IMG/VR virus record: IMGVR_UViG_3300046167_000415
Span: 1 to 30,004 of that record
Origin: a virus
Length of the DNA: 30,004 nt
Direction: 5' to 3' (one strand)
In this document: in pieces, positions 1 to 30,004 of the stretch
How the letters are laid out: each line of letters begins with the position of its first letter
Position numbering within the stretch: the stretch's first letter is position 1
Notes under the pieces: model-generated
Told to the model about the DNA's origin: nothing
The model's database searches: none
Seen by the model: only the letters and a program-made list of their open reading frames with translations
Program-made: the position numbers and the translations under genes

Positions 1-1107
1 ATCAACTCACCCTTAGATACAAAGCTGTCATAGGAGCCGCCTGTTTGCTTCCTGCGGCGTTCTACAGCCGCTTCACTAACAAAAAGATAAGGAAGCACCT
101 TAATACTTTCGTCGTCCCAAGGAAATACAAGACAAAAAGAAGTAACATCCTCAACAGCTGCTAAATCTAAACCACCATAACAAGGCCTTCCTTTTAACTC
201 CTCTAAATCTATACTCCCAGAACTCTGCATCCATTCATCGTCTGGAATCCACCCGCTTAAACTATTTACCCACTGATTCAAATGTAATTGCCTAAAAGCA
301 ATCTCAGTCGATGGCAAACTCTTAGCTTCCTGGCTCATCTTTTTAAAATACTCGGGCTTAATACTGATATCGTAATTAGGATTTGCCTTGCGCCAAGTTT
401 CTTCCTCGTGTATATCATCATCAAGCGAAGCTTCATATACTAAAGGCAAAAAGGTATGGTCTTCAATTATACCGCTGCGTACTTTCTTACTGTAATCATA
501 AAGCTCATAGCACACACTATTTGGATCAAACATGCCAGCAGTTGAAATGCCAAACATTAAAGGCTGCGACCTAGCACCCATTGATGTTGCCATTACGTCC
601 CACAACTCACGAGACTTAGCGGTATGGACTTCATCATAAAGTACCGCACTCGCATTACTACCATGCAAAACTCCAGCATCTGCTGCCACAGCTTTAAGGA
701 ATGAGTTGGTGCCGTTAAGCACAATTGAGTTGCGGTACACCTTGCAACCCTTCTCCAAAAGAGGCTGGTTCCGTATCATCTGCTTACACACATCAAAGAT
801 GGCATTTGCTTGGTCTCGAGAAGATGCACAAACATATATCTCTGCACCAGGGCTCTTTCTCTACAAATAGTAAAGCCAAACCAATTGCAGCAAGCAAGTT
901 GCTCTTTCCGTTTTTCCGCGGTATAAATACAAATGAGGTTCTGTATTGCCGGGTGCCGTCTTCATTGACCGTACCAAACAATTGCCGTATGTATTCAATT
1001 TGCCATTCTTCAAGTAAGAAAGGTTTGCTCGCTAAGTCACCCTTAACGTGTGTACATACTCTCTCTATGAATCTAATGACCCTATCTGCTTTGTTGCTGT
1101 CGTACAT
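1..1107 (-). CDS. terL: Terminase large subunit, N-terminal and middle part (frameshifted; continues at 29563-30004)
   Basis: This is the ATPase/nuclease motor that packages phage DNA into the prohead. The start at 1107 lies 6 bases after the small-subunit stop. A Walker A-like RKNGKS is at residues 64-69, and after a shift of frame a Walker B-like LYDEVH follows near residues 156-161, then a coupling motif STAG and a nuclease aspartate in YGGLDLA. The frame breaks at the GGG of 850-852 (CCC TGG on the coding strand); dropping one base restores the reading, giving EKEPGAEIYVCASSRDQAN. The restored frame reaches position 1 open and continues at 30004, for a total of 515 residues, normal for HK97-type TerL. 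The family call is firm. Whether the break is a sequence error, a mutation or recoding cannot be told from sequence. Confidence 0.93.
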
Positions 1108-1113
1108 TATTCT

Positions 1114-1560
1114 TTACCTAATAAATCCTCTAAACTCTCTATCCTCTCTGGTGTTGATAGCTTTGCCCTCGCCGCTGCGGTTAAGCCCAAACTCCGGCAA
1201 CATCTTTTTTAATCTGTCCCAAGAGCCATTCATCATCGCTAGCTCTGGCCTAGGTCTGTGCATCTCATCACCTTGCGGTGTTGTAGTTGCATAGGTTGGG
1301 CCTAGCCTTTTAATAACTGCACGCGCTGCACAATAATCTTCCCAAGCGTCCGACATCATTTGCAATGCTATAGCATCAAGCTCAGCTACTACACCTAAAT
1401 CATCAAGGTGCTTGACTAGCCAATCAAATGTTTCTTCTGCACTTTGATAAGTAGGCAGCTCAGGCCGACCTTGCACTTCAAGGCGTTCTTCGTGTCTGTC
1501 TTTTCTGAATGTATCTGAAGCCTTTAGCATTGCCGTGGGCTTTGGTTTTCTTCCTGGCAT
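1114..1560 (-). CDS. terS: Terminase small subunit, P27 family
   Basis: This 148-residue protein should recognise phage DNA and load the large subunit. It starts MPGRKPKPTAMLK and has the basic N-terminus, the central helical segment (FDWLVKHLDDLGVVAELD) and the C-terminal LKKMLPEFGLNRSGEGK typical of P27-type small terminases, where a PSSR-like segment often follows. It lies directly upstream of TerL with 6 bases between them, the usual order. The leader just before the ATG is A-rich without a Shine-Dalgarno sequence. The family assignment is by pattern recognition only. Confidence 0.85.
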   Translation of the reverse strand: MPGRKPKPTAMLKASDTFRKDRHEERLEVQGRPELPTYQSAEETFDWLVKHLDDLGVVAELDAIALQMMSDAWEDYCAARAVIKRLGPTYATTTPQGDEMHRPRPELAMMNGSWDRLKKMLPEFGLNRSGEGKAINTREDREFRGFIR

Positions 1561-1600
1561 TATGTTCGTTTTTTATCCTTTTTAAGTTGTTGAGTATCAG

Positions 1601-1855
1601 TCACTTTTTATCTTTCAAAATTGACGCCGTGTGAAAAAAGTTTGAGCGGTGATGCCTGTGCGTTAAGCCATTACATTTGACACCCCCCTCCCTATATGCT
1701 GATTTACAAGCAGTTAAGGTATGTTTTACTTGCTGCACATAAGTTAATAGCACTGCAAACAGCTGCTTAATTATTGACCACATTTTATCCTTCACTGCAC
1801 TTATTTGCGCAATTATTATTGACCACATTTTATCATTTACCTCTCCCATCTGCAC
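1601..1855 (-). CDS. Small hypothetical protein with an internal repeat (uncertain)
   Basis: An open frame of about 84 residues fills the space between the PD-(D/E)XK-like gene and terS. I do not recognise it. Its first 30 residues contain DKMWSII twice, 15 residues apart, which reflects a 20-base direct repeat in the DNA. The middle (IIKQLFAVLLTYVQQV) could be an amphipathic or weakly hydrophobic helix, and the end is basic and histidine-rich. The start overlaps the upstream gene by about 19 bases, in keeping with the tight packing here. Composition is less convincing than in the neighbours, and the stretch could instead be a non-coding spacer. Confidence 0.35.
   Translation of the reverse strand: MQMGEVNDKMWSIIIAQISAVKDKMWSIIKQLFAVLLTYVQQVKHTLTACKSAYREGGVKCNGLTHRHHRSNFFHTASILKDKK
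1771..1835. repeat. Pair of 20-bp direct repeats, 45-bp period
   Basis: The same 20 bases (attattgaccacattttatc on the plus strand) occur at 1771-1790 and 1816-1835. The period of 45 bases keeps the minus-strand reading frame, so the repeat encodes DKMWSII twice. It may be a small duplication inside a weakly constrained gene or a pair of protein-binding sites. Confidence 0.8.
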
Positions 1856-2256
1856 AATTCTTTAGGTACATGGTAGAACACATCTACACAATCACGGCTA
1901 ACCACATAGCGCTCTTGCTTGTATTCAGGCTTATATATTACTGATGAGCTACACAATACAATAGATTCTGTTGCACTGCAAATGATACAATAATAGAAAG
2001 GCCACTCAGCCCATTTCTTTTTGCGGCCGAGAAAGCTAACAGCCTCAGACTTGTAGTCATCCTCACACGTCCACACGTGCCTTGTACTGACCTCTACTTC
2101 CCATAGATATAGTTTGCCTTTATAATCACTATACAGGTCTATACCGTATTTATCTGGGTTGTGTACCATCGTATGTCCTTTGCTACTCAGCCAGTCAATT
2201 ATAATATCCTTGCCCCAAGCATCCCACTTATTGTATTGTTCCCAATCAAACTTCAT
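1837..2256 (-). CDS. PD-(D/E)XK nuclease-like protein
   Basis: This is a 139-residue protein. The segment YGIDLYSDYKGKLYLWEVEVS resembles a restriction-endonuclease fold core, with an aspartate in strand two (GIDL, near residue 39) and EVE in strand three (near 53-55). The usual lysine of ExK is replaced by a second glutamate, so activity is uncertain; ExE and ExQ variants exist in the superfamily. The C-terminal half is rich in Cys and aromatic residues and is unfamiliar. It overlaps the HNH gene by 4 bases, so both are probably co-translated in the early operon. Confidence 0.55.
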   Translation of the reverse strand: MKFDWEQYNKWDAWGKDIIIDWLSSKGHTMVHNPDKYGIDLYSDYKGKLYLWEVEVSTRHVWTCEDDYKSEAVSFLGRKKKWAEWPFYYCIICSATESIVLCSSSVIYKPEYKQERYVVSRDCVDVFYHVPKELCRWER

Positions 2257-2540
2257 AGGTGTGCCTCCTTCCCACTCTTAATGTTATGGCATTTGTGGCA
2301 CATCGTCTGTAGGTTTGCCATATCAAATGGTTCACCACCCATACGAATAGGTGTGATGTGGTCAACGACTTGACCCGGCGCATTACACTCAACACACAAA
2401 GGTTGTTGCCTTATATGTATAAGCCTAAGCTTACGCCATTGCGCTGTACCATATATCTTATTGCGTGCCACACGGGCCTTACTACTCTTGTGGCTGCCTT
2501 GAAGCCAAGGTCTTTGCTTACGTGTTGGCTTGCTAGGCAT
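2253..2540 (-). CDS. HNH endonuclease
   Basis: The 95-residue protein begins MPSKPTRKQRPW. It has the HNH/zinc layout: a first Cys pair (CVEC), the DHI motif in VVDHITPIRMGG, NLQTMC and a second Cys pair (CHKC) followed by HNIKSG. HNH proteins next to terminase genes are common in HK97-type phages, where they help TerL make specific cuts; here the gene lies two genes upstream of terS. I chose the ATG at 2540 because it overlaps the preceding stop by 8 bases. An in-frame extension to 2576 has no support. The role in packaging is inferred from location. Confidence 0.88.
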   Translation of the reverse strand: MPSKPTRKQRPWLQGSHKSSKARVARNKIYGTAQWRKLRLIHIRQQPLCVECNAPGQVVDHITPIRMGGEPFDMANLQTMCHKCHNIKSGKEAHL

Positions 2541-2676
2541 AAAGCTCACACGTTTGACATATAGGCTCCGAATCAATTAAAGCATAGTTGTCTGTTGATG
2601 TACCGCACTGTGCGCAGTATTCTGTGTCCGTAGTCCACGGGTTGCCATCATCAAGGTAGCTGTCGGGAAATCTCAT
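2533..2676 (-). CDS. 47-residue zinc-ribbon protein
   Basis: This short gene begins MRFPDSYLDDGNPW. It carries two Cys pairs, CAQC at residues 21-24 and CQTC at 40-43, spaced as in a small zinc ribbon. It is joined to its neighbours by overlaps: ATGA with the gene upstream and 8 bases with the HNH gene downstream, which is strong evidence that it is translated. Function is unknown. It might bind nucleic acid or partner the adjacent HNH nuclease, but that is inference from position. Confidence 0.75.
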   Translation of the reverse strand: MRFPDSYLDDGNPWTTDTEYCAQCGTSTDNYALIDSEPICQTCELYA

Positions 2677-2981
2677 AGCTTATTGTTTTTAGTTGTTGTT
2701 GTGATTGTCTTATCTATGATGTACTTAGCGCGCTGGCTCCATTCGGTTGGGTTGTAGCGGTACTCAGTGAATCCAAAGTGTATATAGAAATGGTTGTGTA
2801 CTGTATCAGTGTCAAGCTTAAAGGCTTCACCGTCGCGAGGCATCACAGGCTTTTTATGCTTAACCCTGTAATCCTTATCGCAGGCTTTACATTGTGAGCG
2901 TCTGCCTTCCTTGCCTCTCGCGAGCTTAGTAAAGTCTTCAATAGGCTTTGTTTTACTGCATTTACTACATTTACGATCCAT
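2673..2981 (-). CDS. Zinc-finger protein with CxxC pairs
   Basis: This 102-residue protein starts MDRKCSKCSKTKPIEDF and continues to RSQCKACDKDYR, giving two Cys pairs (residues 5-8 and 31-34) in the arrangement often found at the N-terminus of phage HNH-associated proteins. No HNH motif follows. The second half has a His/aromatic-rich patch (TVHNHFYIHFGFTEYRYNP) and a basic Thr-rich tail. It probably binds nucleic acid; I cannot assign a specific function. It overlaps the upstream gene by 11 bases and the next by 4. Confidence 0.72.
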   Translation of the reverse strand: MDRKCSKCSKTKPIEDFTKLARGKEGRRSQCKACDKDYRVKHKKPVMPRDGEAFKLDTDTVHNHFYIHFGFTEYRYNPTEWSQRAKYIIDKTITTTTKNNKL

Positions 2982-3201
2982 TGCTTATTCTTTTCTCTAT
3001 AGCGGTTTCTCTGTATTTCTTAATATACAAAACAATTCCTTCATTGTTTTTTACAAATCGCACGGCGTGGTTTATGATAGCGGTGTTGTTTACCTCTTCA
3101 ATAAGCGGCACCATCTCTTGCTTACGCACCGGCTTCTTCTCACCTACAGACATATCAACAATAAGCTGTGCTATCTGGTTTCTTAGTTTCAAATCTATCA
3201 T
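2971..3201 (-). CDS. Hypothetical small protein
   Basis: A 76-residue basic protein with no recognised family. It starts with MIDLKLRNQIAQLIVDM and looks mostly helical. Its ATG overlaps the restored stop of the primase-helicase (TTATGA), which supports both this start and the corrected end of that gene. The downstream neighbour encodes a zinc-finger protein. Function is unknown. Confidence 0.68.
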   Translation of the reverse strand: MIDLKLRNQIAQLIVDMSVGEKKPVRKQEMVPLIEEVNNTAIINHAVRFVKNNEGIVLYIKKYRETAIEKRISNGS

Positions 3202-5167
3202 AACTCTATTTGCGGTTCATTATCGTTAGGGCCTAGCGCTGCAATCTTAGGTCGTTTACCTTCCCAGTGTATCACGCTCGCATCTTCCATGAGTGCTAAT
3301 ACTTTCTCAGCATCTTTCTTTTTGCAGTCCTCAGTGTCACGTATGAAGGCCTGCAGCATCTCCTTTACTCTTACCTAATATCTTGGCGGCAATGCGTTGC
3401 TGGTCTTCGTCTGTCCATACTCTGGTCTTGTTGTAGAACTCGTCCTCTTCAAGTTCAGAGAACTGCACAAGGTCAAAGCCTCCTATCGTCATCTCCAGGC
3501 TTGGTGGTTCTATATTCCTAGTGTACTCAGGTACAATCTCAGTGATGTCTTTATTGTGTTCGCTCTTCTTAGCACTGAGTGTTGTTTCTGCCTTCTGTAC
3601 CAAATAAGCCCCGAGATGCCCTTTAGCGTTCCTGTCGTGCTTGTTCTCGTGCAGTACAACAGTGATGTGGCAATTGTATTCTGCAGTCCATTTAAGGAGC
3701 TTAGAGGCAATCATAGTGGCTTCCTCTTCATCGTTAACGCCCTTAGATGCTATATCAGCAATGCCGTCAATAATCATAAACCCTATATCAGGTTCGGTCT
3801 TAAATAAGTAGTCAATAGCTGCTAGGCGCTGTGCGTTTGTGTCCACAGCTCTGAACTTAAGGTACTCGAAATTTTCGTAGTTCTGTTCAGGCTGTAGTGA
3901 TGCCATTTCTTGCACGCGGCGCTTAGCCTTGGCTGCATGGAAATTGCCTTGCTCTGTGTCAATATAGAATACTTTACGGCCGTCAATGTAGCCTCTGAAG
4001 TGGTCACATACCATTTCATTTGATACTGCGGCAGCAGCGATTGTACTGAGGAAGTAGCTCTTGCGGCTCTTAGCCTTACCTTGAACCAAGCTAAAATTAC
4101 CGAGGGAGCCAAAGATGTACGTGTTTTGACCGAAAACCATCTCAATAGCCTTAGGAGGTTGGGAGACCTTAACAGTTGAGTCAACACGAAGGCGTTGAAT
4201 AAGTGCCGCCATTTCTTCTTGTACTTCATCATCTTCTAAGTCTATATTAAAGTCATTCGTAGTATTAAGCTCATAGCGCTTGCCATAGCCTTGTTCTCTT
4301 ATATCTGCAATACTTTGATCAAAACTACCACCGTGTTCAAGTAAGGTATAACACTGGAAGCCGTCATAAGGCATTTCAGCTTCGAATTCACTGCTTGTTG
4401 TCCAAGGCCAAAACAGCTCAGTGTCTTTAAATATCACACCACTTGTTTTGCTATCTGTTGAACCAGGACGCAATAAGTATATGTATTTACTGCTTTCTCC
4501 TACAATAGACCATCCATACCTTTGAATTATATCTAAAGCCGTGTGTGTTGCTCTAAACTCACCCCACGGCGTTTGGTCTTGCGTTTGAATGTCACCGATG
4601 CGCTTGCTTTCAACAACCTACTTCCTTCTGCATCTCATCCATTGTACGAGCTACCCGGAAGATAACATCACGCTCCACGGGGCTGATTCGCTTGACGTTA
4701 GTTATCTTCCCGAGTATCTTATACCCTTTGCTCGGATAGGTAACGATTTGGCCACCTCGGCCTCTCGTTTCAAAGGTTACCTCACCATCTATATTACGAG
4801 CAAATTTCTGGTTGCCTTCAATCTCATCGCATTTAAATATCCAATGAAAGCCACCGCCTCGAGTAGTTTGTATAATCATCTTATCCTTAAGACCAGGCGC
4901 TTCTTCTTCAAGTCTATTACAAAAGACCTCGTATTCTTCACCTCTAAAGTGCTTAGCATCGATATCAAGGCATTGAATACCATCGAATCCCATCACGAGA
5001 CCTATGCTATTTGTATTTTGAAAGAGGCTCTCAGCTTCTTTAAGTCCCATTGGCTCATCTCCATATTGCTGCCAGTTTCTAATACTAGGGCGCTTCTCCC
5101 CATCAATAAGAGGGATAGGACTAAAGCCATGGGCAAGGTATTTCTTAGCTATTGTTGTTGTGTTCAT
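3198..5167 (-). CDS. Primase-polymerase/helicase fusion (two frameshifts in this sequence)
   Basis: The protein should prime and unwind DNA at the phage fork. The N-terminal prim-pol domain has LDID (residues 67-70) and GGFHWIF (around 105-111), typical of the bifunctional primase/polymerase family. The C-terminal part is a RecA-like ATPase with a Walker A-like QGKAKSRKS near residue 362 and Walker B-like FMIIDG near 462, then a winged-helix-like tail. Two one-base insertions break it: in CC at 4617-4618 (premature stop at 4610) and in CC at 3362-3363 (premature stop at 3337). Removing them gives one 655-residue protein whose stop overlaps the next ATG. The bridging part (QTPWGEFRATHTALDIIQRY) is also conserved-looking, which supports a single gene. 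Confidence 0.88.
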
Positions 5168-5523
5168 TTAATTCGTTTCCAGTTGTTGAGCTGTTGTGTG
5201 TGTCTCTTAGGGTTCATTGTTATGGTGCGGCGGTTGTTCAGCTCTCCCTTGCTGAAGATGTAAAACTGATGCTGTACCCTATCGTGCAGTATAATGTAGT
5301 CGACCTCAGCGTAGTAGTTGAAATCAGCTTTTATGACCGTGTGCTGGTTGTCGGCGAATGTTCCGCTTTTCACTTGCACCGTCCTTACCTTTGCATCTTT
5401 ATAGATAATAAGATCAAACGGGTTTTGATGTGTAAAGGGGAAAGCCACAGCCCAGCCGTGCTCTAATAATAGAGCAGCTACTTGCAGTTCAGATATTGCC
5501 CCATCAGTTATGTGTGAATTCAT
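5164..5523 (-). CDS. PD-(D/E)XK endonuclease-like protein
   Basis: This 119-residue protein has the layout of the small PD-(D/E)XK family resembling group I intron endonucleases: an N-terminal helix GAISELQVAALLLEHGW with a catalytic-type Glu, then PFDLIIY (Asp) and VRTVQVKSG (QxK in place of ExK). It probably cuts or processes DNA branches. It overlaps the primase by 4 bases and VRR-NUC by 20 bases, so two nucleases sit immediately upstream of the replicative helicase. Its true substrate cannot be told from sequence. Confidence 0.75.
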   Translation of the reverse strand: MNSHITDGAISELQVAALLLEHGWAVAFPFTHQNPFDLIIYKDAKVRTVQVKSGTFADNQHTVIKADFNYYAEVDYIILHDRVQHQFYIFSKGELNNRRTITMNPKRHTQQLNNWKRIK

Positions 5524-5869
5524 TGATTTTGCTTAGGTAGTCATCGTATGATTTCGCAATAAAGTACACACCGCCGGCGGCATTGATTTCTTTCTCTATA
5601 AGTTTTTGGTCAGCGCTTTGGCGGTCTTTACCAATCTTCACCTCTATACCTATGAATCGGCCATTGATAATGCCAATGATATCAGGCACGCCTTTCTTTT
5701 GTACTCCCGCGCGATAAACGCCTCGCTTCTTATCATAGACCGCACCATTGTTAATGCGGTAGGCTACACCCTCTCGGACGTGGTACATATCCCAAATGAT
5801 AGTTTTTGTGAGTTCATTAGCTGTAGTGTCCTTAAAGCGCTTCTTAACTAAAGCAAAAGGGCGGTACAT
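5504..5869 (-). CDS. VRR-NUC domain nuclease
   Basis: This 121-residue protein is a stand-alone VRR-NUC nuclease. It has GVPDIIG (Asp near residue 63) and FIGIEVKIGKDRQSADQ (Glu76, Lys78, Gln84), the signature of the family, which includes structure-specific nucleases in phages and FAN1. An N-terminal helical Glu (NEL, residue 19) may complete the site. The ATG forms a TGATG overlap with the preceding micro-gene. Phage VRR-NUC proteins are thought to process branched replication or recombination intermediates; that role here is inferred. Confidence 0.88.
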   Translation of the reverse strand: MYRPFALVKKRFKDTTANELTKTIIWDMYHVREGVAYRINNGAVYDKKRGVYRAGVQKKGVPDIIGIINGRFIGIEVKIGKDRQSADQKLIEKEINAAGGVYFIAKSYDDYLSKINEFTHN

Positions 5870-5940
5870 CAGGGGTGCTTCTCTGCCTTGAGCTGCGTGG
5901 CCAGGGCACTGAGTTCTTTAAGATTCTTCGGTATCTGCAT
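5869..5940 (-). CDS. 23-residue micro-gene
   Basis: A very short open frame, MQIPKNLKELSALATQLKAE plus three residues, bridges two genes. It overlaps the upstream gene by 23 bases and its stop forms TGATG with the VRR-NUC start. The peptide is a plausible single amphipathic helix. It may serve mainly for translational coupling. Support is positional only. Confidence 0.45.
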   Translation of the reverse strand: MQIPKNLKELSALATQLKAEKHP

Positions 5941-6058
5941 ATTGTTTTCTTACGGCGTGTTCAATCATTCTTGAGATGTGGCTGCGGTCCATTGCATTAA
6001 AGTAGACCTTAGCCTCTTCCCAGCACAGGGCTTTTAAATCATTCTCCGAGTATGCCAT
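5918..6058 (-). CDS. 46-residue hypothetical protein
   Basis: A short gene starting MAYSENDLKALCWEEAKVYF, overlapping the end of the exonuclease gene by 20 bases. It is helical, with a mixed charge pattern and no recognised family. Without it there would be a coding gap of about 170 bases in an otherwise gap-free operon. Function is unknown. Confidence 0.65.
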   Translation of the reverse strand: MAYSENDLKALCWEEAKVYFNAMDRSHISRMIEHAVRKQYADTEES

Positions 6059-6657
6059 CTTCGTGCTTCTTTAATTTATCATAAAAAGTAACATAGGCAT
6101 CAAGGGCTGCGCTTATCTCGTGCATCATATCATCGCGCAATACACGGTGAACGTGTAACTTGCAGCTCTTAAGGCGGGGGTCATAAGATACAAAATCTAA
6201 CCACTCTAGGTCCTCATTCACAACAAAGTAGTGCAGTACTTGGTATTTGTACTCGTTTGGCACCCTACCGATGCGCATATATTCAATATGCTTCTTACTG
6301 CTGGGGCACTTAATTTCAACGGCACCTTTGTACTTGCCGTCTATATTAATAAGGCCATCAGGAGATACCGCAATAAATGGGTAGTCCTTATGCACGCAGA
6401 AGCCTATCTCATCAACTATTCTGCCTGTTGTCTCTTCATATACTCTAATGGCTTCAGGCTCATAGAGGATGCCGTGGCGCATTGCATCAGAAGTAAACCC
6501 CTCGGGGATAATACCTGTGAGGCGCTCTGCGATAAGCTCATCAATAAAGGGGAGGTTGTTTTTAGAGAACACGCTCTTTGCTCTCGATCCAGTAATCACT
6601 CCGAGGCGTGCCTCGAAACCATTCCTTACTGCGTTGCTGTAGTTCTAGTATCTTCAT
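6039..6657 (-). CDS. YqaJ/lambda-exonuclease-like recombinase nuclease (frameshifted)
   Basis: This is a DNA exonuclease of the YqaJ family, expected to resect double-stranded ends for recombination. The start MKILELQQRSKEW at 6657 overlaps the upstream stop (TGATG). One extra base in AAA at 6616-6618 breaks the frame after KEW; removing it gives KEWFEARLGVITGSRAK, the exact family N-terminus. Later motifs are HGILYEPEA, SPDGLI (Asp), AVEIKCPSS (ExK) and YKYQVLHY (Gln). The restored length is 205 residues. No annealing protein is recognisable nearby, although the SSB at 7869-8402 could partner it. The break lies next to the palindrome cgaggcgtgcctcg (6602-6615). Confidence 0.9.
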
Positions 6658-6836
6658 CAGTCTTGTTCTATTCCGTTCTCCTTAAGGTCGCGGTTGTTTA
6701 GTGCAATGATGCTGTTGCGGTTTATCTCCTTGGCTTTCTCTACCAATTCATTGACGGTGCCCATTGCATACCCCATCATTTTATCGAATGCTTCGTGGCT
6801 TTCTTTACTCATCTTTTTTAGTATCTCTATATTCAT
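6657..6836 (-). CDS. Hypothetical small helical protein
   Basis: About 59 residues from the ATG at 6836, or 51 from the ATG at 6812, which overlaps the upstream stop by 8 bases in the style usual here. The protein is helical (SHEAFDKMMGYAMGTVNELV) and ends GIEQD; its stop overlaps the exonuclease start. No family is recognised. The start is undecided between the two ATGs. Confidence 0.6.
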   Translation of the reverse strand: MNIEILKKMSKESHEAFDKMMGYAMGTVNELVEKAKEINRNSIIALNNRDLKENGIEQD

Positions 6837-7125
6837 CAATCTCTTGGCGGAGCATTGCAAGCTCTTCTAAGTCCATACCAAGAACAAGCTCTACATTGTA
6901 CTGAATCTTGGTTAGTAGTTCAGGGTCTTGTTGATCCAAAGCGTTTAATGGGTTGACCAGGTGCTTCTCCAACTCTCTCTCAAGCTGACTCATTAAACTC
7001 TTCACCTTCTGCTTGTAGAACTTGGTGCCCTTTAACTCATCCATCTGCTCAAGAGATGCCTGTAGCAGCGCCACAAGTTTAACGGCCTCTCTGAATAGAT
7101 TGTACTTATTTAAAACTTCACCCAT
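6805..7125 (-). CDS. Hypothetical helical protein
   Basis: A 106-residue acidic protein, predicted almost all helical with heptad-like stretches (KVKSLMSQLERELEKHL and LTKIQYNVELVLGMDLEEL). It overlaps its neighbours by 16 bases upstream and up to 32 bases downstream. No family is recognised. It could be an assembly or regulatory factor of the replication module, but that is only a guess from place. Confidence 0.62.
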   Translation of the reverse strand: MGEVLNKYNLFREAVKLVALLQASLEQMDELKGTKFYKQKVKSLMSQLERELEKHLVNPLNALDQQDPELLTKIQYNVELVLGMDLEELAMLRQEIDEYRDTKKDE

Positions 7126-7304
7126 CTTCTTCTCCTTTCGTATTTACGGATGAGCTGCGCGTTGTTATCCAACAGCTTCACAACATCATCATTCCACTGC
7201 GTTCTGCTTGCTGTTATCACCGTGTTTAGTGTTTCCCAGCGTAGCTCAGTGATGTACTTTTCAATGTAGCGCTTATGCGCCACCTTTCTAAATAGCTTTT
7301 TCAT
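7110..7304 (-). CDS. Hypothetical small basic protein
   Basis: A 64-residue strongly basic protein (MKKLFRKVAHKRYIEKYITE, ending RKYERRRRWVKF). It may bind nucleic acid, given its charge and place in the replication module. It overlaps both neighbours by about 16 bases. No family is recognised. Confidence 0.58.
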   Translation of the reverse strand: MKKLFRKVAHKRYIEKYITELRWETLNTVITASRTQWNDDVVKLLDNNAQLIRKYERRRRWVKF

Positions 7305-7434
7305 CTCTTGCTTTTTTCTCCTTATACATTTGAGTGAAGGCCGTCTTGTAATGGTCGCGCTCAGAGGTTACCTTGCTTATTTGTGTCTTAAGCTTTTTGA
7401 TTGCTCTATTCGCTTCTTTCTCTAAGGTCTTCAT
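7288..7434 (-). CDS. Small coiled-coil protein
   Basis: A 48-residue helical peptide starting MKTLEKEANRAIKKLKTQIS, very rich in Lys and Glu with heptad spacing, so a coiled coil is likely. I chose the ATG at 7434, one base after the upstream stop; an in-frame ATG at 7473 lies inside the upstream gene. It overlaps the next gene by 17 bases. Function is unknown. Confidence 0.55.
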   Translation of the reverse strand: MKTLEKEANRAIKKLKTQISKVTSERDHYKTAFTQMYKEKKARDEKAI

Positions 7435-7435
7435 A

Positions 7436-7867
7436 TTACCCTCTAAAGCCTTTGCCTTTTTTTTCCGCTTCATTCCTTAGGTGTATCTCCTGATCAATAG
7501 CGGTACGCATATCAATCTGAGTCATTGGCCTAAAGTTTTCAGTCTTCAAATATGCAGCTGCAAAATCATAGACATCACCATAAAATCTATAGGCTACCAT
7601 TCTTTTTGCAGGGTCAGGATGGTACCGCCACTTGTGTTGTTTTATGGCGTGAATCACCGTGCAATGGCTCATAGGCTGAAAAACTATCGTACCCTCAACG
7701 CGCCTCTTAAATTTAAATATATTCCCAATCTGCTGCATTGAATATATTGGTCTCAAGGCAACCATGATTGCCATTCGAGCATCAACGATGTCCCTACGCC
7801 TTGAGCGTAGGGACGTGTCGATTCCAAAGTTTTCATGCACTGCTTTTAGTATCTCGTGCTGGTGCAT
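7436..7867 (-). CDS. DnaA domain IV-like DNA-binding protein
   Basis: This 143-residue protein contains RSRRRDIVDARMAIMVALRP, then MQQIGNIF and SHCTVIHAIKQH, which matches the layout of the DnaA C-terminal DNA-binding domain: an RRR..VxAR helix, a GxxF helix and a D/SHxTVxHA signature helix. The ATPase domain is absent. Relative to DnaA there is an insertion of about 13 residues (KRRVEGTIVFQPM) between the helices. Stand-alone DnaA-IV-like proteins occur in phages and could mark an origin or regulate genes. It sits between the SSB and other replication genes. A perfect palindrome (7790-7814) lies inside the coding region. Confidence 0.75.
   Translation of the reverse strand: MHQHEILKAVHENFGIDTSLRSRRRDIVDARMAIMVALRPIYSMQQIGNIFKFKRRVEGTIVFQPMSHCTVIHAIKQHKWRYHPDPAKRMVAYRFYGDVYDFAAAYLKTENFRPMTQIDMRTAIDQEIHLRNEAEKKGKGFRG
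7790..7814. repeat. Perfect 10-bp inverted repeat with 5-base loop
   Basis: GTCCCTACGC and GCGTAGGGAC flank a CTTGA loop. The repeat lies within the codons for the SLRSRRRD segment of the DnaA-like protein. Being GC-rich in AT-rich surroundings it would form a very stable stem in RNA or a symmetric protein-binding site in DNA. It could be a target of the encoded DNA-binding protein, an mRNA hairpin or chance. Confidence 0.9.
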
Positions 7868-7868
7868 A

Positions 7869-8402
7869 TTAAAATGGTAGGTCGTCGTTTGTAGTTTCGA
7901 ATGCTTCGGCTGCTGTTGCTACATCAGGCTTATTTGTAGGTACCTCTGCTGCACCCAACGGCATTTCCTGTGATACATCAATGCCTTCAAATAAAGCTGC
8001 ATCTGGTGCGCTCTCATAAGATTCTAAAGCAAGAACTAAAGCTTCATTAATATAAACCGTCAGACCTTTCTTGCCGCCCATCTCATACGCTTTAATCGTA
8101 GCACGTACTCGAAGAGTTGAGCCGTTGCCTATAAGACCAGTGTACAAAGTTTTTGACTTGTCCCATACCTTGATAAGGTTTTTTGTTTTAAGTCGTACCG
8201 TTGGCTGCTCGTATTTCGCTTGTGTGACGTGCTCAAGAACACGCATTCCCTCAATCGTTTTAATACTTGCAGCGTCTAGTGTTAAGTCAACTTGGTACTT
8301 CTCACTCATCTGATCTGTTCCACTCGCTTCTGTAAGTCGAGCCCAGTTTGCTGTTCCAGTTAATACAACTGAAACGCCTTTTGCAAAATCTAAATTTGCC
8401 AT
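7869..8402 (-). CDS. ssb: Single-stranded DNA-binding protein
   Basis: A 177-residue protein with a beta-rich N-terminal body (FAKGVSVVLTGTANWARL; RVRATIKAYE; KGLTVYINEAL) and an acidic C-terminus ending TTNDDLPF, the tail typical of SSBs, with a terminal Phe that recruits partner enzymes. The body is compatible with the phage OB-fold SSB families (gp2.5-like/DUF2815-like) rather than with bacterial Ssb. I chose the ATG at 8402 (MANLDFAKG). An in-frame ATG at 8453 would place the start inside the RNA structure at 8421-8465 and add an atypical N-terminus. It sits between MazG and the DnaA-like gene. It is probably regulated through its structured leader. Confidence 0.82.
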   Translation of the reverse strand: MANLDFAKGVSVVLTGTANWARLTEASGTDQMSEKYQVDLTLDAASIKTIEGMRVLEHVTQAKYEQPTVRLKTKNLIKVWDKSKTLYTGLIGNGSTLRVRATIKAYEMGGKKGLTVYINEALVLALESYESAPDAALFEGIDVSQEMPLGAAEVPTNKPDVATAAEAFETTNDDLPF

Positions 8403-8420
8403 ATCTTTATTGTTATGTGC

Positions 8421-8465
8421 TGCCCCTTTAATAATTATAACGTTGTGGGGCATTTACAACGTTAT
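8421..8465 (-). promoter_or_regulatory. Predicted H-type RNA pseudoknot in the SSB leader
   Basis: On the transcribed strand a perfect 10-bp stem forms between 8465-8456 (ATAACGTTGT) and 8446-8437 (ACAACGTTAT). Its 9-base loop ends TGCCCC (8452-8447), which is complementary over 6 bases to GGGGCA at 8426-8421. The linker lengths suit an H-type pseudoknot: AAA crosses the 6-bp stem and AATTATTAAA crosses the 10-bp stem. An 18-base A/T-rich unstructured segment leads to the SSB ATG at 8402. T4 gene 32 has an autoregulatory pseudoknot in the same position relative to its SSB gene. The base pairing is seen; the function is inferred. Confidence 0.72.
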
Positions 8466-8467
8466 GC

Positions 8468-8767
8468 TTAGTCTTTTATGAATGTGCCGTTCTGCATCTT
8501 GCCTTTACGCTTAGCAATAACGCTGTAGGCTTCATTGATACACTCCTCAACATTAACGCCTGCGAAATAAGCTACGCTTGTTAAAACAACAATGCTATCG
8601 CCTATGGCGTCTATAATTTCTTCAGTGTCTTCATTAAGCACTGCTTTAGCAAGCTCACCAGCTTCTTCATAGAATTTGATGGTTTGCGTTTTAAGGTCAC
8701 CCTTTTCATAAATGCCTTTTTCACGAGCCCAAGTTCTGATAGGGCTAAACTCATTTGATAGTTTCAT
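8468..8767 (-). CDS. MazG-like nucleotide pyrophosphohydrolase
   Basis: This 99-residue all-alpha protein has the MazG/dCTPase-type metal site: FYEEAGELAKAVL (ExxE, residues 29-41) and IIDAIGDSIVVLTSVAYFAG (ExxD-like, with Glu and Asp ligands). Members hydrolyse NTPs or dNTPs to the monophosphate and pyrophosphate; human DCTPP1, which acts on dCTP and modified dCTP, is a relative. The gene overlaps the upstream thymidylate-synthase homologue by 4 bases (ATGA). Together they could turn dCTP into dCMP and then a modified dCMP, but substrate choice cannot be read from sequence and other house-cleaning roles are possible. Confidence 0.85.
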   Translation of the reverse strand: MKLSNEFSPIRTWAREKGIYEKGDLKTQTIKFYEEAGELAKAVLNEDTEEIIDAIGDSIVVLTSVAYFAGVNVEECINEAYSVIAKRKGKMQNGTFIKD

Positions 8768-9519
8768 AAAATTAATTTTGCTTTGATATAAGGACCTTGA
8801 CCGTCCATCTTGATTTCTACACCGCCTACTGCAGCGGCATCATTAATAATAAGGCTGCTGTTGTAGTGCTCGCCTTCTACATATTCAAGCACTGCATCTC
8901 TGTGCTCATTGTAAACGTGCACATTTATAAAGTGGTAAATGATATTGAATACTTCAAGACCTAACTGGTCAGCGATGTACTTAAGAAGTAAATATCCTAC
9001 GAGTGCATCGTAAGGAAATCCAAGGAACAGGTCAGAGCTTCTAAAGGTCATAACCATTTGCAATGCACCACCTCGTTTAATAAAATCAAACTCAGTATAG
9101 CAGCAAGGTATTTTTTGGTCTTCTAAATCTCGCGGCTGCCATAGGCTGATTCTAGCGCGCCGAGATGTATAAGGCTTGCGTAATTCACTTAACACGTATT
9201 CTATTTGGTCAGGATTGCTGCGAAGCTGGTAACCATAGCTTTTTGCTACGTGCCCATCTTCTGCATAGTCGTCCCACCATTTTATATTGTGCTCGTGTAA
9301 GAACTCAATATCAGTGCGGCCCTCAAGCATCCAAACCCACTCAGCTAGTGCCTTATCGTAGAATACTTTTTTACCTGTTATAATAGGCGGGTCGTAACGA
9401 TTTGCACGCAGGCTCATATTTATTTGAGCCATTGTATTTCCGTTGCGCGTAGGCAACTGCTCACCTCCGTGAATTACGGATTGCAGGAGGCTCTTATAGT
9501 TGTCTTCAAACTTATTCAT
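8764..9519 (-). CDS. Thymidylate synthase family; probable dCMP hydroxymethylase or related dCMP-modifying enzyme
   Basis: A 251-residue member of the thymidylate synthase fold. Catalytic Cys140 is in IPCCYTEF, Arg160-Ser161-Ser162-Asp163 form the phosphate motif exactly 20 residues later, as in ThyA, and the conserved His201-x-Tyr203 (HVY) is present. The position of E. coli ThyA Asn177, in the motif GLPFN, is here Asp171 (GFPYD). Asn selects dUMP; Asp at this site is the hallmark of dCMP hydroxymethylases such as T4 gp42. The adjacent His147 of ThyA is Tyr141 here. I chose MNKFEDNYKS at 9519, overlapping the upstream stop by 8 bases. The dCMP preference is inferred, and whether the product is hydroxymethyl- or methyl-dCMP is open. 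Confidence 0.85.
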   Translation of the reverse strand: MNKFEDNYKSLLQSVIHGGEQLPTRNGNTMAQINMSLRANRYDPPIITGKKVFYDKALAEWVWMLEGRTDIEFLHEHNIKWWDDYAEDGHVAKSYGYQLRSNPDQIEYVLSELRKPYTSRRARISLWQPRDLEDQKIPCCYTEFDFIKRGGALQMVMTFRSSDLFLGFPYDALVGYLLLKYIADQLGLEVFNIIYHFINVHVYNEHRDAVLEYVEGEHYNSSLIINDAAAVGGVEIKMDGQGPYIKAKLIL

Positions 9520-9784
9520 TGCCGTGCTTTTTATTGTATTCGTCAAGTGCTGAGATGTAAGCAACTGCATCAAGCATAGTATCCTCTTTCATATTGTAGG
9601 CCATACGGCTTATTTTAAGAGCCACCATGCACTTATAAAAATCTTCTGGTGTTATCTGCTTATTACATAATTCAGATGCGACACGCGCGGCCTTAGTCAT
9701 TGATTCATCGAAAGGACCGTATTGCCTTTCTTTTTCCTCACTTCGATCGTGAGCGATGTTGTGCGCTTTCAGTAGTATGCTCAT
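9512..9784 (-). CDS. DUF6378-like protein
   Basis: A 90-residue helical protein resembling the phage domain DUF6378: an early ERQYGPFDESM (the YG..n motif), a middle PEDFYKCMVALKISRMAYN and a final Asp-containing DTMLDAVAYISALDEYNK. The pattern of acidic residues across helices recalls MazG-like all-alpha folds. Function is unknown; its position before the nucleotide-metabolism genes hints at a role in nucleotide handling. It overlaps the thymidylate-synthase homologue by 8 bases. Confidence 0.7.
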   Translation of the reverse strand: MSILLKAHNIAHDRSEEKERQYGPFDESMTKAARVASELCNKQITPEDFYKCMVALKISRMAYNMKEDTMLDAVAYISALDEYNKKHGNE

Positions 9785-9793
9785 GCAACTATT

Positions 9794-9922
9794 TTAAAAG
9801 TTAATACCAAAGACCCAAAGAAGGCCTTTATAAATTAGCATTGACGATAAGGCTACGAACCCTAGTAATGCATAGGCCACAACCGTGTAGCCTATGTTCT
9901 CTGCAGTGTTGTACTTTTTCAT
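9794..9922 (-). CDS. 42-residue membrane peptide
   Basis: A short gene, MKKYNTAENIGYTVVAYALL then a hydrophobic run to the end (GFVALSSMLIYKGLLWVFGINF), giving one long or two short membrane segments. It overlaps the upstream stop by 4 bases (ATGA), which supports expression. Its position among the first early genes could fit a host-takeover or superinfection-exclusion role, but nothing in the sequence shows which. Confidence 0.7.
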   Translation of the reverse strand: MKKYNTAENIGYTVVAYALLGFVALSSMLIYKGLLWVFGINF

Positions 9923-10143
9923 GCTTCTTCTTTTATAAAATTTTCAAGAAGCTCAATAGTTTTATTAGCTTCGTCATAGTTCATACCGTTTTCAGTTAAG
10001 AAAACTTCAACGTAAACATTAGCATCAAAATAATCGTGCAAGTCTGCAAAGGTATTTATTTCAATGTGCGGGTTTTCAGAAATGAAGTCAGCAAGATCTT
10101 GTTTTGCTCTTCTGAGATTTCTTTCAAATAGTGTAGGTGTCAT
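9919..10143 (-). CDS. Hypothetical early protein
   Basis: A 74-residue acidic protein (MTPTLFERNLRRAKQDLADF; ending LLENFIKEEA), the second gene of the early operon. No family is recognised. The first gene of the operon ends 5 bases upstream and the membrane peptide gene overlaps it by 4 bases. Small acidic early proteins often modify host functions, which is only a general expectation. Confidence 0.68.
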   Translation of the reverse strand: MTPTLFERNLRRAKQDLADFISENPHIEINTFADLHDYFDANVYVEVFLTENGMNYDEANKTIELLENFIKEEA

Positions 10144-10147
10144 GTTC

Positions 10148-10414
10148 TTAAAGGTTATCGTTAACGAAATCGAAAAGTGCTATGTAAGCAAGCTGCTGAA
10201 TATTTGTAGGCGTACCGAAAATATCGTGGTTCTCAAAATCAGTAACGCCGCACTCAGCAATAATTTGGTAGCACTGAGAATAGTAGATGACTGCATTATC
10301 AACCTCACGGTGTATAATATCAGTGACACCGTCTTCAGGCGTTTCAGTTGCAAACTCTTGCTCAATCGTTTCTTTGAGGTCGTCTAGAAAGACGTACTTG
10401 TTGAATGTGTCCAT
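10148..10414 (-). CDS. Hypothetical early protein, first gene of the early operon
   Basis: An 88-residue acidic protein (MDTFNKYVFLDDLKETIEQE; ending LAYIALFDFVNDNL). It is the first gene after the long non-coding region, so it should be among the first expressed. It resembles small phage proteins of unknown function in Bacteroidota phages. The leader is A-rich (accaaaaagaaatacatt) without a Shine-Dalgarno sequence. Confidence 0.7.
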   Translation of the reverse strand: MDTFNKYVFLDDLKETIEQEFATETPEDGVTDIIHREVDNAVIYYSQCYQIIAECGVTDFENHDIFGTPTNIQQLAYIALFDFVNDNL

Positions 10415-10545
10415 AATGTATTTCTTTTTGGTTACAACTAAATTAATACAAAAATCAATACGAACGACGGCTAACGTAAAAAAAATATAGTTGCCTCATC
10501 AAGTAGGCTCAAATATCGTTTGTCTCCTGGGTGAGTATCTATTTA

Positions 10546-10573
10546 TATATAGGGGGTGCTAACCCCATATATA
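10546..10573. repeat. Inverted repeat in the regulatory region
   Basis: TATATA-G-GGGG and CCCC-A-TATATA flank the loop TGCTAA: four GC pairs, one mismatch and six AT pairs. No T-run follows on either strand, so it is not a typical terminator. An operator, origin hairpin or leader structure of the early mRNA are possible. Confidence 0.8.
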
Positions 10574-10619
10574 GAAATAAATACGAAGACAAATAATCTT
10601 TTATTTTTATTCTTTCTTA

Positions 10620-10667
10620 TATATATAGGAAGAAGAAAAAGAAAACTAACAGGTTTTTTGTTCGTAA
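10620..10667. repeat. 48-bp direct repeat, copy 1
   Basis: This matches 29507-29554 at 46 of 48 positions; the first 37 bases are identical. On the minus strand it is a hairpin followed by a T-rich tract, but two changes weaken the stem here compared with copy 2. It lies just after the strong late terminator, so it may be a backup terminator. Confidence 0.85.
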
Positions 10668-10696
10668 AGGTACAATCCGTTTCATATATGAGACTA

Positions 10697-10725
10697 GAAA
10701 AGGGAGCCTGCAAAAGCAAACTCCC
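10697..10725 (-). terminator. Rho-independent terminator of the late/lysis operon
   Basis: On the minus strand GGGAGTTTGC pairs with GCAGGCTCCC (two G-U wobbles) around a TTTT loop and is followed by TTTTCT. It lies 44 bases after the spanin stop and closes the late operon. Confidence 0.8.
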
Positions 10726-10769
10726 TCCTCACACAACAACAAAACAACAGCTAAGCTGCCGAATGTATT

Positions 10770-11186
10770 CTATTTTATTAATCGACCAGCGACACGGATA
10801 AGTACAAGCGCTAAGATAAAACCTATAACTCCGCCAAGGGCTAAATTGCGCTCTTTCTTTTCCGGTACAATCTGAACCATCGGTACCTCTTTAAGTATCC
10901 GAATCGTATCCGGCGGACATTCCACATCAACCTCAATAGTGTCAAAGCTCCGTCTAATATCAACAACCACTCCATTTTTTACTACCCTAATGGTATCGAC
11001 CTCTTTAATAAGTATGGTGTCTCTAAGCTCAACGCTTTCCTTTATTATTGTCGTGTCGATCCTTAGAACCGTGTCCCGAGCAAGCGCTGGGTTTTTTGCA
11101 ATCGCACGCTTTAGGTGCCACGATGCACCACAGCTTGTCAGCATCAATGCTATAACGACGACCCCTAACTTCCACAAGAGTCGCAT
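10770..11186 (-). CDS. Probable unimolecular spanin (u-spanin)
   Basis: This 138-residue protein has an N-terminal lipoprotein signal (MRLLWKLGVVVIALMLTSCG, lipobox LTSC with Cys19), a periplasmic body rich in Asp-Thr-Ile beta-strand-like repeats (RDTVLRI, RDTILIKEVDTIRV, PDTIRIL) and a C-terminal membrane segment (LALGGVIGFILALVLIRVAG). One protein anchored in both membranes is the definition of a u-spanin, as in T1 gp11, which has a similar length and beta-rich body. It would fuse inner and outer membranes in the last step of lysis. It is the last gene of the lysis cassette, before the terminator. Confidence 0.78.
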   Translation of the reverse strand: MRLLWKLGVVVIALMLTSCGASWHLKRAIAKNPALARDTVLRIDTTIIKESVELRDTILIKEVDTIRVVKNGVVVDIRRSFDTIEVDVECPPDTIRILKEVPMVQIVPEKKERNLALGGVIGFILALVLIRVAGRLIK

Positions 11187-11275
11187 TCCTCAGGGTTTTC
11201 TATAGAGCATTGTGGTTGCTCCTGGTTTTCTAATTCCTCAATAAAGCTGTTGAAGCTGTCTTCCCAATCATCCAT
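11165..11275 (-). CDS. 36-residue acidic Cys-containing protein
   Basis: A micro-gene, MDDWEDSFNSFIEELENQEQ followed by a Cys-rich end (CSIENPEECDSCGS). Its ATG directly follows the stop of the upstream gene, and it overlaps the spanin gene by 22 bases. It has no signal or membrane segment. Its presence inside the lysis cassette is notable, but its function is unknown. Confidence 0.55.
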   Translation of the reverse strand: MDDWEDSFNSFIEELENQEQPQCSIENPEECDSCGS

Positions 11276-11446
11276 TTACTTGCTTGTTTTAGGGTCTTTA
11301 CTAAATAATAAAGCGAACGCTACACCAAGGAAAGCGCCAAACTCAGTGAGTGTAGCTTTATCCATAATGATAAGAGCGATGCCAGTTATAAAGATAACTC
11401 CCCCAGCAATAGAGGTTTTTGTGTTTTCAGTGATTCTATTAAACAT
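11276..11446 (-). CDS. 56-residue membrane protein, candidate holin or antiholin
   Basis: A short gene, MFNRITENTKTSIAGGVIFI, with two likely membrane segments (SIAGGVIFITGIALIIM and FGAFLGVAFALLF) and a charged C-terminus SKDPKTSK. The size and topology fit class II holins. It follows a membrane-anchored coiled-coil gene by 1 base and is followed without a gap by the 36-residue gene. The lysis role is inferred from topology and from its position between endolysin and spanin. Confidence 0.65.
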   Translation of the reverse strand: MFNRITENTKTSIAGGVIFITGIALIIMDKATLTEFGAFLGVAFALLFSKDPKTSK

Positions 11447-11447
11447 C

Positions 11448-11747
11448 TTATTTTCTTTTTAGTATATCAATCTCACGGTGTAAGTAGCGGTTCTCGGTTT
11501 CAAGCTCTGCTACCTTTTGCGTAAGGCTTAAGATTTTAAGCTGCGCCGCATCAAGTGCTGCACTCATTTCATTGACACGTTTAAGGAGGTCATCGCGGAA
11601 CATTGTTTCGGGGTTTTCAGCACGCTCTTCCTGTCGCAATTCGCGTGCCGCATCCTTTTTAGTCTTAATGACTATTTCATAAAACTTAAATGCCGCACCG
11701 CTCCCTAAGATCGTGACCAAGGCTATGATTAGTTCTTTGCTCTCCAT
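11448..11747 (-). CDS. Membrane-anchored coiled-coil protein of the lysis cassette
   Basis: This 99-residue protein has one N-terminal membrane segment (LIIALVTILGSGAAFKFYEIV) followed by a charged region and a C-terminal coiled coil (LDAAQLKILSLTQKVAELE and on). The layout resembles XhlA-type or i-spanin-like proteins. I chose MESKELIIALV at 11747; the in-frame extension to 11825 lies inside the previous gene. With a u-spanin present, a holin-associated role seems likelier than an i-spanin, but this is not certain. Confidence 0.7.
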   Translation of the reverse strand: MESKELIIALVTILGSGAAFKFYEIVIKTKKDAARELRQEERAENPETMFRDDLLKRVNEMSAALDAAQLKILSLTQKVAELETENRYLHREIDILKRK

Positions 11748-12112
11748 TGTTTTGTTACTCGTATTTGATTGATGACTGCTGCGATAGCGATTATAAGCCA
11801 ACCGAACCGAGAGGGAGCTTCCCACAAAAGCCCAGTCATAATGTATTGTTCAACGGTGAGGAACGCCACTAAGGTAGCTATCACCGTGCTGTAGTATCTG
11901 CAACGTAAATCGCGCATCCCTACGCTATAGAACTGAAACAATCCCCCAGCTATAGCAACAAAGATGATGTGCCATTTAAAGCCTATCTCTGCCCATACTG
12001 CTGCGGGTAGTAGGAAAGTGTGCAATACAGCAATCAGAAGCTCTAAGAACTCGCTATCTGCAAAGCTCAACACCGTTGAGATGTTCCTTTTTATAAGTTT
12101 AAAGTCTACCAT
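11729..12112 (-). CDS. Multi-pass membrane protein, candidate holin
   Basis: A 127-residue protein with about four predicted membrane segments: FLELLIAVLHTFLLPAAVWA, WHIIFVAIAGGLFQFYSVG, YYSTVIATLVAFLTVEQYI and FGWLIIAIAAVI, ending with a basic tail (RVTKQWRAKN). It directly follows the endolysin gene, overlapping it by 7 bases, and overlaps the next gene by 19. It is the best candidate for the holin that lets the endolysin reach the wall, although the number of segments is on the high side. Confidence 0.68.
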   Translation of the reverse strand: MVDFKLIKRNISTVLSFADSEFLELLIAVLHTFLLPAAVWAEIGFKWHIIFVAIAGGLFQFYSVGMRDLRCRYYSTVIATLVAFLTVEQYIMTGLLWEAPSRFGWLIIAIAAVINQIRVTKQWRAKN

Positions 12113-12564
12113 TTTGCATACTTTGTTTTGTTGTTGTCATCCTTGTAGGCAATAAGAACCTCACCTCTATTGCCCTCTTTCTTATAAGAGCAATGCACCC
12201 AAGCGTACTCCCCAACATTATCGGGGAACTCACCAATGAGTTGGTCAAATTCTAAGTGGTCTTTGATATACATAAAGAGCTCCTTGTTGGTGTAGCCCTT
12301 TGTGCTTTGCATATCTAAAGCCTCACCTTTTGAGTGTTGCGATTTACTTGACCCGCCTATTGCTTTATTCAACGCCTCGGATCGATAACCAGAGGTAACT
12401 CTTAAAGGCTTGCCAAAGTGTTCTCGGCAAGGCTGAAAGATATTGTTTGCCACTTCCTTTAGATTGATAAGGTGCGTGACCGTTGGCTTGTTGGCAATCC
12501 CTCTTCGTAAAGCAGTCGCAGAGGACGTCGCTTCGGCAAGGCTTAAGTTGTCGCTCAGTAGCAT
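12106..12564 (-). CDS. Endolysin, peptidase M15 family
   Basis: This 152-residue zinc peptidase should cleave D-Ala-containing peptide bonds in peptidoglycan. It shows the M15_3 motifs: VTSGYRSEALNKAIGG, then SQHSKGEALDM with zinc ligands His77 and Asp84, and WVHCSY with His124. There is no signal peptide, so export should depend on a holin; candidates lie directly downstream. Its ATG overlaps the previous stop (TAATG). The family call is firm; lysis function follows from context. Confidence 0.9.
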   Translation of the reverse strand: MLLSDNLSLAEATSSATALRRGIANKPTVTHLINLKEVANNIFQPCREHFGKPLRVTSGYRSEALNKAIGGSSKSQHSKGEALDMQSTKGYTNKELFMYIKDHLEFDQLIGEFPDNVGEYAWVHCSYKKEGNRGEVLIAYKDDNNKTKYAKW

Positions 12565-12929
12565 TAGAGTTGTGCATCAGCGTTGTCCGCAATAAACGCC
12601 CTGGCTTCCTCTGCTGTCATCACCGTATACTTTGGTGCAGCTTTGCCTTTACCTAAAGCAAGAAGTGCAGATACTTCTGAATCTTTCCAGCTTGCAGTGA
12701 TCTCATAAACGATGAATTCCACATCGTTGACGCTAACCGATACGGCCGCACCGAAATCCGCTTTGTACTTTTCGCCGTATTGTTCCCACGTTGGATGCAC
12801 TAATGTGGTTGTATCAACCGCACCTTCATCATCGTAGGTGTAGGTATTCCAATCGTATCGTGTGATTGATGACGGCAATGCATTTGCATTGTCCGCCGCT
12901 GGAATTGAGATGTAAACGTTTCCCCTCAT
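12564..12929 (-). CDS. Hypothetical late protein before the endolysin
   Basis: A 121-residue acidic protein, MRGNVYISIPAADNANALPS, beta-rich at first and ending with helical YTVMTAEEARAFIADNADAQ. Similar genes sit between tail-fibre and lysis genes in related phages and may be tail-associated or virion accessory proteins. No family is recognised. The spacing is 12 bases from the LamG gene and a 1-base overlap with the endolysin. Confidence 0.65.
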   Translation of the reverse strand: MRGNVYISIPAADNANALPSSITRYDWNTYTYDDEGAVDTTTLVHPTWEQYGEKYKADFGAAVSVSVNDVEFIVYEITASWKDSEVSALLALGKGKAAPKYTVMTAEEARAFIADNADAQL

Positions 12930-12941
12930 TTTGATTCTTTT

Positions 12942-14739
12942 TTAATTTGTATATGTGTTTTTTCCCGCGTTGTAGTTTCTCTGCACCTCCTCGGCCGTTA
13001 GAGCGCGGTTGTAGATGCGCGGTTGGGCGATTTGGGCCGCTATCTCGTCTGCTAAAATATTCGGCTTTGAACCTATGGAAAAGTCGCCGTCCGAGTCCAT
13101 TTGCAATGATATGGTTTTTGTTGATTGCAATACGCCATTAACATAAGTGCGAACATCCGAGCCATCTTCAACACAAATAAAATGATTCCATTCATTTTCG
13201 TTAAAGGCAGTATTATAAAGAACACCACCAGCGCTTGTAGAATTATAATGTCCAAGTTTATCATTACCATCAAGATAAATTTGCAAATTCGCTTGGCTAA
13301 CCTTTGAAAAAATTGTTTTCCATCCCGAACTTGAAGATGGTAATAGACACACCCACGCTTCTAAAGAACAATCGCTTATATCAATAGATGCGTTTTCGTG
13401 TACGCTTGCTCTACTATTCTCGTCAAGATTTAGCGCGCCTTGTTTCCGCACGTTTTCAAATAGATTAACGCCCGTAATATCGCGGCCCGTTGTTAAGCCT
13501 TGAGGGAGTAATACTTTGTTAGGTTGCGCCGTTGTTAGCGTAGTTAAATAAGGACTATCGTCAGCGGCGGTGTGTGGGAATGCTACAAGAATATTTGCCG
13601 CATCATTTGCGCTTGATGGTAACACGCCCCAAAAAGTATTACTATAAGCGTAACTAAATTCAAATTGTTGCCATTCATTAGTTGCTACAAAATCGTTTGA
13701 AAAATGAGAAACATTATTGGCAAATAACCTAAAGTTTTGATTTGTTCCCGTTGCGCTTTTTGCCCAAACTTTTAAATAAATAGTAGATGGCGAATTAGTT
13801 GCGTCTACGCCTCTATAGAAATATGTGGAAGGTGTATTTGCGGCCCAAGAAATTTCAACGGCAGTATTTGTGCCTCTTGGGTCTTCGTTGTTCTCGCTGA
13901 CTCTTGTTACATTGGTAAAAACCCATCCACTTGAGCCGTCAAAGTTTTCACTATTTGAGAATCGGTTCTCGGCCTTATTCCAATCAATCACCGCCGACTG
14001 CGCTACGGGTGCGCCGATTCCGTTGACGTATGTGGCCCCCGAAATAGTCCCGTGGTTTCCGTTGCCGCTCCCATCGTACGCCGTCGTTCCCGCGCCTTCC
14101 ATCATTGGAAGCCATAACTTTAAAGCGGTGTTATCTACTCCAGTAGGAACGACCTTCTCCGGGTTGTTGTATAGGTCGGCCACTTGTGCGGCGGTTAAGG
14201 GCGGTGTTGAATACTCGCACATTAGAAACTTGGTTATTGTAATAACCACCAATGGTAGTGAAAGCACTTATTTGAAAGGTGCTTGCGGTTGGGTTTGGGT
14301 TTGATGCGCTTACATCTTCAGCCGCTAAAATTCCGTTTATATAAATTTTGCGTTCTTTTGTTGTTCGGTTATATGTAAACGACAAAAAAGACCATTCGTT
14401 TTGTGCTGGCGTTAAACTTGCTGGAGCATCTAAATCATTTCCCCAAAATGCAAAGCGAATAACCCCCGAATTTTGTTTACCAGTTATGATTGATTGATTT
14501 GTTCCGTTTTGCCCTTGCGTTACCCCCCAATTATCGCCAGTAGATTCCCACTTAAAAAAGTAAGATATAGTAAAATCGCTTGAATACAATGTGTCAAGGT
14601 TGTCGCATTGCACATAATCATTAACCCCGTCAAAATCCAAGGCCTTCCCCGAATAAAGCGCGGCGCGGTTGTACCCCTTCGGGCTTTGGTCATTGCCGCG
14701 GGGGTTGAACGGCTTATTGTTTGTTGTAGTTACGCCCAT
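12942..14739 (-). CDS. Tail protein with LamG and carbohydrate-binding-like domains (frameshifted)
   Basis: A host-recognition candidate. The first LamG/concanavalin-like domain (YSGKALDFDGVNDYVQC to VSNVRVFNTALTAAQVADLY) is followed by a linker LKLWLPMMEGAGTTAYDGSG, a CBM-like domain (SNSENFDGSSGWVF to about WQQFEFSYAY) and a second LamG domain ending RIYNRALTAEEVQRNYNAG. One extra base in TT at 14195-14196 splits it; dropping it turns NTALNRR into NTALTAAQV and yields 598 residues. These folds bind cell-surface sugars or proteins in other phages. It is the last of three related genes downstream of the long tail protein. Confidence 0.82.
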
Positions 14740-14743
14740 TTTT

Positions 14744-15121
14744 TTAGTCGTTTAAATCGTTATCAATAACCGGCACGCGGTCGGGAAATAGTGCGTACAA
14801 TGTCGCGGTGTATTCCGCGTTTGCCTCGCTATTGCCAAAGCTATGCACTCCCACTGGATCGGGCCAAACGATATGGCTTGCCCAACCGTCTGCGATCCCA
14901 TCACGCCAAAGCACGTCGACGGAATAATTGTCCGCCAGTACCGCCGGGGTTAACTCTTCGCCGTCGTCGTCGTATGTTGCCGCCGTGGTTACGATATGCC
15001 CCAGCATTGCGATTGTATGGCGGTGGGTTGCGTTGCCGTCGTCATCAACACCGAGCGCGTCGATTGCGCTTTGTGCGCTCGCCGCGTCGGTAAACTCGTA
15101 TTTTCTAAATGTGTACTTCAT
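14744..15121 (-). CDS. Hypothetical tail-associated protein
   Basis: A 125-residue acidic protein, MKYTFRKYEFTDAASAQSAI, with DDDGNATHRHTIAMLGHIV in the middle and ending VPVIDNDLND. It lies between two LamG genes. Its base composition is clearly more GC-rich than the surroundings, with GCC/GAC/GTC codons, which suggests recent acquisition. I chose the ATG at 15121, 4 bases after the upstream stop. Small proteins in this place may be fibre chaperones, but this is a guess. Confidence 0.68.
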   Translation of the reverse strand: MKYTFRKYEFTDAASAQSAIDALGVDDDGNATHRHTIAMLGHIVTTAATYDDDGEELTPAVLADNYSVDVLWRDGIADGWASHIVWPDPVGVHSFGNSEANAEYTATLYALFPDRVPVIDNDLND

Positions 15122-15125
15122 AGCT

Positions 15126-16897
15126 TTATAAAGTTGTAAGGGTTGCCAATTCGGAATCACTCAAAGCCTCGTTAAATACTGCCACTTGTTTGACGTTGCC
15201 GTAGAAAACATTTGAATTGGTTGTCCCAATTGCAAAGTTGAATTCGTTTAAAGATGTTGGCATAGCCGCACTACTTAAAGAATCCACTTCCACCCCATCA
15301 ACATAAAGGGCGAGGTCGTTTACTTTATATTTTAATGCCACTTTGGTGTTTATTGTCGTATCACTAACAACGTGCGATAAAACATAATAAGTACCGCCCG
15401 ACCTTACAATGCCACCAATTCGATTTGATGTTGAATCAAAACTTAAATTCACTTCGTTTCCAGTCGAACCAGATATCCCCATTTGTCTAAATGTTCCATC
15501 GTCATAAAACGCAGAAAATTCACCAAAAAGAACACCGCCATTTACATTAAATAAACTTGAATCACCCGCACCTAAACAAGAATCCGCCGCGCGGGTTTCC
15601 GTGGTTCCCATCGTGGGAATGTACGAACTCGGATAGGAGCCGGCTTCCAATTGTGCGCCGAATACGTAAGCGGTTTCTCCCGATTCCACATAAATACCTA
15701 TGCCAGCACTTGTGGTGTTTGAATCTATAACGCCGTACAATCTAAACCATCCATTATCCAATTCCTCATAATCAAACAAATCCCAAGCGGCATTCGTTCC
15801 CCAAGATTTCGTATCAAAATTAAATGTTGTTCCGCTCGATACATTTATAAAATCTAAACCAATAGTGCTACTTGTTCCCTTTTTAGCATAAAAGGAAAGT
15901 GTGTATGTTGTGCCGCTTGTTGTAGTTTCTAAAAGGTATATTCTATTGTTGCCACTAACACCAGTTATTGTTGATGCGTTTTGCACCCCCTCCGGGCTTG
16001 TTGTTGAATTAGTCGTAATCGATGCGCCATTGTTTACCCAAAAGGAAAAGTATTCCGAATGTCGCAATAGGTTCGCCCTACTCGGCTCCAAAAGAAGCGA
16101 CCCGTTTTCCCCATTAGCGTCGAAATTGATCCGCGGCAAATCGACGAGTACGCCCGCCTTGCCGGTTACGCTTGTAGATTCGAGGTAGTCCGTACTGACC
16201 AAACCGCTTTCCAGTTGTGCGTTTTGGATGTATATTGAGCCGTTGCCGTCTCCAGCATAACCAGCGACTCCGTCGGCATTAGTTACTCCAATATAGTATT
16301 CAAAAGCAGAATCGTGTTGTAATGTCATTGAACAACGATACCAGCCCTTCGGTGCCAATTGATTCTATTTTATAATCAATAAGACTGCCCGCCGTTGTGC
16401 CCTTTGTTCCGTTTTCCAAATTAAACCACGACCTAACATTTGCGGCTGATTTTCACGCCTCTTAACCAAAGCCAATTGTTTGTGTTTGATTTTGCGTAAA
16501 CCGATATAGTTACAAGCCCACCAAAAGATGGGGTTTGTCTTATCAAATGTTCTGCCGTTGTTGCTGAATCAGTTAAAAGCCAAGCGTTCGTTCCGCCGTC
16601 TTTATCCGATTGGTTTCCGGTTACACTTGCCGCGCTTAATGTCCATCCAGTAGAAAAATTATTCGATTGTATAAATTTGTTCTCCCGATATTTTTTTATC
16701 AAACCATCGCTTCCAATTCTAGTCGCCGCCGTGTTGCTCCCGCGGTCAAAATCAAAGTCGGCACGGGTTTGGTCATAACCACTATTTTGGTCGGTGCTAT
16801 CCGGTGCGCGGTTTCCGCTTGGTAGTATATTAAACGCCTTACCTTCTGCCACTACTGAAGGCACAAAAAGTAGGCTCGCTTTGTCAATTAGTGCCAT
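15126..16897 (-). CDS. Tail protein with two CBM-like domains and a LamG domain (frameshifted)
   Basis: Starting MALIDKASLLFVPSVVAEGK, the protein has two CBM-like domains, one beginning RENKFIQSNNFSTGWTL and one beginning RANLLRHSEYFSFWVNN, and a C-terminal LamG-like domain (GVLFGEFSAFYDDGTF to KQVAVFNEALSDSELATLT). Two extra bases break it, in TTTT at 16450-16453 and CCC at 16345-16347; the restored joins read LRGVKSAANVRSWF and IGTEGWYRCSMTL, and the total is 589 residues. The two CBM units are similar to each other and to the one in the neighbouring LamG gene, so duplication is likely. It is probably a receptor-binding protein. Confidence 0.82.
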
Positions 16898-17703
16898 TAG
16901 CTTAGTGCATTTATGGCCGCCGTGATGGCCGCCTTGTTTTCGATTGTTGCGTCTTTATCCGTTGCGAGTTGCTCCATATTGGCGAGCGATGCCGCCGGGC
17001 TTGTGATGTCATCTAAAGAATACCACGCTTGTAGACCCGTTTGATTCCGCACCGGTTAAACCTTCGTAGCTTTTCCACATCACGGAATTAATCTCATCGC
17101 TTGTTAAAGCGCGGTTCCATATCGCGACGTTGGCGAGGTTGCCGTTTATATAACCGCCAAAATTTGAACGGCTAATCCAAACCTCTTGATTGTAATATGT
17201 AATTGTCGCGTTTGCAGATTTACTCACTATTAAACTTCCGTCTAAATATAATTTTTGAGAACCACTCACAAAACTTGCGCTTACATAATACCACCTTGAA
17301 GCACTGATTGCAGACGGAGAAGATATTTGGTCAAACGAACTTCCGTTGTTCCAACTAAAAATGATGTTGCCACCACTTGTAATTCTTAAATGTTGAGAAT
17401 AATAAGGGTTTGCGTGACTGGTAAAGTCATAAGACCAAATAACATTTTCAGCTCCTAATGCGTCAAGATAAAACCACGCGCCAATAGTAAATTCTTGCGT
17501 ATCAAACGCCGAACCTTTGCCGTCATCTTTTACTTGTATAAAATCACTCGTCCCGTTGAATTCGGCCGAGCCTTGGGCTGGGAAATTTAGGCCAGCAGGT
17601 CGTGAACTTGTTAAACATAACCAGTCCATTTTTGATAATTGCCGAACCCGCGCTGAACAACCCTCTCCGTAGGAGGTAGTAGAATTGAGATTGTTTCATT
17701 CAT
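16897..17703 (-). CDS. LamG-domain tail protein (frameshifted)
   Basis: Starting MNETISILLPPTERVVQRGF, this protein contains one LamG domain (SAEFNGTSDFIQVKDDG to VAIWNRALTSDEINSVMWKS) and a short helical tail ending in AAITAAINALS. Two indels break it: one A seems missing in the T-run at 17629-17633 (or two are extra) and one base is extra in CCC at 17036-17038, where the restored text reads SNGLQAWYSLDDI. The corrected length is 268 residues, with its stop overlapping the next ATG (TAATG). The correction at 17629 is the less certain one, as a separate start there is conceivable. Confidence 0.75.
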
Positions 17704-20229
17704 CTTCGTCTTTATATGTTTTGTAAATATAAGTATCGCCTTGCGGCTTTTTATTTTCTCTTTTTCTGAATCACGAACCAATCGCCACTCGGCCCAGCCC
17801 ATCAATGTGATTCCGTCATATGGTCGATCCATTGTATACGATGCCTCACCATCAATGCGTTCACCCGATTGCGGTGTCAATGAAATGTCTTTTGAATTGC
17901 TGATGGTGTCATCCGTTTTGAATCGCATAATCAATCCCGGTTCGGATGCTGGCAAATTCAATGTGTACGTTCCGTTTTCACCAGTTGCGAAATCAATGAA
18001 GTTGAAATTGTTGGACGCTGATAATGTTTCCGAACCGCCGGGGTTGCCCGTCACTTCATTCAATGTGACATTCACGCGCCCCGTTGTTGTGAACTCACCA
18101 ACCGATGTGGCCGACAATGTTGAATTGCCTGTGACATCTAATGCGCCTGTAACATCAGTGTCTCCTGTAACATCAAGGTCATTACCTACCGTTACATTGT
18201 TATCTACACTTGCATCATTAGCAGTGAAATCATTGACATCTAAAGCTGCAATGTTTATCTCTCCCGTGCCGTTGTTTCCGCCAATACTGAATACTGGATC
18301 AGCGGGGACACCTGTATCGGTATCCGTTATTGTAATGGCCTCTTTGGATATTGCAAACCATTCACCGTCCCATTCATCAGAGTTGGCAATAAATCTACCG
18401 CCAAGCTGCAACCAATTCTTCCCCTCAAAAATTAAGCGAGTCATAAAGTTGTGACTGCTGAAAATACTACCCTCGTACTTTTGCACGGGTGTGTTCATTA
18501 AAGAAAGGAACTCATTGGCAACAAGTCGCTGCGCCGTGTTATAGCTTCCGCTATTGCCCTCACGCCACCCCGTTGTAAGTGTGCGCGATGTTAAGGAATT
18601 TCTTTTATACAAACTCCCTTCCGTTCCGGGGCCGTCAAAGATTTTAGTAGTACCAAGATCGTAAATGATTCCGCTATCATTATCCGCTTGCGTTGTTGTA
18701 GAGCGAATATCAAAGCCGTTAGTTCCTACTGATTTTTGTATGGATACAACCTCAGTTTTCCACGTTGCGCTGTTTCCAGCGTTTATCACTTTTGTAGTGC
18801 CATCCGCTTTGATGAACTTATTGCTATTGAACTGCACGGTGATATCGCCATCAGTTTGCAAGTACGGCGTTACTATAGTAACGGTGCCCGAGGCACGTTG
18901 GAATCCAAAATCACTGCGCTCAACAAACCTACCCGCGAGCACTTGATATCCGCCATCTGCTTGCGTTGTTGTCCACGTTTGGCTTATTGGTGTCAGCTTG
19001 TTGTGGTCACGCTCTAAATAGTAGACCGTCGTGCCATCATCTTGGATGACATCAACATCAAACATATACCACAAAAACTGCGGGTTGTCCGTTACATTTG
19101 CGGTCAGCGTTACCTTATAAGTAAAGGTTATCTCAAGGAAGTTGTTGACGTTTGTGCCAGGTGTGTATCCTAAATCAATGAGAGGGCTTGAGTTGTGCGT
19201 AGATACAACACCTGCATAATCCAATCCATTTTCTGATGTTCGAATTTGCACTTCATTAACTGCGGGCAAGGAAGTTGAAGATATTACCAGCAAGGCGCGC
19301 CTTGTTGCTTGTTTGGTCAAGTGTCTTATCTCTCGTTACACTTTCAAACCCTATAAGGTTGCCGTCTCTTCTATAGCTGAACTCTTTTAAAGAGCTACCA
19401 TCGCGCTGGAATATCTGCTCTGCTCGGTAGCTACCATTTGAAAAATAAAAGCGCAGTCCGAATATCCTACACACCCCTACGAGCACATCGTAATAAGAAG
19501 CAAGGTTTACACTGCCATCGGCACTAAAATTGTGGAATACATTAACATCAACCGAGGTAGTCTCTAATGGGTTTACATCCGCATCATAAGTATGCTGCTC
19601 ACTCCACCAGTTGCTAATCATTTTTAGTGCGGGCCACTCGGTTGGTAAAATGTTAAAGCTGTACGCATTAAAGATTGCGCTCGAGAATAAGCTCTTAATC
19701 GTTCTTAGCCCCTCTTGCGCCTCTACATTCTTGAGCTTGGCAATACCATCGTTTGCTTCTATCTGCAAAACGTAAGGCTCCGCAGCATCTTCTATTTTAA
19801 CAATGTCTTGTAAGATGTAGCCACCCCAAAAGAAGTCAAGATAAACAAGCTCCTCCTCATCAGGTGAGAAGTTCATCACTAAGCCATCATCCGATACCTT
19901 TGAGGTGTTGTACCACTTATCAGAATCTTGGCCATCGTATTGGCCCTTCCAAATCTTAACGTAGTAGCGGTTCTCTTGGTAGTTCTTAAAGTCAGTCTCA
20001 AAGGCTCTTGTTGCAGGCATCCTTGATGTACATACCAAAGGAAACACTTGAGCCAATGACAGGGCTGTAGATGTTGTCCGTTTGCCCCGAGTAGTTCAGC
20101 TCAAAGCCGCCACCAGTGACGTTGAACCTATCAGGATCATTGCCCGTATAGTCCTCATCCCATATCTCTATCAAGTAGAAGTTTCCATGGTCGCTTCTAA
20201 ATTCTCCGTATAACTTTTGGGTTTGCCAT
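17696..20229 (-). CDS. Long tail tip/fibre protein (frameshifted four times)
   Basis: The gene starts right after the tape measure (TAATG overlap) with MANQKLYGEFRSDHGNFYLI and, once corrected, encodes about 843 residues. The N-terminal half resembles a baseplate/tail-tip scaffold; the C-terminal half has fibre-like repeats rich in Val-Thr-Gly (NDLDVTGDTDVTGALDVTG) and ends GWAEWRLVRDSEK. Extra bases lie in GGG 20219-20221, CC 20021-20022 and GGG 19264-19266. A further indel in the A/T runs of 17748-17765 must occur to reach the end KPQGDTYIYKTYKDEDE, whose stop overlaps the next start. It probably links the tail tip to the LamG receptor-binding proteins. The exact end is uncertain. Confidence 0.78.
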
Positions 20230-21935
20230 TAGCCTCCGATTCCGCTTAGTCTATTTCTATTCCTTCCAGCACGCTCTTGCATCAATATGAAGTCACTACC
20301 TCTAAGCATTCCGATGATATTCATACCACCTTCTCCGCCACCAAAGCCGCCTCCGTTAAATCCAAAGCCTCCACCCATTTGACCGAACATACCACTAAAC
20401 AAATCACCAAAGCCCATCCCAGCCTTGCTGAACATCGCCTTGCCAGCCATATTGGTTCCACCAAATGCGACCGTTAGTATTGCAGCAAGTATAGCAGCAG
20501 TGGCCGCGGTCGCAAGTAGTTGCGCTGCCATTTGACGAAGTTGTTGAACAAACACTTCTCTAAAACGCATAATCCTCGTTTCCCCTTCTTCTAATTGATC
20601 CAAAGGAACGAATGCAGCCTCAAATGATGTTCTTAACATATCTCCAATCATTAAGAACTCGTTCTTGAATGTTTGGAACTTATCAATCATATTTCTGAAG
20701 CTATGGTCAAAGGTATCCGCTGCTTCTTCAGTAGCTTGTTCAAAGTTGAAGAAGCCTTCAACCATTTCATCAAAAGTCTTCTTAGAAGTACTACCAAACT
20801 CTTCGGTAGTTTCTTCAAGCTCTTCAAGCTCCATATTAACCTCAGCGAATCCTAAATTGTGTGCGAGTTTTTCGCTGGTATCCTCACCTGGGTTGAATGC
20901 TTTGTCTATCTCATAAGCTATCCTTTGGAGTTTAGGTGAAAGCTCGTCAAGTTTTTTCTTGTATTGGTCAATGGCTTCCATTTGCTTTTTAGCACTCTCC
21001 TGAGACTGCGTTTGCATATCAGAAAACTTATCAGCCCAAGCGGTAACGCTCGGCAAGCCATTGTCAAATTCAGTGTTTAACTCCTCAACCTCTTCCTTAG
21101 TGTTTCCCAGTAAACTCGCAAATAGCTTTGCTGGATTCATCACCATACGATACCCCGCTCTTGTTATCTCAAAATAAGATTTAACAGCAACAAATAATCG
21201 CTTGTAGCCTTTCTCTTGGTCATCAAGAATAAAGTTGATGTTGTCAAGACCTTTGATTGTACCATTAAGAAACCTCGAGTATATCGGCAAAAGCTTCTCA
21301 CCTACTTCAGTCTTTAGGTTGGTGATTGAAGCACGCTGCTTGTCTATCTTCATTGAGGTGGTAGTGACACGCTCGCCAACCTTCTCAAACTCCTCATCCA
21401 TTATCTGACCAACAGCCTCCGCCATAGAGCCAAGCTCTTTGGTTTTTGCGTTCAATTCAATGGTAGAAATACCAAGGTTATCAAGAATCTTAACCGATTC
21501 CCTACCCAAACCAGTAACGAAAGAGTCAACCATATAGTCAACGCTCTCACCCGTGGCTTGTGCTCTACGCTGTGCAAACTCCAAACCCTTTGCAAGTGTA
21601 TCCATAGGGATACGGAAGTTCTCGGCTTTCACAGCTGTCTGCATCAGCTTTAAGTCATCAACGGTGCCCGCTGTGGCTTTTCTAAGGTTGTCAAGTAGGT
21701 TAGGGTCATTGAGTCGATTAAAAGCCGCCTGGACGCCTTCCATCTTAGATGCAAGCTCTACCGATTCCGAGACAAACTGCTGGATAATATCAACAGCAAA
21801 GGAAGCGCCAATCACTCCACCTAAAGCACCAAAACCACCGCTCAACTTCTTTAAGCTGTGGTCGATGTTGCCCATTGCACCGCGGAACTGCTTTAAGTCC
21901 GCGCCAATCTTAAAATCTATATCTGTACTGCTCAC
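20229..21935 (-). CDS. Tail tape measure protein
   Basis: A 568-residue protein with helical N-terminal and middle parts (IKGLDNINFILDDQEKGYKR; KKQMEAIDQYKKKLDELSPK), a hydrophobic stretch (LLATAATAAILAAILTVAFGG) and a Gly/Phe/Met-rich end. This layout and its place after the chaperone frames identify the tape measure, which sets tail length and helps DNA entry. By the usual rule of about 0.15 nm per residue, the tail would be near 85 nm, which is short for a siphovirus. It has no indels. It overlaps the gpT frame by 4 bases. Confidence 0.92.
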   Translation of the reverse strand: MSSTDIDFKIGADLKQFRGAMGNIDHSLKKLSGGFGALGGVIGASFAVDIIQQFVSESVELASKMEGVQAAFNRLNDPNLLDNLRKATAGTVDDLKLMQTAVKAENFRIPMDTLAKGLEFAQRRAQATGESVDYMVDSFVTGLGRESVKILDNLGISTIELNAKTKELGSMAEAVGQIMDEEFEKVGERVTTTSMKIDKQRASITNLKTEVGEKLLPIYSRFLNGTIKGLDNINFILDDQEKGYKRLFVAVKSYFEITRAGYRMVMNPAKLFASLLGNTKEEVEELNTEFDNGLPSVTAWADKFSDMQTQSQESAKKQMEAIDQYKKKLDELSPKLQRIAYEIDKAFNPGEDTSEKLAHNLGFAEVNMELEELEETTEEFGSTSKKTFDEMVEGFFNFEQATEEAADTFDHSFRNMIDKFQTFKNEFLMIGDMLRTSFEAAFVPLDQLEEGETRIMRFREVFVQQLRQMAAQLLATAATAAILAAILTVAFGGTNMAGKAMFSKAGMGFGDLFSGMFGQMGGGFGFNGGGFGGGEGGMNIIGMLRGSDFILMQERAGRNRNRLSGIGG

Positions 21936-22263
21936 TTACCAAACACCTTTTTAATTGCCTCTTGCACCTCTTCGTATGTTGCAGCCTTATGTACTCGCTT
22001 CTTGCTATCCCAAGGGAATACAGCCAAGTCTTTGGGGCCTAATCTTTTCTTTGTATGTGGTGCAATGTTTACCGCTGCTTGCCACCTCGTGGTTTCCCAT
22101 ACCAATTCAGTCTCATACTGAATGCGGTTTTGGAAGCCCTCTCTTTTGTTTTGGAATTGTCGCGGAGTCATATTGTAGAACTCCTCAACACTCATTCCCA
22201 TCTCACCCAAACCTACCGCTTCCAGTGCATCCCAATCAAGGGATTCCGAGGCTTGGGTGTTTA
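21932..22263 (-). CDS. Tail assembly chaperone, gpT-like -1 frame extension
   Basis: This frame is open from 22263 down to 21932 and lacks a good start of its own at its beginning; the first ATG, at 22210, would cut off VNTQASESLDWDALEAVGLG. It is best read as the C-terminal part of a gpG-T fusion made by -1 frameshifting at 22264-22270, giving 215 residues in total. The MGMSVEEFYNMTPRQFQNK segment is typical of the T-domain of siphovirus chaperones. The fusion would chaperone the tape measure and recruit tail tube protein. Confidence 0.85.
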
Positions 22264-22578
22264 CTTTTTTTCTTCAGCTCCTGGCTTCACAAAGGAGGCA
22301 ACAAACAATTCCATACACTGCTGAATGATACTCATATCCTCATCAAGCAAGTCGGCAATGTCATCAGTGTCAAGATCGAAGGCTTGCTTCTCTGCTCGTG
22401 CACCGTCTTTCATTCCCGCCCATACCAAATTGATGGCGTGGTCTATACTTATGTTTTCTCCTATCTTTTCAAGCTCTTGCAATCCAATGCCGCTGGCATT
22501 GCAAAACAATCTTAATGCATTGAACCCGTACTTTACAGGGTATGTCTTTTCGCCTACTTTTATCAAGTTTGTTTCCAT
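22261..22578 (-). CDS. Tail assembly chaperone, gpG-like
   Basis: A 105-residue protein, METNLIKVGEKTYPVKYGFN, helical (IGLQELEKIGENISIDHAIN) and ending EEKK right on a slippery A-run. It lies between the tail tube gene and the tape measure, the fixed place of gpG. Most ribosomes should stop here and a minority shift to the gpT frame. It coats the tape measure during tail assembly. Confidence 0.85.
   Translation of the reverse strand: METNLIKVGEKTYPVKYGFNALRLFCNASGIGLQELEKIGENISIDHAINLVWAGMKDGARAEKQAFDLDTDDIADLLDEDMSIIQQCMELFVASFVKPGAEEKK
22264..22270 (-). promoter_or_regulatory. Programmed -1 frameshift site A AAA AAG
   Basis: Before the gpG stop the coding strand reads GAA GAA AAA AAG TAA. 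This contains the canonical heptamer A AAA AAG in the correct phase. A slip of one base back gives AAA AAA GTA AAC and enters the open gpT frame. A small hairpin (ATCCC/GGGAT) lies about 20 bases downstream and might stimulate the shift. Confidence 0.85.
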
Positions 22579-22592
22579 TGTTGTGTGTGATG

Positions 22593-22620
22593 TTAAAATA
22601 GGGAGGCCTAAGCCCCCCTA
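22593..22620 (-). terminator. Hairpin after the tail tube gene, attenuator/partial terminator
   Basis: On the minus strand TAGGGGGGC pairs with GCCTCCCTA (one G-U wobble) around a TTAG loop and is followed by a short TTTT. It lies in the 48-base gap between the tail tube gene and the chaperones. A leaky terminator here would lower downstream expression relative to the abundant tube protein. Confidence 0.62.
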
Positions 22621-22626
22621 CTGATA

Positions 22627-23046
22627 TTATGATTGAGTACCTTGAGTCAAGGTGCCAGTTCCTTGGAATGAGAAAGAGAACGTTGCGTTATCTTCTACTC
22701 CCGCATCGGTTGAGAACTCAGTAAAGAAACCACTACCGCTGTAGTATTTCTCGTCAGTTGTTTCTGAACCAAACTCAATAGCTACCGCCGTGCGGTTGCT
22801 TAAAAGCGTGTAAATATCGTCAGGCGTTGCCTTTCCGGTATTGTTGTACACTACCAAGCCCTCGCCGGATAGAGTCCAAGATTTTTGGCCTTCTAATACT
22901 TCCATCCAGCCTGCGCTGTCTTTCGTGGAAATATCACGAGTTGCCATTGTAACGCTTAAGGAAGCGCTTGTCATTTTACCGACGATTTCACTAGCAACCA
23001 TTATTACTACGTCGGTGCTATTCATTACTGATGTACTTGCTGCCAT
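22627..23046 (-). CDS. Major tail tube protein
   Basis: A 139-residue, beta-rich, Ser/Thr-rich protein (MAASTSVMNSTDVVIMVASE; DISTKDSAGWMEVLEGQKSW; final NATFSFSFQGTGTLTQGTQS). The central 'stdkdsgGw.e.l.g...w' pattern is the hallmark of TP901-1-like major tail proteins. It forms the tail tube. It lies before the chaperones and tape measure, as expected, and is followed by a hairpin attenuator. Confidence 0.9.
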   Translation of the reverse strand: MAASTSVMNSTDVVIMVASEIVGKMTSASLSVTMATRDISTKDSAGWMEVLEGQKSWTLSGEGLVVYNNTGKATPDDIYTLLSNRTAVAIEFGSETTDEKYYSGSGFFTEFSTDAGVEDNATFSFSFQGTGTLTQGTQS

Positions 23047-23058
23047 CTTTTTTTAATT

Positions 23059-23448
23059 TTATGATTTGACTATTCTAAACACTAAATCAACCGATACCGC
23101 AAAAGTTTCCTCGTCAACATTAAACACTTCACTTAAAGTATCAAAGCCACACGATTGAACATTTACGCCCTCAATTGTTTCCTTCATTCGCACAAATGTT
23201 GTACGTATATTTTCAACGGCAGTTTGCAACGTACCGTAATTATCTCCTACAAGCGTGAGCTCAACATTGACACTATCAATATGGCTGTCTGCATCTTTCG
23301 ATCCTTCAGGGCGGATGCTAGAAGTATCGTAAACGCAAAAAGGTCGGGCACTTGTTTGCGCTCCAACCAAAGGATAAACACGACCAGCAAACACGTTGTT
23401 TAAACTGCTAGTGTTATCGAACTTGTACTTTATTACTTTACCAATCAT
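23059..23448 (-). CDS. Tail terminator/tail completion protein (DUF3168-like)
   Basis: A 129-residue protein with the DUF3168 pattern: VFAGRVYPLVGAQTSARPFC near the start, VNVELTLVGDNYGTLQTAVE in the middle and a beta-strand end FAVSVDLVFRIVKS. Such proteins cap the tail tube and join it to the head. It overlaps the upstream gene by 4 bases, and the tube protein follows 12 bases later. Confidence 0.82.
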   Translation of the reverse strand: MIGKVIKYKFDNTSSLNNVFAGRVYPLVGAQTSARPFCVYDTSSIRPEGSKDADSHIDSVNVELTLVGDNYGTLQTAVENIRTTFVRMKETIEGVNVQSCGFDTLSEVFNVDEETFAVSVDLVFRIVKS

Positions 23449-23975
23449 CGCAAACCTGCTCTTTGCCCAAACTTGAGCTTTTTTATTTCTTGCTCCACCT
23501 TAACTTTAAAGGTCCGCACAAACTTAAATCGCACTCTACTTTTACCAGTTGCCATTGCTTTTTGCGCAAAGCCTCTATTGTCTCCGGCGTAATCTGTTCC
23601 TTTACCTACTTGAAGCCATCCAAAGTTAAGCATCCCCGCGTACCATCCGCCTTTATCCTTTTCTTTAAATGTACCACTTCTCCTAGGTCCTACACTAGCA
23701 CCAAAATTGCCACGAGTATTTAACTTGCGTGGGAACTTAACGCCTACACTTCTTTTTAATTGTCCTGGCTGTATCTCAACGTATATCTTGCCGTTTCTAT
23801 ATACCTTAAATACCTCATCAGCATTTCGGATATTAGCTTTATAAGAAGCAACCATAGGCTTTAAAGATTCTCTCGCCACTTTTTTCAAGATTTTCTTTCT
23901 AATCCTATCGTCAAGCTTTTTAAGCTTACGCATTGTTTGCTCTACACCTTCAACACTTACCTTTACATTTTCCAT
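23445..23975 (-). CDS. HK97 gp10-like head-tail joining protein
   Basis: A basic 176-residue protein: an N-terminal helix VEGVEQTMRKLKKLDDRIRK, then VARESLKPMVASYKANI, LKRSVGVKFPR and GMLNFGWLQVGKG. This is the usual sequence of the HK97-gp10 family ('L...L...ar.al...a...k...p...G.L..si......a..vEfG'). It takes part in tail-head connection. It overlaps both neighbours by 1-4 bases. Confidence 0.85.
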   Translation of the reverse strand: MENVKVSVEGVEQTMRKLKKLDDRIRKKILKKVARESLKPMVASYKANIRNADEVFKVYRNGKIYVEIQPGQLKRSVGVKFPRKLNTRGNFGASVGPRRSGTFKEKDKGGWYAGMLNFGWLQVGKGTDYAGDNRGFAQKAMATGKSRVRFKFVRTFKVKVEQEIKKLKFGQRAGLR

Positions 23976-24304
23976 TAATGCGCGTCAGACCATAAGCACA
24001 CAATCTTAAGGAATGCCTTGCGGGCATCTGCAGATTGTATCGCTTGAATCTTATATGTATTGCTGTTGTATGATATACGCATTTCTTCATTAACATCAGT
24101 GCGATAGCGAATAACAAACTCAACCTTTTTAGTAGCTGCTATCATCTCACCATCTTCACCCTCACGCCCTACTTTCTCAACCACGTTAGCCCATACTGAA
24201 GCAAGGGTAGAGAAGCTTTTCACTTCTTGCCCAAAGTTATCTGTAGTTTCACTAAAGGTTTGAATAGTGATTCTACGATCCAGTTGTCCAGCTTGGTCTA
24301 TCAT
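23975..24304 (-). CDS. Head-tail adaptor/stopper (SPP1 gp16-like)
   Basis: A 109-residue protein with the head-closure family pattern GQLDRRITIQTFSETTDNFG, then SVWANVVEKVGREG, FVIRYRTDV and YKIQAIQSADARKAFLKIVC. It should close the portal exit and form a docking ring for the tail. ATG and stop overlap its neighbours by one base, indicating translational coupling in the connector block. Confidence 0.9.
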   Translation of the reverse strand: MIDQAGQLDRRITIQTFSETTDNFGQEVKSFSTLASVWANVVEKVGREGEDGEMIAATKKVEFVIRYRTDVNEEMRISYNSNTYKIQAIQSADARKAFLKIVCLWSDAH

Positions 24305-24873
24305 TAGAATGTAAAGATACGGAATGGGTTAAATAGGTACTCCGATGCTGTCGGTAATTTTCTCACTCGGTCATCTCTCTTATCATATAAGTCGCTAATA
24401 ATCAAAAGCATACCTTGCTTTAATGGCGTAGGTATACTATCAACAGCGGTGCCTACTACATAGCGGGCAATGACTTGATTGATAATTCCGTTTGTTGCAA
24501 ACCATCCAGCAGTAGAAGCTATTCTCGCTGGTTCACTTATAGTATCAGAAATATAGTATGAGGACGCGACTGTTTCTTCTGAACCAATCTCATCAACATA
24601 CTTAAGGCTCGTGATTGATTGCACTGGGCCTCTTGATAGGTAGATGATGTCTTTGCTTACCGCATTCTTGTAGTTCGGGAAGCCATCAAAATACTCATCA
24701 ATGGTAGTAGTAACCAAGATGCGGCGAGTATACTGCTCACACATCTCACGCGCAGCAGAAATGAGCGCGCCTATGAGTGCATCATCATCACTACCATCAA
24801 CACGCAAGAAGTTCTTCGCCTCCGTTAATGTAATCGGCTCGCTTGCCGCTGGTGTTACTACTGAATAGGCCAT
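24304..24873 (-). CDS. Head-tail connector (HK97 gp6-like adaptor)
   Basis: A 189-residue protein with EPITLTEAKNFLRVDGSDDD, then ALISAAREMCEQYTRRIL, the first helices of the HK97 gp6/DUF3199-like connector family, and late IPTPLKQGMLLIISDLYDKR. It forms the ring beneath the portal. It overlaps its neighbours by one base on both sides. Confidence 0.9.
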   Translation of the reverse strand: MAYSVVTPAASEPITLTEAKNFLRVDGSDDDALIGALISAAREMCEQYTRRILVTTTIDEYFDGFPNYKNAVSKDIIYLSRGPVQSITSLKYVDEIGSEETVASSYYISDTISEPARIASTAGWFATNGIINQVIARYVVGTAVDSIPTPLKQGMLLIISDLYDKRDDRVRKLPTASEYLFNPFRIFTF

Positions 24874-25061
24874 TACCTTTTCTCTTTACTTTTTGGTTTT
24901 GACACGGTCTTTTTTGCACGCTTTTTAGGTGGCTCTGCAACTGCATCACAGAACCCAGCGTTCAAAAACTCCATTGCTCTATCGCTGGGGAGTTCCACCT
25001 CCGCACCTTTGCGGAAGCGGAACCCATTGCCAGCAATAGTCTTTTTAAAGACTACTTTCAT
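24873..25061 (-). CDS. Small basic-tailed hypothetical protein
   Basis: A 62-residue protein: a beta-like N-terminal part, MKVVFKKTIAGNGFRFRKGA, EVELPSDRAMEFLNAGFCDA, then a strongly basic tail. Small genes of this type ('KG..v.l....A..l...G.') are common between the capsid and connector genes of HK97-type phages, and their function is unknown. It lies two bases after the capsid stop. Confidence 0.72.
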   Translation of the reverse strand: MKVVFKKTIAGNGFRFRKGAEVELPSDRAMEFLNAGFCDAVAEPPKKRAKKTVSKPKSKEKR

Positions 25062-25063
25062 CC

Positions 25064-26263
25064 TTATGCTTGGATCAAGTGCTTAACTGCACGGCTATCC
25101 AATACAGCAGAGTCACTTCTCTTGTAGCTCACAAATCCTACTTCGAGTTCGTCAGCAAAACGCTCGTTTAAGCGTAGCATTTGAACACCACCAGCATTAC
25201 GAACAACAAACTTGCTGAAGTCAGCAGCAATCATTGTTTTAGTACCAGTTGCGATGCTTGACTGCATATCGTTATTCACATAAACTGGAATACCGAAGAT
25301 ACGGTCAGGCTGCCCAGCTTCCATTGAAGGAATGAAGATTGGGAAGTCGTTTGCAGCGCCTAAACCTAAAGCACGAACAGCAGCGATGATGTTATCGTGA
25401 GCCATAAGACCGAAGCCAGGCTTGTTGCGATAAGAAGCATCTACGCTATAAATAAGATCTAACAGGTCATCCGCAGTAATTGCAGTTGCTCCAGCTGCGG
25501 TATTACCTAAAGCTGAACCAGTTACCAAACCTTGAGGCTGAGAAGAACCAGTACCAGTAGTGAAGGCAGCATTAGTTGCACGAGCGATACGCTCACCCAT
25601 AGCTTCAACCAAGAACGCGTTCAAGTCGAAAGCAGAGTCTTGCAACAATTGCTGAGATACTTTTACCAATGAGCTGTAGTTGTAAGCAGAAAGCTGCTTG
25701 TTACCGAAGGTCATATCTTGTACCGTTACCGCAGAAGCCTCACCGATTAGGTTGGCATCAGTTGCAGTATCGTTGATTGTTGGGTAATCCAACAAGCCAC
25801 CTGAAGCAGTGTTCAACTTCTTAGCTAAACGCTCTACTTCACCAGTAAAGGCAGTAGCAACATCAAGCTCATTGCTGAACTCTTGAGGTACCAAGTAACC
25901 ACCTAAGTTGTCAGTACCAGCAACTTGAGTCGCAGTACCACGCTTTTGTACCATTGAGCGCTCTTCAGCAGACAACGCACCAAAGCCGTGACGTAGGTAT
26001 TTAGAGAATGCAGCAGATGCGTTTGCTTTAGGAGCAGCAGCACGAGCTTCGCCTTCCATTGAAGCGATCTCTTTCTTCATCTCAGCGTTACGCTCGATGA
26101 TTTCAATTTCTTGCTTGAGGCCACGAGCATCTGCTTCGATAGCTTCAAACTTTGTTTTTTCTTCGCCCGTCATTGAGCGATTTTCAGCGTGTGCACCAGC
26201 TACAATTGCATCAGCATCTTTGATGAGCTGCGCACGACGTCCTCTTAATTCGATGTTTTTCAT
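25064..26263 (-). CDS. Major capsid protein, HK97 family
   Basis: A 399-residue capsid protein. Residues 1 to about 85 form a charged coiled-coil scaffold-like delta domain (IKDADAIVAGAHAENRSMTG; FEAIEADARGLKQEIEIIER), after which the HK97 fold starts: GTDNLGGYLVPQEFSNEL, LLDYPTIND, YSSLVKVSQQLLQDSAFDLN, then FGIPVYVNNDM and LRLNERFADELEVGFVSYKR. The delta domain would be removed by the protease encoded just upstream. It has no indels. Confidence 0.95.
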   Translation of the reverse strand: MKNIELRGRRAQLIKDADAIVAGAHAENRSMTGEEKTKFEAIEADARGLKQEIEIIERNAEMKKEIASMEGEARAAAPKANASAAFSKYLRHGFGALSAEERSMVQKRGTATQVAGTDNLGGYLVPQEFSNELDVATAFTGEVERLAKKLNTASGGLLDYPTINDTATDANLIGEASAVTVQDMTFGNKQLSAYNYSSLVKVSQQLLQDSAFDLNAFLVEAMGERIARATNAAFTTGTGSSQPQGLVTGSALGNTAAGATAITADDLLDLIYSVDASYRNKPGFGLMAHDNIIAAVRALGLGAANDFPIFIPSMEAGQPDRIFGIPVYVNNDMQSSIATGTKTMIAADFSKFVVRNAGGVQMLRLNERFADELEVGFVSYKRSDSAVLDSRAVKHLIQA

Positions 26264-26264
26264 C

Positions 26265-27821
26265 TTAATCGAGTTTTAAAAGTTTGAGTTTATATTCAAA
26301 GATTTCAATATCAGACATTTCTTCAACCTCGGCTTTCACCTCAACTTCAGCACCCTCTGATTCAGGTGTATCTTTTCTTATCATTAGCTCACTCGTTGCA
26401 TCCGGATATGCAGGTTGCGATACCGGGGAAACATCAAGAAGCCTTGATACTTTTTCTATTATTCTATAAGTCTTGCCATCACGCTCTTCCCAGCGGTCAC
26501 GCTCAATCAAGAAAGCGAATGAACTTTGGTTCACATCACCTCTCTTCATCAATTCAACCAAATCATTTGCATATGAAGTATTCGGTAAGTCAACTTCGTA
26601 GTAAAGTCCTCGGTCATCTGTTGACATACGCAAGGTGCCTGAAGATACCCGACCTAAAAGCAAACTTTCATCGTGATTCCAATAGGCTCGCGTATCATTA
26701 TCCATAACATCATCAAAGGCACCTTTTGCAATTTGCTCATAAAAACCACCCATCCATTCACTATCGCTGTTGTAAACAGCTGCATAGCCTCGAACAGTTT
26801 GACCTTCATATTCTGCACTTTCCATACGGAACTCACGCTTCTCAATGATGGCTTTATGGTTTCTTACTTCCGCATCAAACTTATCTAAAGTTGAGAAACG
26901 GTGCGCAACATTAAGAGCTGGCTTGCGTTCGATGTAGGCTTCCTCTTCAGAAGAGTAGCGGTATATTCTGATGAGAGCTGCAGGGTCATCAGCAGTGCCA
27001 TTGACTTTAAAGCCACTATCTGCCTCGATTTGTCCATCGCGCTCTATTTTAATAATAACGCCGTAAGCATTTCCGCCGCTTGTGTTCCAACGTACAAAGT
27101 CACCAACATTTAAAGCGTCAGGCTCAGCACGATGGTTAACAGCAATGCCTCTCACTGCTTTTACTACATCAAGGTTGTTGTCGTAATGTCTTGAGATATT
27201 AAGCTCTTGTATCTTAGCAATCTTGCTTTCATCGCTTCCAGTAGCGTAAACATTTTCTTTCTTAATGCCATTTGCTATAGCGAAGCCTTGTAAGTATTCG
27301 TCTTTATCTCTTGCACTGATAATATATAAATCAGCGTCTTTAGCTTTTTCCTCTTCAAGATATGCTCTACCCTCTTCAGTATTAAGCGTGCCGTCAAAAT
27401 CAAATGATACCCGCTCTTCATCATAGCCAGCTTCTTCCATCTCACCCTTACCGAATGTGATGACAATTTCTTCATCAGTTTCAACAACTGACTTTATATG
27501 TCTCTTATCGTCTTTCATTTTTTCAACTGTTCTTTTAGCCCAGCTTAGCATTGCATCCCCGCCCCAGGCTGCATACATAATAGAGCCGCAAATGTCTTTG
27601 CCGTCACTATCAGTGAACTTACCTTGGTCATAAGTTTTTGATCGAGATAAAAAAGAATAAGTACGAACTACTGTATCCTTACTTATTGTTTCTCGACCAG
27701 CTAACTGGTTCGCTCTTGCCCAACCTACAGGCGTACCACACTTTGTGCCATTTTTTTCTTTATGGTCAAGTGCACGCTGCGCGGCCTTACTTGCTGCTTT
27801 TGGGTAATCGTTATACGGCAT
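26265..27821 (-). CDS. Multidomain prohead protease: N-terminal domain, HAD-like, Tudor-like and S78 protease
   Basis: A 518-residue fusion. Residues 1-105 form a Cys/Trp-containing domain (NGTKCGTPVGWARANQLAGR; MYAAWGGDAMLSWAKR). Residues 137-225 look like a HAD hydrolase with all motifs: DFDGT (Asp141, Asp143), IISA (Ser169), Lys203 and YDNN (Asp214). Residues 239-290 (VGDFVRWNTSGGNAYGVIIK) resemble a Tudor/SH3-type DUF2945 barrel. Residues 325-483 are a prohead protease: EKREFRM, GGFYEQIAKGAF, WNHD (His383), NQSSFAF (Ser433/434) and SPVSQPAYPDA. It should mature the capsid. The ATG at 27821 overlaps the portal gene by 11 bases. The roles of the first three domains are unknown. Confidence 0.88.
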   Translation of the reverse strand: MPYNDYPKAASKAAQRALDHKEKNGTKCGTPVGWARANQLAGRETISKDTVVRTYSFLSRSKTYDQGKFTDSDGKDICGSIMYAAWGGDAMLSWAKRTVEKMKDDKRHIKSVVETDEEIVITFGKGEMEEAGYDEERVSFDFDGTLNTEEGRAYLEEEKAKDADLYIISARDKDEYLQGFAIANGIKKENVYATGSDESKIAKIQELNISRHYDNNLDVVKAVRGIAVNHRAEPDALNVGDFVRWNTSGGNAYGVIIKIERDGQIEADSGFKVNGTADDPAALIRIYRYSSEEEAYIERKPALNVAHRFSTLDKFDAEVRNHKAIIEKREFRMESAEYEGQTVRGYAAVYNSDSEWMGGFYEQIAKGAFDDVMDNDTRAYWNHDESLLLGRVSSGTLRMSTDDRGLYYEVDLPNTSYANDLVELMKRGDVNQSSFAFLIERDRWEERDGKTYRIIEKVSRLLDVSPVSQPAYPDATSELMIRKDTPESEGAEVEVKAEVEEMSDIEIFEYKLKLLKLD

Positions 27822-29028
27822 CCTCAGTAGTGTTATCTGTTCCGGCCTCAATCATATTTAAAGGCTGCAAATAAACATCTCCTCCGTCAATTGGATCAAG
27901 GCTTTCATATTTGCGTATGTCATTAACACTCATCCATCCCCATTGTCTTGCTGTTGCATAAGAGCTGTAGCGGCTTGATATATCGCCTCTAAGGAGCCCG
28001 TCCATGTTCATGCGTATAAAGTAATCTTCTTGACCAGGGAAGAGCTTACGATTGAATTCTGCTTCCCAACGTTTCACCCAGGGTAGAATTGTGTTTCTTT
28101 GAAACTGAATTCCTTGTTCTTCAATGTTTGCTCTTGTGCTTGAGTTCTCTAATGAACCTAAGTAAGCTAAAGGAATGCGGAAGAACCTTGCAATGTCTTC
28201 AACACCAAATTTACGTGTTTCTAAGAATTGTGATTCAGAAGGTGAAATGCTCACTTTGGTGAGATTCATTCCTTCTTCCAAAATTGCGGTTTTATGTGAA
28301 TTGTCCAAACCGGAATAACGGCGTTGCCAGGATGCCATCAAACGCTTATAAGCTTCATCTGACAATTTCCCGGGATGTGTAAGCACTGCACTTACATTTG
28401 CACCGTTACCAAAGAATGAGCCACCAAACTGGTCAGCAGCCAAACCGAGACCTATGCTTTCTCTTGCTGATTCAATGACGCTCTTGCCTATAATACCATC
28501 AAAAGACAATCCTAAAATGTGAATCATCTCTGTATCATCAAAGGTTTCTTTGCCTTGATCGATAGTATAAAACTTTTCATCCTTGTAGACCTTAACCTCA
28601 ACGCGGTCAGGATGTACAGGTATCAATTTAACAGGTTGGCCCGCTTCGTTTCTGCGGATCGCAATAAATGCATTCCCGTGTAAACAAAGGTGCGCCTGAC
28701 AAACTTCTCTAAAGTTAAAGTCTGTCATCATCCCGTTCGGGTGATGTATTAACTTATTAATTGGGTGCGCTGATGCACTGCGGGTATTATCGCCTGCATC
28801 TTGCTTTACTTCCCACGGAAGCGATGCGATAGTCTCAGAGATAACACGAACGGCACCAAATACAGCAGACAAGCGCATAGCGCTATCTTCTGTTATTGCA
28901 ATACCGGTTTTTGATGCCGACCCATCAAACATCCAAGAAGCGGGATTCGCTAATGATGTTGAGGGGTTATTAGGCGAAGAGCGGAATGCTCCTAAGATTC
29001 GCCCAAATAAATTCTGATTCTCGGCCAT
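27811..29028 (-). CDS. Portal protein, HK97 family
   Basis: A 405-residue portal subunit: RLSAVFGAVRVISETIASLP, NKLIHHPNGMMTDFNFRE, HGNAFIAIRRNEAGQPVKLI, SRESIGLG-like helices, FRIPLAYLG and the late LPWVKRWEAEFNRKLFPG are family hallmarks. It forms the dodecameric ring through which DNA is packaged. It is the first gene of the late operon, with a probable promoter and an upstream terminator just before it. Confidence 0.94.
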   Translation of the reverse strand: MAENQNLFGRILGAFRSSPNNPSTSLANPASWMFDGSASKTGIAITEDSAMRLSAVFGAVRVISETIASLPWEVKQDAGDNTRSASAHPINKLIHHPNGMMTDFNFREVCQAHLCLHGNAFIAIRRNEAGQPVKLIPVHPDRVEVKVYKDEKFYTIDQGKETFDDTEMIHILGLSFDGIIGKSVIESARESIGLGLAADQFGGSFFGNGANVSAVLTHPGKLSDEAYKRLMASWQRRYSGLDNSHKTAILEEGMNLTKVSISPSESQFLETRKFGVEDIARFFRIPLAYLGSLENSSTRANIEEQGIQFQRNTILPWVKRWEAEFNRKLFPGQEDYFIRMNMDGLLRGDISSRYSSYATARQWGWMSVNDIRKYESLDPIDGGDVYLQPLNMIEAGTDNTTEDAV

Positions 29029-29057
29029 AAAGTAGTGTGTACTTTGTAATTACATAA

Positions 29058-29088
29058 CAAATATAAGTATCGCTAAGCGAGAATAAAA
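29058..29088 (-). promoter_or_regulatory. Candidate Bacteroidota-type promoter for the late operon
   Basis: On the minus strand TATATTTG (29065-29058) matches the -7 box TAnnTTTG, with TTTT (29088-29085), one base off the -33 TTTG, 19 bases upstream. It lies about 30 bases before the portal ATG, and its upstream box falls in the T-run of the preceding terminator. Confidence 0.45.
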
Positions 29089-29114
29089 AAGCCCCCTCAA
29101 ATCAATGAGGAGGC
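29083..29114 (-). terminator. Rho-independent terminator before the portal gene
   Basis: On the minus strand AGCCTCCTCA pairs with TGAGGGGGCT (one A-G mismatch) around the loop TTGATT and is followed by TTTTTTATT. It ends the transcript of the small gene at 29162-29356 and separates it from the late operon. Confidence 0.88.
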
Positions 29115-29161
29115 TGCACCGCAAACACACGTTTTTAAAGATAAACCAAAACCAAGAAATA

Positions 29162-29356
29162 CTAGAACGGATGCGGTGAGTGCACGAAGCTATCAAATTT
29201 TATTCTATTATGAAGCGCTAAGACCGTAAATCTTACTCTTACGTTTTCACGGACCATATCCTGAAGCACAGCTACTCCGTTGCGTAAACTGACAATCTTA
29301 TATTGCCATCCGAATCTTGTGGAGTACAAATAGTCTCCTACTACAAATTTTTTCAT
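29162..29356 (-). CDS. Small hypothetical protein, single-gene transcription unit
   Basis: A 64-residue basic protein starting MKKFVVGDYLYSTRFGWQYK, with a beta pattern (KIVSLRNGVAVLQD; VRVRFTVLALH) like a small SH3/KOW-type barrel; the family is not recognised. It lies alone between the TerL terminator and its own terminator, so it is probably separately controlled. The ATG at 29356 follows an A-rich leader (aaacaacaacaaaac); the in-frame extension to 29419 crosses a likely leader region. Confidence 0.6.
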   Translation of the reverse strand: MKKFVVGDYLYSTRFGWQYKIVSLRNGVAVLQDMVRENVRVRFTVLALHNRIKFDSFVHSPHPF

Positions 29357-29506
29357 AATCAAAAGTTTTGTTGTTGTTTCACTAATATATAAAAAAATTT
29401 TAACCATTACACCTGCCATAGGTATTTATCTATGCAAGTGCGGCGATAGACGCACGAGCATAAATAAATATAAGGTGAAATACATTTTGTTTTTTTCTTT
29501 TTTACC

Positions 29507-29554
29507 TATATATAGGAAGAAGAAAAAGAAAACTAACAGGTTTTCTGTTAGTAA
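29507..29554. repeat. 48-bp direct repeat, copy 2
   Basis: This matches 10620-10667 at 46 of 48 positions, with the first 37 bases identical. In this copy the hairpin stem (CTAACAG/CTGTTAG) is perfect. It includes the TerL terminator. Confidence 0.9.
29519..29552 (-). terminator. Rho-independent terminator after TerL
   Basis: On the minus strand ACTAACAG pairs perfectly with CTGTTAGT around the loop AAAAC and is followed by the T-rich TTTCTTTTTCTTCTT. It lies 11 bases after the TerL stop and ends the early/packaging operon. Confidence 0.85.
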
Positions 29555-29562
29555 GCGCCACT

Positions 29563-30004
29563 TTATAAAAACCTTAAACCTTGAGATTCATAGGTGCTCA
29601 CCTTGCTCACATCTGAGTTTTCCACGGTCATCTTTTCACCCAGGGCCATAATCATTGCAACAATACCGTCAATCTTATCTCCAGCTTTTGCTTTAGAGAA
29701 TTTTACGTTCTCAGCGTCATCTCGCTTGACTACTACATTCCCGACCATCCAGCGAAGCATCGAATGACCGCCGTGATGCAATAGCTTTTTCTTAATCAAT
29801 ACCTCAGCATTCTTGATTGGGCTCGTCATAGAAATAAACCCTTGACCAAACGGGTCCATCTCAATACCTTCATCCATTAACTGCTGCACCAATGAATTAG
29901 AGTTCCACCTATCAAAAGCTACACTCTGAATATCAAATAACTCAGCAGCTTCAAATATCTTTCTTTTAATTGTTGCATAGTCAGTCGAATTTCCGTTCGT
30001 GACT
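29563..30004 (-). CDS. terL: Terminase large subunit, C-terminal part (continues from position 1)
   Basis: This frame is open from 30004 and reads VTNGNSTDYATIKRKIFEAA, then VAFDRWNSNSLVQQLMDEG and late KAGDKIDGIVAMIMALGEKM, the nuclease-domain C-terminus of TerL with aspartates in AFDRW and KIDG. The codon across the junction (bases 2, 1, 30004) is ATA, and the frame matches that of the restored 5' part (SFVSKGEL|I|VTNGNST), so the gene is continuous over the window ends. The stop at 29563 is followed by a terminator. No indel is seen in this part. Confidence 0.93.
   Translation of the reverse strand, partial: VTNGNSTDYATIKRKIFEAAELFDIQSVAFDRWNSNSLVQQLMDEGIEMDPFGQGFISMTSPIKNAEVLIKKKLLHHGGHSMLRWMVGNVVVKRDDAENVKFSKAKAGDKIDGIVAMIMALGEKMTVENSDVSKVSTYESQGLRFL

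Follow-up and report, generated by a model that had tools for sequence, protein, structure and literature searches.

A covarying leader pseudoknot ahead of a gp2.5-type ssb gene in uncultured phages, with a possible role in SSB autorepression

Phage T4 and its relative RB69 offer a well-described case of a single-stranded DNA-binding protein (SSB) that controls its own synthesis, as gp32 represses itself through a leader pseudoknot and the adjacent unstructured RNA (PMC535899; PMC3014915). The locus considered here raises the question of whether an ssb gene of another SSB family is preceded by a genuine RNA element of this kind and, if so, what acts on it. It lies on the minus strand of an IMG/VR viral sequence of 30,004 nucleotides, the whole of which is called the window. 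The features of the locus are as follows.

7869..8402, minus strand: ssb, for a predicted gp2.5-type single-stranded DNA-binding protein of 177 aa, ATG at 8402 (phrog_112, fold match)
8403..8420, minus strand: linker to the start codon, GCACATAACAATAAAGAT, A-rich, unstructured, without Shine-Dalgarno sequence
8421..8426, minus strand: stem 2, 3' strand, GGGGCA
8427..8436, minus strand: loop 3, AATTATTAAA, 10 nt, A/U-rich
8437..8446, minus strand: stem 1, 3' strand, ACAACGTTAT
8447..8452, minus strand: stem 2, 5' strand, TGCCCC, pairing 6/6 with 8421-8426
8453..8455, minus strand: loop 1, AAA, A-rich in every leader
8456..8465, minus strand: stem 1, 5' strand, ATAACGTTGT, 10/10 Watson-Crick pairs with 8437-8446, with compensatory changes in relatives
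8468..8767, minus strand: MazG-like pyrophosphatase, the gene upstream of ssb, its stop codon 2 nt before stem 1

Judged by family profiles and a structural model, the product of ssb is a T7 gp2.5-type SSB, with a gp2.5-like OB fold and an acidic, aromatic C-terminal tail. It matches phrog_112 'Gp2.5-like ssDNA binding protein' (E 2e-8) and ends in the acidic tail NDDLPF. Its AlphaFold2 model (pLDDT 80.6) has T7 gp2.5 (1je5) as top fold match (Foldseek E 3e-6; Z 13.2, rmsd 2.9, 119 residues), followed by phage DUF2815 proteins and the phage Enc34 SSB. The profile and fold matches, together with the tail, bear out the earlier note, which had described the gene as an SSB with an acidic tail. The Pfam SBB_T7 model gives 13 bits, under the family cut-off, and a profile search of solved structures with the SSB returned no real match.

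The neighbouring genes encode thymidylate synthase, a DUF6378 protein, MazG, a DnaA-HTH-like protein, a RecE-like exonuclease and a polymerase/primase, which fits a replication/nucleotide cluster. Structural genes of the window are siphovirus-like (portal, head maturation protease and major head protein), and no close isolate phage was found for it. Shine-Dalgarno sequences are rare among its genes, and no promoter of the sigma-70 or Bacteroidota type was detected on the same strand near the ssb leader. As a separate observation, the head maturation protease matches of the 528-aa ORF at 26265-27851 (minus strand) are confined to residues 325-525; the 325 residues at its start match other sequences, among them part of a Roseobacter phage record.

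Directly ahead of ssb, positions 8465-8421 of the minus strand form an H-type pseudoknot, arranged in the 5' to 3' direction as ATAACGTTGT-AAA-TGCCCC-ACAACGTTAT-AATTATTAAA-GGGGCA, with no base separating the 5' strand of stem 2 from the 3' strand of stem 1. The coordinates, lengths and pairings that had earlier been given for the stems and loops were all recovered from the sequence. In a scan scored by stacking energies, its score of -30.8 was the top for any H-type pseudoknot on both strands of the 30-kb window, and 5000 dinucleotide shuffles of its leader never equalled it. Upstream regions of 80 nt from 28 other genes of the window gave no score below -16, so the pseudoknot appears special to ssb. 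When only nested folds are allowed, the leader is unremarkable (z -2.1), because ordinary folding cannot make both stems together; as single-stem hairpins, stems 1 and 2 reach -9.4 and -9.5 kcal/mol, respectively.

Comparison was extended to relatives in viral contigs of uncultured phages, from which near-repeats were removed, leaving 13 distinct leaders with the pseudoknot (the window, L007, L008, L009, L012, L014, L015, L022, L020, L025, L026, L027 and L034). Within this clade, whose SSBs are 48-95% identical to that of the window, the element is present in 13 of 13 distinct leaders, and each leader outscores all 400 of its own shuffles. Among them are 12 distinct stem-1 and nine distinct stem-2 sequences, all of them paired; stem 1 is as variable as stem 2 across phages. 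The stem-2 variants include TGCCCC/GGGGCA, TGCCTC/GAGGCA, GCCGC/GCGGC, ACGCTCC/GGAGCGT, GCTGCA/TGCAGC and GTCGTCA/TGACGAC. In an unguided MAFFT alignment, changes on both sides occur at 10 of 16 pairs, the covariation score reaches 0.283, compared with 0.134 for shuffled alignments (reached in 0/500), and sliding the register lowers pairing from 82% to 26-49%. The counts of both-side changes are conservative, as MAFFT misplaces the rows of L026, L027 and L034 and that of L020. A structure-guided leader alignment was made by hand and leans towards the pseudoknot.

Outside the stems, the leaders share composition more than sequence. Loop 1 is A at 37 of 39 bases, loop 3 is 87% A/T and 5-18 nt long, and the linkers are 58% A, 5% G and mostly predicted open. 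From the 3' end of the pseudoknot to the ATG there are 14-24 nt in all 13 leaders. No unpaired conserved core is found in them beyond the A-rich loops, and the correlation between stem-1 length and loop-3 length is not significant. Owing to the covariation in both stems, the pseudoknot can be taken on comparative grounds as a real RNA element, one that compensatory changes have preserved. The structural claim of the earlier note, an H-type pseudoknot with an A-rich, unstructured stretch leading from it into the SSB start, thus gains strong support from the covariation check that it had proposed.

The same data bear on the reading that the pairing is due to chance, belongs to a terminator, or lies in coding sequence that begins at 8453. 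The window taken alone does offer an in-frame ATG at 8453, but covariation and the interrupted 8453 frame of relatives already refute this reading, which is almost certainly wrong. The earlier note had left room for a true start at 8453; it is excluded, as stops close the frame before the conserved ATG in L008 and L009 and L015 lacks an ATG at this place. The start is the conserved ATG at 8402. Immediately before 8453, the window carries an in-frame TAA at 8456-8454; therefore no upstream fusion into ssb is possible, and frameshift or readthrough into ssb is blocked. A terminator was rejected for the window, which has no T run after stem 1. L034 (also L038) does carry a T run there (CGAGTTTTTTT), so that stem 1 in that leader could double as a weak terminator. 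Two further candidates were set aside: an operator palindrome was considered and dropped, and a stem 2 that hides a Shine-Dalgarno sequence was rejected, as this stem ends 18 nt before the ATG and is not Shine-Dalgarno-like in L015, L020 and L026.

Conservation extends into the gene itself. Synonymous codon identity is 0.71 in ssb codons 2-9 against 0.44 in the remaining codons, indicating that constraint runs on through the initiation region. At 8376-8402 (minus strand) of the window, and at the same place in relatives, there is a possible hairpin GCAAA/TTTGC just after the start codon, which is retained in L020 and L025 despite a codon deletion and in L026 with a changed pair. This hairpin may contribute to the constraint in codons 2-9, although a protein motif could explain it instead.

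The element might also work as DNA, that is, as a fold of single-stranded DNA, a replication start or a repressor operator. Stem 1 by itself is an inverted repeat, and a DNA role has been considered for the STAXI pseudoknots near ssb genes (PMC2864571). Against this, the element keeps its distance from the ssb ATG and its orientation relative to it, and in L007, L009, L012 and L027 the sense strand of the mRNA has internal G-U pairs. The drawn stems hold eight G-U and no A-C pairs, a biased count given that G-U but not A-C was permitted in the drawing. A DNA element is accordingly judged very unlikely, and we infer that the pseudoknot exerts RNA-level control of ssb initiation.

The gene upstream of ssb is not constant. 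It encodes MazG in three leaders (the window clade) and is a small hydrophobic ORF in ten; this ORF, 39-54 aa long, lies before ssb in L009, L012, L014, L015, L020, L022, L025, L026, L027 and L034. Since the pseudoknot stays with ssb despite this swap, the element belongs to ssb. The intergenic space consists of approximately the pseudoknot and linker and little else, and the upstream stop codon falls at stem 1 or within a few bases of it in 11 of the 13 leaders. In the two exceptions, L009 and L012, this stop is at -88, some 23 nt before stem 1.

Such an arrangement is compatible with a pseudoknot that acts on ribosomes without SSB: it would lie at the upstream edge of the 30S footprint, keep the linker open or halt ribosomes coming from the upstream gene, and so set or couple basal ssb translation. 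A ribosome terminating at or next to stem 1 would open it, the spacing of the pseudoknot to the ATG is kept at 14-24 nt, and the window is poor in Shine-Dalgarno sequences. Moreover, initiation depends on mRNA structure in a bacterium that lacks Shine-Dalgarno sequences (PMC6847099). However, other genes of the phage have no such element, which makes it special to ssb, and both the identity of the upstream gene and, in L009 and L012, the position of its stop vary. A purely ribosomal role is therefore considered rather unlikely, though worth keeping in mind; independently of it, terminating ribosomes may also modulate ssb, given that 11 of the 13 leaders have the upstream stop at or close to stem 1.

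The pseudoknot is improbable as the receptor of some other ligand, whether as a small-molecule riboswitch or as the target of a phage or host protein other than SSB. Riboswitches can be short H-type pseudoknots, and the ligand could be another phage or host protein. However, Rfam yielded no match at any threshold, riboswitch models included (nothing credible at gathering score for the window, nor for the leader with E allowed up to 10), and among the loci seen the element occurs only before ssb. The lack of a sequence-specific core beyond the A-rich loops also favours recognition of shape and single strands by SSB over a metabolite riboswitch. Still less probable is an element for mRNA stability or processing, such as 5' end protection or an RNase block, rather than translation. 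A stable structure lying between two cotranscribed genes would suit such a role, but the sequence bears no sign of a cleavage site, and conservation of the linker and of codons 2-9 speaks for a role in initiation.

We lean towards the reading that the ssb leader is a cis-acting mRNA operator through which SSB represses its own translation by means of the pseudoknot and linker. SSB is the likeliest repressor of its own gene because it binds single strands, because the element varies freely and because T4 and RB69 provide a precedent. In the proposed mechanism, the pseudoknot would act in the mRNA and the linker would be the control point, where the 30S subunit would have to bind without a visible Shine-Dalgarno sequence. 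SSB in excess of the single-stranded phage DNA would bind the ssb mRNA, where the pseudoknot, read by shape and not by sequence, would serve it as a rigid anchor or a point of nucleation. Bound SSB would then cover the linker and the AUG and turn off its own translation. The SSB level would thereby be set separately from the neighbouring genes, since ssb follows another gene and no promoter of its own was found. We know of no autoregulation among gp2.5-type SSBs and of no cooperative binding by T7 gp2.5.

The layout resembles the gene 32 operator of T4, RB69 and T2, in which the leader of a phage ssb has an H-type pseudoknot and, after it, an A-rich stretch without structure that takes in the initiation region. 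Nevertheless, the SSB here is gp2.5-type by PHROGs and fold and not of the gp32 family, the clade consists of uncultured siphovirus-like phages, and repression is a prediction. The linker of 14-24 nt is A-rich and G-poor, whereas that of T4 exceeds 40 nt and carries UUAAA/UAAA repeats, and no Shine-Dalgarno sequence lies between pseudoknot and AUG, while the T4 gene 32 operator has one (PMC535899). With a linker this much shorter, extended cooperative coating cannot be assumed. The earlier description 'T4 gene 32-like' thus holds for the layout but fails for linker length, linker composition and the Shine-Dalgarno sequence, and the leader is not a member of the T4-type gene 32 operators despite its similar layout. 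Even among T4 relatives, the pseudoknot is missing in phages such as RB49 (PMC535899).

The window SSB has the fold of the T7 gp2.5/Enc34 SSB family (phrog_112), as well as its acidic C-terminal tail. No autoregulatory leader pseudoknot was found for this family in the open-access papers searched, and we know of none. STAXI likewise comprises pseudoknots near ssb genes, but as 2-3 repeats, often with UUCG loops, near several kinds of DNA-handling genes (PMC2864571). Unlike STAXI, the element of the window is single-copy, has no UUCG, is fixed to the ssb start and has no Rfam match. E. coli rpsO differs in that the ribosome is trapped on its pseudoknot. The translational operator of E. coli rpsO also contains a pseudoknot and controls its gene autogenously, although its protein (S15) differs from SSB (PMC3014915). 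A literature search found autogenous control of SSB by a leader pseudoknot for T4-type phages only. As far as we know, it has been shown in these phages only. A covarying pseudoknot that occupies this position in an unrelated SSB family would speak for convergence. There is about an even chance that the leader is a second, independently evolved case of such SSB control, in which a gp2.5-type SSB would read the shape of a pseudoknot that otherwise varies freely and adjoins a short initiation region lacking a Shine-Dalgarno sequence. The 12 stem-1 and nine stem-2 variants would then form a natural series for asking how a sequence-independent SSB selects its own mRNA without a visible Shine-Dalgarno sequence.

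Beyond the clade, the element was sought in isolate phages and bacterial genomes. A tblastn search of isolate phages with the window SSB gave nothing at 1e-5; with the SSBs of three relatives and a looser limit, the only matches were to Pelagibacter phages and a single Podoviridae record (~28-33% identity), and the leaders of these lack the pseudoknot. A blastn search of isolate phages with the leader returned chance matches only, exact DNA patterns of the pseudoknot matched only contigs already known as SSB relatives, and the bacterial genomes searched yielded none. Rfam 15 has no such family and no paper describing the element was found in open-access text, so this leader pseudoknot is apparently unreported.

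The pseudoknot is also missing in L028 and L039-L044, whose SSBs are 39-47% identical to that of the window. These contigs are probably of freshwater origin, and the pseudoknot clade is presumably marine. Its absence from these relatives and from the Pelagibacter phages counts against the autorepression reading. Before ssb, most of L028 and L039-L044 carry a terminator, a promoter of Bacteroidota-like type and a small hairpin, and the promoter in place of the pseudoknot suggests that the latter serves an ssb without a promoter of its own. In L039, L040, L042, L043 and L044, a strong terminator and a TTG-N-TAnnTTTG (Bacteroidota-type) promoter are located ~170 nt before ssb. The same five contigs share a conserved leader hairpin, GCGT-AAACAAACAA-ACGC, and a CGTTTGTTTGTTT-like run before the terminator that is complementary to the loop region of this hairpin.

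Follow-up and report, generated by a model that had tools for sequence, protein, structure and literature searches.

Modified-Cytosine Systems in Phages

In phage XP12, which belongs to Bosavirus (PMC11946847), 5-methylcytosine replaces all cytosine (PMC9206674); DLP4, also a member of Bosavirus, was used for comparison in its place in the present analysis. In the dCMP hydroxymethylase of phage T4, water is held to be activated by Asp145 (Leu143 in the E. coli enzyme), Val85 stands in the place of Trp83, and there is no C-terminal tail of the kind that thymidylate synthase (TS) needs (PMC6400193). The MetaGPA study demonstrated that positions 177 and 147 best separate the TS proteins encoded on modified-cytosine contigs, Asp177 being typical of the modified ones, and that TS co-occurs with PRA-PH on such contigs (PMC8670742). 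MazG-like enzymes have been characterized in two other settings. The cyanophage MazG prefers dGTP and dCTP (PMC6850273), and MazZ of phage S-2L converts dGTP to dGMP, thereby feeding a modified-base synthase in a system for which three phage genes suffice in E. coli (PMC8342488).

The tie of Asp177 and of the TS and PRA-PH pair to phage contigs with modified cytosine is already known (PMC8670742), and the locus described here is a compact version of it. The locus lies in a window of 30,004 bp, which is the whole stretch of viral DNA analyzed (IMG/VR record IMGVR_UViG_3300046167_000415), and its features are collected in Table 1. The occurrence of the same gene pair in many environmental phages suggests that these phages modify cytosine, most likely to 5-methylcytosine, and that an unusually small number of genes lets them mask their DNA in this way.

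Table 1. Positions of the genes and active-site codons discussed in the text.
Feature	Position	Strand	Basis
TS homolog, Asp177 type, 251 aa	8764..9519	(-)	Pfam, alignment, AlphaFold model; ATG at 9519
Asp171 codon, base-reading residue (= E. coli ThyA Asn177)	9007..9009	(-)	counted from ATG at 9519
Catalytic Cys140 codon, second Cys of PCC	9100..9102	(-)	counted from ATG at 9519
MazG/PRA-PH-like all-alpha NTP pyrophosphohydrolase, 99 aa	8468..8767	(-)	Pfam, PHROGs, motif, neighborhood
DUF6378 gene, 90 aa, all-helical model	9512..9784	(-)	PF19905 5e-13
HNH gene	2253-2576		domain/family scans
PD-(D/E)XK gene	5164-5523		domain/family scans
VRR-NUC/resolvase-like ORF	5504-5869		domain/family scans
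YqaJ exonuclease	6039-6599		domain/family scans

Active Site of the TS Homolog

The TS homolog matches Thymidylat_synt in Pfam (PF00303, E 3e-47) and thymidylate synthase in PHROGs (5e-55), and its AlphaFold model (pLDDT 92.1) superimposes on E. coli TS with Z 31.4 and an rmsd of 1.8 over 247 residues, the last residue included. The Pfam match, the fold and the catalytic residues thus place it in the TS superfamily (PF00303). In the alignment, the catalytic set is intact (E60, W82, Y95, R120/R121, Cys140, R160, S161, D163, H201, and Y203), with Cys146, Arg166, Ser167, Asp169, His207, and Tyr209 of E. coli ThyA corresponding to Cys140 (in IPCCYT), Arg160, Ser161, Asp163, His201, and Tyr203, respectively. 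Because FRSSDLFLGFPYD of the homolog aligns with QRSCDVFLGLPFN of E. coli ThyA free of gaps, Asp171 (GFPYD) occupies the place of Asn177 (GLPFN), and the numbering of Cys140, Arg160, and Asp171 given in an earlier note on this DNA is correct. The protein thereby departs from canonical dUMP-methylating ThyA, which has Asn177. A second replacement that the earlier note did not report is Tyr141, in the position of E. coli His147. The homolog also falls below the NCBIfam ThyA equivalog cut-offs (best equivalog 136 bits vs 327) and narrowly misses TIGR03284 (108.3 vs 108.35). Asp171, together with Ser161 and Arg120/121, which count as deoxyribose-type according to the MilA paper (PMC5175136), constitutes the residue set of a cytosine-type TS. 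T4 hydroxymethylase and MilA were absent among the matches listed by the fold search and the PDB sequence search with the TS homolog.

Distribution of the Asp-Type Clade

A scan of viral contigs used a DNA pattern that encodes FRSSDxFLGLP[YF] and is blind to residue 177, and the 80 loci obtained gave 68 distinct readable TS proteins. All 68 carry Asp at 177, and 67 of them carry the PCC[YF] motif; Asn is found at this position in E. coli ThyA and in 65 of the aligned homologs. The 27 rows of the PCC group, hereafter clade A, come together as a single clade (SH-aLRT 99) in a TS tree with 84 rows, and the window TS is at most 46% identical to any other row. Arg126/127, Arg166, Ser167, and Asp169 (E. 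coli numbering, as for all clade A residues below) are invariant across 92 clade A sequences, and Asp177 is present in 91 of them. The exception, L003, was dropped as a counter-example since its TS gene is frameshifted exactly in the region of residue 177. Clade A further differs from E. coli ThyA by Pro145 to Cys, His147 to Tyr/Phe and, in most members, Trp83 to Phe/Tyr. Judged from these alignments, Asp171 is no stray mutation and is fixed within the clade, and the sequence observation itself is firm.

Two further Asp-type groups were recognized. Group B is a large second Asp-type lineage with PPCHY and LGLPYDIAM, whose 66 loci fall between L089 and L206 (e.g., L119 and L163); it keeps His147, and its position in the tree is closer to that of ordinary ThyA. 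Group C (L091, L114, L123, L134, L141, and L199) comprises T4-like Asp-type TS proteins with Asp143, Thr147, and RSND, which are candidate dCMP hydroxymethylases.

Two scans of bacterial genome contigs gave no relative, and the cassette had no DNA-level match among phage records. Among the 30 best phage records listed by TS, the only clear member of clade A is MedDCM-OCT-S28-C10, because the three isolated phages inspected among the nearest isolates, namely Circum (Arthrobacter), BF344P1 (Bacteroides), and RHph_N1_10 (Rhizobium), have Asn at 177 without the clade motif and were rejected as members.

MazG and DUF6378 Partner Genes

The MazG-like protein scores above the Pfam cut-offs for both PRA-PH (1.3e-5) and MazG (5.8e-5), matches the MazG-like families phrog_1992 and phrog_715 in PHROGs, and keeps the EExxE...ExxD motif as EEAGE...EIID; the domain match and the motif assign it to MazG/PRA-PH. 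By pattern, the motif is present in 81 of 86 relatives. Its ORF overlaps the TS gene by ATGA, as the earlier note had stated for these four bases. A role in the conversion of dCTP to dCMP is plausible as a prediction, the specificity of this enzyme being unreadable from its sequence. Longer proteins are encoded by 41 of the 86 clade A MazG genes (e.g., L116:1969-2715). In the L116 protein, the one scanned, an N-terminal GIY-YIG-like (MUG113/T5orf172) domain, scoring just below the Pfam cut-off, is fused to MazG; the window copy lacks this fusion.

Upstream of the TS gene, and overlapping its start by 8 bp, lies a DUF6378 gene that the earlier note did not describe (model pLDDT 84.6). The possibility that it encodes a second MazG-like enzyme was dropped: Foldseek gave no significant match for the model, and the best Z (5.7 over 46 residues, Tad1) lies within noise for helical models.

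Clustering of the ORFs around 90 clade A TS genes yielded two standing same-strand partners, the MazG-type gene and the DUF6378 gene. In TS sets assembled partly by an Asp-specific search and not by random sampling, MazG is found no farther than 3 kb from TS in 86/90 clade A genes, mostly overlapping or adjacent, and DUF6378 lies near TS in 69/90; MazG is near TS in 65/66 group B loci, there without DUF6378, and within 3 kb in 6/64 Asn-type genes, while the six group C loci have no MazG neighbor within 3 kb. In the thinned tree rows, an adjacent MazG accompanies 44 of 51 Asp-type and none of 30 Asn-type TS genes, a contrast of limited statistical weight since the few origins of Asp leave only 2-3 independent pairs in the phylogenetic test.

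In another reading, the pair would only adjust nucleotide pools, with MazG lowering dCTP or another NTP and the TS homolog, ordinary or relaxed, acting on dUMP. Such a reading could draw on the cyanophage MazG, proposed to recycle host dGTP and dCTP (PMC6850273), and on DUF6378, whose role is unassigned and which shares the overlap chain. It is nevertheless very improbable, given that Asn177 is kept in Asn-type enzymes, that clade A is fixed for Asp across approximately 34-46% identity to the window protein, and that, according to work cited in PMC8670742, an Asn-to-Asp change switches TS from dUMP to dCMP. The assignment of the window TS homolog to cytosine, which the earlier note had read from Asp171, is well supported by the conservation of this residue, by the mutagenesis and structures of others that bear on Asp as the cytosine-reading residue (PMC5175136, PMC6400193, PMC8670742), and by the co-occurrence of MazG in two separate Asp-type clades and in DLP4.

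Methyl or Hydroxymethyl Product

Residue 143 is Leu or Ile in all 92 clade A sequences, residue 83 is aromatic, and a TS-like IKAxL tail is present in nearly all full-length members. The marks of a T4-type dCMP hydroxymethylase, Asp143 and loss of the tail, are thus missing from clade A. The likely product of the window enzyme is 5-methyl-dCMP rather than 5-hydroxymethyl-dCMP, because the pocket and the C-terminal tail are TS-like, the T4 hydroxylation residue is missing, and the model aligns with E. coli TS to its last residue; the earlier note had not chosen between the two. The tail does not cleanly separate methylases from hydroxymethylases, since the TS of DLP4, whose kin make 5-methylcytosine, has no obvious tail; it has Asn at 143 and also differs at 147.

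The pair might instead make 5-hydroxymethyl-dCMP as in T4, to be incorporated as 5-hydroxymethylcytosine with or without later decoration. Clade A and T4 gp42 have Asp177 and a changed residue 147 in common, most of clade A has Phe/Tyr instead of Trp83, the residue that controls the access of solvent in E. coli TS, and a 5-hydroxymethylcytosine carbamoyltransferase is frequent on the MetaGPA contigs that have TS and PRA-PH. We regard this outcome as unlikely, in view of Leu/Ile in place of T4 Asp145, of the TS-like tail that T4 lacks, and of the T4-like combination of Asp143 and Thr147 being found in group C, which has no MazG neighbor within 3 kb in its six loci. Moreover, neither a glycosyltransferase nor a carbamoyltransferase was recognized in the window.

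Genome Completeness and Phosphorylation Steps

The ORF of the large terminase, a feature absent from the earlier note, extends past position 1 and is taken up again, with no stop, at position 30004. Because the terminase reads through both ends, the window very probably represents a complete genome that is circular or circularly permuted; an exact repeat was sought at its ends and none was found. Frameshifts affect yqaJ (at 6599-6660), the DnaA-C-type gene (at 7436-7473), and the terminase (at ~780-900), each judged against a relative or against the gene's own continuation, and the assembly may therefore contain indel errors. In close relatives, a gene for a Dam-type N6-adenine methyltransferase (PF05869) stands just before yqaJ (L001:4283-4699, L002:4865-5281); it is missing from the window at 6599-6657, where the flanks are joined cleanly at a short ATGAA repeat.

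Neither a dCMP deaminase nor a thymidylate kinase, DNMK, or cytidylate kinase was found by domain searches of the window, and family scans found no glycosyltransferase among its genes. The absence of a phage kinase and of a glycosyltransferase remarked in the earlier note is confirmed by these searches. Across the 45 other clade A records, many of them fragments, dCMP deaminase occurs in one and thymidylate kinase above the cut-off in none. The earlier note had further suggested that nucleases of the operon could attack unmodified host DNA; the recognizable ones (Table 1) resemble ordinary genes of the recombination, resolvase-like, and HNH kinds, so that this part of its interpretation is not supported, whereas its cytosine reading and its account of the missing genes are. 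Phages commonly carry such nucleases for use in recombination and packaging.

The distribution of the deaminase is relevant to a possible detour to dTTP, in which dCMP would be converted to 5-methyl-dCMP and then by dCMP deaminase to dTMP, leaving the DNA unmodified. A 1982 paper, cited in PMC11946847, deals with a thymidylate route in cells infected by XP12, and a dCMP deaminase gene adjoins the Asp-type TS gene in MedDCM-OCT-S28-C10 and DLP4. However, the deaminase domain is missing from the window and from 44 of the 45 other clade records, which include many fragments, one gene for a plain TS would achieve the same, and cytosine is replaced in XP12, a close kin of DLP4. Together these points make the detour quite unlikely.

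When three dNMP kinase families were compared, T4 scored strongly for DNMK and DLP4 scored for none. Accordingly, the absence of a kinase from the window is no objection to a 5-methylcytosine route, and a route without a phage kinase has a likely precedent. Since neither kinase, deaminase nor glycosyltransferase was recognized in a genome that looks complete, host kinases would have to finish the path. Bacterial CMP kinase is probably poor on 5-substituted dCMP, which counts against this step.

Proposed Pathway

We lean towards the reading that the TS homolog and MazG form a minimal front end for cytosine modification, most likely by way of 5-methyl-dCMP and ending in modified phage DNA. The MazG-like enzyme would clip dCTP to dCMP, which would both lower unmodified dCTP and supply substrate. 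The TS homolog would bind dCMP instead of dUMP through Asp171, and Cys140 could attack C6, whereupon a methylene group from methylene-tetrahydrofolate would be added at C5 and most likely reduced to methyl to give 5-methyl-dCMP. Host kinases may then raise 5-methyl-dCMP to 5-methyl-dCTP. On incorporation, this nucleotide would take the place of some or all cytosine in phage DNA and could shield that DNA against host restriction. The directly observed elements of this scheme are Asp171, the fixation of that residue throughout the clade, active sites that are intact, and a gene pair that is conserved. A broader proposal, tentative and rather doubtful, is that DUF6378, the Asp-type TS and MazG constitute a kinase-less cassette by which uncultured phages of ~30 kb replace cytosine with the help of host kinases, DUF6378 being a hitherto undescribed base-modification part.

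If the proposed pathway is true, two or three short genes that overlap are enough for widespread and nearly uncultured small environmental phages to make modified cytosine, and DNA cytosine replacement is extended to genomes of ~30 kb. The compact cassette could be transferable to E. coli, as done for the S-2L Z-cluster, and the way in which host kinases deal with the modified nucleotide would become a question. The combination of PCC[YF]T, FRSSDxFLGxPYD, and an overlapping MazG gene provides a sequence rule for spotting such phages.

Comparison with Known Systems

Like T4 gp42, the window enzyme belongs to the TS fold family and has Asp as the base-reading residue, the catalytic Cys, and deoxyribose-type Ser and Arg. 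In contrast, gp42 has Asp145 and Val85 and lacks the TS tail, where clade A has Leu/Ile, Phe/Tyr, and a tail; T4 also encodes the DNMK kinase and a beta-glucosyltransferase, neither of which was recognized in the window. The Z-cluster of S-2L (purZ, mazZ, and datZ) is likewise a compact set in which a MazG-like enzyme supplies a monophosphate to a modified-nucleotide synthase, but its purine chemistry and unrelated synthase make this an analogy of layout only. The nearest annotated record, the uncultured phage MedDCM-OCT-S28-C10 (AP013540), has a TS 47% identical to that of the window with PCCYT and GLPYD and an NTP pyrophosphohydrolase; it differs by a dTMP kinase and a dCMP deaminase annotated in the same block, and DUF6378 was not detected near its TS. 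MetaGPA contigs, unlike the window, often add dCMP deaminase or carbamoyltransferase, but the window TS departs from ThyA at both of the marks recognized in that study (Asp171 and Tyr141) and has a PRA-PH-type partner.

The genes of DLP4, unlike those of the window, further include DHFR, dCMP deaminase, and ribonucleotide reductase. The two TS proteins are 27% identical, that of DLP4 is ~60 residues longer, and the gene order is reversed. Its TS nevertheless reads FLRSSDLFVGLPYD and is of the Asp type, and its PRA-PH gene (3e-15) overlaps the TS gene by 4 bp. The XP12/DLP4 system thus resembles the window in Asp177 within RSSDLFxGxPYD, in the 4-bp overlap with a MazG/PRA-PH-type gene and, for DLP4, in the profile across the three dNMP kinase families.
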